From Actinomycetes bacterium (GTDB lineage: Bacteria > Actinomycetota > Acidimicrobiia > Acidimicrobiales > Acidimicrobiaceae), in contig JAJZXI010000002.1 of the NCBI GenBank assembly GCA_021806545.1, positions 1-64,000 of the forward strand: a stretch of DNA of 64,000 nt, written 5' to 3'. Positions 1-64,000 of the stretch are shown one piece after another (within the stretch, counting starts at the first letter, position 1; each line of letters starts with the position of its first letter). A program made the position numbers and the translations under genes. Under the pieces are notes generated by a model that saw only the letters and a program-made list of their open reading frames with translations, was not told the DNA's origin and searched no databases.

Positions 1-497
1 ACAGGATCGTCAACATATGGAATGCAAAGTTGACCTCCACATCTACTGGGGCAAGTGCTTCGAACGTTAGCTACAACGGAACGCTTGCGCCGGGGGCGAG
101 TACTTCCTTTGGCTTCCAGGTCTCGGGGAGCTGCGCGTCAGTCGTTGCCACCACCCCGACCACCTCTACCACCCCGACCGATCCGACCACCTCTACCGGA
201 GGTGGTACCGGTAGCTCAACACAATTTGCCCTCAAGACCGTAGTCTCCTCCCAATGGGACGGCGGCTACACCGCCAAGGTAACGGTAACCAATACCTCGA
301 GTGCTACCGTCTCCTCCTGGAACGTCGGTCTTGCCCTCGGCTCGGGCGACAGGATCGTCAACATATGGAATGCAAAGTTGACCTCCACATCTACTGGGGC
401 AAGTGCTTCGAACGTTAGCTACAACGGAACGCTTGCGCCGGGGGCGAGTACTTCCTTTGGCTTCCAGGTCTCGGGCCCGATCGCTCCTTCCGCCTAG
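1..497 (+). CDS. C-terminal part of secreted protein with tandem CBM2 (cellulose-binding) domains, 5' truncated
   Basis: The reading frame is open from the left window edge (in frame from base 3) to the TAG at 495-497. It encodes the end of one carbohydrate-binding module family 2 domain (motifs IWNAKLTS, NVSYNGTLAPG, FGFQVSG). A Thr/Pro/Ser-rich linker follows (TTPTTSTTPTDPTTSTGG), then a complete CBM2 (QFALKTVVSSQWDGGY to FGFQVSG) that ends the protein. CBM2 modules bind cellulose or chitin and usually sit on secreted glycoside hydrolases or lytic polysaccharide monooxygenases; the catalytic part, if any, lies outside the window. The conserved aromatic residues (W of SQWDGGY, W of SSWNV, W of NIWNA) are visible. 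No Cys pair is obvious in the last module. The domain call is firm; the identity of the whole protein cannot be known here. Confidence 0.85.
   Translation, partial: RIVNIWNAKLTSTSTGASASNVSYNGTLAPGASTSFGFQVSGSCASVVATTPTTSTTPTDPTTSTGGGTGSSTQFALKTVVSSQWDGGYTAKVTVTNTSSATVSSWNVGLALGSGDRIVNIWNAKLTSTSTGASASNVSYNGTLAPGASTSFGFQVSGPIAPSA
349..475 (+). repeat. 127-bp direct repeat, second copy of bases 1-127 (CBM2 duplication)
   Basis: Bases 1-127 and 349-475 read identically, at an offset of 348 bases (116 codons), so the duplication is in frame. The unit corresponds to one CBM2 domain plus linker. Identity at the DNA level, including synonymous positions, indicates a recent duplication or gene conversion. 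Confidence 0.9.
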
Positions 498-829
498 CAT
501 TCTGCGGGCGCGTTGGCAACCACCGTAGTTCGGTTTCGCGCCGCACAACGCGAATGGTCTCCAAAGGCGCCCGCTCGGTTCACCTGGCCTATTGAACAGC
601 TTGACAAGAACCGGAGATAACACCTCATCGTGGCGCTAGCGAATAGGTGTCCCGCGCCCAAACGGCGGCTGCTCCTCATCAAGGAAATCCAGTCAGTTTC
701 GCGATCGTCTATATGTCATCGCTTTTGGGCAGCTTAGGTCAAAGCCCTAACCCCCTACCCAACCAAACGAGCCAACCTCCGGCGCGTCGCCGGGCCTACC
801 CTGCATCACTCCTCGCGTAGCGAGTCTGC
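498..829. other. Intergenic region, nothing recognised
   Basis: This is the gap between the stop of the CBM2 protein (plus) and the stop of the M14-type deacylase (minus). Both genes end into it, so no promoter is required. The open frames overlapping it have no recognisable domain, and no clear stem-loop with a T-tract was found. Confidence 0.5.
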
Positions 830-1762
830 TCAACGCTCCTCGTCGGCTGCGATTCCAATAACCAGTCCATCGGCCTTCATCGCTGGCGACGAGGTCAAGA
901 ACACCGGTACCCCATCGACAGGGGTAATGATCTCCTCCACCACATCGCCGAAGAGGTCACTCACCGTGCCGACAGTGTCGCCAGCGCGCAGATCCTGGCC
1001 GACGCCGACCTTGGGCGTCCACCAACCCTGTCCGCGTGATCGCAACCAGACGAACCGATGGAGGTGCCGAACCGCCAGATCGGCCTCAATCGGCACGATC
1101 GGCTCGTACATCCCAAGGTGTGCCACCGCACGCGCCAGACCCCGCAGATGGTGTTCAATCGCCTCAGCCTCGACCAGGCCTCGACCCCCAGACTCTGCGA
1201 TGATCGCGGGGATGCTAAGCCCTCCCGCGATCTGTGACGTCGACCCGGTCACCGCCGGGTCGACGTTGGGCTGGTGAATGCAGAATGGAAAGCCATAGGC
1301 CTGCGCCAGCGCTCGTGAGGCGTCTTGGACGGGGGAGTCATCGTAGATGGTGAAGCGAAAGAGATCCTCGACCATGTCCCCCGCGTGCAGGTCGATGAAG
1401 TAATCGGATCCTTTGATGAGCTCCTCGGTCGCGAAGTACGCGAGTGCCTCTGAGTAGGTGCCCTTGGGATCGCCAGGGAAACACCGATTCAGATTCTTGT
1501 GATCTTGAGGCGAGACGAAGGGGCTGCGCTCATAGAACGAATCCACGTTGAGCGTCGGAACCGCACGAATCCGTCCACCGAGCCGCGAGGGGTCAAGGCT
1601 CCTCATGAAGGTTCGCACGGCCTGCTGCGAGGTGTACTCACAACCATGGACTCCGGCCACCAGTGTGAGAGTGGGACCATCATGGGCGCCATGGAGTTCG
1701 AGATACGGAATCTGCAGGTGTGCAATCGCTTCGAGGGAGCTGGTGAGAAAGCGCTGCTTCAT
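830..1762 (-). CDS. M14-type zinc deacylase (succinylglutamate desuccinylase/aspartoacylase family)
   Basis: About 310 residues. Near the N-terminus TLVAGVHGCEYTS holds the HxxE zinc-binding motif. It is followed by NLNRCFPGD (the N-L-N-R-x-F-P-G signature of the AstE/AspA branch), FIDLHAGDM with the third zinc-ligand His, and IIAESGGRGL with the likely catalytic Glu. The C-terminal part has a short beta-rich domain (VGQDLRAGDTVGTV) as in this family. Family members hydrolyse N-acyl or gamma-linked amino-acid bonds; the substrate here is not known. ATG at 1762 was chosen because it lies 4 bases after the dppA stop and the family N-terminus starts there; the longer open frame upstream is low-complexity Arg/Pro/Ser out of family. 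It is the last gene of the minus-strand peptide-salvage group. Confidence 0.8.
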   Translation of the reverse strand: MKQRFLTSSLEAIAHLQIPYLELHGAHDGPTLTLVAGVHGCEYTSQQAVRTFMRSLDPSRLGGRIRAVPTLNVDSFYERSPFVSPQDHKNLNRCFPGDPKGTYSEALAYFATEELIKGSDYFIDLHAGDMVEDLFRFTIYDDSPVQDASRALAQAYGFPFCIHQPNVDPAVTGSTSQIAGGLSIPAIIAESGGRGLVEAEAIEHHLRGLARAVAHLGMYEPIVPIEADLAVRHLHRFVWLRSRGQGWWTPKVGVGQDLRAGDTVGTVSDLFGDVVEEIITPVDGVPVFLTSSPAMKADGLVIGIAADEER

Positions 1763-1766
1763 CGGC

Positions 1767-2594
1767 TTAACGCCCCTGAGCCTGGCGAGTGAGGTAGCAG
1801 ACCCCGACGAAGGTTCGATAGAGAGCCAACGGGTCCTGGCCATGAATCGTGCACGACCGTAACTCGGTCCGCTCCACCCCCGCGATCCAGCTGGCCAACT
1901 CCGCCTGATCGGCGGTCTGGAAGGACATCGTGATGGTCGCGGGGAGCTCGATCGCCGGCAACGCGATTGTCGCAGCCATCTCCACCGCCCGCTCGGCGGC
2001 CTCGGCGATGAGCTTGTGGGCTCGGTGTGGGTGCAGGTTCGAGGCGGCAAATCGAGTAATCGAGTCCTTGACCTGAACCATGATTGCCTGGCCCATGATG
2101 GGCTTGGCCTGCTCCGCGGTGGCACAGTCCCCGCTGATCAGGCCGATCGGCACCCGATGGCCCAGCGCAGCCAGCGCGTTCACTCCGCTCTCGCCGACCT
2201 CGATGCCGTTTACCCGGAGCTCGGTAAAGACCGAGGGGCTATAGCTATGCGACATCACCGAAGGAACTCCTGAGATGCTCCCGTGATAACCGATGAAGAA
2301 GATGACGTCAAAGTCCGCGCTCAAGCCCTCCATCATGTACCCAGGCTTATGAGCTCCGGAGATATAGGTAGCGTCACCGTGGAGCAGTCTCGGATCCAGG
2401 TTCTGCATCCGGTAGTGGGCGTCGTTGACGACGAACTCGGTTGCTCCTGCGGTCAGTGCGCCATCGATAGCCGCATTGATCTCGGCGAGCGTGAGCTCTT
2501 GACCCATCGAAACCGCGGGGCCACTGCCGGTACACTGCTCCCAATCGACAATGCCCGAAACCCCCTCCATGTCGAAGCTGATATAGACCTTCAT
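1767..2594 (-). CDS. dppA: D-aminopeptidase, peptidase family M55 (DppA-like)
   Basis: 275 residues, the normal length of DppA. The protein starts MKVYISFDMEGVSG, where Asp8 and Glu10 are the family zinc ligands; VVNDAHYRMQN (His near residue 60) and FIGYHGS (His near 104) supply further ligands. Characterised B. subtilis DppA is a decameric zinc D-aminopeptidase acting on D-Ala-containing peptides, thought to help use cell-wall or dipeptide material. The ATG at 2594 is preceded by GAGGAG at good spacing. The gene sits between the asparaginase-type Ntn hydrolase (91 bases upstream) and the M14 deacylase (4 bases downstream), which supports an operon for breaking down unusual peptides. Confidence 0.88.
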   Translation of the reverse strand: MKVYISFDMEGVSGIVDWEQCTGSGPAVSMGQELTLAEINAAIDGALTAGATEFVVNDAHYRMQNLDPRLLHGDATYISGAHKPGYMMEGLSADFDVIFFIGYHGSISGVPSVMSHSYSPSVFTELRVNGIEVGESGVNALAALGHRVPIGLISGDCATAEQAKPIMGQAIMVQVKDSITRFAASNLHPHRAHKLIAEAAERAVEMAATIALPAIELPATITMSFQTADQAELASWIAGVERTELRSCTIHGQDPLALYRTFVGVCYLTRQAQGR

Positions 2595-2685
2595 TGCCAG
2601 AACTCCTCTCTCTTGTCAACCGTAGCCCTCACTCCTGGCACACCGGCATGCTCGGCTAGGGCTTTGCCAAACCAGCACACCGCCA

Positions 2686-3597
2686 CTAGCGATCTATCGA
2701 CACCTGCGTGCGGGGAACCAGCTTGGCCCGGTCCCAACCCGCCTCTCGAACCGCGTACGTGGCCTCGGGTTTCGTCGACACCGCCGCGTGCTCTCCGTTG
2801 GCAGCCAAGATCACGATGTGCATGATGAAGTTGTTCGACGACTCGACCAGATCTGCGAGGTCGCGAATCGCCGTGACTCCTGCCTCTTCGGGTGTCATTC
2901 CTTCCGCGAGGTATCGCACCACCATGCGCGCGGTCGATGCCCGGATGGACAGCTCGCCAAAGCCGGTGCACGCGGCTGCGCCGTAGCGAGAATCGCAGTA
3001 GTTGCCCGCCCCAATCACCGGTGAATCGCCGGCTCGGCCGGGCCATTTCCAGGCCCACCCGCTCGTCGAGACCGACGAGGCCATCGAGCCATCGTCGTTG
3101 AGGTAGAGGAAGTTCACGGTACCCGCGGCCTTCTCCGGGTCGGTGGTGAGTGCCAGGACCCGAGCGAGTGGATCCGCTGCCTCGCCGGGATCGAGCTGAT
3201 CAACTGCGTACTGCCAGGTCGCTCGAGCCGAGTCCGTGAGCAGGTCGGCCCCCTCGGCCCCAACTTCGTGGGCGAACTTCGCCGCCCCTTCGCCAACAAG
3301 GAGCACATGAGGTGAACGCTCCATCACCGCCCGGGCGACAGAGATGGGATGGCGATAGCCTGCAAGTCCCGCCACGCAGCCGGCACGCCGGGTGTCGCCA
3401 TCCATGATCGAGGCATCCAACTCGACCACGCCCTCGAGGTTTGGCAGACCTCCAGTTCCCACGCTGTGATCATCGAGGTTGTCTTCGACGAACCAGGCAG
3501 CGCGCTCGACCGCGGTCACCGGATCCAGTCCGCCCTCGACGTCCGCCCAGACTCCATCGATTCCGATGGCACCGTTGGCACTCGCAATCATCAACAC
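2686..3597 (-). CDS. Asparaginase/glycosylasparaginase-type Ntn hydrolase
   Basis: About 303 residues matching the N4-(beta-N-acetylglucosaminyl)-L-asparaginase / isoaspartyl peptidase family. These are autoprocessing Ntn hydrolases that release Asp or Asn from amide or isoaspartyl linkages. Visible motifs are IASANGAIGI at the start, NLEGVVELDASIMDG, the cleavage site AAGTVNFLYL (Thr would become the nucleophile), and GRAGDSPVIGAGNYCD with the conserved substrate pocket. The open frame starts at an ATG at 3618, but AAAGGAG lies just inside that extension and about 10 bases before a GTG at 3597, so 3597 is preferred. It is upstream of dppA and downstream of the binding-protein gene. The residues after the nucleophile (NFLYL) differ from the common G(M/A)VALD, so exact substrate class is open. 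Confidence 0.82.
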   Translation of the reverse strand: MLMIASANGAIGIDGVWADVEGGLDPVTAVERAAWFVEDNLDDHSVGTGGLPNLEGVVELDASIMDGDTRRAGCVAGLAGYRHPISVARAVMERSPHVLLVGEGAAKFAHEVGAEGADLLTDSARATWQYAVDQLDPGEAADPLARVLALTTDPEKAAGTVNFLYLNDDGSMASSVSTSGWAWKWPGRAGDSPVIGAGNYCDSRYGAAACTGFGELSIRASTARMVVRYLAEGMTPEEAGVTAIRDLADLVESSNNFIMHIVILAANGEHAAVSTKPEATYAVREAGWDRAKLVPRTQVSIDR

Positions 3598-3624
3598 CGC
3601 TCGTTTGCTCCTTTCCATGCACTC

Positions 3625-3659
3625 GAACGCCTCTGGGTTGACTAGCCCCAGAGGCGTTC
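3625..3659 (-). terminator. Strong intercistronic stem-loop between binding-protein gene and asparaginase gene
   Basis: A 13-bp perfect stem (3625-3637 pairing with 3647-3659) with a 9-base loop. On the transcribed (minus) strand it lies downstream of the binding-protein stop and just before the asparaginase start. No T-tract follows it in that direction. It may therefore act as an mRNA-stabilising or attenuating element rather than a full terminator, as is known for abundant binding-protein transcripts. Confidence 0.7.
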
Positions 3660-3695
3660 AAGAGATTCTTAACCCAGACTCTCACCGTATTCTGT

Positions 3696-5543
3696 CTACT
3701 TCGTAAAGTACCAATCCTCCGGTGTGATGTACTCGTAGGGACTCTGCGGAGTTACGCCATGAAGATTCGAGGCGATCTCAGAGAGCTGCACATCGGGGGC
3801 GGGCTGATAGATGACCGGGAGATGCTTGGCCATGTAGTTCTGATAGGCGTCAAGTGCATTTTGGGCCTGCGCGCCCGAGGCGGTCAAGGTGGCGGCGATC
3901 AGTGTGTTGGCCGTCGATGAGTTGTAGCTTCCATTGTTCGACGCGGCGCCAGCAGCAAAGAGCGTCTCGCCGGATGGATAGTAGTCCGGTGAGTAGCTCC
4001 AACCACCTCCCCAGTTCGCCATCTGCCACGAACACGACGCCTGGGAAGGCGTGCAGGCCGCCGAATAGCTGATCACCCCGGCGAAGGGCGCCTGGCTCAG
4101 GTTGATCTTGATCCCCGCCTGGGCCGCGGCCGACTGGAACGCCGTCATCTCCTCTGTAACTGAAGTCAAACCTGAGATGTACTTGAGATTGAAGTTCATC
4201 ATCTGCCCACTCTTGACACCCGGTCCGCATTCGTTGGCCGCGCTTCCCGGCGTCACACAGGTCATGACCGTACCGACCAGCTTCCAACCATGGGAGGTCA
4301 GCAACTTCTTCGCGTTCGTCGGCGAATACGGGTACTGGGCCGTCCTCGAGACACTGTCGTCAAAGGGGTTGGGGGGGACCGTCGGGACCGGCGAATACGA
4401 AGGAGTTCCATAACCCTTGAGGAAGGTGCTCACCCATTGTGGCTGATCGACGAGCTCTTCAAGTGCCTGACGAACATAGAGCTGCTTAAAGATCGCCCCC
4501 ACCGTCGGGTTGTTGTAGTTCAGCGGTATGTAGTTGAAGCTAAAGATCTGCCAGGGCGCAAACTGATAACCCTCGCTCGCGACCCGTGCCTTCTGCGGTA
4601 GGTCAGTCACCGGTAGGTAGCCATAGCTGATGCTCGTTCCTGAACTCAACACGTTGAACTCCGCAGAGTCGGAGCTAAAAGGTAGCTCAACGAACTTGGA
4701 CAACGTCGGCTTTGGAGAACCGGAGTACTTGGTGTTCGGGACGAACACTGCTTTACCCTGGGTCGTAAAGCTGGTCAATCTCCAAGGACCATCCACCACC
4801 TGCCATAGCGGATTAGTTGCATACGTTGACAGGCTCGTTGCTGCAGCGTTCAAGAACTTGTAGACCGCCTGAGCGCCAGCCGTCGTAAGATCCGGAGCAT
4901 TGGGATCGGTTGCGCTCGGCGTCGGTGCGGTGGCCGAGGTCTTGTCCCACGCCAGTGGCAGCGGTACGAGCTGGGACAGCTCGTTATAGGTAAACCAGGT
5001 CGGGCTGTAGGACTTGTTCAGCTGCATCACGAACGTCAACGGCCCGGTCGCCTTGTACGAGACCACGTTATCTGGGAAGTAACCTGGTACATAGTCGAAC
5101 CATTGGGTCCTGTTTGCCTTCAACAGGTTCATCCAAAACACAAGATCTCGGGCGTCCACGGTCTCTCCATTGGACCACTTCCAACCCTTGAGTCGGATGG
5201 TAACCGTCCTGTTGTTGTTCGAATACACCGGCGCGTCCGCGAGCGACTGCGAGTAGTTGATCTGGGCTTTGCCATTGACACCAAAGAAATAGAGATTCCG
5301 GAACATGAGGGTGTCAAACTCATAGAGGTTGACGTTGGACTCATTTGCACCGCTCATAAGGGGAAAGATGTACGTCGGTGGCGACAAGGGTTGCTCGGCG
5401 AAGTAGGCAGTGCCTCCCTTGACTCTCGTCGTCGATGAACTCGAAGATGATGAAGATGAACTCGAGGCCGTCGACCCGCACGCCGCCAGCAACAGCACGC
5501 TAGCCGCAGAGACAGCCGCAAACTTGACCCAACTCGAACGCAT
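3696..5543 (-). CDS. ABC transporter substrate-binding lipoprotein, family 5 (peptide type)
   Basis: 615 residues. There is a lipoprotein signal: positively charged start MRSSWVK, a hydrophobic stretch and the lipobox LAACG. An uninterrupted poly-Ser run follows, which probably forms the linker to the membrane. The mature part matches the peptide/nickel/opine solute-binding family (SBP_bac_5): RLKGWKWSNGETVDARDLVF near residue 120 is the family hallmark, with LYVRQALEELVDQPQW and a C-terminal TPEDWYF. It would capture oligopeptides outside the membrane for an ABC importer, but no permease or ATPase gene is present in this window. The ATG at 5543 has a GGGGGACGGG leader. Being first in the minus-strand group with three peptide-degrading enzymes makes a peptide substrate likely. 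Confidence 0.88.
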   Translation of the reverse strand: MRSSWVKFAAVSAASVLLLAACGSTASSSSSSSSSSSTTRVKGGTAYFAEQPLSPPTYIFPLMSGANESNVNLYEFDTLMFRNLYFFGVNGKAQINYSQSLADAPVYSNNNRTVTIRLKGWKWSNGETVDARDLVFWMNLLKANRTQWFDYVPGYFPDNVVSYKATGPLTFVMQLNKSYSPTWFTYNELSQLVPLPLAWDKTSATAPTPSATDPNAPDLTTAGAQAVYKFLNAAATSLSTYATNPLWQVVDGPWRLTSFTTQGKAVFVPNTKYSGSPKPTLSKFVELPFSSDSAEFNVLSSGTSISYGYLPVTDLPQKARVASEGYQFAPWQIFSFNYIPLNYNNPTVGAIFKQLYVRQALEELVDQPQWVSTFLKGYGTPSYSPVPTVPPNPFDDSVSRTAQYPYSPTNAKKLLTSHGWKLVGTVMTCVTPGSAANECGPGVKSGQMMNFNLKYISGLTSVTEEMTAFQSAAAQAGIKINLSQAPFAGVISYSAACTPSQASCSWQMANWGGGWSYSPDYYPSGETLFAAGAASNNGSYNSSTANTLIAATLTASGAQAQNALDAYQNYMAKHLPVIYQPAPDVQLSEIASNLHGVTPQSPYEYITPEDWYFTK

Positions 5544-5805
5544 ATCCCGTCCCCCTTCACACGAGCACCCCTGCTCGCGTTAATCCGATGTTAGCGGCTC
5601 CTCCTCAGGTATGTAACCAATATTACAAATCGGATTGACAAATTTACTTTCCTTTCATAAACTGGCGCAGGGAGGATGTCGTGCTGGTGAGAACCTCCCA
5701 ACGACGTCTAGCTCTGGACCCAGCTCCCAGGCTCGCGCCGCTGGATCGGGTCCAGATCATCCACCTATCACAGGATCGAACAAATCAAGCACCCAAGGAG
5801 AACAG

Positions 5806-7923
5806 ATGAAGATGACCATTGTCGGGGCCGGGGCAATCGGCGGGATGCTCGGCGCTCATATGGTGGCAGCTGGTCACGACATCACCCTTTGTGACGCGGA
5901 TCGGGCCCACATCGACGCGATCCGTGCCAGCGGGCTCACCATTGAGGGTCCGATTGCGAACTTCACCGTCCATCCAACGGCGATCTACGACGACGAGCTA
6001 ACCGGCCAGCACGACTGTGTCATGCTCGCGGTCAAGAGCCATCACACCAAGATGGCTGCCTCCTTGATCGCTCCTCACCTCAGCTCGGACGGGGTAGTGC
6101 TCACCGTCCAGAATGGGCTCACGCTCGACACGGCTGCCCAGTTCATCGACCCTCGCCACATCGTGACCGCGTTCATCAATATCGGTGCCGATGTCATCGA
6201 ACCCGGTCGGATCCGTCAAGGCAACATCGCCGCCTTCTACGTCGGCGAGCCGCTGCTCAACGAGGTTACTGAGCGAGTCAACCGGCTTGTCGACGCGCTT
6301 CCCTACGCCAAGAGCACCACCAACATCCTCGGATTTCTCTGGGGCAAGGAGGCCTACGGTGCGATGCTCTACGCAGGTGCGGTGTCGGATCTCTCGATTG
6401 CAGACTCACTCTCTGACCCTCGTTACCACGATCTCATGATCGCGATCGCACGCGAGGTCCTCGATCAGGCACCCGTCAAGGCCGAGGGCTTTGACGGCTT
6501 CGAACCCGACGACCTCGAAGGATCCCTCGAGCGACTGGCAGCCTTCAACGCGGCGAGTGCCAAGACCCACAGCGGTATCTATCGCGATCTCATGGTGCGT
6601 CGGCGCCCTACCGAGGTCGCCGACCTCCTGCGCGATCTGTCGGGGCCACTGACCACTCACATCGGGCGCATCATCGAGGCCATCGAACGCAACGAACGCA
6701 CCTGCGAGGTCGCCAACCTCGACCTCGCAAACGCCTACTACCGGGCTCATCGCCTCGCGGAGCCGTTGCATGCGATCGTGCACTACCTCGAGGCTCCACG
6801 CCGAGCACCAACGGGACCATTGCATGGGTATCAGGTCGCGATCAAGGATATCATCGCCGTAGCCGGTACCCCTCTCGGTAACGGCAACCCGATCGATATG
6901 ACCGGCCCTCCCTCATCGACTGACGCTCCTATCGTCGCGACACTCCGTGAGGCCGGCGCCGACGTATTCGCCACCACGTCACTGCTCGAGTACGCCCTCG
7001 GCTCACCACATCCTGGGGTCCCCGAGGCTCGAAACCCTGTGGCCCCCGCGCTCGTTGCCGGTGGATCGAGCGGGGGATCCGCGGTGATCGTCGCCGTCGG
7101 CGCCGCTCAGTTGGCGCTCGGAACCGACACGGGGGGGTCGGTACGGATTCCCGCCCACTATTGCAATGTGGTGGGATTCAAACCAACCTACGGGCACCTC
7201 CCGATCCAGGGCATCACGCCCTTGGCACCGACACTCGATCACGTCGGTATCCTGGCCCGGGACGTGGCAACCACGATCCTAGGGTATCAGGCTCTCATGG
7301 GCAGCCCTGTGACTCATCCTGGCTCGCGCCGACCGCGCCTTGGCGTGGTTCGCACACAGCTCGCTACCGATCTCCTGGATCCCATCGTTGCTCAGGCCAT
7401 TCATCATGCGCTCGACCTCCTGACTATGGCGGGCTACGAACGCATCGAGCTGGCGCCAAGCCCCTTTGACCGCCTCGAGCTGGCCTTTGATCCCATCGTT
7501 GGCTATGAGGCCTATCAGATCCACGGTCCACTACTTGCGGCCGACCCTCAACACTTTGGCGAGGAGACCGCCCGCGTCCTTGGCCAAGCTCGTTCGATTA
7601 CCCAAGCCCAGTATCTTGGCGCCATCGAGGAGAAACGTGCGGCGTCGGTCGAACTGCTGGGCGTCTTTGATACCATCGATCTCATCGTTGGGCCAACATC
7701 ACCGATGGTTGCCCCCGGCCAAAACCCCTCCCTCGACACCCCGGAGGGCTACCTCGAGGGCATCATGACCCGGGTGTACAACCTGACAGGTCAGCCAGCG
7801 ATCTCCATCCCGATTCCCGGCTCACGCCTACCCGTCGGACTCCAACTGGCTGGCGCCAGGGGCCACGATGGGGAGGTACTCTGCTGGGCCGAGGAGATCG
7901 AACGCATCCTCGGCGAAAGTTAG
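5806..7923 (+). CDS. Fusion protein: ketopantoate reductase-like (ApbA/PanE) domain followed by amidase-signature domain
   Basis: 705 residues. ATG 5806 has AAGGAG five bases before it; the open frame upstream of it is not family-like. Residues 1-315 match 2-dehydropantoate 2-reductase: the Rossmann motif IVGAGAIGGMLGAH, the NQ-type motif LTVQNGL, and LWGKEAYGAM carrying the catalytic Lys. Residues about 325-705 match the amidase-signature family: VAIKD (catalytic Lys), AGGSSGGSA (cis-Ser) and GTDTGGSVRIPA (nucleophile Ser), then LIVGPTSPM and NLTGQPAISIPI. The two parts are joined without a stop or frameshift. The amidase part is about 380 residues, shorter than many single-domain amidases (450-500). 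NAD(P)H-dependent reduction of a 2-oxo acid and hydrolysis of an amide are the expected reactions; how they relate is unknown. It is divergent from the peptide-salvage group across a 260-bp promoter gap. Confidence 0.85.
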   Translation: MKMTIVGAGAIGGMLGAHMVAAGHDITLCDADRAHIDAIRASGLTIEGPIANFTVHPTAIYDDELTGQHDCVMLAVKSHHTKMAASLIAPHLSSDGVVLTVQNGLTLDTAAQFIDPRHIVTAFINIGADVIEPGRIRQGNIAAFYVGEPLLNEVTERVNRLVDALPYAKSTTNILGFLWGKEAYGAMLYAGAVSDLSIADSLSDPRYHDLMIAIAREVLDQAPVKAEGFDGFEPDDLEGSLERLAAFNAASAKTHSGIYRDLMVRRRPTEVADLLRDLSGPLTTHIGRIIEAIERNERTCEVANLDLANAYYRAHRLAEPLHAIVHYLEAPRRAPTGPLHGYQVAIKDIIAVAGTPLGNGNPIDMTGPPSSTDAPIVATLREAGADVFATTSLLEYALGSPHPGVPEARNPVAPALVAGGSSGGSAVIVAVGAAQLALGTDTGGSVRIPAHYCNVVGFKPTYGHLPIQGITPLAPTLDHVGILARDVATTILGYQALMGSPVTHPGSRRPRLGVVRTQLATDLLDPIVAQAIHHALDLLTMAGYERIELAPSPFDRLELAFDPIVGYEAYQIHGPLLAADPQHFGEETARVLGQARSITQAQYLGAIEEKRAASVELLGVFDTIDLIVGPTSPMVAPGQNPSLDTPEGYLEGIMTRVYNLTGQPAISIPIPGSRLPVGLQLAGARGHDGEVLCWAEEIERILGES

Positions 7924-9635
7924 CCTTGGGTCAGCGAAGCGATCCAGGACTCCACTACCGAGGCGAGCACACCGAGTGGGACCGCCCCCTGTCCGAGGAG
8001 CACACCGTGGAACTGGCGAATATCGAAGGCACTGCCGAGTTTTCGTTCGGCCTCATGGCGAAGTCGTCGCAGTTCGCGTCGCCCCACGAGATAGGCCGTC
8101 GCCTGAGCAGGCCAGCCGATATAACGATCGATCTCGTTACAGACGTTGGCCATGTTGGTGGCGCTATTTTCGAACATGAACTCGATCGCACGCTGTCGAG
8201 ACCAGCCATAGTAATGCATCCCGGTATCGACGACGCACCGGCTGGCCCGAAGAGCATCGAAGGAGAGCATGCCAAGGCGGGCCAGATCGTCACTATAGAG
8301 CCCCATCTCATCGGCGAGCCGCTCGGCATAGAGACCCCAGCCTTCAACGAAAGCACTCACTTCGGCATCGAGGTATCGACGAAACGCCGGTAACTCCTTC
8401 AAGGTCTGCGCCGTTCCAATCTGGAGGTGGTGGCCAGGTACGCTCTCGTGAAATGCCAGCGCTTCGTACTCGTAGCGAAACCGTTGTGTGGGAACGGTGG
8501 TCAAGACGCAGTGGGCGCCTGGCCGCGAACCGTCGTCCGAGGGCCCGCGATAGTACGCCAGGGCTGCGTTGTCAGCCTCAGCAGCCGAGATCTCCTCGAT
8601 CACGCAACGCGCAATCGGACGGTCGAGAAACCACTTGGGTTGCTCCCGTTCAGCGACCCAGAGCGCATGCGTCACGACATCAAGAATCTGTTGCCCGTTG
8701 TCGAAGCGCAGACGCAAGTCACCTCGCAGCCGATCAAAAAGATCCCTTCGATCGCGGATCCCAAAGACACGTGAGCCGATCTCGGCCCACTCGTCATCGA
8801 GTCTGGCAAGTGTCTCGAGGCCGAGCTGGTGGATCTCCTCCGGCGTCATCGCGGTAGTGGTATGGCGCCCCAGCGCCCGTGCGTAGAGCTCATCGCCACC
8901 CTCAATGGCACCGAGACCGACCTCATGGTCACCACGTGCGTGGCTCAGCGGATCGCCGGCAAGCTCATCGCGCAGCGCCGCAATCGCCGGCCAGATGCCC
9001 TCGTGCACCAGTGACCGGATCCGATCACGCTCGCCCTCAGAAGCGGCTGGGAGCTCGACGTTGATAAAGACATCGTGTGCGTCACCAAGCTCGAGGTGGC
9101 CATCGAGCTGCGCGATCGCCTGACGAACCCCAGCTGACGTGGAGAACTGACCCTGACGATCCGCTTGGCGATATCGCTCTCGGATCGTTGCGAAGAGCTC
9201 CGGTAAGTGTGCCAGCCGCTCCAGGTAGGCCTCAATGCCGATAGCGTCGACGAGCGGGGCGGTTGGGACCGTCTGAAAGATCCGCGCTTGCGGCGCCACG
9301 TAGCCGCCGGCTGAAATATTGCGCGCCCACAGCTCGTCCTCGAGTTCGGTACTCGTGCCAAAGGCGAGGGCGTCCATGACCTCCAAATTGATACGCTCCT
9401 CAAAGGCCAGATGCCTGCCGGTACCAGCGTCGTCGCCGAGCAGTGCTTCAATCCGCCTTTGGAGCGCACGATAACCCTCGACGGTCTCGAGTTCACCCGC
9501 TCGGGTGAGATCTGGGAGTTGGCCGTCGAAGGCGTGGAGACCGAGCTCCGTCGCCGTGAGTGGGTCCCGACCGTGCTTGTGCGCGAAGAACTCCTCGTTG
9601 AGGCTTGCTATCTCGGCCTTGACATCACGGTTCAT
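7920..9635 (-). CDS. DUF885 family protein (putative zinc metallopeptidase)
   Basis: 571 residues, typical for DUF885. The diagnostic motif FHESVPGHHLQIGTAQ (an HE-x5-HH arrangement) and FVEGWGLYAERLADEMG are both present, resembling the zinc site of M32/M3-like gluzincins. A peptidase function is inferred from the motif; biochemical data on the family are limited. There is no signal peptide, so it should be cytoplasmic. ATG 9635 is preceded by GAGGAGGAG. Its stop overlaps the stop of the convergent KPR-amidase gene. With the nearby DppA, M14 and Ntn hydrolases it adds to a peptide-degradation theme, though on its own transcript. Confidence 0.82.
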   Translation of the reverse strand: MNRDVKAEIASLNEEFFAHKHGRDPLTATELGLHAFDGQLPDLTRAGELETVEGYRALQRRIEALLGDDAGTGRHLAFEERINLEVMDALAFGTSTELEDELWARNISAGGYVAPQARIFQTVPTAPLVDAIGIEAYLERLAHLPELFATIRERYRQADRQGQFSTSAGVRQAIAQLDGHLELGDAHDVFINVELPAASEGERDRIRSLVHEGIWPAIAALRDELAGDPLSHARGDHEVGLGAIEGGDELYARALGRHTTTAMTPEEIHQLGLETLARLDDEWAEIGSRVFGIRDRRDLFDRLRGDLRLRFDNGQQILDVVTHALWVAEREQPKWFLDRPIARCVIEEISAAEADNAALAYYRGPSDDGSRPGAHCVLTTVPTQRFRYEYEALAFHESVPGHHLQIGTAQTLKELPAFRRYLDAEVSAFVEGWGLYAERLADEMGLYSDDLARLGMLSFDALRASRCVVDTGMHYYGWSRQRAIEFMFENSATNMANVCNEIDRYIGWPAQATAYLVGRRELRRLRHEAERKLGSAFDIRQFHGVLLGQGAVPLGVLASVVESWIASLTQG

Positions 9636-9794
9636 AACTCCTCCTCACTCCACCTTACGTGGTTCATGAACGATTCGGTGCAGGTAACAAGATCGTTGTA
9701 CGATGATGTACAATCAGCGCTCCCGCCTTGGTAATAGAGGTTGCGCTCGTTAGCGTCGTGGCGCGAGGGCATCTCCCGGCAACAGTCGTCCTCG

Positions 9795-10493
9795 CTAGAA
9801 CAACGCACTGCCGCCATCGATCGAAAGCGTCTGACCGGTGATCCAACTGGCTCGCTCGGAAACGAAGAAGGAGACGCCATTGGCGATATCGCTCGCCTCG
9901 CCCAATCGTCGGAGCGCAATACCCTCCTTGAGTCGACGCTGACCCTCCGGACCATAGGACTCCCACTGTGCAATCGTCGTCGGGTTCGAGAGGACGAACC
10001 CTGGGGCGATCGCGTTCACGGTAATGCCGTAGGGACCGAGCTCGTGGGCCATCTGCCGCGTGAAGTTGATCTGGGCAGCCTTCGCGCTCGCGTAGGCCTG
10101 AATACCGGTGAGCGACACGCTTCTTCCTGCTCCGGAGGATATCGTGACGATCCTGCCCCAACCGCGCTGCTTCATCGAACTCACTACCGCACGCACGCAA
10201 TGAAAAGTCCCCGTCAGGTTCACGTCGACAATCGCGTGCCACTCCTCATCGGTCACCTCCTCAAGGGGCTTGTGCACCTGGCCAAGCACGCCACCCGCAC
10301 TGTTGACCAGCACGTCAATAGGGGGTGCGCTGTTGACAAAGCGCGCAACCGCGGCGGCGTCAGTCACATCCATCTCGTTGCGATCAGTTCGTAGCACTTC
10401 GAGACCATCGGCCTCGAGCAGATCCGCGATTGCCTGGCCGATACCCTGTGCCGTCCCGGTCACCAGCGCCACCGGCGTACGTGGTCGTCCCAC
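9795..10493 (-). CDS. Short-chain dehydrogenase/reductase (SDR), FabG-like
   Basis: 232 residues, a classical SDR. It shows the cofactor motif VTGTAQGIG, VLVNSAGG (NNAG equivalent), the catalytic Ser in VTISSGAGR, the YASAK active-site Tyr/Lys, and the C-terminal SWITGQTLSIDGGSA. It reduces or oxidises an alcohol/ketone with NAD(P)H; the substrate cannot be named. The GTG at 10493 has AAAGGAGGG about 8 bases upstream, and there is no upstream ATG in frame. It stands alone on the minus strand between the DUF885 gene and the NarL-type two-component pair. Confidence 0.85.
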   Translation of the reverse strand: MGRPRTPVALVTGTAQGIGQAIADLLEADGLEVLRTDRNEMDVTDAAAVARFVNSAPPIDVLVNSAGGVLGQVHKPLEEVTDEEWHAIVDVNLTGTFHCVRAVVSSMKQRGWGRIVTISSGAGRSVSLTGIQAYASAKAAQINFTRQMAHELGPYGITVNAIAPGFVLSNPTTIAQWESYGPEGQRRLKEGIALRRLGEASDIANGVSFFVSERASWITGQTLSIDGGSALF

Positions 10494-10658
10494 CGTTCAC
10501 CCTCCTTTGAGGTCCCTGATCGACGCGGGTGTCTCACCTGGGACCACGCACTACCTTAGCGCTGGAGCACGAGCCCTCCTGGAGTAACTCGCAACCGAGT
10601 AGCTGCGCCAGTAGGCTTGGCGTCGCCAGTAGTCCGCCTTCCAAGAGCCCGCAATACG

Positions 10659-11291
10659 CTAGGAGTGGTAGAGCGCGCTGCGGTCGAGATAACCACGATC
10701 GATGGCCGCCACTACCGCCTGGGTTCTGCTGCTCACTCCCAGCTTGGCAAAAATTCGAGTAAAGTAGGTCTTGACCGTCGGCTCCCCGATCCCTAGCGCC
10801 TGGCCGATTCCCGTGTTGGTCGCGCCAGCAGCAGCCAGTTTGATCACCTCGAGCTCGCGCTGCGTCAGCAGGGCATCATGGGCCAGATCATAGGAGATTC
10901 GCGTGCTCAACGCCGTGGCGTAGTAGGTTTGTCCCGAGGCTACCCGCCGGATCGCATCAAAGAGCAGCGACTCCTCGACGTCTTTGAGAAGGTAGCCACG
11001 TGCCCCAGCGCCGAGCGCCGAGCGCACGAGCGCGGGTTCGTCGTAGGTCGTAAGTACGAGGGCATTCGCCCCGGTGCGATCCCGTATCCACGCGACGAGA
11101 CTCGATCCGTCCCCATCTTGCAGTTTGAGATCGCAGCAGACGACATCGGGGAGTTGCGCGGTGATGACCTGCTTAGCCTGGCCGATCCCACCGGCCTCAC
11201 CCACGACGCTGAGGTCGGGAGCCTTGGCCAAAATTCCCAACAGACCACGTCGAACAATCGTGTGATCGTCAACGATCACCACCCGGATCAT
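10659..11291 (-). CDS. NarL/LuxR-type response regulator
   Basis: 210 residues. The receiver domain (about 1-120) begins VVIVDDHTIVRRGL, with the phosphoacceptor Asp in VVCCDLKLQDG, LTTYD and the conserved Lys in GYLLKDV. The C-terminal LuxR helix-turn-helix (about 140-200) contains LTQRELEVIKLAAAG and EPTVKTYFTRIFAKLGV. It is a DNA-binding transcription factor phosphorylated by its partner kinase. Its ATG overlaps the stop of the sensor kinase by 4 bases, so the two are translationally coupled. The target genes are unknown. Confidence 0.93.
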   Translation of the reverse strand: MIRVVIVDDHTIVRRGLLGILAKAPDLSVVGEAGGIGQAKQVITAQLPDVVCCDLKLQDGDGSSLVAWIRDRTGANALVLTTYDEPALVRSALGAGARGYLLKDVEESLLFDAIRRVASGQTYYATALSTRISYDLAHDALLTQRELEVIKLAAAGATNTGIGQALGIGEPTVKTYFTRIFAKLGVSSRTQAVVAAIDRGYLDRSALYHS

Positions 11292-12592
11292 AGCGGTAAC
11301 CGTACCTGGATACGCGTGCCGACCTCAAGATTGCTCTCAATCGAGAAGTCGCCGAAGACCTGCTCTACCCGTCTACGCATGAGCTCAAGGCCAAAGTGCT
11401 CGCGACCGTCGGTCACGGCAGCGTCAAATCCAACTCCATCATCCTCCACCACCACGATCAAGGACCCCTCTTCTTCGATGAAGTCAAGGCGTGCAGTGTG
11501 CGCCCTCGAGTGTCTGATGATGTTGTTACCGACCTCACGGAGAATGAGTGTCATGCATTCGGTGGTACTGGCATCGAGGAGAAACTCCGTCGAGGGAAAC
11601 CGTTCGACGATAAGGTTGACGCCGCTGGAGTGAAGCTTATCTTTGAGCAGTTCCACCTCATCAGCTACCGAGGCGAGCGTCGTCGTGGGAAGCTGACCCT
11701 CGCGAATCACCGCGCGTGCCGCCTCTAGTGCCGTCTGTGCCGCCTCTTCGATCAACTCAGCATCGATCGAGCCGTCCTTGGCGCCACGCGCAATGAGCAC
11801 GATGCCGATGAGCTGCTGCGCGATGGTCTCATGTATCCGCGCCGCAAGCCGTTCACGCTCGTTGTTCTCGCCGATCTGACGGTAGAGCTCTGACAGCCTC
11901 CCTTGCGTCTTACGAAGTTCCTCTAGGCTCTTGGACAGATTTGCTTGCTGCTCAAGCAGTCGCGAGATGAACACCGCAACGAACGAGCCGGCAACGAAGG
12001 TCGGTACGAACCAGTCTGCAATCACGATGTAGGGGACGGTTGGGCGGGCAAGGGTATGAGAGAGAATCCCCACCATTCCCTCAATCCCAGCAACGGCCGG
12101 CAACGACGCGGGAAGCGGCATCGTCGCATAGACCAGGGCCGACACAGGCATGAGGAGATAACCCGCATTGGGATTCAGCGACGACGAGGTCGCCAAGATG
12201 ACGATCTGCGAGATGATGAGCAGCCACGGCCGAGTCTTGGACCGACCGAGTTGAGCAAAGATCGGCTGACCAATCGCAAACCAATCGAGCGCGGCCACCA
12301 GCTCCATACCCACAGCCCCGACCTGGCGAGCACCGGACGGGGAAGGGTAGACCAGCGTCATGATGACAGCGGCTGCGAACGACCCTAGGAAGAGCAGACT
12401 CCATACCCACTGTCCACCGCCGGGGACTATCTGCTCACCGCGACCGAACCATCTCATACCTGAATCGATGATAGCTGTTCTCGACACAAGTACTACGCTG
12501 GCGGCTCGCCTTCGACCCCTACCTAGCCTTTCGTACGCATCGCTCATGGCACTTTTTGCCAGTCGTTCCCTCTCGCGCAGCGTATTGGGCAA
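11288..12592 (-). CDS. Membrane sensor histidine kinase, NarL-system type (HisKA_3)
   Basis: About 434 residues. Several hydrophobic segments lie between about residues 60 and 230 and form a membrane sensor region without an obvious extracytoplasmic domain. A helical linker follows, then the dimerisation/phosphoacceptor region ERERLAARIHETIAQQL with the active His. The ATPase domain at the C-terminus shows LREVGNNIIRHSRA (N box) and VVVEDDGVGFD (G1). The start is uncertain: the TTG at 12592 has AAGGAGG about 12 bases upstream, while an ATG at 12547 lacks a clear ribosome-binding site. It is cotranscribed with the response regulator just downstream. Confidence 0.88.
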   Translation of the reverse strand: MPNTLRERERLAKSAMSDAYERLGRGRRRAASVVLVSRTAIIDSGMRWFGRGEQIVPGGGQWVWSLLFLGSFAAAVIMTLVYPSPSGARQVGAVGMELVAALDWFAIGQPIFAQLGRSKTRPWLLIISQIVILATSSSLNPNAGYLLMPVSALVYATMPLPASLPAVAGIEGMVGILSHTLARPTVPYIVIADWFVPTFVAGSFVAVFISRLLEQQANLSKSLEELRKTQGRLSELYRQIGENNERERLAARIHETIAQQLIGIVLIARGAKDGSIDAELIEEAAQTALEAARAVIREGQLPTTTLASVADEVELLKDKLHSSGVNLIVERFPSTEFLLDASTTECMTLILREVGNNIIRHSRAHTARLDFIEEEGSLIVVVEDDGVGFDAAVTDGREHFGLELMRRRVEQVFGDFSIESNLEVGTRIQVRLPL

Positions 12593-12736
12593 TCCCTTTG
12601 CCCACCTCCTTGAGCATGGTCAACGTGACCAAGCGGGAGCGCAAGCCTGGTCTGAAAGGGCCAGGAGGGTGTTGCGACTGATCCAACGATCTCGGCCGAG
12701 CTACCAACTGGGTCATTTCCAGACCTGCACGCAGTA

Positions 12737-12763
12737 GGTCCTGGTCTCGCCGAGACCAGGACC
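12737..12763. repeat. Near-perfect 27-bp palindrome (hairpin)
   Basis: 13-base arms 12737-12749 and 12751-12763 are exact reverse complements around a single centre base. As RNA it would fold with an 11-bp stem and a 5-base loop. It lies in the 340-bp gap between the end of the GT87-like gene and the start of the sensor kinase, both on the minus strand. No T-tract follows, so it could be a terminator-like hairpin of the upstream gene or an operator. Confidence 0.6.
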
Positions 12764-12933
12764 ACTGACCGAGAAGTGGCGGCTATCTGTTGCAGGGTCG
12801 CCATCTTGAGCAAATGCAACGCGAACGGCGACAATCCTAGGCCAGCACCGACGTACGAGAATCCGCTGGCGCCGGGAGATGGTCGGACCAGCACGAGCAT
12901 GCCCAACCATCGACCACAGACGTCTATGGCGGG

Positions 12934-14265
12934 CTAGGTTCGGCCTTGGGACACCGAGGAACTCGAGGCAACAGACTCCACAGGTGTCACACTTTTCTTC
13001 AGATCACGGTCGAGTTTTCGCAGGATGATCGCCCAGACCGCCATGTTGGCAGGGTAGAGCAGATACCCAAAGCGGGTCGCCGGCGCGAGAAGAATCGCAA
13101 TGAACAAGACAAGTGCGACATAGCCCGTCATGACCGACAGTGTCGCTGGACGGATTCGTCGGTATAGCAACAGGGCAAGCTCCGCACCGATAATGACCAG
13201 TGCCGCTACCACGTAGAGATGCAGCTGGCTTCCGAAGAGACCGACGAGCTTTTGACCCAACAGCGGTGACTCAGCGGGTGACTTGATCTTGGTCAGTCCC
13301 AGCGGGAAGAGTATCTCGTTGATGAAAAAAGCCTTTGGATCGATCAGGCCGGCGACGACGATGACGGGGGCAAGTACCGAGATCAGCCCAACACCATAAC
13401 GAAGTCGACTGCGACGATCAGGCTGGTGCGGTTGGACCAACGCCAATCCGAAGGCAAGAGGCCACGCGGTGAGCTTGATGACGGCGGCGACACCCCCGGC
13501 GAGTCCAGCGATGAAGGGCTGTTTACGATAGCTCAGCACGAGCGTGAGCAGCAGCAGGGCGACAATCGGAAGATCGTCGCCACCGGTCACCAGGGGGAGA
13601 GCACCGGTGGGGAGGATGATCACGAATTGAAACAGGCGAACGCGATCGTCCGCGGAGAGACGACTCAGTCCCAGCGCTACCAGGGTCACGACGAGCGTGA
13701 AGAGCGTGAGGCTCACTCGTGCGTCGCGCAGCGGTTTTGGAATAGTGAGTCCATTGGGGATGCCGAAGATGATCATGCCAGGCAAATAAGGAACAAACGC
13801 CTTGGAATCAGTTGCTGTCGAGAAATTCTGAGCTCCGGTGCCCACGGAGTGCGGCGTGTTGAGGTAACAGTTTTGGTTGTGAACCACGCGGTCACCACAT
13901 CGCTCGATCACCGCGACCTCGTCCTGTGCGTGTACCCCGGGCACGTTATTCACTCGTTGGGCGATCGAGACGCTCAATGGCAGGACCAAACAGAGGACAA
14001 GGAGCGACAAGACAAGACTTACACGGGTGTAGCGGCTCGAGCGAGCTCGCGCATGTCGCGAGATCGCGAACGCGACGAGGCCGACGAATGCGTAGGGGAT
14101 AAGCGCAAACTCCGCCCACTGGACGTAGTCAGCTTGCGTCGATATGAAGAGTTGTCCGATGGCGAAGATCGCCGAACTGAGATATAGTAACGCATCCTGC
14201 TCAAGTGGCGTGAGCTCCTGAAGAATGCGCCAGAGTCTTATGCCCTGCTGGGGCGCCGCTAGCAC
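12934..14265 (-). CDS. Polytopic membrane protein, GT87/DUF2029-like (putative polyprenyl-sugar glycosyltransferase)
   Basis: 443 residues with about ten hydrophobic segments and a large extracytoplasmic loop after the second or third one. That loop includes VHAQDEVAVIERCGDR, an acidic region placed as in GT-C glycosyltransferases. The features TGGDDLPIVALLLL and GLAGGVAAVIKLTAWPL resemble the GT87 (DUF2029) mannosyltransferase fold, where lipid-linked sugars are donors for cell-envelope polymers. That assignment rests on topology and short motifs only. Starts at GTG 14265. It stands alone and ends 340 bases before the sensor kinase. Confidence 0.6.
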   Translation of the reverse strand: MLAAPQQGIRLWRILQELTPLEQDALLYLSSAIFAIGQLFISTQADYVQWAEFALIPYAFVGLVAFAISRHARARSSRYTRVSLVLSLLVLCLVLPLSVSIAQRVNNVPGVHAQDEVAVIERCGDRVVHNQNCYLNTPHSVGTGAQNFSTATDSKAFVPYLPGMIIFGIPNGLTIPKPLRDARVSLTLFTLVVTLVALGLSRLSADDRVRLFQFVIILPTGALPLVTGGDDLPIVALLLLTLVLSYRKQPFIAGLAGGVAAVIKLTAWPLAFGLALVQPHQPDRRSRLRYGVGLISVLAPVIVVAGLIDPKAFFINEILFPLGLTKIKSPAESPLLGQKLVGLFGSQLHLYVVAALVIIGAELALLLYRRIRPATLSVMTGYVALVLFIAILLAPATRFGYLLYPANMAVWAIILRKLDRDLKKSVTPVESVASSSSVSQGRT

Positions 14266-14796
14266 GCCAAGAGTTTAGCACCGGATACGAGCGAACGCGT
14301 CTTCATACATGGATACGACTACCACTCAGATACGAGCGGCCCTCGCGCCCCAGCAACGGCGGTACCATAGCCAATCAGCAATGCTAGCCCAGCGAGACGA
14401 TTGGCCGGCAAAGGCAGCACACAACGTGGCAGTTGTCCGCCTTTCGATCAGGTGCCTCGCGGTTCGGAATATGGGCCGATCCGATCGCGTACGCCACCTT
14501 AGCGCCCAGGCGCTGCCGATATGTCGTCGTCCACCCAAGCGAGTGTCCACCTGGTCGCAGGCTGTTGCACCGGGAGAATACAGCCGTGATCGGCACGCCA
14601 CGCAACGCGCAGTATCGGCTCGACGTTGACGGAGGTGAGTTCTCACTCGAGCCTCGCTACCAGAGCACTTGGGCCTCGTTGCGCAAGCGCATCGTCGTCA
14701 CAATGGAGGCACCAGAACCTGACGATTTGCTGAGTCGCTCCTTGTATTCGACGTCTGGTGTGATAGGGTAGGCGTGCGCAAGGGAGGTTGAACAGC
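14266..14796. other. Intergenic region, nothing recognised
   Basis: This 530-base gap separates the divergent GT87-like gene (minus) and the YbjQ-like gene (plus), and must contain both promoters. The open frames within it read as shadow translation with no known domain. AGGGAGG at 14781-14787 is the ribosome-binding site of the downstream gene. Confidence 0.5.
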
Positions 14797-15696
14797 GTGG
14801 CAGATTGGGATGGCCGGGGTTTACCGCCGGCCGCACAGCGCAGAGTTGAGTCGGCAGCAGCCTCGACTCTGCGGTCATCGCTGCTCTCGATAACCTCGAA
14901 TACGGGCATCGAGTCCGTTGGCTATCGGCCAGTGAGCGAGGTAATGGGGAGTGTAGTGCTGGGTACCTATGGGGCGGTCATGCCCTCCTGTGGGGTTTAC
15001 AACCAGGGCTACGGATCGCCGTTCGGCTACAACCCCGGGGTACGCATGGGCAGCGGTCAACAGTTTTACGGTGGCTACGAGCCCTACGTTGACGTGATCA
15101 ACCGGGGCTGGACGGTTGCGATGAACCGGATGCTCGCCGAGTCCAAGGCGGTCGGCGCCCACGGGGTGGTTGGGATACAGCTCACCCAGGCCCGCTTTGA
15201 GGGTGGCGCGATCGAGTTCATGGCGATGGGCACTGCCGTGCGTTCAACGGTGGTGAAGGATCACCATGGGCGCGACATTTTTACCACCCACCTCGATGGT
15301 CAAGACGTCTCCAAGCTACTCCATCACGGCTGGATGCCCGTTCGGCTCATCGTCGAAGTCACTGTCGCGGTCCGCCACGACGACTTCAACACCTTGAACC
15401 AGGGGTCGATGTTCGCACCCAATGCCGAGCTGACGGGTTTTAGCGAGCTTTCCAACTCAGCTCGTTCCTCCGCGCGGCAGAGTCTGCGACGTCACCTCAA
15501 GCCCAATGCCGAGGTTGGGGTGATCATTGACTCTCTCGATGCGAACATCTTTAGAAACGAGATGGGCCAGGGTCACTCCGATCACCTCTGCGAGGTGCGA
15601 ATCGTTGGTACGACCATCGCACAATCCGGCCCATCGGAGACCCGCATGGAGCCACTTCCGATCATCTATTTGAAATCAAGAAAGACAGGAGCATAA
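14797..15696 (+). CDS. YbjQ-like (UPF0145/DUF74) two-domain protein, first of a pair
   Basis: About 299 residues. GTG 14797 was chosen because GGGAGG ends 9 bases before it; the TTG at 14788 directly abuts that site. The first domain (about 35-145) has the family features IESVGYRPVSEVMGSVVLGT, AMNRMLAESKAVGAHGVVGI and EFMAMGTAV. A long Gly/Tyr insert between them (YNQGYGSPFGYNPG) is unusual. The second domain (about 155-290) starts THLDGQDVSKLLHHGW and aligns in order with the second domain of the next gene, but has diverged and lost the GAdgIvGV core. YbjQ-type domains form pentameric beta structures of unknown role, sometimes annotated as heavy-metal-binding. No membrane segment or signal peptide is visible. 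Confidence 0.78.
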   Translation: MADWDGRGLPPAAQRRVESAAASTLRSSLLSITSNTGIESVGYRPVSEVMGSVVLGTYGAVMPSCGVYNQGYGSPFGYNPGVRMGSGQQFYGGYEPYVDVINRGWTVAMNRMLAESKAVGAHGVVGIQLTQARFEGGAIEFMAMGTAVRSTVVKDHHGRDIFTTHLDGQDVSKLLHHGWMPVRLIVEVTVAVRHDDFNTLNQGSMFAPNAELTGFSELSNSARSSARQSLRRHLKPNAEVGVIIDSLDANIFRNEMGQGHSDHLCEVRIVGTTIAQSGPSETRMEPLPIIYLKSRKTGA

Positions 15697-15700
15697 CAAC

Positions 15701-16528
15701 ATGGCCGACGAGACCCTCGATCCACAGCAGCTTGGTGTGCCTGAAGACGCTATTCGGCGTCTCCAGGAGATGCGGCCTGGGCAGGCAACCTCCCTTTTTA
15801 CGTCGGACCTGTCGGTGAACGAATTTCTACTCGTCCGCGAAGCGGGCTTTCGACCACTCGGACTGGTGTTCGGCTCTTCGATCTATCACGTGGGAATCCA
15901 GGTAGGACGCTGGAGCTCTAACCAAGAGCTTGACAAGCTCACTTCGGCTATGTACCACGCTCGCGAGCTTGCCATGGAGCGGATGCAGTCCGAGGCAGAG
16001 GTGCTAGGAGCCGATGGTATTGTTGGTGTCCGCCTTGATGTCGAGTTCAAGGAATTTGGCAACGACATTGCCGAGTTCATTGCGGTCGGCACCGCCGTCA
16101 AGGCCGACGACACCTCGATTAACTGGCAAAGCGCAGGCCGCCCCTTCACCTCGGATCTGAGTGGTCAGGACTTTTGGACTCTGCTCCAGTCAGGCTATGC
16201 ACCTCTCGGGATGGTGATGGGCACGTGCGTCTATCACATTGCCCATCAGGGAATGCTAAAGTCCATGGGAAATTTTGGTCAAAATACTGAGATTCCCGTC
16301 TTCACCGAAGCGCTCTACGATGCTCGCGAACTCGCCATGAGCCGCATGCAGGCCGAGGCAGAAGCGCTCCATGCTGAGGGTATCGTTGGTGTAAAGCTGC
16401 TTGCGCTGCCACACCAGTGGGGCGGTCATACGACGGAGTTCTTCTCCATCGGTACCGCCGTACACCCCCTGCGGGACAACCACATCATCGCAAAACCTCA
16501 GATGGTGTTGCCACTCACCGACTTCTAG
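15701..16528 (+). CDS. YbjQ-like (UPF0145/DUF74) two-domain protein, second of a pair
   Basis: 275 residues, starting 4 bases after the preceding stop with ACAGGA upstream, so cotranscribed. Two YbjQ-like domains stand in tandem. The first (about 30-140) reads TSDLSVNEFLLV, GFRPLGLVFGSSIYHV, AMERMQSEAEVLGADGIVGV, EFIAVGTAV. The second (about 150-265) reads TSDLSGQDFWTLL, GYAPLGMVMGTCVYHI, AMSRMQAEAEALHAEGIVGV, EFFSIGTAV. The internal repeat is clear at protein level. A heavy-metal-binding or oligomeric scaffold role is only suggested by family annotation. No Cys-rich metal site is seen; single Cys/His residues (GTCVYHI) are possible ligands. Confidence 0.82.
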   Translation: MADETLDPQQLGVPEDAIRRLQEMRPGQATSLFTSDLSVNEFLLVREAGFRPLGLVFGSSIYHVGIQVGRWSSNQELDKLTSAMYHARELAMERMQSEAEVLGADGIVGVRLDVEFKEFGNDIAEFIAVGTAVKADDTSINWQSAGRPFTSDLSGQDFWTLLQSGYAPLGMVMGTCVYHIAHQGMLKSMGNFGQNTEIPVFTEALYDARELAMSRMQAEAEALHAEGIVGVKLLALPHQWGGHTTEFFSIGTAVHPLRDNHIIAKPQMVLPLTDF

Positions 16529-17514
16529 CTCGCTGACACCGAGAACAACAGCCTGAGTGGAGTCCCTTTGACCCAAGGTGAGCGCAACCCCCATCGGCAA
16601 GGGCGGGGTCAAGTGACCTCGATTGCCGTGCGAAGTCAATACCGTCAGACCCGCAACCGATAGCATGAGCATCGTGAGCGCCTCTATCGGCGACTACGCG
16701 CTCTCGTGCACCACGGTGCAGATGCTCGCTCTATCTCGAACAATGTAACGTATGGGTTCGCGGACGCTGACAGAAGATCACCTGCAATAGCCAGATGATC
16801 AAACTCGCCCAAGCTCGCAAAGAACACCTAGCTCGGTAAAGGCTCATCCCCCATCCAACGCCAAGCCCTACGAGACTCGATCCGTACCTTTCAAGACTGG
16901 TGCAAGCATCTCGATCACTTTGGCAGACCAACCTGGCATATGAGGGCTTTGCCATCGAGATCTATCCGTTCGACGGCTCAACCGCACAGAGGGTGAGGTC
17001 TTCGTTCTCAGGTGCTGTTGGGTAGAGTTTGGCATCACTCGCGGGTTCACATGGCCATTGACAGGTCGGGCTTGTTCTGTCATGTTAACGGCCATGCAGT
17101 AGTGCAGAGATGCGGCCAAATAATTGCACGGTGGCGGACACCGAAACTACACGCCCTCCAAGGGTGAATGGTTCAAGGTGGACTACGCGTACATCGTCGA
17201 GGCGCAACAGCGAGAGCATCGGGTTTGCCAATGGTATTCCGGGAGCGCGCCCAAGCACCCATCATGTTAAGCAATGCACAACCCTAAGAATTGGAGTATC
17301 ACCATGTCCAGTGTCAATGCGATCAACCGACGTCACCCGAGCGTGGAGTCAAATCCCGGTTGCCCCACGATAGCGTGCCCTGTCCGTGGGAGTAGCTTCA
17401 GCCCCTCGGGGAGGTTCACCGGCCCCATCCAGCCGCAGCGCTTAATGGGGGCTAGCAATTAACACTAAATAGACACAATTACCCAATAGCTGCTATCTCG
17501 TAGGTATAAAAGCA
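16529..17514. other. Gene-poor accessory stretch, possible decayed coding fragments
   Basis: Nearly 1 kb with no intact gene between the YbjQ pair and the AbiE system. One short plus-strand frame ending near 17268 (GHRNYTPSKGEWF then KVDYAYIVEAQQ) reads like real protein but matches no family I can name. The rest contains frequent stops in all frames. It probably marks the left edge of the accessory region. A piece around 17345-17372 resembles a tRNA T-arm and 3' end only loosely. Confidence 0.4.
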
Positions 17515-18033
17515 ATGGACTTGCTGCGGTCACTTGATGAGTGGGACAACAAGGGTGTTTGGGCCTTCGACCTCCCCAGGCTTGAGCTGATTTTTTCCGA
17601 GGCACCAGGTAGCCTCAACACGGCATTGATGCGTCATGCCAAGGCGGGGGTCATTACTCGGGTAGCCCGAGGCATCTATGTGAACCCCAGGGCACGTAGC
17701 ATGCCCGCAGAACCGCTCCTAGCGCTCGTGTCGATCATGCGCCCGTACGAGTTTTCCTACCTGTCGCTAGAGTCCGTGCTGTCTGATGCGGGGTGGATCT
17801 CACAGATTCCGTTCTGCTACACCTTCATGAGTACGGGACGTAGTTCCACGTTCGATACGCCAATCGGGGCGGTAGAGTTTACTCATACTAGAAGGGATCT
17901 GAAACCGCCAGAGGTGGTTTTCGATAGGGTTCGTGGCGTCCACTTAGCCACGCCAGAGCGCGCCTATCAAGATCTGCGTTATGTTAGGCGCAATCTGAAT
18001 ATGGTAGAAAACCCCAGCAAAGAGGCGTCATGA
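17515..18033 (+). CDS. abiEi: Type IV toxin-antitoxin system antitoxin, AbiEi family
   Basis: 172 residues. The N-terminal winged-helix part (FSEAPGSLNTALMRHAKAG, ITRVARGIYVNPRA) is typical of AbiEi antitoxins. A C-terminal part follows with YLSLESVLSDAGWI and VHLATPERAYQDLRYV. AbiEi represses its own promoter and neutralises AbiEii without direct complex formation. The ATG at 17515 is preceded by an AT-rich leader. Its stop overlaps the toxin start (ATGA). Its composition appears lower in GC than the flanking chromosome, consistent with horizontal acquisition. Confidence 0.88.
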   Translation: MDLLRSLDEWDNKGVWAFDLPRLELIFSEAPGSLNTALMRHAKAGVITRVARGIYVNPRARSMPAEPLLALVSIMRPYEFSYLSLESVLSDAGWISQIPFCYTFMSTGRSSTFDTPIGAVEFTHTRRDLKPPEVVFDRVRGVHLATPERAYQDLRYVRRNLNMVENPSKEAS

Positions 18034-18938
18034 TCGCGTCGGACTTCACATCGCTGATCGACTTAGCGCGGCAGATCGCCAGAGAGCGACAAGCAGGTTT
18101 ACCCTCGGTCATCAAAGAGTTACTCCATTATGAAATCCTGCACACTCTCATGGAGAGTGGAAGCGCTACACGCCTAGTTTTCCAGGGCGGCACAGCACTG
18201 AGGTTATGTCACGGTGGTGTCCGCTATTCCGAGGACCTGGACTTTGCTGGCGGATTAGAATTCAACCCTAGTATCATGGAGCCTTTTGTAGAGCGAACGA
18301 AGGAAAGCGTTAGTAGCCGTTATGGATTGCGTATGGAGGTGTCAAAATACCTTCCAAATTCGACGAACAGTGTTCCAGCTAGCCGATGGAAGGCCAAAGT
18401 ACAATTGCCACAGTTGGATCGATCTGCCAAGCAGGGTTATCTCATCCGAGTTGAAGTAGCCCGGATTCCGGTGTACTCCAGTGAAGTGGTGCAGGTGCGC
18501 ACCATGTCCGACAATGTGCCATATGCCTATCGATCAATCTTGATAAAGTCAGAGTCCAAGCAGGAGATTCTAGCGGACAAGCTAGTTGCACTGGCGGCAC
18601 AACCGTACGTCAAGCAAAGGGATTTATGGGATATTCATATGCTGACACGAACCGGGGTAACTCTCAATATCGAGTTCATTGAATGGAAAATACGCGATTA
18701 CTCCCTGGATAGATCTCATATAATTCAAGCTCTCCAGAACAGAGGCAAACAGCTGAGTAGCCAGGCGGCCGTCGTGGCATTCCAGCAGGAAATGCTGAGA
18801 TTCGTCGAAGGACCACATCGGGCGATGATCCAAGATGTTTCAGGCGTGCGCCAAATGCTGTCTGTCGTGACGGAGGTTGCAGACGGTGTTCTCGATCAGT
18901 TAGCGTCGGACCATTCGCTCTCGTCAGAGGGAGAGTAG
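18030..18938 (+). CDS. abiEii: Type IV toxin, AbiEii/AbiGii nucleotidyltransferase family
   Basis: 302 residues. The nucleotidyltransferase core shows FQGGTALRL and RYSEDLDF, the GS-like and DxD motifs of the AbiEii fold. KSESKQEILADKLVALA and KQRDLWDIHML are the conserved Lys/Asp-containing motifs III and IV. Related toxins transfer nucleotides to RNA (MenT-type enzymes modify tRNA acceptor ends) and cause reversible growth arrest; AbiE systems can give phage resistance. It overlaps the antitoxin by 4 bases. All active-site motifs look intact, so the pair is probably functional. Confidence 0.9.
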   Translation: MIASDFTSLIDLARQIARERQAGLPSVIKELLHYEILHTLMESGSATRLVFQGGTALRLCHGGVRYSEDLDFAGGLEFNPSIMEPFVERTKESVSSRYGLRMEVSKYLPNSTNSVPASRWKAKVQLPQLDRSAKQGYLIRVEVARIPVYSSEVVQVRTMSDNVPYAYRSILIKSESKQEILADKLVALAAQPYVKQRDLWDIHMLTRTGVTLNIEFIEWKIRDYSLDRSHIIQALQNRGKQLSSQAAVVAFQQEMLRFVEGPHRAMIQDVSGVRQMLSVVTEVADGVLDQLASDHSLSSEGE

Positions 18939-19147
18939 GGTATCACCAGATATCAACCTTGAGGGTAAAGAAAGAAATTGGCCATGACATTGAGGGCGCT
19001 AATCTCCTTTAGCCAGGGGGTTCGGGGAGTCATTACGTAGGTTGTAACTCCCTTTTCGCGATGTACCCAACGACCTATTCGCGGCCATGCATCGGCACTC
19101 GTAGGGTGATGGTGAGGCAAGGCGGAATCCTTCCAAGAAACGAGACC

Positions 19148-19405
19148 ATGTCGATCCGCTCTCCGATACCCAATGGCGCACTGACCATCGACTCGCCGCT
19201 CGGTCCGATCGCACTGGGCGCTGCGGGTCATCATCTCGTTGGCGTCGACTTTCTTGCGGCGTCAGAGTTGTCCCACACTGCTACGAACATTTCGGCAACC
19301 CTCCTCAAGGCTGCGCGACAGCTTGATGCCAATTTCGCAGGCAACCTTCAGGACATCGCTCTCCCGACACATGCCGCTAGCACGGACTTCCAGCAACACG
19401 TCTGA
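19148..19405 (+). pseudogene. Truncated methylated-DNA-protein cysteine methyltransferase (ogt-like), N-terminal part only
   Basis: The frame from ATG 19148 gives TIDSPLGPIALGAAG, AARQLDANFAGNLQDIALP and STDFQQHV, which is the N-terminal ribonuclease-H-like domain and start of the second domain of Ogt-type O6-alkylguanine-DNA methyltransferases. The expected W after FQQxV, the helix-turn-helix and the PCHR active-site motif are missing: the frame stops at 19403-19405, and 13 bases later the sequence becomes a copy of the 3' end of the nearby MFS gene. It cannot repair DNA. Confidence 0.72.
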
Positions 19406-19418
19406 ATGCACTCGAGCA

Positions 19419-19566
19419 GATACCGCCGCCCTATTGGGTTTGGTAGTGGCAGGTGTGGCGGTGTGGTTAGGCCGACGAGAACTCTCTGAGGGCAGGACCC
19501 TCCAAACAACGCGCCCCTTTGACCGGGAGTTTTCTTTGGCTCGTTCGCAGAGAAGCCGACGAGCCG
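19419..19566 (+). repeat. Upstream direct-repeat copy of MFS gene 3' end (148 bp)
   Basis: This matches 20976-21133 almost base for base (offset 1557), apart from a few substitutions and a missing 10 bases after GAGGGCA, between two GCA triplets. The copy encodes AALLGLVVAGVAVWLGRRELSEG, the end of the MFS transporter, then shifts frame because of the 10-bp deletion. Confidence 0.88.
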
Positions 19567-19775
19567 GCGGAGGCATCACAGGTATTGGTGGCTCCGCAAC
19601 GCGAACTCATTCCTCCAGACCTATCACGGCCCCGGCTTATCCTCCATCCGCAGTATGCTCAAGCCAACGTGTCAAGTTGTTGTCTGCATTCCTCAACGTC
19701 AAGGAGGAGACCGTGGTAACTGATCAGGCCGATGTTCGTTCATTAGTTTACGTTGACGCAGAGATCACCTGCTAG

Positions 19776-21089
19776 ATGGGTGGGGGTGATCTGGGTCGAC
19801 AACGCAAGGGCGGTCGCTGGACCATCCTAGGAAACCGACGCTTTGCGATGTGGCTCGTGGGCCAGGGAGTGTCGAACACCGGTTCGACGCTCACGGTTGC
19901 GTTGGCCCCAATCATCGCCGTAGTTGTCCTGCACGCGCCGTCCGAGGAGGTGGGACTGATCGTGGCAACATCGTTGGGGTGCACCGCTGCAGCCCGACCT
20001 GCGGCTGCCGTGTTCGCGGAGAGATCCCGCATTAGAATTCGTGTGCTCTTGGTGATCAACATCGTGTCGGCCGTGGTTATTGGGCTGATTCCACTGTTCT
20101 GGATCTGCGGGGCCTTGTCACTCGCCGCGTTTTGGATCATCATTGCCGTCAACGGACTGGCGGGTGGAGTTTTTGGTGCGTATTCAGCACCGATGGTGGT
20201 TGACCTCGTCGACAAAGAGTCACTGCCCCAGGCGAGTGGGCTCTTGGGCAGCATGGCGAATATAGCTGGCGTCGCCGGTCCAACCCTCGGTGGGGCCATC
20301 CTCACGATCGTGAGCGCACCGATTGCCCTAGTAGTCGACTCAGCGTCGTTCCTCATCGGAGCAGTCAGCTGTCACCTGGTCCGAGGTGCGTCGAGGTCAG
20401 GCATAGCTCCTCATAAGCCCGCGGATTCGTCGCCACCAGTGCAAAAGATCCCGTCGATGAAGGCCTTTGGCGCCGCCTTCAGAGTGAACGGTGGTAGGCC
20501 TCTCTTGGGTATATTGCTCGCCCTCACGGTAGTAAACGGGCTCGCCCTCAGCGAGTTAACAGTACTTATGATCAGAGGTGCCGGCGTTCCATCTGCGATC
20601 GTCGCCGTCATCGGGGGTCTCGGAGCCGTCGGCGGAGTGTTGGCTGGAGTTTGTGTCGTCTGGATCGCACCGCGGATGGGTAATTACAGAGGCGCGCTCA
20701 TCGGCGCCGCTCTGGCCTCACTAGCGACGATCGCTCTGGCGGTGGTCAAGCCAGGCGGGTTTGCCGTCATCGCGTATGCCATATATGAGATCATGGGAGC
20801 GGGCGGGAGCACGCTGTTGATATCCCTAACCTTCACGCAGGTGATTGGCGGCCTGGCGCCCGTTGAAAGAGCCCGAGGTATCGCTGTCGCGGCGATGCTA
20901 CCCGAGGTTGGTCAAACGATTGGCGCTCTCGTTGGCGGAATCTTCGTCGGTCTCTTAGGGGTAGCCCACTTCTACGATACCGCTGCCCTATTGGGTTTGG
21001 TGGTGGCAGGTGTGGCGGTGTGGTTGGGCCGACGAGAACTCTCTGAGGGCAGCGCCAAGCAGGACCCTCCAAACAACGCGCCCCTTTGA
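19776..21089 (+). CDS. Major facilitator superfamily transporter
   Basis: 437 residues with about 12 hydrophobic segments. The N-terminal half shows NRRFAMWLVGQGVSNTGSTL, the common start of MFS_3-type drug or siderophore exporters (MMR/EntS-like), a RSRIRIRVLLVINIV segment in the place of motif A, and a long cytoplasmic loop around residues 205-235. The substrate is unknown; efflux is likely from family resemblance. ATG 19776 follows a GC-rich leader with a weak ribosome-binding site. The 3' end overlaps the downstream direct repeat, and the gene lies in a decayed accessory zone, so recent rearrangement is likely. Confidence 0.82.
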   Translation: MGGGDLGRQRKGGRWTILGNRRFAMWLVGQGVSNTGSTLTVALAPIIAVVVLHAPSEEVGLIVATSLGCTAAARPAAAVFAERSRIRIRVLLVINIVSAVVIGLIPLFWICGALSLAAFWIIIAVNGLAGGVFGAYSAPMVVDLVDKESLPQASGLLGSMANIAGVAGPTLGGAILTIVSAPIALVVDSASFLIGAVSCHLVRGASRSGIAPHKPADSSPPVQKIPSMKAFGAAFRVNGGRPLLGILLALTVVNGLALSELTVLMIRGAGVPSAIVAVIGGLGAVGGVLAGVCVVWIAPRMGNYRGALIGAALASLATIALAVVKPGGFAVIAYAIYEIMGAGGSTLLISLTFTQVIGGLAPVERARGIAVAAMLPEVGQTIGALVGGIFVGLLGVAHFYDTAALLGLVVAGVAVWLGRRELSEGSAKQDPPNNAPL

Positions 21090-21133
21090 CCGAGAGTTTT
21101 CTTTGGCTCGTTCGCAGAGAAGCCGACGAGCCG
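20976..21133 (+). repeat. Downstream direct-repeat copy containing the MFS gene end (158 bp)
   Basis: This is the intact partner of 19419-19566. It contains the last about 38 codons of the MFS gene, the stop (21087-21089) and 44 bases beyond. A short inverted repeat (GGCTCGT...ACGAGCC) is present in both copies. Confidence 0.88.
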
Positions 21134-21353
21134 CTAGATCCGACGACATCCGATTGTCGAGCATGTCGACGGCGCCAACATCGCGCAAGGTGTCAGCGAG
21201 ATCGGCGCCGCTCCCTGGCCACCAAGACGGCCAGTTGGCGCCGGGTGGTTGCCGAATAGCCATGGCTTACTGGTAATTGCTCCGCTACCAAAACACTCGC
21301 ACAACCTCCGCGTTGCCCGCAACGAGACGGGTGACCTCAAGTCGCGGGATAGA

Positions 21354-22268
21354 TCAGGCGATTGCCGCGGGCACCGATGCAGTACCAGCGCTCTTGGATC
21401 GAGGATGAGCACGCCCAATGCGGATCGTGGTTGCGGCCAACGTATTGGTTCCACTCACCTGTCCTCGCGCAACGATGAAGGCTCCTACTGTCACTGATGA
21501 CTCGGAGCCCGCAGCCTTACCTACTCGATAGTGCGTTGAGGCGTTGGTATCAATGGTCGCCGTCAGTCCGTGGGCAAGTCGAAGGCTGATATTGCTACCG
21601 GCCACCGACGTGACGACGCCCGCATATCGCTCTTGATGAATAACGATCAAGCTGGCATCAAGAGCCGCTCCGCTGGCAGTGACCGTACCACGCGCAGTAA
21701 CGATCTCGCCTACGCCAAGGGCACTCGAGGCTACCGATGATCCCGCTTCACGATAGTTCGTAGCGCTACTTGTGTCGAGCGTTCGCACCAGACCGAACCG
21801 ATTCGCAATGGTGACCGCAGTGCCGCTGACGCCCGTGACTCTCCCAACTACCGTCGGCACCATCACCCGCACGGCAGCCGCGATGCTCGTCGATGGCGTT
21901 GTCGTCCTCACACGAACGTAGTCTCCATCGGCTAAGGTAGAGGCGCCAATCGCGCTGGTGCCTCTGCGATAGGCGGTAGTACTCGTAAGGTCAAAGGTTT
22001 GAGTAACTCCCCCGGGCGTGCGGATGGTGAGGGTCTGTGCGGTAACACCCACAACCTGTCCTCCAACAAGATGACGATGGTGACGATACTTATTGGGCCT
22101 GACACGATGACCAGTAGTGACCGAGGAAGGAAGCGTGGCAGCGACTTGACCAGTGGTGTTGTCATGGCCGCCCACCGCAACGACTCCGGCTCCAACCAAG
22201 CAGATTGCACCCATCCCTACCGCAACCCGAATGATGGCCTTCTTGTGCACACGAACAGATCTCTTCAT
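21354..22268 (-). CDS. Exported DUF5666-type repeat protein
   Basis: About 304 residues. ATG 22268 has AAAGGAG eight bases upstream; the longer open frame is not supported. There is an N-terminal positively charged signal/anchor (MKRSVRVHKKAIIRVAVGM, then a hydrophobic stretch to about residue 33), after which the protein is outside the membrane. It contains about four repeats of the DUF5666 pattern: GxVVGVTAQTLTI, GRVTGVSGTAVTI and GVVTSVAGSNISL, each followed by a predicted beta unit with T-x-Y-R and a VxVRG/IVTARG strand. The function is unknown. It is divergent from a two-component system, a frequent arrangement for envelope sensors and their targets. Confidence 0.75.
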   Translation of the reverse strand: MKRSVRVHKKAIIRVAVGMGAICLVGAGVVAVGGHDNTTGQVAATLPSSVTTGHRVRPNKYRHHRHLVGGQVVGVTAQTLTIRTPGGVTQTFDLTSTTAYRRGTSAIGASTLADGDYVRVRTTTPSTSIAAAVRVMVPTVVGRVTGVSGTAVTIANRFGLVRTLDTSSATNYREAGSSVASSALGVGEIVTARGTVTASGAALDASLIVIHQERYAGVVTSVAGSNISLRLAHGLTATIDTNASTHYRVGKAAGSESSVTVGAFIVARGQVSGTNTLAATTIRIGRAHPRSKSAGTASVPAAIA

Positions 22269-22393
22269 CTGGTGTCTCCTTTCGCAGTGCCTTCTTTTGC
22301 TGTGCCTTCTTGCGAACAGCGCAGCCGTCGAGACATTGAATATCCCGACCTTTCTCGCTACAGTCTGGTTGACCAAGGCAAGAAACGCGTAGC

Positions 22394-22415
22394 AATTCAG
22401 TAAGAATTCAGTAAG
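22394..22415 (+). promoter_or_regulatory. Tandem 11-bp direct repeat, candidate response-regulator operator
   Basis: AATTCAGTAAG occurs twice head to tail (22394-22404 and 22405-22415). A third partial match (TTCAGT at 22430-22435) lies about two further turns downstream. OmpR/PhoB-type regulators bind direct repeats spaced by 11 bases. The site lies in the gap shared by the DUF5666 gene and the two-component genes. Confidence 0.65.
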
Positions 22416-22488
22416 ATCTCCGTTAGCGTTTCAGTGTGCTTTGCATCTTCGTTCTCGCCATGCTGATATTTCGGACTACTATCTCGTG

Positions 22489-23190
22489 ATGACGCCTACG
22501 ATCGCCGGTCAGCCGGTCACTATTCTGGTGGCCGAGGACGACCGCGCAACCCGTGACTCGACTCGGCTCGCTCTAGAGCTGGAGGGTTACCAGGTGGTCA
22601 CGGCCAGCGACGGCAATGAAGCATTAGCCGCCATCGCCAAGGGGCAGTTCCAGCTCATCATCCTCGACGTCATGATGCCGGTACTCGACGGGCTCAGCGT
22701 GTGCCGACGCCTACGAAACGCCAACAACCCGACGCCTATTCTGTTGTTGACGGCCCGGACCGAGGTCAACGACCGGGTCCTCGGCCTTGACGCTGGTGCT
22801 GACGACTATCTCACCAAACCATTCTCACTCGACGAACTCTTCGCTCGTGTGCGCGCCCTGTTGAGACGTTCGGTGCACGCGAACGCGAATCAGTGGTTGG
22901 TAATAGGAGATCTGAGAATTGACGAACGCGGTCGTCGCGTACTTCGAGGAGACCGTGAGCTCGAGCTGACCAAAACCGAGTTCGATCTGCTGCAGCTCTT
23001 GGCGCTCAACGCGGGCACCGTCCTCACTCATCGCGTGATCTACGAGCGCATCTGGGGGTACGACTTGAGCTCAGAGTCCAAGAACCTCGCAGTCTACATT
23101 GGCTATCTGCGCAAAAAGCTGGAACTTCCCGGAGAGCCGAAACTGCTGCGAACCGTCCGCGGCGTCGGCTACACACTGGTGCATCCATGA
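22489..23190 (+). CDS. OmpR/PhoB-type response regulator
   Basis: About 233 residues from ATG 22489 (a GTG lies one codon earlier). The receiver domain shows ILVAEDDRATRDSTRLAL, the phosphoacceptor Asp in LIILDVMMPVLDG, LLTARTE and DDYLTKPF. The winged-helix output domain contains RRVLRGDRELELTKTEFDLL and AVYIGYLRKKLE, then LRTVRGVGYTL. It pairs with the kinase that starts in its last codons (ATGA overlap). It probably acts on the 11-bp repeats upstream, which would make the system autoregulated and could link it to the divergent DUF5666 gene; that is inference. Confidence 0.93.
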   Translation: MTPTIAGQPVTILVAEDDRATRDSTRLALELEGYQVVTASDGNEALAAIAKGQFQLIILDVMMPVLDGLSVCRRLRNANNPTPILLLTARTEVNDRVLGLDAGADDYLTKPFSLDELFARVRALLRRSVHANANQWLVIGDLRIDERGRRVLRGDRELELTKTEFDLLQLLALNAGTVLTHRVIYERIWGYDLSSESKNLAVYIGYLRKKLELPGEPKLLRTVRGVGYTLVHP

Positions 23191-24551
23191 GTCTGCGAAC
23201 CCGTCTGGCCATCGTCCTTGCTGCACTCGCCATCGCAACTGGACTCGTGGTCGCTACGCTCGCCTATACCACCACCTCTCACCAGCTCATGACCTCAGTC
23301 GACATCTCACTGCGATCGACCGCCCGAGCACTACGTACTCGACGGGCTTTGGTGACAGCCAAAGCAACCCCAACTACCCCGACCCCGATCGGTAAGCTGC
23401 ATGCGCATCCCGGGGGACTGCTATCACGGGTGATCGTCGAGATCGTCGAATCAAATGGGGCTGTCGTCTCCATCACTGGTGGTCCAACCCTCGCGGCATC
23501 GCCCCACGACGTGGCGGTCGCGCGCGGTGCGTCACCACGCTGGCTAAGAACACAGCGAGTCGGTGCCAATACCTACCGCGTCTTGACCATCGCGCTCCAT
23601 GGTCACCGCGCGCTCGAAATCGGTCGCAACATCAACGACGTACTCAACTCGCTTGCAGCGCTGCGGACTCGTTTCGTCCTTCTCGTTCTCGGTGCGGCGT
23701 TCGTTGCCGGGATAGTTGGCTATCTCATCGCCGTGGCGCTCAGTCGGCCAATCCTCGGTCTTGCCACCACTATCGCTACACTGCCGACGGTCTCAAACCC
23801 AGATCTCAATCCTCAGGCCAAGCGAAAGGATGAGGTCGGAACGCTAGCGCGTGCATTCCAGCGTGCCCTACGGGCCGTGGAGGACTCCCAGGCACAGCAG
23901 CGTCGACTGATTCAGAACGCCTCCCACGAGCTGAGAACCCCGCTCACCTCGCTGCGCACCAATATCGACCTGTTGCAGCGTTATGACTCTTTGGGTGCCG
24001 ACGATCGCAGCCGGATTCTTGCAGATCTGGGCACAGAGACTCGCGAACTCACAAACCTCCTCACAGAGCTTGTCGACCTCGCGCTGGCCGAACAGCAGAA
24101 CCAGTACGCAACCACGGTCGACCTGCGTCCAGTCGTCGAAACGCTCATTGCCCGCTTCCAGGCACGATCCAAACGTCAGTTCGCAGCCACGATCACCGCC
24201 GCCAGCGTCCCTATTCATGCCTCACCACGAGCCATCGAGCAGGTAGTCGCAAACCTCTTGGACAACGCCATCAAGTTTTCGCCTCCCGACTCGGTCATAA
24301 CCGTCGAACTCACACCGACAAACTTCGAGGTGACAAACCTGGCTGACCCGATCGACGACCTCGATCGAGAACGCATCTTCGAACGCTTCTACCGCACGCC
24401 GGCGGCGCGAGCGATCGACGGTTCTGGGCTCGGACTCGCTATCGTCCGAGAGACGATCACCAGCCTTGGGGGAACGGCCTACGCCTACAGCACGACGACC
24501 GAGGGGCAAAGCTCGGTTACGATCGGGGTGACCCTGCCTACACCGAGATGA
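23187..24551 (+). CDS. Membrane sensor histidine kinase (HAMP-HisKA-HATPase)
   Basis: 454 residues. TM1 is at about 8-28, an extracytoplasmic sensor of about 130 residues follows, and TM2 is near 165-187 (FVLLVLGAAFVAGIVGYLI). A HAMP linker comes next. The phosphoacceptor motif is NASHELRTPLTSLRTNID. The ATPase domain shows VANLLDNAIKFSP (N box), a shortened G1 region around NLADPIDDLDRERIFERFYR (F box), and GSGLGLAIVRETI (G2). The G1 motif DxGxG is replaced by ADPIDD, as happens in some actinobacterial kinases. It is cotranscribed with the response regulator. Confidence 0.9.
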   Translation: MSLRTRLAIVLAALAIATGLVVATLAYTTTSHQLMTSVDISLRSTARALRTRRALVTAKATPTTPTPIGKLHAHPGGLLSRVIVEIVESNGAVVSITGGPTLAASPHDVAVARGASPRWLRTQRVGANTYRVLTIALHGHRALEIGRNINDVLNSLAALRTRFVLLVLGAAFVAGIVGYLIAVALSRPILGLATTIATLPTVSNPDLNPQAKRKDEVGTLARAFQRALRAVEDSQAQQRRLIQNASHELRTPLTSLRTNIDLLQRYDSLGADDRSRILADLGTETRELTNLLTELVDLALAEQQNQYATTVDLRPVVETLIARFQARSKRQFAATITAASVPIHASPRAIEQVVANLLDNAIKFSPPDSVITVELTPTNFEVTNLADPIDDLDRERIFERFYRTPAARAIDGSGLGLAIVRETITSLGGTAYAYSTTTEGQSSVTIGVTLPTPR

Positions 24552-24604
24552 TCAACTTGGGATCGCAGCGGCAACGTCTCACGATAGCCAGTCCTCTCCA
24601 CCAC

Positions 24605-26035
24605 TCACGACGAAGCGCAACATGAAAGTGAGTCGATATCCTGAGTAAAGGACATACCCCCAAGACGAAGCGCCTCCGACATCGTGAGATACGGAGCCCA
24701 GACGGTGGCCAGCTGATCGACGCTGAAGTTCGCCTCGAGTGCGTACACACCGGCGAGAATCACCTCAGAGGCACCGTCGGCGAGCAGATGAATTCCGAGC
24801 ACCCTGCCAGTGTCACCATCGGCCACGATTTTGATGATTCCATCTTCGTCTCGGTTCACGATGGCACGAGGCACCACTGCGAGGTCAAGAGTACGGGATT
24901 CACATCGATAGCCAGCTGCGGTCGCGCGCTCTTGAGTGAGACCGACTGACGCGATCGACGGCGTGGTAAAGGTCACACGTGGCAGCGTTCGGTAGTCGAC
25001 CCTGCGTTTGGCGCCAGTGAGCGCGTTATCAGCAACGATGCTGCCATGTAGACCTGCGACATAGACGAATTGGGGCGCCCCGGTCACGTCACCAGCGGCA
25101 TAGATCCTTTGATTGCTGGTTTGCAAGAACTCGTCGACCACCACCTCACCGTCCGATCCAACCTCCACACCCACGTGTGTCAGGCCAAGCCCGGCGGTAT
25201 TTGGCTCGCGACCCGTCGCCACCAGCAGCGCATCCCCTTCAAAGTGACGAGCCATCGTCGCCTCTTTGATCTCAACTCGGATCGAACCTTGAAAGCGCGA
25301 AACCTTCCCGATGGTCGCAGCCGTCACCACCTCGACCCCTTGATCAGCCAGAACCTGCACCAGAGCAGTCGATATCTCAGGCTCCTCGGTGGCTACGATT
25401 CGATCGCGCACCTCGATAAGGGTAACTGCGGCCCCAAGATGGGCGAAGAGCTGCGCGTACTCTAGACCAATCGCTCCTCCTCCTAACACCAAGAGTCGTT
25501 CAGGAACCGCTGCGAGATCCATTGCCGTGGCAGAGGTGAGATATTCCACGGTGTCAAGACCTGGGATCGGTGGGATCTTCGGCGTCGCTCCCGTTGCGAT
25601 CACCATGTTGGTTGCAACCACCTCGCGCTCTGGAGCACCGGAGACCACGAGGGCGCCCCCTGCAACGAACCGCGCCTGGCCGTTGAGGATCGTAAAGCCG
25701 TACGCTCGTGCGAGATCTTCGTACTTCGCCGTTCGTAGATCATCGACAAGTGCTCGCTTCCCCGCGACCAACGCGTCCATGACAACCGGACCAGCCTGTG
25801 TCGAGATCCCGGGAAACGGCTGCGTCATTGCTCGATGGCGTGTCTCGGCCGCCACGATCAGTGCCTTTGACGGTACGCAGCCGACGTTGACACAGGTGCC
25901 CCCGATCACTCCCTGTTCGATGAGAACGACCTTCGCTCCGAGGCCACTCGCCCGAATCGCTGCCGAGAAGGCAGCGCTGCCGGCTCCAACAATCGCGAGA
26001 TCAGCCACGACTTGCGATCGGTGCACTTGCGTCAT
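24605..26035 (-). CDS. merA: Mercury(II) reductase
   Basis: About 476 residues. ATG 26035 has GGGAGGA upstream. A flavoprotein disulfide reductase: FAD motif AIVGAGSAAFSAAIRA, redox pair GGTCVNVGCVPSKAL, NAD(P)H motif VLGGGAIGLEYAQ, and YAAGDVTGAPQFVYVAG. The C-terminal LSCCASS carries the vicinal cysteines that receive Hg(II) in MerA and distinguish it from dihydrolipoamide dehydrogenase. The N-terminal heavy-metal-associated domain of many MerA proteins is absent. It reduces Hg2+ to volatile Hg0 in the cytoplasm. It is divergent from merR; no merT/merP uptake genes are nearby. Confidence 0.93.
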   Translation of the reverse strand: MTQVHRSQVVADLAIVGAGSAAFSAAIRASGLGAKVVLIEQGVIGGTCVNVGCVPSKALIVAAETRHRAMTQPFPGISTQAGPVVMDALVAGKRALVDDLRTAKYEDLARAYGFTILNGQARFVAGGALVVSGAPEREVVATNMVIATGATPKIPPIPGLDTVEYLTSATAMDLAAVPERLLVLGGGAIGLEYAQLFAHLGAAVTLIEVRDRIVATEEPEISTALVQVLADQGVEVVTAATIGKVSRFQGSIRVEIKEATMARHFEGDALLVATGREPNTAGLGLTHVGVEVGSDGEVVVDEFLQTSNQRIYAAGDVTGAPQFVYVAGLHGSIVADNALTGAKRRVDYRTLPRVTFTTPSIASVGLTQERATAAGYRCESRTLDLAVVPRAIVNRDEDGIIKIVADGDTGRVLGIHLLADGASEVILAGVYALEANFSVDQLATVWAPYLTMSEALRLGGMSFTQDIDSLSCCASS

Positions 26036-26102
26036 AAAAGTCCTCCCACTCCTCGTAACCCACGCCACGCCGGTGAGGGCCCGTGTATCCAAGCGTAGAA
26101 AC

Positions 26103-26133
26103 CCTCCAGTTGACTGGACGGTTCACCTAAAAT
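26103..26133 (+). promoter_or_regulatory. MerR-type operator/promoter between merA and merR
   Basis: The near-perfect dyad CCTCCAGT-TG-ACTGGACGG (about 26103-26120) is the kind of site bound by MerR-family regulators. A TAAAAT (26128-26133) on the plus strand is placed as a -10 for merR and would start transcription close to the ATG at 26141, giving a leaderless message. On the minus strand GTGAAC and a weak -10 flank the dyad with about 19 bases between them, as expected for MerR-activated promoters. Confidence 0.6.
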
Positions 26134-26140
26134 GAACCGC

Positions 26141-26551
26141 ATGCGAATCGGTGAGGTCGCCAAGGCGACGCGTGTACCAGTTAAGACACTTCGTTATTAC
26201 GAGGAGATCGGGGTGTTGGCGCCGCCGGCGCGGACCGCAGAAGGATACCGCAACTACTCGCCCGAGGCCCTAGATCAGGTTGGTTTTGTCAAGGCGAGTC
26301 AAGCGGTCGGGCTCTCGCTGCGCGAGATCCGTGAGGTCTTGGCGTATCGCAGGGCTGGTGTCGTTCCCTGTCAACACGTGCTCCTTCTGCTCGAGCAACA
26401 TGCTCGTGAGTACCGAGACAGGATCGCGGAGCTCTCGGATGCGCTTGCGACCCTCGAGGAGCTGATCATGCGTGCCGACCGATTGCGTGCCGATGACTGC
26501 TCACCCAACAGTGTCTGCCATCTCATTCCGGCACCGACCAGCGACTCATAA
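26141..26551 (+). CDS. merR: MerR-family metal-responsive regulator
   Basis: 136 residues from ATG 26141, which fits the family N-terminus MRIGEVAKAT; an in-frame ATG at 26132 adds only three residues and overlaps the putative -10. The winged helix contains KTLRYYEEIGVLAPPAR and GYRNYSPEALDQVGFV. A dimerisation coiled coil of about 40 residues follows. Cys77, Cys120 and Cys126 occupy the metal-site positions; the last two are five residues apart, closer than in Gram-negative MerR. It represses and, with metal, activates the divergent merA. Hg is the likely ligand because of merA, but the spacing leaves other soft metals possible. Confidence 0.85.
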   Translation: MRIGEVAKATRVPVKTLRYYEEIGVLAPPARTAEGYRNYSPEALDQVGFVKASQAVGLSLREIREVLAYRRAGVVPCQHVLLLLEQHAREYRDRIAELSDALATLEELIMRADRLRADDCSPNSVCHLIPAPTSDS

Positions 26552-26724
26552 CCTCCCATCGTCAATCGGAGGTACACAGGCGAACGTCGGATTCGCCCAT
26601 CACGGTCTCGACGACGAAGGTGTTTGCGACTACACAGAGCCACATGCTGCCCTTCTCCTACTCGGTGCCGAGGTACCTCAACACCGACTACAGGGCCCAA
26701 GTTGTCCGGGTACGTAGCCGCTGG

Positions 26725-29283
26725 CTAGGGCTGCATGGAGGCCGCTGTTGTGATCGCGCTCACGGCCCGCTCCCAGTTCCGCAGCACCGACGCTTGAGTG
26801 TCATCGATCTCGGAGGCCGAGACGGCGCTCGAGAACAAAAATCCCTGTCCGAACTCGCATCCAAGGGAACGGAGCTCCCCGAGCTGACTCGCGGTCTCGA
26901 TTCCTTCGGCGATCGCATGGATCTTGAGGGCCTGACAGAGCGAGATGATGGCCTCGAGCGTTCGCTGGAGGTAGGGCCCCTTCGTAGGAGGGCTCACAAA
27001 ACTCCGATCGATCTTGATGATCTTGGGGTGGAGTTTGGCCAGATACGACAACGAGGAGTATCCGGTGCCAAAATCGTCGAGCGACAACGTCGTGCCGAGT
27101 CGATCGAGTCGGTTGATGACTCGCTCCGCAGAGTCAACATCAAAGAGTGCCACGCTCTCGGTGATCTCGATCACTAGACGCTCTGGTGGGAAATCATAGG
27201 CTTTGAGCGCCTCCTGTACCATGGGTACCAGACCAGGGTCATGGAAGTGGCGTGCTGAGAGGTTGATGGCGATATATGGTGGACTGCTTGCAGACGGTTG
27301 GTTGGACCACGTCGTCGCCTGGGCAAGGCTCTCCGTGAGCGCAAATCGACCCAGCTTGAGAATGAGGTCATTCTGCTCTGCCAGAGGAATGAAGGTGACC
27401 GGAGAGATCCATCCCTGCTGGGGATGGCGCCAACGCATCAGCGCCTCCCAACCCACGATATGACCGCTGTTGAGATCGACAATGGGTTGATAGAGCATCG
27501 ACAGCTCACCATGAGCCGCTGCCAACGGGAGATCCTGTGCGAGGCGGAAACTGGTTGCCACCCGCGCACCCATATCGGTGGTATACACGGCGTATCGTGC
27601 CTTGCCCAACCGTTTGGCCTCGTACATAGCGGTGTCCGCGGCCTGCATCAGCTCGCCAGCGTTCTTGTCGCCGTGAGCATCCCAAACAACCACCCCCATG
27701 CTCGCGCTGCGCTCGACGGTCGAGTTGTCAAGGACGAATGGCTCAGATAATACGTCGATTATCCTCCTTGCCAACACTTCCGCGTCCGCCACGGCCTTGA
27801 GATCCTCGGCAAGGTAGACGAACTCGTCGCCGGCCAGCCGACACAGCGTGTCCGAGGAGCGCAGCATCGTTCGCAGTCGATCAGCCACGGCGACTAGAAT
27901 CTGATCTCCCATGAGGTGTCCATACGTGTCGTTGACACCCTTGAAGTCATCCAAGTCAAAGAGGAAGAGGGCATTGAGCCCGCCATCACGACCGACTTTT
28001 TCCTGAGCGTGACTGATTCGATCCATCAACAAAACACGATTTGGCAGACCCGTCAACGAATCATGCAGCGCCTGGTGCGAGAGTTGCTCCGTCAGTGTCC
28101 GCTCAGCCGTGATGTCACGAATGGCGGTTACGGTGAAGAGAGGGTTGCCATCCTCATCGCGGATCGTCGATCGCGCCACCTCCACATAGAGAATCTTGCC
28201 ACTGCTGTGACGATAACGTCGAACGTTCTGCGTCGATGCTTCGCCACCGGTAAACAACTTCTTCCGGTCGCTCGCCGCTGCCTCTGCGTCCTCCGGGAAC
28301 AGGAACAACGCAGAACCCTTCGCTGCGAGTTCAGCAACGTCATAACCCACCAGCCGACAGAAGGCCTCGTTGGCGTCGATGAAACGTCCGTCTTGATCGT
28401 GGATAACCATGCCGGCCATGTTGTTCTCGAACGCCAACCGGAAGCGCAGTTCGCTCTCGGCAACGGTTCGCGCCGCCTCACGCTCGGCGGTGAGGTCGCG
28501 AATGGATGCGATAATGTACCGTGGCACACCGTCGCGATCCTTGGCCAGTGATCGTGCAATTTCAGCGTAGACAGCCTCGCCATCCTTGTTGATCAGACGC
28601 TTGGTGTAGCGCACCTGTGACACTTCACCGCTTTCGAGGCGGCGATTGAGATTGGCTCCGACCTCTCGATCATCTGGGTGCGTGTAATCGACAAAACTCG
28701 TCCCAACGAGATCGTCAGCGCTCCTGCCCAACAACGCACAAAGTGACGGGTTGACGCGAATGAGGCATCCCTCCAGGTCGACGACGGCCATCGCGATAGG
28801 ATTGTCATCAAATGCGAGGCGAAAGCGCTGCTCCTCCTCCGCCGTTGCTTCCGCGATCGCCTGCATCTCCGCCATCGAGCGAGACCTACCCGAGGCGACA
28901 CCGGTCAGCATCGCGATCCCAATCGCCATCAGGTAAATGCTCCCTGCCCCCCACATCTCGGTTGTGGTATGCCGCAGTACCAGGTCGACCGGCAGCATCA
29001 GCACAATACCCAAGATCGCGGTTCCAAGGGAACCAGCAACGCCGAGCGTTACACCCGCGTACACGACTGGGACCAGCAGGAGGAGGATCCAGGCAAAGCC
29101 TGGCACCGGCGACATGCCGTCGTTGTAGGCAAGCGCGCCAAGGAGGTGCAGGGTAAAGACAATGACAACTAGTGCCTGCGTCAACCAGAACCTTCGGTTG
29201 GACCAGGGAGGGTGCAGAAACTCGACTAAGGTGTCCTCGAAAGAGGGTTGATGGGCCACGGATGCGTCTGGAGGTTCAATCAT
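26725..29283 (-). CDS. Membrane PAS-PAS-GGDEF-EAL protein (cyclic-di-GMP turnover)
   Basis: About 852 residues. ATG 29283 has AAGGA upstream. Four or so hydrophobic segments at 35-140 form a membrane anchor. Two PAS domains follow (about 155-280 and 285-405, with DLEGCLIRVNPSLCALLG and DQDGRFIDANEAFCRLVG). The GGDEF domain at about 415-580 reads LAGDEFVYLAE, an AGDEF variant that can still be active in some proteins. The EAL domain at about 590-840 keeps EALMRW, VIEITES, DDFGTGYSSL, KIDRSFV and AEGIET, so c-di-GMP phosphodiesterase activity is likely. Whether the cyclase half is active cannot be told. It is a single-gene unit. Confidence 0.9.
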   Translation of the reverse strand: MIEPPDASVAHQPSFEDTLVEFLHPPWSNRRFWLTQALVVIVFTLHLLGALAYNDGMSPVPGFAWILLLLVPVVYAGVTLGVAGSLGTAILGIVLMLPVDLVLRHTTTEMWGAGSIYLMAIGIAMLTGVASGRSRSMAEMQAIAEATAEEEQRFRLAFDDNPIAMAVVDLEGCLIRVNPSLCALLGRSADDLVGTSFVDYTHPDDREVGANLNRRLESGEVSQVRYTKRLINKDGEAVYAEIARSLAKDRDGVPRYIIASIRDLTAEREAARTVAESELRFRLAFENNMAGMVIHDQDGRFIDANEAFCRLVGYDVAELAAKGSALFLFPEDAEAAASDRKKLFTGGEASTQNVRRYRHSSGKILYVEVARSTIRDEDGNPLFTVTAIRDITAERTLTEQLSHQALHDSLTGLPNRVLLMDRISHAQEKVGRDGGLNALFLFDLDDFKGVNDTYGHLMGDQILVAVADRLRTMLRSSDTLCRLAGDEFVYLAEDLKAVADAEVLARRIIDVLSEPFVLDNSTVERSASMGVVVWDAHGDKNAGELMQAADTAMYEAKRLGKARYAVYTTDMGARVATSFRLAQDLPLAAAHGELSMLYQPIVDLNSGHIVGWEALMRWRHPQQGWISPVTFIPLAEQNDLILKLGRFALTESLAQATTWSNQPSASSPPYIAINLSARHFHDPGLVPMVQEALKAYDFPPERLVIEITESVALFDVDSAERVINRLDRLGTTLSLDDFGTGYSSLSYLAKLHPKIIKIDRSFVSPPTKGPYLQRTLEAIISLCQALKIHAIAEGIETASQLGELRSLGCEFGQGFLFSSAVSASEIDDTQASVLRNWERAVSAITTAASMQP

Positions 29284-29909
29284 GATAATCCTTGGGTCGC
29301 TCAAGCGACGCTCAGTTGACAACTGCCTGGTGAACTCCAACCAAGCCCGCACACCACATCAACACTGAAGCAACCAACGTAGGGCCCCGTATCCGCTCGC
29401 TACCCGCTCCTATGCTACTGGGATCGACGCGAACATCGATTTCCTTGAGCTAGTCGTGCGGCGAACTGGTTCAGGGCTTGGGTAAGAGTCGCTCTACTCG
29501 CGGGAGAAGAACACCACCACCTTGTCTGCACGCCAGTGGGAGCCGTGGCCCTTCGATGAGAAGCCTGGACTCGCATGCACCGATAACTTCATACCCATCT
29601 GGACATCTTCGTGGCACAAGCCAAGCCTCAAACAATAGGTCACGCCGAATCCGCCGGCCCTCGGAGACCAAAGAGCATGCGGTCGACCTGGTGCAACAAG
29701 TACTCAGGCGCCATTCGCTATCACCTCGAGTAATACCTCTGCGCTATCCCATCGTTCATACGCTACCCAGACCCGGAAATCGAGCCAAGCCCGGCCTCAA
29801 CCTGAAGGAGCAGGCTTGCACTACGCCGATACCCGTGGCACAGTAGTGACGGCAGTGTGGTGCCAAGAACATCGACCAACACAACCGTCCAACAAAAGGA
29901 GTACACCCA
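29284..29909. other. Intergenic region upstream of the small 128-residue protein
   Basis: About 620 bases without a recognisable gene between two divergent units. A plus-strand frame at 29478-29846 has no known domain and an abnormal Arg/Pro/Ser-rich composition. The last 20 bases hold AAAGGAG, the ribosome-binding site of the next gene. Confidence 0.45.
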
Positions 29910-30296
29910 ATGGCAGGCAAGAAGTCGGTATCGTTCAAGGGCAAGCAGGTAGATCTCGATAGCTTTGCGAACAAGATCGAGGAGTTTCTTAAAAGCGACG
30001 GTTTCACCGTCGAAAGTACTGGTGACGCCGAGAAGGGCTACGTCCTGCAGGCGAAGAAGGGCGGTTTCCTCAGTGAGGTCATCTCGGCGCAGCGCGCCCT
30101 GATCCTGTCCCTCTCTGGGCCAGCCGATGACGCAACGTTGACTATCGGCATTGGCAACTGGAAGAAGGATCTGGTTATCACCGCGGTTGAGACGCTGTTT
30201 GTCTCTGATCTATTCCTTCCGGTCGACGTTGCTGAGATGGCATGGACCGCAGAGGTAGAGAACAAGATTCTCAAGAAAATCGAAGCGATGGTGTGA
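29910..30296 (+). CDS. Small conserved-looking protein of unknown function
   Basis: 128 residues, strongly supported start (AAAGGAG nine bases before ATG 29910). The sequence is balanced and soluble: MAGKKSVSFKGKQVDLDSF, a helical EEFLKSDGF, then alternating beta-like segments (YVLQAKKGGFLSEVI, LILSLSGPADDATLTIGI) and an amphipathic C-terminal helix (EVENKILKKIEAMV). The pattern resembles a small alpha/beta protein with a C-terminal helix, but I do not recognise the family. It stands alone, convergent with the GNAT gene. Confidence 0.75.
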   Translation: MAGKKSVSFKGKQVDLDSFANKIEEFLKSDGFTVESTGDAEKGYVLQAKKGGFLSEVISAQRALILSLSGPADDATLTIGIGNWKKDLVITAVETLFVSDLFLPVDVAEMAWTAEVENKILKKIEAMV

Positions 30297-30353
30297 ACAA
30301 CACCCGTTCTTCGCCAAGCATGCGTTGAGACCACCACGACGACGCGGTCAAAC

Positions 30354-31139
30354 CTACTCGTGTGCCGACATCACGGTTCCAGCGCGTGCAAATCCCAGGA
30401 CCTGGTAAAGGGCGCCCACCTGCTCGCTCTTTGCGGTGAGGACGAGTGTGTTGACGCCGTTTGCAAATGCATGCTCACACAAAAGGTGAACGACATCGGA
30501 GCCCAATCCTTGGCGGCGGTAGGCGGGCAGCGTCCCGACACCGACAATCTCGGCCGTAGTGTCGGCCCTGTGGTAGGAGCCCGTGGCAAGGGGTCCCCCA
30601 GGCATCGCGAGTGCCGCCGCGGTCACTGTTCGGCCCAAGCCCGACCGCGCTCGAAGGTAGCTAACGAGGTCCTCGTCCATCGCATCGACACAGCGATCGC
30701 GTTCGTCGATGCCGGCCGTCGTCGGCATCGACCCATCAAAGGCGACATCAACGACACCCCGGCTGGTCATCAGCGCCTGATCATCATGACCAAGGATACG
30801 TACGCTCGGGTGCCGGTCTCGCGGCACCAGGCCGCCCGGCCTCATGAACAACAGGGGGTGGTCTGTTATCGCGAGTCCTTCTCGAAACGCCACCCCTTCG
30901 AGTTCCGGATGTAGCTCGTGTATCCATTCAAGCTGCATTGGCATTTCGTAGTGTGCGCATCGCCTCTGTAGGAGGCGTAGGTGACGACCGGCAATTTGAC
31001 GCGTGGGGGTAGGACGAGCAGAGTTAGCCCACGGTGCACGGTTCACGAACAACGTGAGCGGACCCACTGACACTCGATCAGCATCCCAGCCCGATACTCG
31101 GTCAAAGTAATCGTCGATGCGCAACAACAAAGGGGTCAT
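30354..31139 (-). CDS. GNAT-family N-acetyltransferase
   Basis: About 261 residues from ATG 31139, which matches the usual start of this GNAT subgroup (MTPLLLRIDDYFDR, then VGPLTLFVN). Alternative starts at 31181 and 31196 exist and none has a convincing ribosome-binding site. The C-terminal GNAT core shows EIVGVGTLPAYRRQGLGSDV (acetyl-CoA motif A with Q-x-x-G-x-G/A type R-R-Q-G-L-G), then ALYQVLGFARAGTV. The N-terminal half is an extra domain common in actinobacterial two-part acetyltransferases. Substrate unknown. Confidence 0.78.
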   Translation of the reverse strand: MTPLLLRIDDYFDRVSGWDADRVSVGPLTLFVNRAPWANSARPTPTRQIAGRHLRLLQRRCAHYEMPMQLEWIHELHPELEGVAFREGLAITDHPLLFMRPGGLVPRDRHPSVRILGHDDQALMTSRGVVDVAFDGSMPTTAGIDERDRCVDAMDEDLVSYLRARSGLGRTVTAAALAMPGGPLATGSYHRADTTAEIVGVGTLPAYRRQGLGSDVVHLLCEHAFANGVNTLVLTAKSEQVGALYQVLGFARAGTVMSAHE

Positions 31140-31384
31140 TGTCCACAGCGCTCGGGGTTCGCCGCGATCGATCCCAATCATCCTCCGACCAGCCACGCAT
31201 CAACACTACCTCGAACTATCCCAGCCCGGCGTACACGCAAGTATGCCTCCTACCTCTGGTGCTTGTACCGCGGTACGCGGACATAGTTACAGAACTCGTC
31301 ATGAGTGCATCCATTCTCCAACATTCGGCCTAGCAGTTTCCAAGGTCCCCTAGGTCTCAGTATCAGTGTGTACGCGGATTAATT

Positions 31385-31700
31385 ACCTACCGCCCTCATC
31401 GCGTTAGTGCGTTTGCGCATCTCTGGGATCTACATCTCATTCCAGATGGTGCTACTTGCCTACCTGATCGCTCGGCTACGCGACTGGCGGGCGAAAGGTT
31501 CCTTCCAGCTCGGCAGTTGGGAGTACCTTTTGCGCTGCTCGGACTCGTCTATGGGGCAATTAACAGTAGACATGGTCGTCAACATCATTGCTCCAACCGG
31601 CCGGATGTCGCCTCGCTGACGTTGTTCGACCTCAACCGGCTCACGATCAGGGTCGATGTCGTTATTGTCGTAGTCGGGGGTAGCCGCTTCGCTTTTGGCC
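31385..31700 (+). pseudogene. Fragment of an amino-acid permease (APC family), frameshifted
   Basis: From about 31385 one frame reads PTALIALVRLRISGIYISF, then QMVLLAYLIARLRDWR and KGSFQLGSWE. Around 31520 similarity continues in another frame: PFALLGLVYGAINS, then FDLNRLTIRVDVVIVVVGG. This order is that of the last membrane segments of APC-superfamily amino-acid permeases. An in-frame stop precedes the fragment and there is no N-terminal part, so it is a decayed remnant. The boundary at the 3' end is approximate. Confidence 0.6.
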
Positions 31701-31821
31701 AACTCCGTCACGCAATCAATGCCGCCGATCCAGACCGAAGGGCCGATACTGTCAGCACGGATGACGTGGCTACCGCAGGACGACCAGCAACTGATCCAAG
31801 GTAACTGTTGGCCCTCACTCG

Positions 31822-33246
31822 CTAGAAGGAGGGCAGCGGACGTGCTGGCCACGCAAGCGCGTCCTCGAGTTGGGCGGCTACCGCTAGCAGACCCAACTCA
31901 TCCCATGGTTTGGATACCAGCTGCGCGCCGACTGGCACGCCGGTGTCGGTCACGTGCACCGGCAAAGAAATGGCAGGTTGTCCAGTCATATTAAAGGCCG
32001 CCGTGAAGACCGCCATCTGCAGCACGGTCAACGATGAGCTCGACATCTCTCCAGAGGCACTCAGCTCCTCGAGCACCGCACCTGCGCGAGGAGGAAGGAT
32101 CGACATCGTCGGCGTCAAAAGGATATCGAACTCACTCCCCCATTGGGCAACAAAACCCCGGCTCCAACGTTGTAGATCCGCTACGGATTGGACATAAGAG
32201 AGACTTGAAACTGCAAGGGCCGCTTCTCGATTGCGTTGGATATGACTTTCGGTGCGACTCCAGTCGACCTCACGGTACCCGGCGAGTCCCGTGTTGACGA
32301 CATTGAGAAAGGGAGCGAGGAAGTCGTCAACGTTTGGCAGCTCCGTCGGAGTAATGATGTGTCCAAACGACTCCAACGTCTCGGCTGTGATCGCCACCGC
32401 TCGGAGGCACTCCGCGTCAACGCTGAGGCCAAACGGCGCAGTAGTCACCATAGCCACCCGTAGTGGCTTCGGCTCCATAGTTAGCGCGCTCACGAACGGT
32501 ATCTCGGGTGGTGGTGCGTTGTACCATTGCAGCGGATCTGGACCGGCGAGCGCATCGAGCATCCGCGCGGCGTCCGTGACGTCGCGACACAGTACCCCTT
32601 CGACAGATCCTCCCTCCCAGGAGAAGTTGCGAGACGGTATCCTGCCACGCGCTACCTTGAGACCAACGAGCCCACAGCACGAGGCGGGAATACGAATTGA
32701 GCCACCGCCGTCGTTGCCGTGCGCGATCGTGAACATACCGGCCGCCACCGCAGCGGCGGCACCTCCACTGGAACCTCCCGGAGTCAAGGAGAGGTCCCAG
32801 GGGTTGCGTGTTACTCCATAGCGCGAATTCTCTGTCACCGGAATCGGTCCGAATTCTGGCGCATTAGTGCGGCCAAAGAGTAAAACTCCTGAGCGCTCCA
32901 GTGCCTCTACAACCAACTCACTCTCCTCTTTGGAAGCATCGGACACCGCGTTGGAACCGTAGGTCGCTGGCCAACCCTTGACCTCGGTGAGGTCCTTGAT
33001 TGGCAGAGGAACGCCCAAAAAGGCTGGCTCTGCCTCATCATCGGCCCTCACGAGACGTTCCTCTATCACGATAGCTCGACGTCTGGCCTCCTCAATATCG
33101 GACCACACAACGGCATTCACCTGTGGATTTCGTGCCTCAATTCGTTCAGCCGTATCATTGAGCACCTCACGGGGTGAGACCTCACGGGAACGTATCAGCT
33201 CTGCCAGGGTGCTGGCAGTCGGCATATGGGCGAAAAGTTCAGACAT
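31822..33246 (-). CDS. Amidase-signature family amidase
   Basis: 474 residues from ATG 33246 (MSELFAHMPTASTLAELI), the usual family start; the open frame upstream overlaps the transposon remnant. The catalytic set is complete: Lys in GVPLPIKDLTEVKG, cis-Ser in TPGGSSGGAAAAVAAGM and nucleophile Ser in GNDGGGSIRIPASCCG. NMTGQPAISLPVH near the C-terminus is typical. It would hydrolyse an aliphatic or aromatic amide in the cytoplasm; no GatB/GatC partner is present, so it is not a GatA candidate by context. It is directly downstream, on the same strand, of the IS607 remnant. Confidence 0.9.
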   Translation of the reverse strand: MSELFAHMPTASTLAELIRSREVSPREVLNDTAERIEARNPQVNAVVWSDIEEARRRAIVIEERLVRADDEAEPAFLGVPLPIKDLTEVKGWPATYGSNAVSDASKEESELVVEALERSGVLLFGRTNAPEFGPIPVTENSRYGVTRNPWDLSLTPGGSSGGAAAAVAAGMFTIAHGNDGGGSIRIPASCCGLVGLKVARGRIPSRNFSWEGGSVEGVLCRDVTDAARMLDALAGPDPLQWYNAPPPEIPFVSALTMEPKPLRVAMVTTAPFGLSVDAECLRAVAITAETLESFGHIITPTELPNVDDFLAPFLNVVNTGLAGYREVDWSRTESHIQRNREAALAVSSLSYVQSVADLQRWSRGFVAQWGSEFDILLTPTMSILPPRAGAVLEELSASGEMSSSSLTVLQMAVFTAAFNMTGQPAISLPVHVTDTGVPVGAQLVSKPWDELGLLAVAAQLEDALAWPARPLPSF

Positions 33247-33339
33247 AAACCAAGCGTACCATCGCCGACTATCCCGTTGGTTGCCTCGCCGCAGATCCGC
33301 TCGAACGTCGTCAAGGTTGCTCAAGAGTCCCTCCATCAC

Positions 33340-34375
33340 GTGAACCCAGCAATCTGCACTACAACCCTGCCGAGCCGATTCAACGTCACGCCTTTTCGTG
33401 TTCACTTCTCTCCAGGTGATGAGTCAACCCATCATCTGAACTGTCGCCTGTACCAACAAGTGGCCCGGGAACGAACAGGGCAGTGGACTCAACGAGACCA
33501 CAACTGATATCTGACCAGTCACGGATATTGAACGAAGCATTCTCATCGCGATCTACCTCAACGTGGCACGTATCACAGGTCAGCCTCTTGGCGAGCTTGG
33601 CTCCTGTTAGTTCACCCGTGCAGTTGTGGTGGATCTGAGATGAGGGGAAGTACCGATCAACCACTACTACCTTGACCTTGGCGCGTTTGGCCTTGTAGGT
33701 GAGTGTTGGTCCAAAGGCCCCGAGTCCGGCATCTGCTAGCGAACGTCGAAAGGCACGTCTTCTCATGCTTTGTTTCATGGCGGCGATATTGAGATCTTCG
33801 ATCTTTACTTCGCCATAGGTATCCACAGATGCCAAAGGACGGCCACAGAGTCGGGCACATAGCGAGGTCAGCAGCTCAGTCACATCGTGCACGAGATCGT
33901 CATCTCTCTCGGCGGAATCAACCACCACAAGTTGTCCCGATTGAGCGCCAAGCGCTGCCTCCACATAGTCGGCTCCGAATCGACACAGCCGATCACGGTG
34001 CTCGACCAGGATCGTTGTGACATTAGGGTCGCCAGGAACTTACGCCGATGACCGTTGAGCGCTGAGCCGACCTCGGTTACCACCTTGTCGATCTTGTATC
34101 CGTTCCCGGTTGCCCATGTCAGCACTCTCGCTACCCGTCGATCAGGGTCTGACTTCTGCTCAGATGAGGATACTCGTGCATCGATTACGGTTGAGCCCTG
34201 TTTCGTTTGTGTGGACTCCAGGTCTCTGACAAGGACAAGTTTGTTACCTACCTGATGGGTTGGCACGGGCATCTTGCCTGTCCTATGCCACCTGTATGCT
34301 GTCTGCGGGTGTTACCTTGAGACAGTGCGCACTCACGTAAGGTCATAGTGTCTGATATAGTACATATGTTTGTCA
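33340..34375 (-). mobile_element. Remnant of an IS607-family insertion element
   Basis: The span covers the broken tnpA/tnpB reading frames plus about 45 bases 3' of the tnpB stop, where the omegaRNA end and right end of such elements normally lie, and an AT-rich stretch at 34346-34375 that may be the left end. No exact terminal sequence was identified; these elements lack inverted repeats. Boundaries are approximate. Confidence 0.6.
33386..34346 (-). pseudogene. Degenerate IS607-type tnpA joined to the 3' part of tnpB
   Basis: On the minus strand from 34346: MTLRECALSQG, then after a one-base slip PQTAYRWHRTGKMPVPTHQ (MerR-like N-terminus of IS607 TnpA). The resolvase part follows (VIDARVSSSEQKSDPDRRVA, VTEVGSALNGHRRKFLA). 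A second shift near 34030 moves to the frame of ILVEHRDRLCRFGADYVEAA and DLVHDVTELLTSLCARLCG. That frame runs straight into the C-terminal third of TnpB: KIEDLNIAAMKQS (RuvC-II Glu), a damaged zinc finger, and CHVEVDRDENASFNI (RuvC-III Asp). The TnpB N-terminus and the RuvC-I Asp are gone, so neither transposition nor guided cleavage is possible. Confidence 0.82.
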
Positions 34376-34529
34376 ACTGGTGCGGCCCCGTCTCAGGGTG
34401 CCTGATAGGTGCGGGTACCGCGCCGTCGCTTGGGGCGTTCTAAGTGGACCAGTATTTGACGTTGGGGGCGGCGCCTTTGGGTGTGTTGTTGGAGGTTTCA
34501 TGGCCTATGTGGACTAGCAGCAGGTCACC

Positions 34530-34952
34530 GTGGTGAGAGGCCTTTCTGGATACGGCGGGCGTCCGATCCGTGCTCGATTTATGGTGCCACTTGAGGTGGG
34601 AGTACTCGTGCTGGTTGGGATTGTTGGGCTTGTCGTCGGCGCCTCGATCGTGGATCTGTTAGGATTCTGCGCGGACGGCATATTGCTGGCGCTATTGCTG
34701 GTGATCGTTGTAAGCTCCGTTGTTCGCACCTTGGATAGCATGCGCTATACGCCAACGGAGTTGCGACGTGCGGGTGGTTACTCGCCGGTGCTAAAGTGGC
34801 TTGGACTTGCCGTCTGTGGCTTGGCTGGTGGCTATGCAGCAACGGTTCACTCTTTCAACACTCAGCTAGAAATTGTCGCAACGGCACTCGTTGTTCTTCT
34901 CAACATCGACGCTGGGCGCATACACCTGCGGTTGGGAAAGCAGCATCAGTAG
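34530..34952 (+). CDS. Small integral membrane protein, unknown function
   Basis: 140 residues with two long hydrophobic stretches at about 20-65 (each probably two segments: VGVLVLVGIVGLVVGASIV and ILLALLLVIVVSSVV) and two more near 88-105 and 115-130. The GTG at 34530 has a weak ribosome-binding site; ATG 34581 is an alternative. No family recognised. It lies between the IS607 remnant and an empty 570-base region, so it may be accessory. Confidence 0.5.
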   Translation: MVRGLSGYGGRPIRARFMVPLEVGVLVLVGIVGLVVGASIVDLLGFCADGILLALLLVIVVSSVVRTLDSMRYTPTELRRAGGYSPVLKWLGLAVCGLAGGYAATVHSFNTQLEIVATALVVLLNIDAGRIHLRLGKQHQ

Positions 34953-34984
34953 TCGATGTGTTTCGGTAGTCGATGTGTTTCGGT
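34951..34984 (+). repeat. 17-bp tandem repeat, two copies
   Basis: AGTCGATGTGTTTCGGT occurs twice head to tail, beginning at the stop codon of the small membrane protein. Confidence 0.8.
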
Positions 34985-35554
34985 AGTTCGGCGGGACTGA
35001 TTCATGTCATCTATCGCGGGGTAGAGATAGTAGGCTCGACCTTTGTTGTATGGTTGGCTGCCATCGAAGCGGTTCCTATCCTTAGGGGGCGAACTCTCTT
35101 TGACTCACATACAGGGATCCGGTGTTGACGACGCTCGGGCTACAAGATATTTGATTGGTTCGCTGCAAGTCGATCGACAACAAGCTAGCCGACCGTCGTC
35201 CAGCTGAGCGAACAGGCACGTTGGCTCGCTGTCACAGACCATCGTAGTCGGCGCAAAAGTGGGCGCTGCAGCGACAGTAGGCAATCCGCTAGCGAAGGGC
35301 TCAATCTCACCCACAAGAGCCACAATTCCCCTCGGTTGAGGATGCGAAGCACTGGCAGCCATAGCGCTATTGAACCACAGCCGCCTCGATATCGGATCAG
35401 TGCAAATGGCCTAGTAAACGGCTTGCTCCTTTGGGGATTACCAAGGGGAACGCCGCAAAATCGCGCGAAGATCTTGCATTCTCTACCAGATATTTAGTCA
35501 GGCTGTCGTCATTTCGCAAACGGCCATCTCGTACTGATGGCTCTGTGTCATCCC
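34985..35554. other. Gene-free stretch
   Basis: 570 bases with no convincing gene. A minus-strand frame at 35105-35362 (85 codons) has no recognisable domain or ribosome-binding site. It separates the accessory segment from the gyrA operon. Confidence 0.45.
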
Positions 35555-36316
35555 TCATGTCAAGCTCCGGTCAATCAGAATCTGACGTATCGATTGCAGC
35601 TCATCTTCTGTTACTCCGATGTGCAGCAGCCAGGTGTCGATCGATCCCCAGCGCTGGCGCAGGCTCCCTAGAAGATGGAGAATCGTTTCAGGGTTCGCTG
35701 TGAAGAAAATATTTGGAACCTGGGCGAACTCCGGTTGATTACGTTGTCGAGCCCGGGCAAACCACTCCTGTGTGGCCTGATCCGTGAGCTGGTAATCGTG
35801 GACAATCGTCGCATCCGGCACGCCAAGTATTGCCAGCAACACCGCACCAACGACCCCTGTTCTGTCTTTGCCGGCAACGCAGTGGAACACCAGGGGGTAG
35901 CTCGTCTCCCGTGCGAAGATACGAAAGACCTGTGCAATCGAGCTCACCCCACCCTCGAGGAGATGTTCGTATCGCGAGTTGAGGTACGCCTGATCATCCA
36001 AACCAGCGTCGCGTACCCCGATCACGTCCTCGACCAACGGGAGATGGTGATAGTCAACGGGATGAGGATAGTGTTCAACCGGGAACGTGCCCCGGCGCTG
36101 CACCTCCTCGTTGCTACGAAGATCGATCACCGTCCGAAGACGAAGCGGCGCCAGACGTGAGATATCCTGTGACACGAGTTGCGCCAGGTCGTCCGAGCGA
36201 TACACCAGCTGACTGCGAAGGCGCCGACCGGTGCTGGTTTGATACCCGCCCAAATCGCGAAAGTTCAAGGGACCGTGCAGCGGCACTCGGGGGTCAGATG
36301 GCTGCGCGCTCGTCAA
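35555..36316 (-). CDS. Tyrosine/serine protein phosphatase (Y_phosphatase3 family)
   Basis: 253 residues. The signature loop VFHCVAGKDRTGVVGA holds the C-x5-R active site. The N-terminal LHGPLNFRDLGGYQT and VIDLRSNEEVQRRGTFP are typical of this bacterial low-specificity phosphatase family, which also dephosphorylates phosphoinositides in some species. TTG 36316 lies 5 bases after the gyrA stop with AAAGG upstream, so it is probably translated from the gyrA transcript. A signalling role is inferred from family only. Confidence 0.85.
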   Translation of the reverse strand: MTSAQPSDPRVPLHGPLNFRDLGGYQTSTGRRLRSQLVYRSDDLAQLVSQDISRLAPLRLRTVIDLRSNEEVQRRGTFPVEHYPHPVDYHHLPLVEDVIGVRDAGLDDQAYLNSRYEHLLEGGVSSIAQVFRIFARETSYPLVFHCVAGKDRTGVVGAVLLAILGVPDATIVHDYQLTDQATQEWFARARQRNQPEFAQVPNIFFTANPETILHLLGSLRQRWGSIDTWLLHIGVTEDELQSIRQILIDRSLT

Positions 36317-36321
36317 TATAA

Positions 36322-38802
36322 CTACCTTTCCACCGGGCCATCCGCGTCCTGATCGTCTGACTCGGTATCCTGAACAACCCCGACGGACGAGATCACCTCT
36401 GATCCCTGCAGGGTCATTAACTTTACTCCGGTTGCAATCTTGCCTTGTGCAGAGATCGACTTGGCCCGGACACGGATAGTCTGGCCGTTTGAACTCACAA
36501 TGATCAGCTGCTCCTCCTTGGCGACAAACTCCGCAGCCACCAAATGGCCCTTCTGCGGCGTGAGCTTCATGCCATGGACTCCGCCGCCTCCTCGACGCTG
36601 CGCCGAGAAGAAGCGTGGACTAATCCGCTTGCCGTAACCGTTCGAGGTGACGAGCACCACCTCGCGGTCATCGTCGATCATGTCACCACCAATGACCCGA
36701 TCGTTGGCTCGCAAACGCATAGCCTTCACCCCAGCAGTCGCTCGCCCGGTCGAGCGAACCTCGTCGATCGAGAATCGAATGACCATTCCATCCCGCGAAA
36801 AAATCATTGCCTCGCGGCCGGCCTTCGCGGTCACAACCTTTACCAGGCGATCACCGTCTCGCAGATCAACCGCGATCAGCCCGTCGCGGCGTGACCGCGC
36901 GTACTCGGGCATTGGGGTCCGCTTGATCATCCCTTGTTCGGTGATAAAGACAAGGTCCGTCGTCTCAGGGAAATCCTTCGTGCCCATTACCGCGGCTATG
37001 GTCTCGCCATCCTGGAGGGGAATGAGATTCACGAGCGCTGTGCCTCGAGCACTGCGCTCGAGCCGAGGCAACTCATACCCGCGCAGCTGGTAAACCTTAC
37101 CACGGGAAGAGAAGATCAGGATTTTCGAGAGCATCGACGAGGGGATGAGGTGGCTGATACCATCCTCATCCTTTACTTTGGCACCCACGACCCCACGTCC
37201 ACCACGATTCTGCGCGCGAAATGACGCATCGGGTACCGCCTTGATATAACCCGACCGTGAGATCATGACGACCAGACTCTCGTCTTCGATAAGGTCTTCT
37301 GCTGAGAACTCGCCTGGGTCGATGACGAACTGCGAGCGTCGCGGCTGTTCATATGGTGCAGAAGCAGCAACAAGCTCCTCCTTCACAATGGTGTCGAGAC
37401 GGACCCGATCCGCCAAAATGGCTTCGAGCTCGGCAATCGATAGATGGAGCTGTGCCGACTCCTCCTCCAACTCTGACCGGCCAAGACGGGTGAGTCGGCC
37501 AAGAGTCATGTCAAGAATATGGTTCGCCTGCAGTTCAGAGAAGTCGAACGGGCTCGACATCAACGCCTCTCGAGCTTCGCGACGATCCGCCGACTCGCGA
37601 ATAGCCCGGATGACCGCATCAAGCTGATCGATACAGCGCAGCAGACCATCGACGATATGGAGTCGCTCCCTCGCCTTTCTCAACCGATATTCAGATCGCC
37701 GCGTCACCACCTCGCGCTGATGCTCGATATAGACCTGAATAGCCTGGAGAAGGTTAAGGGTACGGGGAACGCCGTCAACGATGGCTAACATATTGATGGC
37801 GAAGCTCGACTGAAGAGGTGTGAGCTTATACAGATTGTTGAGAACAACGTTTGGGTTTGCGTCGCGCTTGAGCTCGATCACGAATCGGCTCTCCCGTCCT
37901 GATGAGTAGTTCTGCACGTCCGAGATGCCATCAATGAGTTTGTCCTCGACGAGCTTCTTGATACGCTCAGCGATCTGTTCGAACGAGGTTTGGAATGGGA
38001 TGTCGGTGACAACGATCTGCGACCGATTCTTCACCTCCTCGATTTCCGCTACTGCCCTCAGGCGTACCGATCCCCGTCCAGTGCGATAAGCAGCCACGAT
38101 ACCCTCTCGCCCCAGGATCTGTCCCCCTGTTGGAAAGTCGGGTCCAGGAACGATCGCGAGAAGATCGTCAACCACCGCATCTGGGTGATCGATCACATGC
38201 ACGACCGCCTTGACAATCTCAGCAAGATTATGCGAAGGGATCTGCGTCGCCATACCAACGGCGATGCCTTGGGATCCGTTGACGAGAAGATTTGGAAATC
38301 TCGCCGGTAGTACCGACGGCTCTACCGATTGTGAATCGTAGTTCGGTACGAAGTTCACCGTCTCTTCGTCAATTCCCGCGAGCATCTCGAGCGCAATCGG
38401 TGCCAATCGACACTCCGTGTATCGCGAGGCTGCCGGACCAGTTGAGGGATCTGGGGCCCCAAAGTTCCCGTGTCCATCGATCAGTGGATGCAGCAACGAA
38501 AAATCCTGCACCATCCTCGCGAGGGCATCGTAGATCGCCGCGTCACCATGGGGATGAAACTTACCCATTACATCGCCCACCACCTTGGCACACTTGACGT
38601 GTGGTCGGTCAGGACGATACCCGTTGTCAAACATCGAATAGAGGATCCGACGGTGAACCGGCTTGAGTCCGTCCCTCGCGTCGGGCAGGGCTCGCGAGAT
38701 AATCACCGACATCGAGTACTCGAGGAATGAGCGTTCCATCTCCTCCTGCAGCTCGACCAACTGTACCTGTGATGATTCTGGGTTTTCTCGATCTTCTGGC
38801 AC
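36322..38802 (-). CDS. gyrA: DNA gyrase subunit A
   Basis: 826 residues, full length. The breakage-reunion domain contains KFHPHGDAAIYDALARM and AASRYTECRL with the catalytic Tyr. The C-terminal beta-pinwheel carries a GyrA-box variant (AQRRGGGGVHGM), so DNA wrapping and negative supercoiling are expected. The residue equivalent to E. coli Ser83 is Ala, while Asp87 is kept. GTG 38802 has GGAGCAGA upstream. It follows gyrB by 8 bases in the origin-proximal operon. Confidence 0.97.
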   Translation of the reverse strand: MPEDRENPESSQVQLVELQEEMERSFLEYSMSVIISRALPDARDGLKPVHRRILYSMFDNGYRPDRPHVKCAKVVGDVMGKFHPHGDAAIYDALARMVQDFSLLHPLIDGHGNFGAPDPSTGPAASRYTECRLAPIALEMLAGIDEETVNFVPNYDSQSVEPSVLPARFPNLLVNGSQGIAVGMATQIPSHNLAEIVKAVVHVIDHPDAVVDDLLAIVPGPDFPTGGQILGREGIVAAYRTGRGSVRLRAVAEIEEVKNRSQIVVTDIPFQTSFEQIAERIKKLVEDKLIDGISDVQNYSSGRESRFVIELKRDANPNVVLNNLYKLTPLQSSFAINMLAIVDGVPRTLNLLQAIQVYIEHQREVVTRRSEYRLRKARERLHIVDGLLRCIDQLDAVIRAIRESADRREAREALMSSPFDFSELQANHILDMTLGRLTRLGRSELEEESAQLHLSIAELEAILADRVRLDTIVKEELVAASAPYEQPRRSQFVIDPGEFSAEDLIEDESLVVMISRSGYIKAVPDASFRAQNRGGRGVVGAKVKDEDGISHLIPSSMLSKILIFSSRGKVYQLRGYELPRLERSARGTALVNLIPLQDGETIAAVMGTKDFPETTDLVFITEQGMIKRTPMPEYARSRRDGLIAVDLRDGDRLVKVVTAKAGREAMIFSRDGMVIRFSIDEVRSTGRATAGVKAMRLRANDRVIGGDMIDDDREVVLVTSNGYGKRISPRFFSAQRRGGGGVHGMKLTPQKGHLVAAEFVAKEEQLIIVSSNGQTIRVRAKSISAQGKIATGVKLMTLQGSEVISSVGVVQDTESDDQDADGPVER

Positions 38803-38810
38803 TCTGCTCC

Positions 38811-40748
<1,938 letters not shown>

Positions 40749-40810
40749 TCACTCATTCCACTCACACGACTGTCTCGTTAAGAAAGATCGCATGAATTCA
40801 GTCTAATCGG

Positions 40811-41161
40811 TTAAGGAGCTTCTCTGGTCTTTACCTCGACAACGACGCGCAATTCACCCGTGATACCTTCTGCTGCCAACAACGTCTTTAGTCTCGAAGA
40901 CTTGAGTTTGACAAGTGGAGCTATTTCCCTGGTAGTAGAAACTAAAATTCCTTCATTTTGCATCACTGAAACAGCAATGCTCTGACCAATATCCAGACCA
41001 AACAACTCGTTTATTACCGCTTCAATTCTCGCAGATATTTTTGCATCTACTAGCTCAATCCCATCGACAAGCAACGGTAGAATATCATGAATACTCGCCG
41101 GCTTCCTTTTTCTGATATCACTGGAGTTAATGAGATACAATTCTACCACCTGATATCTCAT
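40811..41161 (-). CDS. DUF721-like protein (DciA-type, position between recF and gyrB)
   Basis: About 116 residues. The core IAVSVMQNEGILVSTTREIAPLVKLKSSRLKTLLAA resembles the DUF721 core in layout, although the conserved Trp usually found early in that domain is not seen. Genes of this family sit between recF and gyrB in most actinobacteria, which is the main support. DciA-type members load the replicative helicase. The start is uncertain: ATG 41161, a TTG at 41140 with a better upstream GGTGG, or ATG 41176; all overlap or abut the recF end. Its AT-richer composition matches recF. Confidence 0.6.
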   Translation of the reverse strand: MRYQVVELYLINSSDIRKRKPASIHDILPLLVDGIELVDAKISARIEAVINELFGLDIGQSIAVSVMQNEGILVSTTREIAPLVKLKSSRLKTLLAAEGITGELRVVVEVKTREAP

Positions 41162-42182
41162 AAACCGACCAATCATCCATAATATCTACGTGTTCCGTGT
41201 TCGTAGCAATCGTTTGATACTGCCCAATAGCGGTTACCAATCTGGCGGCTCGCGAACGATCGAACTCAGCAAAAACGTCATCAAGTATTAGCAGCGGTGG
41301 CTCACCAATGTTGTTCTGGAGTACCTGCGCGCTTCCTACGCGCAAAGCAATGGCGAGCGAACGAATCTGACCTTGTGAAGCTGTTGACTTCGCTGGAAGT
41401 CCATTGAGTTCAATGATGAAATCGTCGCGATGAAATCCTACACTTGTTGATCCAGTTCGAAAGTCATACGATCGAGATGCTTTGAGATCACTCAATGGGT
41501 CGTTCTTCCAGCTTCTTAGATATCGAAAACAGACTTCTTCAGATCTCCCAGTAATTCTCTGATTAAACTCTTCGACCACGCCCTGAAGATATCCCAAGAG
41601 ATTCTCTCGAGCGTCACTGATTAAAATCGACGCCGAAGCAAGCTCCTCATCAAAGATATCAAGGGTAACGATGTCCGGATTATTGGATCTTATGAGATTC
41701 CTTCGCTGCTTTAAAATTTTGGCTGCTCTACTCAACAATCGATAAACTGAAGGGTCAGATCGAGCGAGAATACTATCGAGATATTCCCTACGAATACCAG
41801 GTAATCCTACCACAAGATCGCGATCTTCTGGAATAAACGTCACCACTGGGAAATCGGTAGCTAGTTGGGTGATTCTGACGTTCCGATCATCAAGTTTCAC
41901 TCGTTCTCGTTGTTGGGAAGTCGCTGAAATAGCAATCCTATGAGTGGAATTGTCCTCTTGATTAACCGTCGCCACTGTCCTCCAGTAGTCCGCGCCGCGT
42001 CGTAGCAGCATCGCGAGGTCAAAGGTACGAAACGAACGTCCGTTCAGGGCCACCGCTACCGCCTCCGCAATGCTCGTCTTGCCGGCACCGTTAGGGCCCA
42101 CCAGTAGGTTTCTTGTTTGAAACAGCAGGTCGGCTGCCTCGATGTTTCGAAACCCTTCTACTTGAAGTGTGACAACATTCAC
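41127..42182 (-). CDS. recF: DNA replication and repair protein RecF
   Basis: 351 residues, slightly short for the family. Walker A is VGPNGAGKTSIAEAV, and near the C-terminus the signature SQGQIRSLAIALRVG and the Walker B PLLILDDVFAEFD are intact. RecF is an ABC-type ATPase that helps load RecA at gapped DNA. It starts at GTG 42182, three bases after dnaN. Codon use is markedly more AT-rich (many Ile, Asn, Ser, AGA/ATA codons) than in dnaN or gyrB. Confidence 0.93.
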   Translation of the reverse strand: MNVVTLQVEGFRNIEAADLLFQTRNLLVGPNGAGKTSIAEAVAVALNGRSFRTFDLAMLLRRGADYWRTVATVNQEDNSTHRIAISATSQQRERVKLDDRNVRITQLATDFPVVTFIPEDRDLVVGLPGIRREYLDSILARSDPSVYRLLSRAAKILKQRRNLIRSNNPDIVTLDIFDEELASASILISDARENLLGYLQGVVEEFNQRITGRSEEVCFRYLRSWKNDPLSDLKASRSYDFRTGSTSVGFHRDDFIIELNGLPAKSTASQGQIRSLAIALRVGSAQVLQNNIGEPPLLILDDVFAEFDRSRAARLVTAIGQYQTIATNTEHVDIMDDWSVYEISGGRIVSH

Positions 42183-42185
42183 AGG

Positions 42186-43292
42186 TTATTTCTGGACAAT
42201 AGGCATTAGTAGATAAACAAACGAGCGTGAGTCTGAATTCGTAATACTTGCTGCACGGTTGGACTCCAAGAACTCAAAGCGAACCACCTCCGACTCGACA
42301 CCCTCGATACCGTCAGCTAGGAGGTCTGGATCAAAGCTGATAGAGAACTCTTCATCGGAGAAGTTCACATCGATAACCTCATGCACCTGACCGATCTGCG
42401 GGATCTTCACGCTCAGCTCACACGAAGTACCCGTCATCGTCATACGTAGCATCGACGAGTTTCTCGCCTCTTTGGCCATTCTACGCAAGGTACGTAAGGC
42501 CGAGATGAGCTGCATGCGATCAGCGAGCATGACGCGTGAGTAGGACACATCAACCAGACGTCGGTAGTCCCTGAATGGTTCGTCGATTAGACGAGTGGCT
42601 AGGGTGGTAGCTCCTACCGAGAAGACCGCTTCTCGAGTTCCGATCTGAACTCCAAGGAGCTGGTCAGCAGGGGAACCACTGAGGATGCGTTCGAGCTCTC
42701 GAACCGCTCGGGTCGGGATTACAACCTCACCGGTATCTGACTCGCTCAACATGTTGATGCCACCGATGTCTCGTAGAGCTAGCCGAATTCCGTCGGTGGC
42801 CACGAGTCGCAGGCCCTCAGGTGAGGAGGCAAAGAGCATGCCGGAGTAGATGAGATCCCGAGTATCATCCTTGCTCGCCGCGATGGCTACCTGCGCAATA
42901 CCACTTGCCAACTCAGCCGACGGTATGGTCACTGCTGGCCGGTCCTCAACCCCAAGGGGAGGAACTTCGAACTCATTGAGTAGGTTCAAGGAGACCTCAG
43001 CTCGCCCTGAGCGAAAGGATACTACCGCGTCCTCCACGACTACTTCGACACGGTCGCCGGGGAGCGACTTCATGAGGTCGACCGCCAAGGCCGCAGGAGT
43101 GGTAAAGCGAGTGTCAGCACCGTCAACCGGCACGGTCGATCGTATCGAGAGGTCGCTCTCGCGTCCTTCGACCTCGAGCAATCCTGCCGTGACAGTCCAT
43201 CGCAAGCCGGTGATGGACCCTCGAGAACTCAGTGCTCGTGAGGCATTTGCAAGAGCGTCGGTGAGTGGCTCGCGGTCGCAGATGAATTGCAC
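42186..43292 (-). CDS. dnaN: DNA polymerase III beta subunit (sliding clamp)
   Basis: 368 residues, the normal length, comprising three clamp domains. Recognisable segments are MQFICDREPLTDALANASRA at the start, YSGMLFASSPEGLRLVATDGIRLA in the middle and the end SRSFVYLLMPIVQK, where the M-P-x pattern forms the partner-binding pocket. It encircles DNA and tethers the polymerase. GTG 43292; located immediately downstream of the origin gap and upstream of recF. Confidence 0.96.
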   Translation of the reverse strand: MQFICDREPLTDALANASRALSSRGSITGLRWTVTAGLLEVEGRESDLSIRSTVPVDGADTRFTTPAALAVDLMKSLPGDRVEVVVEDAVVSFRSGRAEVSLNLLNEFEVPPLGVEDRPAVTIPSAELASGIAQVAIAASKDDTRDLIYSGMLFASSPEGLRLVATDGIRLALRDIGGINMLSESDTGEVVIPTRAVRELERILSGSPADQLLGVQIGTREAVFSVGATTLATRLIDEPFRDYRRLVDVSYSRVMLADRMQLISALRTLRRMAKEARNSSMLRMTMTGTSCELSVKIPQIGQVHEVIDVNFSDEEFSISFDPDLLADGIEGVESEVVRFEFLESNRAASITNSDSRSFVYLLMPIVQK

Positions 43293-43513
43293 AGCCTGTC
43301 CTTTCTAATGGATATCAATGTAATAGTAGTAATAAGGGCTATGGACTGTGGATTGAACTCTATCATTCCAGGCCAGAGGTTATTTTGTTGTTCACAGGCA
43401 TACCGATTCAGTCCACAGAGCTGTGGAGAATCCTAACACCTGGTGACGCAACGAAGCGTTGAGCCTGTTGAGATGTTGACAACTTAACCGTCATCCACAC
43501 GATGTCCACAATG
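43293..43513. other. Candidate chromosomal replication origin (oriC)
   Basis: The 221-base dnaA-dnaN gap holds several DnaA-box-like 9-mers: TGTGGATTG 43347-43355, TGTGGAGAA 43422-43430, TCATCCACA 43491-43499, ATGTCCACA 43502-43510 and TTATCCACC 43514-43522 (the last runs into the dnaA stop). At 43321-43335 five successive triplets TAA TAG TAG TAA TAA are followed by GGGC and then the first box. This is the order described for a DnaA-trio unwinding element. The flanking sequence is AT-rich. Confidence 0.75.
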
Positions 43514-44926
43514 TTATCCACCTTGTTTCGATGGATCACGGAGGAGTTTGAAGAGTTGATCTACCTGCTCAAAAGTCTCAATAGATGATTGCATGACATT
43601 CTGTACTTTTTGTACGGCGTGGATGACGGTCGTATGGTCGCGGCCGCCAAACTCACGACCAATCTCTGGGTAGCTCAGCTCCGTCAGTTCACGCATGATA
43701 TACATGGCGATCTGCCTCGCCATTGCGATTGGCCTTTTACGGGACTGTCCGAGGAGCTCGGTCGGGGTGGTGTTGAAGAAGGTGGCGGTCACAGTGATGA
43801 TCTCGCGGGGATCCCTAACTTGCAGTCGTTGTGAGCTGGTGATGAGGTCGGAAAGCACCATTTGGGCGAGGTCAAGGGTCACCGGTACACCGTTGAGACT
43901 GGAGTAGGCGGAGAGCCGAGTCAGCGCCCCCTCGAGCTCGCGGATGTTGTCGGTGATGTTGGTGGCGATCAGCTCGATCACCGAAGCGTCAAGGATGAAT
44001 CCGGAGTCCTCAGCTTTGCGCTGGAGAATGGCAGAACGCGTCTCAAGGTCTGGGGGCTGCACGTCGGTGATGAGGCCCATCGCAAAACGGCTACGCAATC
44101 TCCCTTCAAGGGTGGCGATCGCTTTGGGTGACCGATCCGAGGTGAGCACGATCTGCTTCTGTGCTCCGTAGAGGTAATTGAATGTGTGAAAGAACTCCTC
44201 TTGGATTGCCTCCTTGTTTTGAAGGAACTGGATATCGTCGACCAAGAGTACGTCACACTCCCGATACCGAGCCTTGAATTCTGACGTCTTGTTACGCTGA
44301 ATGGCGTCGACAAACTCGTTGAGGAACGTCTCGGTGGATACATATTTTACATATTTATCGCGATAGTTCTGACGCACGTAGTTGCCGATTGCATGGAGGA
44401 GATGTGTCTTTCCGAGTCCAGCACCTCCATGGATGAACAAAGGGTTGTAGGAGGCGGCCGGTGTCTCTGCAACCGCGAGTGAGGCTGCGTGAGCGAACCG
44501 ATTTGATGATCCAATAACGAAGGCCTCAAAGGTATAGCGGGCGTCAAAGGTGGTCGACAGACGTGCCTTTGCGTTGTTTGGACGACTCGGAGGTTGTCCG
44601 AAGAGATCGGCTTCGAGCGCGCCTTGGCTATGGACCCCTGGAGTCGTGAGAGCATCGATCGAGAGCGACGACCGCTCATTGGCACGAACCTGGATGCGTA
44701 CAGGGACTGGATGACCGAGGGTTTGTGAGAAGAGGGCTCCAAGTACCTCGCGGTACTTAGTTTCGAGTCGCTCCTTGGCCAGTGGTGACGGAGTGGCGAG
44801 CACCACTTCGTCAGCCGTGATGGTTACCGGAGTGATCGAGATGAACCAGGTCTTCCATGCTGCCTCACCAACATGCTCACGAAAACGCTCCGAAATCGTG
44901 CTCCATAAGTCCTCATGCTCTGGCAA
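43514..44926 (-). CDS. dnaA: Chromosomal replication initiator DnaA
   Basis: About 470 residues from TTG 44926, chosen because GGGAGGAGG lies about 8 bases upstream. The longer frame from TTG 44959 would put that site and a perfect DnaA box inside the gene. Domain I begins HEDLWSTISERFREHVGE. The AAA+ domain shows the Walker A HGGAGLGKTHLLHAIG and Walker B VLLVDDIQFLQNKE. Domain IV ends in the box-recognition motif EFGGRDHTTVIHAVQKV. It binds DnaA boxes and opens oriC. Confidence 0.96.
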   Translation of the reverse strand: MPEHEDLWSTISERFREHVGEAAWKTWFISITPVTITADEVVLATPSPLAKERLETKYREVLGALFSQTLGHPVPVRIQVRANERSSLSIDALTTPGVHSQGALEADLFGQPPSRPNNAKARLSTTFDARYTFEAFVIGSSNRFAHAASLAVAETPAASYNPLFIHGGAGLGKTHLLHAIGNYVRQNYRDKYVKYVSTETFLNEFVDAIQRNKTSEFKARYRECDVLLVDDIQFLQNKEAIQEEFFHTFNYLYGAQKQIVLTSDRSPKAIATLEGRLRSRFAMGLITDVQPPDLETRSAILQRKAEDSGFILDASVIELIATNITDNIRELEGALTRLSAYSSLNGVPVTLDLAQMVLSDLITSSQRLQVRDPREIITVTATFFNTTPTELLGQSRKRPIAMARQIAMYIMRELTELSYPEIGREFGGRDHTTVIHAVQKVQNVMQSSIETFEQVDQLFKLLRDPSKQGG

Positions 44927-44940
44927 GAGGCCCTCCTCCC

Positions 44941-44984
44941 TTATCCACAGACTTGTCAACCTGTGGATATGAACCTGTGGAAAA
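44941..44984. promoter_or_regulatory. DnaA-box cluster in the dnaA leader
   Basis: TTATCCACA (44941-44949, perfect consensus), TGTGGATAT (44962-44970) and TGTGGAAAA (44976-44984) lie just upstream of the chosen dnaA start. Such clusters give autoregulation of dnaA and may add to origin function. Confidence 0.75.
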
Positions 44985-45168
44985 CTGTTGCTGTCCAGAG
45001 TAACGAACCATCATAGAGGTATTTTCGATGGCGATTTGGCAGTTCGACAAATTTCACCGAATCGTCGCGGGAGAACTCAAGTGAGCTGATGAGCGGCGAG
45101 AGGCAGAGGCGCTATGCTGTACGGGTTGAGTGGGCTGTCCCAATTCGGATAGCGGTAAGGGAGATATT

Positions 45169-45303
45169 GTGAAGAGGACATTCCAGCCGAACAACCGTCG
45201 GCGTTCACGTAAGCATGGTTTTCGTCATCGAATGGCTACAAGGGCTGGCCGCGCCATCATCAAGGCACGTCGCGGCAAGGGAAGAGCGCGTCTCTCGGCG
45301 TAA
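45169..45303 (+). CDS. rpmH: 50S ribosomal protein L34
   Basis: 44 residues starting at GTG 45169 and ending at TAA 45301-45303. It reads [18 protein letters not shown], then [19 protein letters not shown], the highly conserved L34 sequence. TAAGGGAG lies upstream. It is divergent from dnaA and first in the rpmH-rnpA-yidD-yidC-jag-rsmG run. Confidence 0.97.
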
Positions 45304-45306
45304 TAC

Positions 45307-45681
45307 GTGGTGGAGTTGCGATCGCTGCGCACCCGGGAGGAGTTCGACAAGGTCTTTCGGCACGGGGTCCGGTGGCGAGCTCAGTATCTCAACGTGGTCT
45401 ACCTGACAGACTCCAGCGCACCCGCTGGTCAAGAAGCCAATGTTTGCGTGAGCGTCGGTATCGCGGTTTCACGGCGGTTTGGTAATGCGGTAGAGCGCAA
45501 TAGATTTCGCCGTCGGCTTCGGGAGGTGGTACGTGGGGCTGAACTTCCCGCTGGTAGCTACTTTTTCAGCCCCCGGAGAAGCTGTGAAGAGATCACTTTT
45601 GCAGGTTTGAAGGACGACATCACTAGGCTGTGCGTTGAAGGCCTCAGCTGTGGTTTGAAGAAGGTGACGAATGAGCGATAA
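45307..45681 (+). CDS. rnpA: Ribonuclease P protein component
   Basis: 124 residues from GTG 45307 (a second GTG follows immediately). The RNR motif is present: [33 protein letters not shown] at the start is typical. It binds RNase P RNA and helps mature tRNA 5' ends. It begins 3 bases after rpmH and overlaps yidD by 11 bases. Confidence 0.95.
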
Positions 45682-45940
45682 GGAGCTCACACCCCTAGGG
45701 GTCCTGATGGTGAAGATGATCAACGGCTATCAGGTCCTCAGACAAGGGAGACCTTCTCCTTGTCGGTACACACCCAGCTGCTCGGAGTACACCAAGGAAG
45801 CGATCCAGGAATATGGCGGCATCAAGGGAACCTGGCTGGGGGTGCGACGGATTGTGCGTTGTAACCCCTTCGGTTCTAGTGGTTACGATCCCGTACCCCC
45901 GAAGAGGCAGGTATCCAAGCATGGGAGAGAAATAGCATAA
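45671..45940 (+). CDS. yidD: Membrane protein insertion efficiency factor YidD
   Basis: 89 residues, with the family signature [16 protein letters not shown] and the downstream [18 protein letters not shown] (three conserved Cys). It is a small membrane-associated helper of YidC. It overlaps rnpA upstream, and its stop overlaps the yidC start (TAATG). Confidence 0.95.
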
Positions 45941-46935
45941 TGAACATCCTCGGCGATATCCTACGCCCGATCTTTGACCTGCTCGCTGGGATCATCACCT
46001 TTTGGTACGCTCTAATACCGAGCTATGGAATTGCGATAGCCTTGCTGACCATCACGGTGATGGTCGCGCTCTCACCACTCACCATTAAGAGCACGAAGTC
46101 GATGCTGCAGATGCAGGCGATCCAGCCGAAGATCAAAGAGCTTCAAAAGCAGTTCAAGGGTGATAGGCAGGGTCTGGCAGAGGCGCAACAGGCACTGTTT
46201 AAAGAGAACAAGGTGTCACCGGCTGGTGGTTGCCTTCCGATGTTGCTGCAGTTCCCTCTGCTGATCGTCATGTATGACGTGATTCGAGGACTGACGAACA
46301 CCGTGAAGACCTCGCACGGTGTTGTTGCCTCGCCGAAATACATCATCCATTCCAGCTTGCTCTACAAGCATCTTGTGCTCGATCACGGCACCATGAAGTT
46401 TCTGGGCTTAAATCTGTCTTTGACGGCGCTCCATCTTCACCTCGGTTTCTTTAACTCACTCCCCTACTACCTGTTAGTGATCGCGTCGGTAGGACTTCAG
46501 TATCTTCAAATAAAGCAGATAACAGGAAAGAATCCGACGGCAGCAGCCGCAAACCCGATGGCTTCGAAGACCCAACAGATATCTACGTTGGTCTTTGGGT
46601 TCATCTATCTGGACATCCCCGCTGGGGTCGTCGTGTATTTTCTCGTCTCAGGAATCTTTCGTGTGGTACAGCAGGAGCTCATGTGGCGCCATGATCCGAC
46701 CCTGCGCTCACATTCAGTGGAGGCGCGCCGCAAAGCGGCGGATGCCAAGCAGAATCAGGTGATCGAGGCCAAAGAGATTGTGCAACGCCCAACGGCGCCG
46801 AGGAACTTGCTGCGACGCATCCTTCCTGGTGCCACACCCGCCCTGTCGACCGACAACAACACAGGTGCGATAGACACTCCGAAGCCGCGGCCTCCTCGGG
46901 ACAACCGTTCCAATAAGAAGAAAAAGCGTCGCTAG
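45940..46935 (+). CDS. yidC: Membrane protein insertase YidC/OxaA
   Basis: 331 residues of the Gram-positive (short) type. TM1 is near the start, then MLQMQAIQPKIKELQKQFKGD (coiled cytoplasmic hairpin), PAGGCLPMLLQFPLLIVMYDV, and further segments to about residue 245. The basic tail from about 255 (EARRKAADAKQN, RSNKKKKRR) can contact ribosomes. It inserts and folds membrane proteins, alone or with Sec. Translationally coupled to yidD. Confidence 0.95.
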   Translation: MNILGDILRPIFDLLAGIITFWYALIPSYGIAIALLTITVMVALSPLTIKSTKSMLQMQAIQPKIKELQKQFKGDRQGLAEAQQALFKENKVSPAGGCLPMLLQFPLLIVMYDVIRGLTNTVKTSHGVVASPKYIIHSSLLYKHLVLDHGTMKFLGLNLSLTALHLHLGFFNSLPYYLLVIASVGLQYLQIKQITGKNPTAAAANPMASKTQQISTLVFGFIYLDIPAGVVVYFLVSGIFRVVQQELMWRHDPTLRSHSVEARRKAADAKQNQVIEAKEIVQRPTAPRNLLRRILPGATPALSTDNNTGAIDTPKPRPPRDNRSNKKKKRR

Positions 46936-46997
46936 TTCACGAACTAGCAGATAAGGGGCGAAATGGCCCACAATGAGAGAAGGAGCGAACTGCTGTA

Positions 46998-47861
46998 ATG
47001 GAGTGGATTGAGACCACTGGTAAAGATCTGGACGAGGCCAAAGAGCTCGCGCTTGAACACTTGGGTGTTGAAGAGAGTGAAATTGAGTTCGAGGTGCTCG
47101 ACGAAGGTCGTTCGAGTTTTCTTGGATTTGGGAGAAAGTCGGCGCGAATTCGCGCTCGTCTTCGACCATCGTTTCCTAACCCAAAGCGAGAGCGCAAGCC
47201 TCGACGACCGCGGTCGTCGACACCAGAGACGAGTAACGACAAAGTTGAGAAGCCAAGGACCGAGAGAGTGCGGTCCGAGAAGCCAAAGGAGCCAAAGAAA
47301 GTGGAGTCAGAGGAGAACACTACCCCCCGTGTGGAGCATTCGGAGGTGAGTCGAGTTGAGTTGGCGAATGCCGCTCAGGAGTTCCTCGCGGGACTGATGC
47401 ATGAGTTTGGTCTCTCTGGCGAGGTCACGGTAACACACCTAGATGACGAGTCCATGGAACTTGAGATCAACGGAGAGGGGCTTGGCTCGTTGGTGGGCCC
47501 ACGGGGTAGCGTGCTTGCTGCTGTCCAGGAGGTAACGCGTTCGGTGGTTCAAACCCGAGCTGGTGAGGGTGCCGGAAGGGTGTCCGTCGATATCGCCGGC
47601 TATCGGATGAAGCGACGTGCTGCTTTGGAGAAGTTTGCTCGTGAGCAGGCTGATAAGGTTCGTGAGACCGGTGAGGAGCTGGTTTTTGAAGCGATGACGG
47701 CGCCTGATCGTAAGATTATTCATGACACAGTGGCTGAGATTGAGGGTGTGAGCACGCGATCTGAGGGTGAAGAGCCGAACCGTTATGTCGTCATGTTCAA
47801 GGAGTCGACCCCTTTCGAGGAGGCCAACAGTGACGGAGAGACTGCACGAGTCGATTCGTAG
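46998..47861 (+). CDS. jag: Jag/KhpB (EloR-like) RNA-binding protein
   Basis: 287 residues. The Jag-N domain (about 1-50) includes FLGFGRKSARIRARL. A charged Lys/Glu/Arg/Pro linker follows to about 120. The KH domain (about 125-200, with NGEGLGSLVGPRGSVLAA as its GxxG core) and the R3H domain (about 205-270, FAREQADKVRETGEEL) close the protein. It binds RNA and in some bacteria links translation to cell elongation. It is between yidC and rsmG; its end overlaps the rsmG start. Confidence 0.93.
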   Translation: MEWIETTGKDLDEAKELALEHLGVEESEIEFEVLDEGRSSFLGFGRKSARIRARLRPSFPNPKRERKPRRPRSSTPETSNDKVEKPRTERVRSEKPKEPKKVESEENTTPRVEHSEVSRVELANAAQEFLAGLMHEFGLSGEVTVTHLDDESMELEINGEGLGSLVGPRGSVLAAVQEVTRSVVQTRAGEGAGRVSVDIAGYRMKRRAALEKFAREQADKVRETGEELVFEAMTAPDRKIIHDTVAEIEGVSTRSEGEEPNRYVVMFKESTPFEEANSDGETARVDS

Positions 47862-48444
47862 GGCACGCGATTGGGGGTTCATCGGCGGGGATCTGGGTCA
47901 GCACATTGAGCACTCGTTGGCTTTTGTCGAGGTCCTTGAGAGTCTAAATTTGCTAGATCTGTCGGGTGCTGATCTCGGCAGCGGTGGTGGCTTGCCCGGC
48001 CTTGTGGTGTTGACACAACTTCCGAATGTGAAACTGCATCTCGTGGAGATTATGAGCAAGCGGGCGGCGTTTCTCGAGAGCGCGGTGCAGGAGTTAGGTT
48101 TTGGTCAGCGAGCGGTAGTCGTAAAGCGCCGCGCCGAGGAGCTTGGTCACGATAGTGCATTCCGTGAGAGCTTTTCCTTTTTGCTTGCTCGTAGCTTTGC
48201 TGGCCCGGGCACCACGGCCGAGGTAGGTGCGGGGCTGCTGGCGCTGGATGGGTTGTTCGTTGTCTCCGAACCCCCTGGCTCATTGGGAGAGCGATGGAGT
48301 TCGATGGGTCTTGACGCTCTTGGCCTTGAGCTACAGGAGATACGACGCAATAATTTTGGTTTTGCGATTCTCAAGAAGGTTCGTCCATGCCCCAAGGGTT
48401 ATCCTCGTCGTGGTGGTAGAGCCTGGAAGCTCTCCTTGTTTTAA
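47830..48444 (+). CDS. rsmG: 16S rRNA (guanine-N7) methyltransferase RsmG (GidB)
   Basis: About 204 residues. GTG 47830 was chosen because GAGGAGG lies 7 bases upstream, inside jag. The SAM-binding motif is GADLGSGGGLPGLVV, then LHLVEIMSKRAAFLE, and LLARSFAGPG. It methylates G527 of 16S rRNA in the E. coli numbering. The tail CPKGYPRRGGRAWKLSLF is a common actinobacterial ending. Confidence 0.93.
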   Translation: MTERLHESIRRARDWGFIGGDLGQHIEHSLAFVEVLESLNLLDLSGADLGSGGGLPGLVVLTQLPNVKLHLVEIMSKRAAFLESAVQELGFGQRAVVVKRRAEELGHDSAFRESFSFLLARSFAGPGTTAEVGAGLLALDGLFVVSEPPGSLGERWSSMGLDALGLELQEIRRNNFGFAILKKVRPCPKGYPRRGGRAWKLSLF

Positions 48445-50067
48445 CGCTGGTGCATCGATGGCTACCACAGGCGGGTGATGCACTCCCCTCCCCTTTCGCC
48501 AACACCAATGTTGTTCCGCTGGATGCCGCGGTAGACGGGCGCGCCGGTACCTGGGTGAAACGGTCAAACGATTTGCGAGAGCCAAACCCTGGACTTGGCA
48601 GCTTTGCGATGGATGCGGCGTGTGCTGACCAACGCGAGTCCATGCCAGGATCACTCACCTCGGACTTGATGGTCATCCAAGGTAGAGCAATGATCTGTCC
48701 GCACCCACTATCGATAACCAGGAGCTCTAGCCGATAGTTGACGACGCTCATTGAGGCATCAAACCAAGGCGCGTACTTTCAAGGAGCAACGGCGCAATAG
48801 TGGTTATGTGGTGGAGAGAGCTTGTTGCCACACCTGGCGTATCGGAGAGGTCCTACGATCCGATTATCTTGCGGGTGGTACCTGTGCCACTTGGGTTGCT
48901 ATAGGGACTCGAGCATAGACGATAGTCGTCGCCGATGTTGCCCCCGTGTCAGTGGTCGAAGGAGAAGGTCAACGCGCGCTCACGGCACAGTAGGAGATAG
49001 TTGCCCGTGTTGTAGCACCGCCGGCAGGTCGAGACAGTATGTGTCTCGGAGGGGTTGAGGAATGCCGATACAGGATCGGATTGTGCGTTTCGGTGGAGGC
49101 CTGATATCGAGAGCCGAATGCCGGCTTGTTGCGTCTGTGACCCTCGTTGAGAGATTAGTACCGGATTTGTAGGCTTTCCCTTGTGGCAATCTTTGGATGG
49201 CACTACGTCTTGAGAGTGCTTGTACAGAGGGAGCGTAGCTTTCATGGTGTCGATCGGGTGATCAACGAGAAGGACGAATATTGCCCTGTTGCTCGGCTGG
49301 ATCAGGCAACGAGCGGGTGCAAGGTTAGCCTGTAGACGCATTTTCGGATGAGTGATCGATTGCTGAGGGCCTGGGCTTCGCTTCACCTTCACCGCGGCCA
49401 GTCCGCCGGGGACGTGTTCGCGTGGGTGATACCCTGGCGAGCGAGAGGAGGTGATGCAGCGACGGGACTAGAGGGAGCTTGGGGGATGGTGAGCATAGCG
49501 TTCTGCGATTGCCGACTCGAAGGCTGTCGTTGCCGGAAAGAGGGGTCGATCGGCGTTGGGAGTTGCGCGCGGCGAGCGGAGATGTTGGATTCGACCAATG
49601 AGAGGTCGATTGTTCACTCCAGAGACCATTACGCGGAGTAGTGCCAGTTTGATCAAGGACTGGCGAGCGTGTGCGAATTGACCGGGTTCTGGTACGGCAG
49701 GGATTCGCTGTTTGGTGATGGCGAAGTTGTTGGTGCCAGGGGTCGTTCCTGGCCCGATCAGATAACTCACGTCAGTGCGCTACAGATGGTGGTGAGTGCG
49801 GGTATTGGGGGTGGCAAGTGAGGAGAGAGGAGGTTGTAGTGCTGAAAGGGTAGCACTTCCCTACCGAGGCATTGTGACTCGGGAAGGGGGTTCGCGTTGG
49901 TACCGGGATGAAGGTTCTGGGCCATGCGGGATGGATTTGGGCGAGTTACTTTCTTGCCGATGCGGCGTGTTGGTGTCTAGTCGCGACGCTTTGTGCTTTG
50001 GGCCGGGGAGGCTCTCACCTTCGACAGCTATGCTAGGGTTGACAGGGTGAGGGCCGTTAGCCGGTAG
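48445..50067. other. 1.6-kb stretch without a recognisable gene between rsmG and parS
   Basis: All frames on both strands were scanned. The longest frames (about 95-147 codons, for example minus 48949-49392 and plus 48450-48737) have no domain, no plausible ribosome-binding site and odd composition. The plus strand turns G-rich after about 49,100, as expected on the leading strand. Only the parS sites and the parA leader at its end are identifiable. It may hold an RNA, decayed genes or simply origin-proximal spacer. Confidence 0.5.
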
Positions 50068-50081
50068 GTTTCACGTGAAAC
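50068..50081. promoter_or_regulatory. parS centromere-like site 1
   Basis: GTTTCACGTGAAAC is the palindromic core of the universal chromosomal parS; only the outermost bases (G instead of T/A) differ from the 16-bp consensus. It lies 75 bases upstream of parA and is the binding site for ParB. Confidence 0.92.
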
Positions 50082-50102
50082 GTTCCGGAGTGTTTGATGC
50101 GG

Positions 50103-50118
50103 TGTTTCACGTGAAACA
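50103..50118. promoter_or_regulatory. parS centromere-like site 2
   Basis: TGTTTCACGTGAAACA is a perfect 16-bp parS, 35 bases after the first site (start to start) and 38 bases before the parA start. Confidence 0.95.
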
Positions 50119-50156
50119 GACAATCTCCATAAATGGACACGTGAAGGGACATAGCA

Positions 50157-50924
50157 GTGGATCAACAAGCAAAGGTCATTGCGCTAGCCAACCAGAAGGG
50201 TGGGGTAGGAAAAACGACAACTGCAGTCAACCTTTCGGCCTCTCTGGCGGAGTTGGGCTACCGGGTACTGGTTCTAGACCTTGACCCGCAAGGGAATGCG
50301 ACCACTGGACTTGGTGTGAGTCCGCGGGAGCTAGAGCACTCAATCTATGACGTATTGATGAAGGATGAACCGATCGAGAACGTCATCGAGGCGACGATCG
50401 TAGCGAATCTTTTTCTCTGTCCGGCTACGATCGACCTGGCAGGAGCTGAGATCGAGTTGGTGTCGGCGTTCTCTCGTGAACTGCGCTTGCGGAGGGCTTT
50501 GGAGGCGATCCGTGAAGACTTCGATTACGTGGTCATCGATTGTCCACCATCCTTGGGTCTGTTGACGATCAATGCCCTTTCCTGTGCCGACACGGTGATG
50601 GTCCCGATACAGTGTGAATATTACGCGCTCGAGGGACTTTCTCAGCTGTTCCGTAACGTTGGCCTGATTCAGGCTTCACTTAATCCTACGCTCACGATCG
50701 ACTACGTGGTTATGACGATGTATGACGCGCGCACGAACCTGGCCGAGCAGGTAGTTCGTGAGGTACGCGAGTATTGTGGTGAAAAGGTTTGCAGCACCAT
50801 TATTCCTCGGACGGTGAGGCTGTCTGAAGCGCCATCATTTGGCAAGCCCATCACCGTTTTTGATCCCGGTTCTCGTGGTGCGATTGCGTATCGACACTTG
50901 GCGAAAGAGGTGGTCCATGGTTAG
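50157..50924 (+). CDS. parA: Chromosome partitioning ATPase ParA (Soj)
   Basis: 255 residues from GTG 50157 with AAGGGA upstream. The deviant Walker A is ANQKGGVGKTTTAVNL, then VLDLDPQGNATTGLG and YVVIDCPPSLGLLTINAL. It is an ATP-dependent dimer that binds DNA nonspecifically and moves ParB-parS complexes. Its stop overlaps the parB start by 8 bases. Confidence 0.96.
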   Translation: MDQQAKVIALANQKGGVGKTTTAVNLSASLAELGYRVLVLDLDPQGNATTGLGVSPRELEHSIYDVLMKDEPIENVIEATIVANLFLCPATIDLAGAEIELVSAFSRELRLRRALEAIREDFDYVVIDCPPSLGLLTINALSCADTVMVPIQCEYYALEGLSQLFRNVGLIQASLNPTLTIDYVVMTMYDARTNLAEQVVREVREYCGEKVCSTIIPRTVRLSEAPSFGKPITVFDPGSRGAIAYRHLAKEVVHG

Positions 50925-51813
50925 GCAGTCTGGACTTGGCAAGGGGCTCGGCGCTCTGATTCCGGTCCCCAATGATCGTTATGCAGAGGGCCTTCAAGAG
51001 GTCCCGATCGGGTTGGTGTACCCGAATCGGTTTCAACCGCGCAAGAGCTTTGCAGAGGAGGGACTCGCCGCCCTTGCCGCGTCGATTAAGGAGCTCGGGG
51101 TCCTACAGCCAATACTGGTGCGGAGGCAGGATGATGGTTTTGAGCTGGTAGCTGGCGAGCGGCGTTGGCAGGCGGCCCAGCGAGCTGGATTGACCACGAT
51201 ACCGGCGGTGATTCAGGATAGAGATGACTTGGCCTCGCTTCAGGCTGCTGTGGTGGAGAACCTGCATCGTGAGGACTTGAACGCCCTAGAGGAGGCTGCG
51301 GCGTATCGGCAGCTGATTGATGATTTTGGACTCACACACGACGCAGTAGCACAGAGGGTGGGGAAGAGTCGCGTTACGATTTCCAACACACTGCGACTCC
51401 TCCAACTGCCGGCCAGCGTACAACGTAGAGTGGTGGAGGGAACGCTGTCAGCGGGTCATGCTCGAGCCCTGCTGAGCTCGCCGGATCGAAAGCTGCAGGA
51501 GCGCCTTGCTGATACTATCGTGGCCGATGGTTTGAGCGTGAGGGAGGCTGAGGAGCTCGTTAGATTTGCAGTCGAGGGGGAGACTGCTCCAACTACGGAG
51601 GCCCGTCGTTCGGCTCCGAGTAAAGGTGAGGTTGGAAAGCTTCGTCCCGCGGTGGTGTTAGAGGTGGAGCGACTGTTGGCAGAGTCGTTGTTGACATCGG
51701 TAGCCATCGAGATAAAGAAATCTGGGTCGGGTGTCATACGCTTGGAGTTCGCGGATTTGAGTGACCTCCACCGCATCGCCTCGTCGATTGTTGATCCAGG
51801 GTTCGAGTCTTAA
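50917..51813 (+). CDS. parB: Chromosome partitioning protein ParB (Spo0J)
   Basis: About 298 residues from ATG 50917. GLGKGLGALIP is the usual ParB start that interacts with ParA. The CTPase motifs are visible: ELGVLQPILVR, VAGERRWQAAQRAG and VVENLHREDLNALEEA. The helix-turn-helix (THDAVAQRVGKSRVTISNTL) recognises parS. The C-terminal dimer domain ends LHRIASSIVDPG. Confidence 0.96.
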   Translation: MVRQSGLGKGLGALIPVPNDRYAEGLQEVPIGLVYPNRFQPRKSFAEEGLAALAASIKELGVLQPILVRRQDDGFELVAGERRWQAAQRAGLTTIPAVIQDRDDLASLQAAVVENLHREDLNALEEAAAYRQLIDDFGLTHDAVAQRVGKSRVTISNTLRLLQLPASVQRRVVEGTLSAGHARALLSSPDRKLQERLADTIVADGLSVREAEELVRFAVEGETAPTTEARRSAPSKGEVGKLRPAVVLEVERLLAESLLTSVAIEIKKSGSGVIRLEFADLSDLHRIASSIVDPGFES

Positions 51814-51892
51814 GTGAGGGTTGTGGGTAGGCTAAGGGTGAAGTTTGTACACAGCTGTGCATAAGGCTGTGGATGAAGTTGGGCGTTTTGGA

Positions 51893-53275
51893 CTATCGGC
51901 TGGATGGGTGGTTACTCCACCACGTCAGGATGCGTTCGATTGCGGTTTCGCGTGGTAGGGGGCCCTCGTCGAGTTCGGTTTCGAGAAGGTAAGCCAGTGC
52001 CTGGCCTACCTCCCGTGATGGCGGGATGTTGAGAAGCGTCATGATGTCGTCACCGTCAAGGGTTGGCCGAAGTGCTTTCAGCGCATCGGCCTCCTGAAGA
52101 CGGATGACGCGCTCTTTGAATTCCTTCATGTTGTGCGCCATCATGTCGAGCTTGTGTTGGTTGCGAGTGGTTGCATCACAGACCGTTAGTTCGTTGAGAT
52201 CGTCATAGAGCTCGCCGGCGTCGCGTACATAGCGGCGTACCGCTGAGTCGGACCAGCTGGCGTCGTAGCCGTGAAAGCGCAAATGAAGGGCGACGAGTTT
52301 TGCAACGTCCTTGGTGAGATCCTTGGGGTAGCGCAGTTCAGTGAGGATCGCTGTCGCCATTCGAGCTCCGACGACGTCATGGAAGTGAAAGGTAACGCCA
52401 TCTGGACCAAATTCGCGTGTTCTTGGTTTGGCTATGTCGTGGAGCAGTGCGGCGAGGCGCAGTCGCAGCCGTGGAGAGCATTTCTGCACGACCGCGATGG
52501 TGTGGGCGAGCACATCCTTGTGGTGGTGCACCGGGTCTTGCTCAAGCCGTAGATCAGCAAGGGCTGGCATGAAGAAGCGGGCCAATGGTGTGGTGACGAG
52601 AAACACAAGTCCAGCCGTAGGGTCGGTAAGGGTGAGGATGCGGTTGAGCTCGTCACGAATCCGCTCTCGGGAGAGGATGGCGAGGCGAGGAGCGAGTGTG
52701 TGGATGGCTTCGATCAATCCTGGCTCGGGTTCAAGGTTGAGCCGGGCGATGAAGCGAGCGGCGCGAAGCATACGCAAAGGGTCTTCGGAAAACGATACCT
52801 CGGGCGAGATAGGGGTACGCAGGTGCCGAGCGGCAAGGTCGGCGACGCCATGGTAGGGATCGATGAGCGCTGGCTCATCAGTTGTGATTTCGAGGGCGAT
52901 CGCGTTGATGGTGAAGTCTCGGCGAGCCAGGTCGTCGGTCAGGGAAGTCGAGAAGGCAACGGTGGGCTTGCGACTGGTGTGGGCATATACATCGCAACGA
53001 TGCGTCGTGATTTCAAGGCGCAGCGACCCCAGAGAACAGGCGATGGTGCCGAAGCGCTCGCCAGCTCGGTTGATCGAGTGTACCGTGCCGGTGAGCACCG
53101 AAAGTATGTCTGAAGGCTCGGCGTCGGTGGTAAGGTCGATGTCAGTGGGGTTCTCACCAAGCAAGAGATCGCGCAATGCCCCGCCGACGATGTAGAGGCG
53201 AAATCCGTGCTCCTCAAATCGCGCGGCGATCGGTTGGAGCTGGGAGATGGTGGGCTGGAAGCGGTCGGGGATCAC
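51893..53275 (-). CDS. cca: CCA tRNA nucleotidyltransferase with HD domain
   Basis: 460 residues. The head domain shows IVGGALRDLLLGENPTDIDL (G-G and D-x-D metal site), then DLARRDFTINAIALE, and LRMLRAARFIARL. An HD domain follows (RLAALLHDIAKPRTR). It adds or repairs the 3' CCA of tRNAs. GTG 53275 is the only good start. Convergent with parB across 79 bases; the same gene is found here in mycobacteria. Confidence 0.94.
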   Translation of the reverse strand: MIPDRFQPTISQLQPIAARFEEHGFRLYIVGGALRDLLLGENPTDIDLTTDAEPSDILSVLTGTVHSINRAGERFGTIACSLGSLRLEITTHRCDVYAHTSRKPTVAFSTSLTDDLARRDFTINAIALEITTDEPALIDPYHGVADLAARHLRTPISPEVSFSEDPLRMLRAARFIARLNLEPEPGLIEAIHTLAPRLAILSRERIRDELNRILTLTDPTAGLVFLVTTPLARFFMPALADLRLEQDPVHHHKDVLAHTIAVVQKCSPRLRLRLAALLHDIAKPRTREFGPDGVTFHFHDVVGARMATAILTELRYPKDLTKDVAKLVALHLRFHGYDASWSDSAVRRYVRDAGELYDDLNELTVCDATTRNQHKLDMMAHNMKEFKERVIRLQEADALKALRPTLDGDDIMTLLNIPPSREVGQALAYLLETELDEGPLPRETAIERILTWWSNHPSSR

Positions 53276-53351
53276 CTTAGGTACCTTTTTCTACTGTAGT
53301 GAAAATGACTGGCCTATCATACCCGCAGACATCTCTTGGATGCCACGACGG

Positions 53352-54380
53352 TTATGCGGGCGGCAGGTCGATGCCCTGTGCTCGGAGCGCGCTCCTCCGC
53401 ATCTGGGCAAGCGTGGTCACCAAGTTCGTCTCGACGTGGTTGCCAAAAGGGTCGGTACGGCGCGATAGTCCGAGCAGGGCCTCGAGCGCCGCGATTGTGG
53501 ACTCTGCGAGGGCTTCGAGGTCATATCCACCTTCGAGGAACGCTATCGTACGTCCCTTTGGCACGTATTGGAGGGCCCAGGCCGTGATGCGATAGTAGTC
53601 ATCAGCCGTGAAGCCAAGGTCGGTGAGGGGGTCGGCTTGGTGGCCGTCGAACCCAGCGGAGATCAGCAACCAGGTTGGCGCAAAGGTCACGATGGTCGAT
53701 GCCGCGATTGCCTCAAGGGCTGAGAGGGCCGTGCCTCCAGTGCTACGCGGGGGAAGTGGAATGTTGACCGTCAGGCCCGTAGCGTCTCCGGCGCCGAGTT
53801 CGAAGATCTTGCCGGTACCAGGGTAGAGGGGATGCTGGTGCGTGGACACATACAGCACCGACGCATTCTCATAGAAGATATCCTGGGTTCCATTGCCGTG
53901 ATGGGCGTCGATGTCGAGTATCAGGACGCGTTCACCCTTCTCAATGAGACGTTGGGCTGCGACAGCGATGTTATTGAATAGACAAAAGCCCATCGAGGTG
54001 TCGGCGGTTGCGTGGTGGCCAGGTGGCCGCACAGCGACGAACGCCGCATCGGCCTCGCCCTGCTCGAGTCGGCTGATGGCGTCGAGTCCGGCACCAGCAG
54101 CCAACAACGCGATATCGTAGGACTGGTATCCTACCTGCGTATCGGCGTCGATTGGTCCTCCACCCATGAGACAGAGCTGCCGTATCTCTGCGACGTGCGC
54201 AGCGCGATGGACCCGAGTGATGGCATCGGTGCTCGCCGGCGAGGGCCGAAAGCGGACGATCCCGTCTTCGAATCGGTCCAGGACCGACATGATTACCTCA
54301 AGCCGACTGGCTGACTCGGGGTGGAAGAGACCGGTGTCGTGTTCGAGGTACTCGGGGTGCGTTCCGAACAGTACGGTCAT
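53352..54380 (-). CDS. Histone deacetylase family protein (AcuC/HDAC-like deacetylase)
   Basis: 342 residues. The zinc site and active-site residues are intact: RPPGHHATADTSMGFCLFN (His pair), LILDIDAHHGNGTQ (Asp/His ligands) and LISAGFDGHQADPL (Asp ligand); YVSTHQHPLYPGTG is conserved. Bacterial members deacetylate acetyl-CoA synthetase, polyamines or other small amides. The ATG at 54380 precedes FGTHPEYLEHDTG, the typical start. It is downstream of nothing on its strand, so probably monocistronic or read on into cca. Confidence 0.9.
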   Translation of the reverse strand: MTVLFGTHPEYLEHDTGLFHPESASRLEVIMSVLDRFEDGIVRFRPSPASTDAITRVHRAAHVAEIRQLCLMGGGPIDADTQVGYQSYDIALLAAGAGLDAISRLEQGEADAAFVAVRPPGHHATADTSMGFCLFNNIAVAAQRLIEKGERVLILDIDAHHGNGTQDIFYENASVLYVSTHQHPLYPGTGKIFELGAGDATGLTVNIPLPPRSTGGTALSALEAIAASTIVTFAPTWLLISAGFDGHQADPLTDLGFTADDYYRITAWALQYVPKGRTIAFLEGGYDLEALAESTIAALEALLGLSRRTDPFGNHVETNLVTTLAQMRRSALRAQGIDLPPA

Positions 54381-54502
54381 GACTCCATGCTACCGCGACC
54401 GTCGACTGGGCGGACGCGCTCGGTACCAGCGATGCTGGCCACTAGGGTTTCCAGCAAGAGCCCGATAGTTGGGGCAGCGACAGAAAGGACCGTTGACGCT
54501 AG

Positions 54503-55222
54503 TTGGCTGCGCTGAGAAGTGTCGGTGGTATCCAGGTTCGATATTCGCCGTGGTATGGAAATTTGCAAGCGGTGCTAGTCACAGTGCCACCCCAGGTTTG
54601 GGTTCGCGACCCTGAGATTCTCACGAGGGCGATGGCTGTCGGGAAGGGAATGGGTTTCTCGAGGTTCTTGGTGCAGGCGACTGGAGCAACGCAAAAAGCC
54701 GTACTCGTGGCGGCCGGCTTCCATGAGGTGGATCGACTGCATGTTCTCTTTCGGCGCAGCTCGCTGCCGCTCCCTGAGGTTCCCGCATCAGCCCGCATCG
54801 CTCGACTCCAACGGGCCAGCTCACTGCACATTGACGAGGTGATTCGGGTCGACAATGCCTGCTTCGAGCCCTTTTGGGCGATGAACCAGCTTGCGCTCGC
54901 AGAGGCAGTTGCCGCGACGCCGCGGAGCCGATTTAGGGTGGTGACAGTAGGCGACTCGGACGAGCTAGCGGGCTACGCTATCTTTGGCCTAGGTGGTGGC
55001 GAGGGCTATCTTCAAAGAATTGCGGTGGATCCTCGCTGGCAGGGGCGTGGGTTCGCCACGCGACTGATCGTTGACGGACTGCGTTGGACAAAGAGGTGGA
55101 GAACACGGCGAGTTGGAGTCAACACACAGCAGCGTAACGAGAAGGCTCTCAAGCTCTACCTCAAGCTCGATTTCGAGCTCCAGGCGGAGGGGATCTCGAT
55201 TTTTGAGCCATCTTCCCCGTAG
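54503..55222 (+). CDS. GNAT-family N-acetyltransferase
   Basis: 239 residues from TTG 54503 (MAALRSVGGIQVRYSPWYG). The C-terminal GNAT core contains YLQRIAVDPRWQGRGFATRLI (acetyl-CoA motif with R-G-F-A) and VNTQQRNEKALKLYLKLDFE. The N-terminal half has a second, weakly conserved acetyltransferase-like part. It may be a protein or small-molecule acetyltransferase; a RimI-type role fits the motif but is unproven. It overlaps the following DUF6049-like gene by 20 bases. Confidence 0.85.
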   Translation: MAALRSVGGIQVRYSPWYGNLQAVLVTVPPQVWVRDPEILTRAMAVGKGMGFSRFLVQATGATQKAVLVAAGFHEVDRLHVLFRRSSLPLPEVPASARIARLQRASSLHIDEVIRVDNACFEPFWAMNQLALAEAVAATPRSRFRVVTVGDSDELAGYAIFGLGGGEGYLQRIAVDPRWQGRGFATRLIVDGLRWTKRWRTRRVGVNTQQRNEKALKLYLKLDFELQAEGISIFEPSSP

Positions 55223-57062
55223 TGTTGCGGTGGCATTGGTCCTGGTGCCTCTTGTCCTGATGTTGTCGATGTCGGGAAGGGATACCCAGCTGGCCTCGTC
55301 CAGAGGACGACTGGCCTTGGCACGCGCGGTTGGTGTCGCCACTAAGTCCCAGGCTCTAACGGTTGACTTTCGTTGGTCCGGGACTTCGCGAGGGACAGAG
55401 GCGTTCCTGGTCGTCTATCCGAGCACCTCCTCGAGGTCGCAGCTTCGTCAAACGCTACGTCTGGGCCCAGGTGGCTCTCCACTGGCACTGTCGAGGCCGG
55501 TTCCCCTTATCGCATTAAAAAAGGGTTCGTCTGGCGACTACCATCTGGATTCGCAGATCTTCTCAGAGATCTCGTGCGGAGTGGACTGCGCGGGTGTTTA
55601 CCCGGTCGAGCTGCGGATCGCCAGCGCACAGACCGGAGCCACCCTCGGGCAGCTTATTATGGGTGTTCCGTTCTTTCCGTCGGGTCAAGCCGCGACCATT
55701 CCCCTGGGCGTAGCTCCAGTGTTGCACTTGGAGCTAGCCCCGTCGTCGAAACGAGTCAACGCCGCCCTGGCACGGCTTTCGAGTTCGCCGACCGCGGTAA
55801 CCATCTCTCTCGGTGGGTCGCTCGGTACGTCGATCGTTGATCAGGCCCGGTTTGCGTCGCTGATCGGACCCCCCAATCTCCACCAACGCATCATTTCGCC
55901 GTATGCTCCACCACTATCAGCGTGCGGGCTTGGCAACTTCGCTTCGCTCATTGGGTTTAGCGCCCGGCTAAACCTATCGCGCCAAATCAACGGGGCTGGT
56001 TCGAATGCGGTGGCATTCTCCCAGGTCCCGGGCCGATCCGAGTTGAGCGCGTTGCATGGCCAGAAAATCATGACCGCAGTGGTACCGGATGGGGTTCTTG
56101 GGCAACTCGCATCGGTACTGTCGGTATCCGACCCTGCCTATATACGCATAGCCGGACTGACACTATTGGGTTCGAGTCGGCAGCTGAGCAGCGAGTTCGC
56201 CAACGCTACCGCACCAGCAGGTTACCAACGACTGCTAGCCGATCTCGCTCAGTTCTACTTCCAGGCGCCGGCGCAAAGCGGTCGGGTGGCAACCATGCAG
56301 GTGAACATCACCTCGCCGCAAGAGATTGACGGCCTCGTCACTGTCTTGGACCGTCTCCATAGCACCCCGCTGTTTCGGATCCTCACGGTTGACCAGGCCG
56401 CCCGACTGCCGAGTAGCCAGATCTCCCAGTCAGATCTCAGCCTTGCAAGTGCACCCAGACACTGCACGCCTATGACGCGAGCACTTCGGTCGTCCTTGGA
56501 CGGTCTGAGCGGGCTGGCATCGGCAGATCGAGGTTCGCGCACAGGCCTCAACGATCTCGTCGGTCTGGCGCAGCTCGCAAGCTCTACCGAGCCAGCGATC
56601 AGCCGCCAAGCTACCGCGTTGTTGGGCGACCAAGAACACAAGCTCTTAGCGCAGGTGCAAATCGTAGGCTCGCGGACGATCACCTTGACCTCGCACAGCG
56701 TTTCGATTCCGCTCACATTGTCGTCGACCCTGCCCTTTCCTATCGGCGTGCGGATGTCGATTCACTCGTCTGAGATCGCCTTCCCGAAGGGCGCAACGCG
56801 TAGCGTCGAGCTTCGCCGCGGGACCGCGACGGTGTCGCTCCCGGTGGTGGTCAAGGCGCTTGGCACTTTTGCGGCGGTGGTAGTGGTGGCGGCCCCCAAT
56901 GGGAGGGTGTTGCTGACTACGACATTGACCGTGCACTCGACCGGGTTCTCGACCGTCGGAATCGTCTTGACCATTGGGGCGGCGTTGGTTCTCATCACCT
57001 GGTGGGTGCGCTCGGCACGGCGTCACCGAAAGAAGACGGGTGATACGTGCTCGCCCGAATAA
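55203..57062 (+). CDS. DUF6049-like exported membrane-anchored protein upstream of murJ
   Basis: About 619 residues from TTG 55203, which follows GGAGGGG and avoids most of the preceding gene. The N-terminus has a signal/anchor (SVAVALVLVPLVLMLSM), a large extracytoplasmic region rich in Ser/Ala/Leu follows, and there is one C-terminal TM (IVLTIGAALVLITWWV) with a basic tail SARRHRKK. In actinobacteria a protein of this layout (DUF6049; mycobacterial Rv3909) is encoded directly before murJ. The function is unknown, but a link to cell-wall precursor export is suggested by this context. It overlaps murJ by 16 bases. Confidence 0.7.
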   Translation: MSHLPRSVAVALVLVPLVLMLSMSGRDTQLASSRGRLALARAVGVATKSQALTVDFRWSGTSRGTEAFLVVYPSTSSRSQLRQTLRLGPGGSPLALSRPVPLIALKKGSSGDYHLDSQIFSEISCGVDCAGVYPVELRIASAQTGATLGQLIMGVPFFPSGQAATIPLGVAPVLHLELAPSSKRVNAALARLSSSPTAVTISLGGSLGTSIVDQARFASLIGPPNLHQRIISPYAPPLSACGLGNFASLIGFSARLNLSRQINGAGSNAVAFSQVPGRSELSALHGQKIMTAVVPDGVLGQLASVLSVSDPAYIRIAGLTLLGSSRQLSSEFANATAPAGYQRLLADLAQFYFQAPAQSGRVATMQVNITSPQEIDGLVTVLDRLHSTPLFRILTVDQAARLPSSQISQSDLSLASAPRHCTPMTRALRSSLDGLSGLASADRGSRTGLNDLVGLAQLASSTEPAISRQATALLGDQEHKLLAQVQIVGSRTITLTSHSVSIPLTLSSTLPFPIGVRMSIHSSEIAFPKGATRSVELRRGTATVSLPVVVKALGTFAAVVVVAAPNGRVLLTTTLTVHSTGFSTVGIVLTIGAALVLITWWVRSARRHRKKTGDTCSPE

Positions 57063-58648
57063 AGCGCTTACTCTTTGGCACTCGTGAGTCCGCGAGTCAG
57101 AATGCGGCGTTGCTGGCGGCCGGCACGCTCACCTCGCGAATCACGGGTCTCATCCGCCTGGTGGTTTTGGCGGTAGTTCTCGGTGTCCGTCCTCTTGCAG
57201 ATGCATACAACCTCGGTAACAACACCCCGAATATGCTCTATGACCTTCTGCTGGGTGGTGTGATATCAGCGACCCTCTTGCCTGTGCTCTCCGCTCGCTT
57301 TAGCGTCGCTGGGCGTCGACTGGGTACGAAGTCACAATCCACCGTCCTGACGCTTGGTATCATAGGACTCCTCATTGCGACCGTCATCTTCGAACTCTTG
57401 ACCCCCGCGATCATCGGCCTTTACACCATCGCCAACCATCATGGCTATGCCGTTGCGCAACGGCAGCTCGCCGTCGAATTGTTGCGGCTCTTTGCTCCCC
57501 AACTCTTCTTTTACGGTGCGATTTCGTTGTTCACGGCGGTGCTGAACCTACGGGGCAATTTCGCGTCGGCAGCCTTTGCCCCGATCGCAAACAACGTCGT
57601 CGCCGTGCTCTCACTAGTGCTGTTTGCAGCACTGTACCCTGGGGCGAACCTCAACGTCGTTTTGGCACACTCGAGCGCAGCACTCATCCTCGGCCTTGGG
57701 TCCACGGCTGGTGTGGCGGCCCAGATGCTTGTGCTATTGCCGGTGATGTTTCGCCTTGGGATCGACTTTCGCCCATCGTTCTCGCTCCGAGACCCCGCCG
57801 TTCGGGAGATGTTCTCGCTCTCATCGTGGACCGTCGGCTTTGTCATGGCAAATCAGATTGCCGTCTTTGTAGTGTTAGCCATCGCCGACGCACGACCTGG
57901 ATTTGTGAGCGCCTACAACTACGCCTACCTCTTCTTTCAACTGCCGTATGCGATCGTCTCACTTTCGATTATGACGGCGTTACAGCCACGTCTCGCGCGT
58001 CTTTGGGCTACCGATGATCGAGGTGGATTCGCGGCGAACCTCACGCGTGCGCTTCGCGCGAGTGTCGCGATTACGCTGCCGTTGGCAGCGGTTATGTTGG
58101 TGGGCGCTCCGGTCGGGCTCGACCTCGTGCTGCGTTATGGCGCGGTCGGTCTCGCTGGTGTACATCTGACCGCAGAGGCACTTCAAGGCTTCGCACTCGG
58201 TCTTCCCGGTTTTGCCCTCTTCCTCTCGATCATCCAGGGTCTGCAGGCGGCGCGAAGCGCCAAGGTGGTGTTCATGCTCTACGTCGTCGAGAACGGTCTC
58301 AACATCGTGCTTGCCTTCGCACTGGTGGATCGATTTGGGATTGCGGGGCTTACGATAGCGCTTTCGGTGGCCTACACGGTAGCGGCGCTACTCGGTGTAC
58401 TTGTACTCCGTCGGATGCATGCGGTCCGACCACTCGGCGACTCGTTTCGAGTATGGCTTCGCCTTGGGTTGATCGGTGCGGTTGCTGCTGTCGTGTTGAG
58501 CGAGACGCTGCCCTCTGTTGACGCGCAGAGAAGTATTGGCTTCTTCCTGCAGACGCTAGGCGCGGTGCTGATCAGTGCGGGAATCTTCGTGGTGCTCAAC
58601 GCACTTGCAGCTAGACTTGGCCGCCAGAGAAGGGAGCTACAACAATGA
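57047..58648 (+). CDS. murJ: Lipid II flippase MurJ (MviN)
   Basis: 533 residues, 14 TM segments expected. The hallmarks are AGTLTSRITGLIRLVVLAVVLG, NLGNNTPNMLYDLLLGGVISA and the later FVMANQIAVFVVL and LALVDRFGIAGLTIALSVAYTV. It moves lipid II across the membrane for peptidoglycan synthesis. The mycobacterial homologue has a kinase-linked C-terminal extension, which is missing here. GTG 57047; it overlaps the DUF6049-like gene upstream and degV (4 bases) downstream. Confidence 0.94.
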   Translation: MLARIKRLLFGTRESASQNAALLAAGTLTSRITGLIRLVVLAVVLGVRPLADAYNLGNNTPNMLYDLLLGGVISATLLPVLSARFSVAGRRLGTKSQSTVLTLGIIGLLIATVIFELLTPAIIGLYTIANHHGYAVAQRQLAVELLRLFAPQLFFYGAISLFTAVLNLRGNFASAAFAPIANNVVAVLSLVLFAALYPGANLNVVLAHSSAALILGLGSTAGVAAQMLVLLPVMFRLGIDFRPSFSLRDPAVREMFSLSSWTVGFVMANQIAVFVVLAIADARPGFVSAYNYAYLFFQLPYAIVSLSIMTALQPRLARLWATDDRGGFAANLTRALRASVAITLPLAAVMLVGAPVGLDLVLRYGAVGLAGVHLTAEALQGFALGLPGFALFLSIIQGLQAARSAKVVFMLYVVENGLNIVLAFALVDRFGIAGLTIALSVAYTVAALLGVLVLRRMHAVRPLGDSFRVWLRLGLIGAVAAVVLSETLPSVDAQRSIGFFLQTLGAVLISAGIFVVLNALAARLGRQRRELQQ

Positions 58649-59484
58649 CGGTCGCGGTGGTGGTGGATTCGGCGTCGGATCTGCCGAATGAGCTTGCGGA
58701 CGCCTTGGAGATCCGCCGGGTTCCGTTGAACATCAATATCGGCGGTGTTGAGCACAAGGACGGCACCGAGCTCTCTCGCGAGCACTTTTGGGAGCTCGTT
58801 CGTTCAAGCGACCAGTTGCCCAAGACATCCGCGCCCTCGCCAGCGGAGTTTGACGCAGCCTTTAGTAACGCTCTGGACACGGGCGCGAGCCACGTGATCT
58901 GCTTCACCATGACCCAGGGTCTGTCGGCGACCTTCCAATCTGCGGTGACGGCGGCGAGTGCCTATTCGAATCGTGTGACGGTTCTCGACACTCAGACGTT
59001 GACGATTGGTGAGGGCCTCGTGGCGATTGGTGTCGCCACGGCAGCTCGGGAGGGTGCAACGCCGTCAGAGTGTCGATCACTGGGCGCCTCCTTGATCGAA
59101 CGGGTTCGGACGTTCGGCACCTTGGACACTTTGGAGAACCTTCGACGTGGCGGCAGGATCGGTGCCGCGAGCGCACTCCTCGGCACGCTGATGTCGTTCA
59201 AACCCTTGATCGAGGTACGCAATGGTGGCATTGAGGCGGCCGGCCGCGTACGCACCCGGAAGGCTGCGCTGACGACGCTTCTGGAAAAGTTCGAGGGAAA
59301 CGGACCCTATGAGCGAGTGGGTCTGGTCCATGCGATGGCACCAGATCTCGATGAGGTGCTTTCACGGGTGAGGCAGACAACTGGTGTAGAGGACGTGGTA
59401 GTAACGGTGATGGGTGCGACGATCGGCACCCATGCCGGCCTCGGAGCCCTTGGTATCTCAGTCGTCACGTCGGAGTCCAAGTAA
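58645..59484 (+). CDS. DegV family fatty-acid-binding protein
   Basis: 279 residues. It shows VAVVVDSASDLPNELAD at the start, QLPKTSAPSPAEFDAAF, and the lipid-contacting SHVICFTMTQGLSATFQSA. DegV/FakB proteins bind a fatty acid and present it to a FakA-type kinase; no fakA is visible here. GRIGAASALLGTLMSFKPLI is the conserved C-terminal domain. The ATGA overlap with murJ makes it part of that operon. Confidence 0.92.
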   Translation: MTVAVVVDSASDLPNELADALEIRRVPLNINIGGVEHKDGTELSREHFWELVRSSDQLPKTSAPSPAEFDAAFSNALDTGASHVICFTMTQGLSATFQSAVTAASAYSNRVTVLDTQTLTIGEGLVAIGVATAAREGATPSECRSLGASLIERVRTFGTLDTLENLRRGGRIGAASALLGTLMSFKPLIEVRNGGIEAAGRVRTRKAALTTLLEKFEGNGPYERVGLVHAMAPDLDEVLSRVRQTTGVEDVVVTVMGATIGTHAGLGALGISVVTSESK

Positions 59485-59511
59485 GCTGGACGGAAATTGA
59501 GGGGAGTGCAC

Positions 59512-59862
59512 ATGGCTGATCGGCAGAACCAGACGGAGGCACCGCGCGACATCGCGTCGCGCGCCACGGAGTGGGTCGATGAAGTCACTAGGTTTCTGCA
59601 GAACAAGGCGGTCTCGCCGTTGTTCTGGGTGGCACGAGCGATCATCTTCGGTCTGGTTGGACTGGTGCTGGTTATCGTTGGAGCAGTTCTGGCCGTCGAT
59701 GCGTTGGTAAAGCTGCTCGATGCCTATCTTTTCGCTGATCGTGTATGGATCACCTACTTTGTCCTTGGTGGACTGGCGCTCCTGGTGTCGATTGTTGCCT
59801 GGCGGAAGATGGGTCAATACCGTTTTTCTGGCGTTCAGACGCCAACTCGACCGACACCATGA
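59512..59862 (+). CDS. Small two-TM membrane protein, actinobacterial type
   Basis: 116 residues from ATG 59512 with AGGGGAG upstream. The soluble N-terminus is RATEWVDEVTRFLQNKAVSP; the TM segments are about 40-62 (IIFGLVGLVLVIVGAVLAV) and 78-98. A short basic tail ends RKMGQYRF. Its function is unknown; it lies between degV and trxB. Confidence 0.75.
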   Translation: MADRQNQTEAPRDIASRATEWVDEVTRFLQNKAVSPLFWVARAIIFGLVGLVLVIVGAVLAVDALVKLLDAYLFADRVWITYFVLGGLALLVSIVAWRKMGQYRFSGVQTPTRPTP

Positions 59863-59980
59863 GCGGGAATCACTCACTGCACAGATTGGTTATAGGACTC
59901 ATACGCTCAAGACCTACGGTATCAGATCAAAACCATGGTGATCCCAAGGCGTTGCGGGCCAGAGAGTAACGAGGGCAACA

Positions 59981-60949
59981 GTGACAGAACATGCGAAGGT
60001 AGTGATTATTGGGTCGGGTCCAGCAGGGCTCACGTCGGCGATCTATGCCGCTCGGGCGGATCTTGAGCCGATTGTTCTCGAGGGCGAGCCGTCGTCGACC
60101 TCCGATCAACCGGGCGGTCAGCTCATGTTGACCACTGAGATCGAAAACTTCCCTGGATTCGTTGATGGTATTCTTGGGCCGGAGCTGATGGCGAATTTCC
60201 GGGGTCAGGCCGAGCGCTTCGGTGCCAGAATGCACTCTGCGAAGGCGTCTCGCGTGGACTTCTCGGGCGGCCGACCGGCGATTTGGACCTCCGATCGACC
60301 GGGAGGTGACGACCCAACCTACACCGCGGACGCGATCATTATCGCGACCGGTGCACGGTCGTTAATGCTCGGTATTGACGATGAGCTTCGCCTTGTTGGT
60401 CATGGTGTGTCGACGTGCGCAACGTGTGACGGTTTCTTCTTTCGCGGACACCACATAGCGGTTGTGGGAGGTGGGGACTCCGCGCTCGAGGAGGCATTGT
60501 TCCTGACCAAGTTCGCTGAGTCGGTAACGATCATCCACCGCAGAGATCGTCTACGAGCTTCAAAGATCATGCAGGATCGGGCGATGGCGAACCCGAAAAT
60601 CTCGTTCCTTTGGAACCGGCAGGTGGTGGCACTCCACGATGAGGGGGGCTCGTTGGCTGGAGTCACAACCCAGGACACAATGGGAGACGCTCGCGAACGG
60701 CACGACTTTACGGGGCTGTTTGTCGCCATTGGCCATGCGCCCAATACCGATATCTTCAAGGGTCAGCTCGAGATGGACGATCTTGGCTACATTGCTACGC
60801 GGCCAGGCTCCACAGCCACCAGCGTCCAGGGCGTTTTCGCGGCTGGAGATGTGCAGGACCATGTCTACCGCCAAGCAATTACCGCTGCGGGGTCGGGCTG
60901 CCAGGCGGCTCTCGATGTCGAGCGCTATCTCGCGGACCGTGAGCCCTAA
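59981..60949 (+). CDS. trxB: Thioredoxin reductase
   Basis: 322 residues from GTG 59981. The FAD motif IIGSGPAGLTSAIYAARAD, the redox pair CATCDGFFFRG, the NADPH motif AVVGGGDSALEEALFL and the C-terminal VFAAGDVQDHVYRQAITAAG are all present. It keeps thioredoxin reduced at the expense of NADPH. It is followed by trxA after about 70 bases. Confidence 0.96.
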   Translation: MTEHAKVVIIGSGPAGLTSAIYAARADLEPIVLEGEPSSTSDQPGGQLMLTTEIENFPGFVDGILGPELMANFRGQAERFGARMHSAKASRVDFSGGRPAIWTSDRPGGDDPTYTADAIIIATGARSLMLGIDDELRLVGHGVSTCATCDGFFFRGHHIAVVGGGDSALEEALFLTKFAESVTIIHRRDRLRASKIMQDRAMANPKISFLWNRQVVALHDEGGSLAGVTTQDTMGDARERHDFTGLFVAIGHAPNTDIFKGQLEMDDLGYIATRPGSTATSVQGVFAAGDVQDHVYRQAITAAGSGCQAALDVERYLADREP

Positions 60950-61018
60950 ACAGGAAGCGATGGGCTAGACTGTTAGTAGTTGCTTATGCAATCAATTGTG
61001 CGATGAATGGAGTGTGAT

Positions 61019-61351
61019 ATGAGTGTAGAGATCATCGAACTCAACGACCAGAATTTCGATGAGCGCATCAAGGCGTCGGCGACCCCGGTGCTAGTAGACT
61101 TCTGGGCAGAGTGGTGTGGACCGTGCAAGATGATTGCTCCGATTCTCGAGGAGATAGCCGAGGACAAAAATGGACAGCTGACGATCGGGAAGCTCAATGT
61201 CGACAATGCGCTGCAGGTAGCGCGGAGGTTCGAGATCATGAGCATACCGACGCTGATGCTTTTCCGCGACGGCGAACCGGTGAAGAGGATCGTCGGGGCG
61301 ATGTCAAAGCGAGCACTGCTCAAGGAGCTCGATCCAGCGCTCGCTGGTTGA
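61019..61351 (+). CDS. trxA: Thioredoxin
   Basis: 110 residues from ATG 61019. The active site is DFWAEWCGPCKMIAPIL, and the cis-Pro loop SIPTLMLFRDGE follows. It is the general protein disulfide reductant. Its stop overlaps the start of the CwlM-like gene. Confidence 0.96.
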   Translation: MSVEIIELNDQNFDERIKASATPVLVDFWAEWCGPCKMIAPILEEIAEDKNGQLTIGKLNVDNALQVARRFEIMSIPTLMLFRDGEPVKRIVGAMSKRALLKELDPALAG

Positions 61352-62337
61352 GTTCCCCTCAACGGACGGCCCTTCCTGGCCCAGAGGCGAAGCGGGCAGA
61401 CGTAGCAGCGCGATTGGCCAAGCTTGGGTTTCGTGTTGAGGACGGTTGCGAGGAGATCGAAGGGGCGATCAAGGCGTTTCAGTTGTCGCGGGGGATTCCC
61501 GAGACAGGGGAGTGCGATCTCATCACCTGGCGAACTATCGTCGAGGCCGGCTTTACCTTTGGCGATCGAGTCTTGTACCTGCGTAGTCCGAGTTTTCGTG
61601 GCGACGATGTCGCTTGGCTTCAAGAGCGGCTCGGGAACCTTGGCTTTGACCCAGGGCGCGTCGACGGTATCTTCGGGTCGCGGACGCGGGACGCGCTGCA
61701 GGATTTTCAAACGAACGTTGCGCTGCCTGCTGATGGTATCTGCGGAGGAGCGACGGTTGACGAGCTGCGCCGCGTCTTTGGCAGATCCAGCGAACATATC
61801 CATGGCGTTCTGGAGCGTCAGGATCTCCATGTTCGACGCAAGCCACTGACAGAGGCCTCGATCGCAGTGCTCGGCTCGTTGCCACTCGAACAGCAGGCGG
61901 AGCTACTTGCTCAGCGGCTTCGGGCAAGGGGAGCCAGGGCGGTCGCGATCACCGACACGGATCAGTCACGGCTGGCCGTCATTGCCAACACAAGACAGCT
62001 CGATCTGGTGACCTACTTCGATTTTTCCACGTTCGGGCTACAGGTGGCGTATTACTCGGGCTTTCGTTACACATCACCGGCTGGCATGCTTTTGGCACAG
62101 ATGGTATCGACCGGCCTGGAGGGACTACGGCTTCCCGTCCCGGTCAGTCTTCGCGGAATGACATTGCCAATTCTTCGTGAGACGAGGATGCCAGCCGTAT
62201 CGATCGCCATTGACCACCCCCACCACTGGCTGATACTGGGCCCAGAAGTGGTAGAGGCGGTCGCTGGCTCAATCGAGCGCTTTCTCGTCGATCCGGGGCA
62301 AGAGCCCCAAGATGCGATGGGTTCAATTCCGAATTAG
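61348..62337 (+). CDS. CwlM-like protein: two peptidoglycan-binding domains plus degenerate amidase domain
   Basis: 329 residues from TTG 61348, which gives an SSPQRTAL N-terminus like actinobacterial CwlM and overlaps trxA. Two PG_binding_1 units are clear: [18 protein letters not shown] to [15 protein letters not shown], and [20 protein letters not shown] to [15 protein letters not shown]. The C-terminal part (about 140-320) aligns with Amidase_3 ([40 protein letters not shown]). However, the D-P-G-H-G-G start, the zinc His/Glu ligands and the catalytic Glu (A of PAVSIAID) are not found. Mycobacterial CwlM, encoded at the same place, is an essential regulator of peptidoglycan precursor synthesis (MurA) rather than a hydrolase; the same is likely here. 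Confidence 0.85.
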
Positions 62338-63407
62338 GCTCTGGGGCGAGCGTAGTCGTTGACCATCTCTTGTGCGATGCCGTCGCGAAACTGTTGTGGA
62401 GGTGACTTCATGAAGTAGGCAGACGGCCCGAGCAGTGGCCCGCCCTCCCCTCGATCGAGGGCGATCTTCGCACAACGCACGGCGTCGATGATAACCCCCG
62501 CGCTGTTGGGAGAGTCCCACACTTCGAGCTTGAGCTCGATGTTCAAGGGAACGTCACCAAAGTTACGACCCTCGAGTCGGATGTAGGCCCATTTGCGGTC
62601 CTCCAGCCAAGGAACGTGGTCCGATGGTCCAATATGCACGTCGTTCGCCTCGATACCATGATCGATCTGACTGGTTACCGATTGGGTCTTGGAGATCTTC
62701 TTCGACTCCAGCCGCTCACGCTCGAGCATGTTCTTGAAGTCCATGTTGCCACCGACGTTTAACTGATAAGTTCGGTCGATCACCAACCCGCGGTCCTCAA
62801 AGAGTCGGGCTAGGGTGCGATGGACGATCGTAGCCCCGACCTGGCTCTTGATGTCGTCGCCCACGATTGGGACCCCGGCAGCGGTGAACTTTGCCGCCCA
62901 TTCAGGATCGGAGGCGATGAACACAGGGATCGCGTTCACGAAGGCGACCTTGGCGTCAAGACAGGCCTGTGCATAGAACTTCTGCGCTTTTTCTGAGCCT
63001 ACCGGTAGGTAGGCAACCAAAACGTCGACACGCGCCGCGCGGAGTACCTCCACGACATCGACGGGATCGATCGGCGATTCCTCGATGGACTCCCGATAGT
63101 ATTTGCCGAGACCGTCAAGCGTTGGACCGCGTTGCACCGTTATCTGACTGTCGGGAACATCTGCAAACTTAATGGTATTGTTGCGGCCAGCGAAGATCGC
63201 CTTGGAGAGATTCACCCCAACTTTGGTGGCATCCACATCGAAGGCAGCAACGAACTCAAGATCACTGACGTGATAGTCCCCGAGTTGAACGTGCATGAGG
63301 CCGGGGACCTCATCGTCTGGACTTGCATTCTTGTAGTAGTGAACCCCCTGTATCAGCGAGCTGGCACAGTTACCAACGCCGGCGATAGCAACGCGTACTT
63401 TTGACAT
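62334..63407 (-). CDS. ino1: Inositol-3-phosphate synthase
   Basis: 357 residues, the actinobacterial/archaeal type. Motifs: [18 protein letters not shown] (NAD), FAAFD-type segment [38 protein letters not shown] and the Lys/Asn-rich active-site region [19 protein letters not shown]. It converts glucose 6-phosphate to inositol 3-phosphate for phosphatidylinositol and mycothiol. ATG 63407 has GGAAGGGGAG upstream. Its stop overlaps that of the convergent CwlM-like gene; padR is just upstream. Confidence 0.95.
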
Positions 63408-63431
63408 TGTGCTCCCCTTCCTTTCTCTTGC

Positions 63432-64000
63432 TTACCGCGAGAGCGCTTGCTGCTCTCGAAGATTCTTCAGTTCATGTTCGATCCATTGTTGCTCTGCGTC
63501 GAGACGATGTTCGAGACCTTGTTGTACCTGGCGAAGACCTTCCGAGGTGGTCACAAGCTCGCGTAGGTCCTGAATTCGCTCGTTAATGCGCCTGACCCGG
63601 CGCTCAAGGAGTGAGAGGCGTTCGTCGAAGGTGAGTCGTGTACTAAAGGCGGTGGCAAACCAGAATGCTCGGTCGTCATCAATGTCGACGTCACGGAGCA
63701 TTATCACGAGCGCCTTCTCGCCGGCCTCCGTAATGCCATAGACTTTGCGATTCCGGTGTCCCAGGATGGGTCGGTCGATGTTGTCCAGGAGCGCAAGTTC
63801 TGCTGCAAGTGCCCCCGAGAGTTGACGCGGGTCGAATCGATCCCTAAGACCCGCTCCAGTCTCGGAACGGATGAATCCGCGGCGCTCGAGCTTGGCCAAT
63901 GCAGGGTAGAGCGACCCCCAGGACATGGTCGTGATTGCACCGAAGGCGGTGTCGATCCGTCGCTTCAACTCGTATCCGTGCATGCGCTCGTCAGCGAGAA
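63432..64000 (-). CDS. PadR-family transcriptional regulator, 5' end outside window
   Basis: At least 189 residues; the frame continues beyond the right edge (LADERMHGYELKRR reads in from 64000). The winged helix is visible (MSWGSLYPALAKLERRGFIRSE), followed by a C-terminal coiled-coil (RRVRRINERIQDLRELV, RLDAEQQWIEHELKNL). PadR proteins repress genes in response to small molecules. The pairing with ino1, 24 bases downstream, is also known in mycobacteria, so they are likely cotranscribed. Confidence 0.9.
   Translation of the reverse strand, partial: LADERMHGYELKRRIDTAFGAITTMSWGSLYPALAKLERRGFIRSETGAGLRDRFDPRQLSGALAAELALLDNIDRPILGHRNRKVYGITEAGEKALVIMLRDVDIDDDRAFWFATAFSTRLTFDERLSLLERRVRRINERIQDLRELVTTSEGLRQVQQGLEHRLDAEQQWIEHELKNLREQQALSR

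Follow-up and report, generated by a model that had tools for sequence, protein, structure and literature searches.

In the ketopantoate reductase (KPR) PanE, the 2'-phosphate of NADP is bound by Arg31, and in the amidase-signature enzymes FAAH and malonamidase E2 the two serines of the Lys-Ser-Ser triad are 24 residues apart. The substrate of PanE is contacted at its hydroxyl by Asn180 and at its carboxylate by Ser244 (PMC3478992). Also described are NADH-dependent D-mandelate dehydrogenases of the KPR fold (3wfi/3wfj/5x20, 8wl1) and, in Pseudomonas GM79, the PipR/AapA-F loci for uptake of peptide-like signals, in which a peptide ABC importer stands beside cytoplasmic peptidases (PMC4981722). 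KPR and amidase are both large known families, and the sequences discussed here are already in public genomes. A KPR fused to an amidase was not found described in the literature searched (most subscription journals lay outside the search), in line with the view of the initial annotation that no characterised protein has this domain order; a search for KPR together with amidase, creatininase, D-aminopeptidase or isoaspartyl peptidase returned nothing relevant.

The window, i.e., the whole stretch of 64,000 nucleotides analysed, encodes such a chain, with the following signals and domains.

5795–5800, + strand: Shine-Dalgarno sequence AAGGAG, exact, 5 nt upstream of the ATG at 5806.
5635–5663, + strand: TTGACA-17-TAAACT, promoter-like, between the two divergent genes, consensus match only.
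5806–7923, + strand: KPR-amidase fusion gene, 705 aa, single open frame with ApbA and Amidase domains; fused orthologs exist.
5806–6702, + strand: KPR-fold dehydrogenase domain, residues 1–299, from Pfam and fold matches.
6646–6768, + strand: helical join, residues 281–321, without disordered linker, from the AlphaFold2 model.
6697–7917, + strand: amidase-signature domain, residues 298–704, from the Amidase match (232 bits) and the structural match to malonamidase E2.

Translation of 5806–7923 (+) gives 705 codons free of stops; the strand opposite is interrupted by them. The AAGGAG ahead of the ATG at 5806 is the only such match within the window, and one match of the TTGACA-17-TAAACT type was observed vs. 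0.6 expected from shuffles. The single uninterrupted reductase-amidase frame proposed by the initial annotation is confirmed: a stop hidden between the domains was looked for in 5806–7923 and none occurs, and the genes of close relatives are fused, not split. Fused orthologs are present in all six genomes of the same genus (74–79% identity; one cut by a contig end), with a seventh in another genus of the same family (51% identity). An origin of the fusion in assembly or sequencing errors has a negligible chance, the reading being refuted by the same uninterrupted fusion in independent genomes of several families.

Pfam places ApbA (PF02558) at residues 4–148 of the protein (97.7 bits) and Amidase (PF01425) at residues 333–692 (gathering score 27); ApbA_C, at residues 190–272, stays sub-threshold (19 bits vs. 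a cut-off of 22.7). Structural alignment lets the amidase fold begin at about residue 298, vs. the annotated Pfam start at 333. In the AlphaFold2 model of the whole chain (mean pLDDT 90.8, pTM 0.88), helices 281–294 and 302–321 connect the two halves. The best fold match of the KPR half is an archaeal KPR (5ayv; Z 33 over 282 residues); an NADH-bound D-mandelate dehydrogenase follows at Z 31 (D-mandelate dehydrogenases overall, Z 28–31), and opine dehydrogenases score lower (Z 19–22.5). The combination by which the ApbA/KPR superfamily is recognised, a Rossmann ApbA domain with a helical C-terminal domain, is present. Of the complete reductase that had been claimed, the ApbA fold and the catalytic residues are borne out, but the C-terminal lobe of the KPR domain is reduced in length compared with unfused relatives, with alignment gaps of about 9, 3, and 9 residues. 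For the amidase half the best structural match is malonamidase E2 (Z 53 over 394 aligned residues, 28% identity).

The active-site and cofactor-site residues are the following.

5893–5895, + strand: Asp30, closing beta-strand 2, adjacent to the position of PanE Arg31, invariant in alignment A3.
6112–6114, + strand: Asn103, equivalent to PanE Asn98, kept in 28/28 relatives.
6346–6348, + strand: Lys181, equivalent to the catalytic Lys176 of PanE, kept in 28/28.
6613–6615, + strand: Glu270, equivalent to PanE Glu256, kept in 28/28.
6844–6846, + strand: Lys347 of the amidase triad, conserved across fused orthologs.
7066–7068, + strand: Ser421, amidase cis-Ser, conserved across fused orthologs.
7138–7140, + strand: Ser445, amidase nucleophile, conserved across fused orthologs.

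The amidase triad is intact (K347-S421-S445), as had been noted earlier, and Ser421 and Ser445 show the 24-residue spacing of FAAH and malonamidase E2; the C-terminal half is predicted to be an amidase-signature amide hydrolase. For the KPR half, 28 relatives were compared in an alignment with PanE of E. coli (sequence from L132). Lys72, Asn98, Lys176, and Glu256 of PanE are kept in all 28, as Lys77, Asn103, Lys181, and Glu270. This Lys/Asn/Glu set is of the 2-hydroxy-acid enzyme type and speaks, together with the better fold matches of KPR and D-mandelate dehydrogenases (Z 28–33), against an opine-type dehydrogenase that would split an N-carboxyalkyl amino acid while the amidase removes a side amide; opine dehydrogenases do have the same fold (1bg6, Z 22.5; pseudopaline dehydrogenase, Z 20), and we hold this reading to be quite doubtful.

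The positions of PanE Asn180 and Ser244 are both occupied by Gly in 28/28 relatives; Asn194 is replaced by Ile/Met, Asn184 by Phe/Tyr, and Asn241 by Thr/Ser. No conserved Arg is found among the relatives in the column of PanE Arg31, and Asp is also found at the Asp30 position in the D-mandelate dehydrogenase of L. brevis (8wl1). Because the invariant Asp30 ends beta-strand 2, where an acidic residue is typical of enzymes that use NAD(H), the KPR half is predicted to use this cofactor, this one residue position being the basis; the NADPH-oxidation assay suggested by the initial annotation is probably the wrong choice, since Asp30 points to NAD(H). Against TIGR00745 (2-dehydropantoate 2-reductase) the fused protein scores 116 bits, below the curated cut-off of 141.35; the unfused relative L071 scores 153. 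The bacterium's own genome (95% complete) yielded no match to panB or panC, and the only full-length ApbA domain in this genome is that of the fusion; therefore, the KPR domain here does not serve pantothenate synthesis. The proposed link to pantoate or pantothenate amides is not supported, on the same ground and given the two Gly replacements, and the importer beside the gene is of the peptide type; although 2-dehydropantoate 2-reductase is the named family to which the N-terminal half comes closest, such a substrate is very improbable.

The genes around the fusion are listed below, with their frequencies in 28 fused loci with wide flanks; closely related species are included, so that these counts are not independent.

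3696–5543, − strand: peptide-type solute-binding protein (SBP_bac_5), transcribed divergently from the fusion; solute-binding protein in 25/28 loci.
2686–3618, − strand: Asparaginase_2 Ntn hydrolase (N4-substituted Asn or beta-aspartyl type); 24/28.
1767–2594, − strand: peptidase M55, D-aminopeptidase family; 25/28.
830–1660, − strand: AstE/AspA-type deacylase, start codon not settled; 9/28.
7920–9635, − strand: DUF885 protein, convergent with the fusion; 3/28.
9795–10493, − strand: SDR dehydrogenase; a partner type also found beside unfused KPR genes in other phyla.

The fusion is thus divergently transcribed from the peptide-salvage genes, as first described. Among the fused loci, ABC ATPases occur in 24/28, permeases in 23/28, a zinc alcohol dehydrogenase in 12/28 (in place of the SDR in most Streptosporangiaceae loci), an SDR in 9/28, and a methylaspartate ammonia-lyase in 14/28; one locus, L055, has none of the partner genes. 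The nearest solved relatives of the Asparaginase_2 protein of locus L041 are glycosylasparaginases. The methylaspartate ammonia-lyase clears the TIGR01502 equivalog cut-off (533 vs. 286 bits); genes for it near M55 and Asparaginase_2 (L065, 5–1255, − strand; L043, 1–432, − strand) were unexpected in a peptide-salvage set. In bins of Pseudonocardiales (L054, 6570–9082), a thiamine-pyrophosphate enzyme and, by eye, a putative 5-oxoprolinase subunit C gene are encoded downstream of the fused gene. Elsewhere in the window, two tandem ORFs at 14788–16528 each carry a YbjQ heavy-metal-binding-like domain, a protein with CBM2 cellulose-binding domain matches lies at the edge (30–497), and a LuxR-type response regulator and a histidine-kinase-like ORF lie at 10659–12592 (− strand).

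Our proposal, with close to an even chance of being right, is a catabolic enzyme of two functions, in which a 2-hydroxy-acid dehydrogenase that uses NAD(H) is joined to an amide hydrolase, both halves working on the same small compound. The N-terminal half would be a KPR-fold NAD(H)-dependent 2-hydroxy-acid dehydrogenase and not a ketopantoate reductase. The compound that the halves would share may be the amide of either a 2-hydroxy or a 2-oxo acid and would stem from an atypical peptide taken up by the cell; the amidase half would liberate the acid or its terminal amide, the dehydrogenase half would convert the 2-hydroxy and 2-oxo form into each other, most probably in the oxidative direction with NAD+, and the product would then enter central metabolism. 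Breakdown of an alpha-hydroxy or alpha-oxo amide, already suggested by the initial annotation, is our best guess, and the channelling that it suggested may accompany it. The D-aminopeptidase, beta-aspartyl-type hydrolase, and methylaspartate ammonia-lyase among the neighbours suggest unusual aspartyl or D-amino peptides as the source; malamate-type half-amides, methylaspartyl peptides, and 2-hydroxyacyl peptides are guesses at candidate substrates. Characterised members of the KPR family are mostly known for reduction, and the KPR half might accordingly clear 2-oxo amides or acids as a reductase and not act as an oxidase; we consider this unlikely, as the loci are catabolic, with importers and peptidases, and the predicted use of NAD(H) favours oxidation.

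Fused copies were detected by a scan of species genomes in Planotetraspora, Microbispora, Streptosporangium, Nonomuraea, Amycolatopsis, Acidimicrobiaceae, and Dormibacterota, and on one contig labelled Acidobacteria. An apparent split gene in Acidobacteria (L068) was rejected, its break being a run of N in the contig. In Streptosporangiaceae, the family of Microbispora, strong matches were obtained in 19/150 genomes, mostly fused and of full length; contig ends or one stop interrupt a few of them, and in genome G479 of this family, a TAG lies within the KPR part. Among 396 evenly drawn genomes of the phylum, the fused form was found only in the window's own genome; the fusion is rare across the phylum and concentrated in some families. 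All 25 fused rows of the KPR tree fall in one clade (support 100/100); the fusion arose once and has been retained across groups of Actinomycetota and in Dormibacterota. Both halves are under purifying selection and neither is decaying, since dN/dS, calculated for the window against relatives of its genus, is 0.05–0.08 for the KPR half and 0.11–0.14 for the amidase half.

A locus in Microbacteriaceae (L069, 2404–3770) encodes the amidase alone, with the same peptide-ABC gene set and order and without a KPR domain; the halves are therefore separable. In the amidase tree this single unfused close relative is nested inside the fused group, and the KPR half was probably lost there. Both this locus and the faster evolution of the amidase than of the KPR half would suit domains that serve different steps or substrates of one peptide-salvage programme, fused only for co-expression or fixed stoichiometry and with no compound in common. 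Such a division of labour is unlikely, however, given that the fusion has been retained since its single origin and that unfused KPR relatives also adjoin an amide hydrolase.

These unfused KPR orthologs (39–49% identity) are found in Gemmatimonadota (14/150 genomes) and on plasmids of Deinococcus and Rhodobacterales. Their gene order is creatininase, KPR, SDR, and then usually an M20 dipeptidase or deacetylase; many loci add RraA, an M32 carboxypeptidase or an isoaspartyl peptidase, and a peptide ABC or APC transporter accompanies the set. The creatininase-KPR-SDR set was seen at L081 (8240–15539), L084 (8293–13531), and L104–L112 (Deinococcus, Rhodobacterales, Gemmatimonadota), and no paper describing it was found in the literature searched, most subscription journals being outside. 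A Neorhizobium locus has KPR and SDR only, and a Roseomonas locus KPR alone; D. peraridilitoris has creatininase, KPR, and a separate amidase within one stretch. A strict replacement of creatininase by amidase is ruled out by the fused loci L066 and L121, which additionally keep creatininase. Because unfused KPRs in three further phyla adjoin an amide hydrolase of the creatininase family, the pairing of KPR with hydrolase is general and the fusion one form of it; what recurs throughout is a KPR-type dehydrogenase accompanied by an amide hydrolase and by another dehydrogenase, close to genes for peptide transport. More tentatively, a catabolic pathway for atypical peptide-derived amides may extend across Actinomycetota, Dormibacterota, Gemmatimonadota, Deinococcota, and Rhodobacterales, its KPR-type NAD dehydrogenase being coupled to an amide hydrolase in two ways, through fusion with an amidase in one lineage and elsewhere through a shared operon with an enzyme of the creatininase family.

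Plasmid records call the unfused KPRs '2-dehydropantoate 2-reductase' and assign them to pantothenate biosynthesis. Many such genes are likely annotated as ketopantoate reductase; for this subfamily the evidence points instead to a dehydrogenase of catabolism, linked to the hydrolysis of amides within gene clusters for peptide uptake. Their fusion gives a direct hint of joint action by dehydrogenase and hydrolase, and from a loosely defined gene cluster it draws a two-step reaction that can be tested on a single protein.

Among the known systems, the PipR/AapA-F loci share with the fused loci the importer beside peptidases; among solved structures, AapF comes closest to the binding protein of locus L041, and a proline-iminopeptidase-like hydrolase occurs in 7/28 fused loci. 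Ketopantoate reductase and amidase are unmentioned in PMC4981722, and the similarity is a lead, not membership. PanE/ApbA (TIGR00745, PF02558) is alike in fold and in the catalytic Lys/Asn/Glu, plus Lys72; its Asn180, Ser244, Asn194, and Arg31 are not kept in the fusion subfamily, and the fusion differs further in scoring below the TIGR00745 cut-off, in being joined to an amidase, and in belonging to a genome without a panB or panC match. The D-mandelate dehydrogenases are alike in the KPR fold and, in 8wl1, in the Asp at the end of beta-strand 2, but are single-domain structures of about 20% identity and have Asn at the PanE Asn180 position, where the fusion has Gly. Malonamidase E2 and other amidase-signature enzymes (PF01425) share the full amidase fold and the Lys-Ser-Ser triad; from malonamidase E2 the fusion is set apart by an identity of 28% and by an amidase that stands behind a dehydrogenase.
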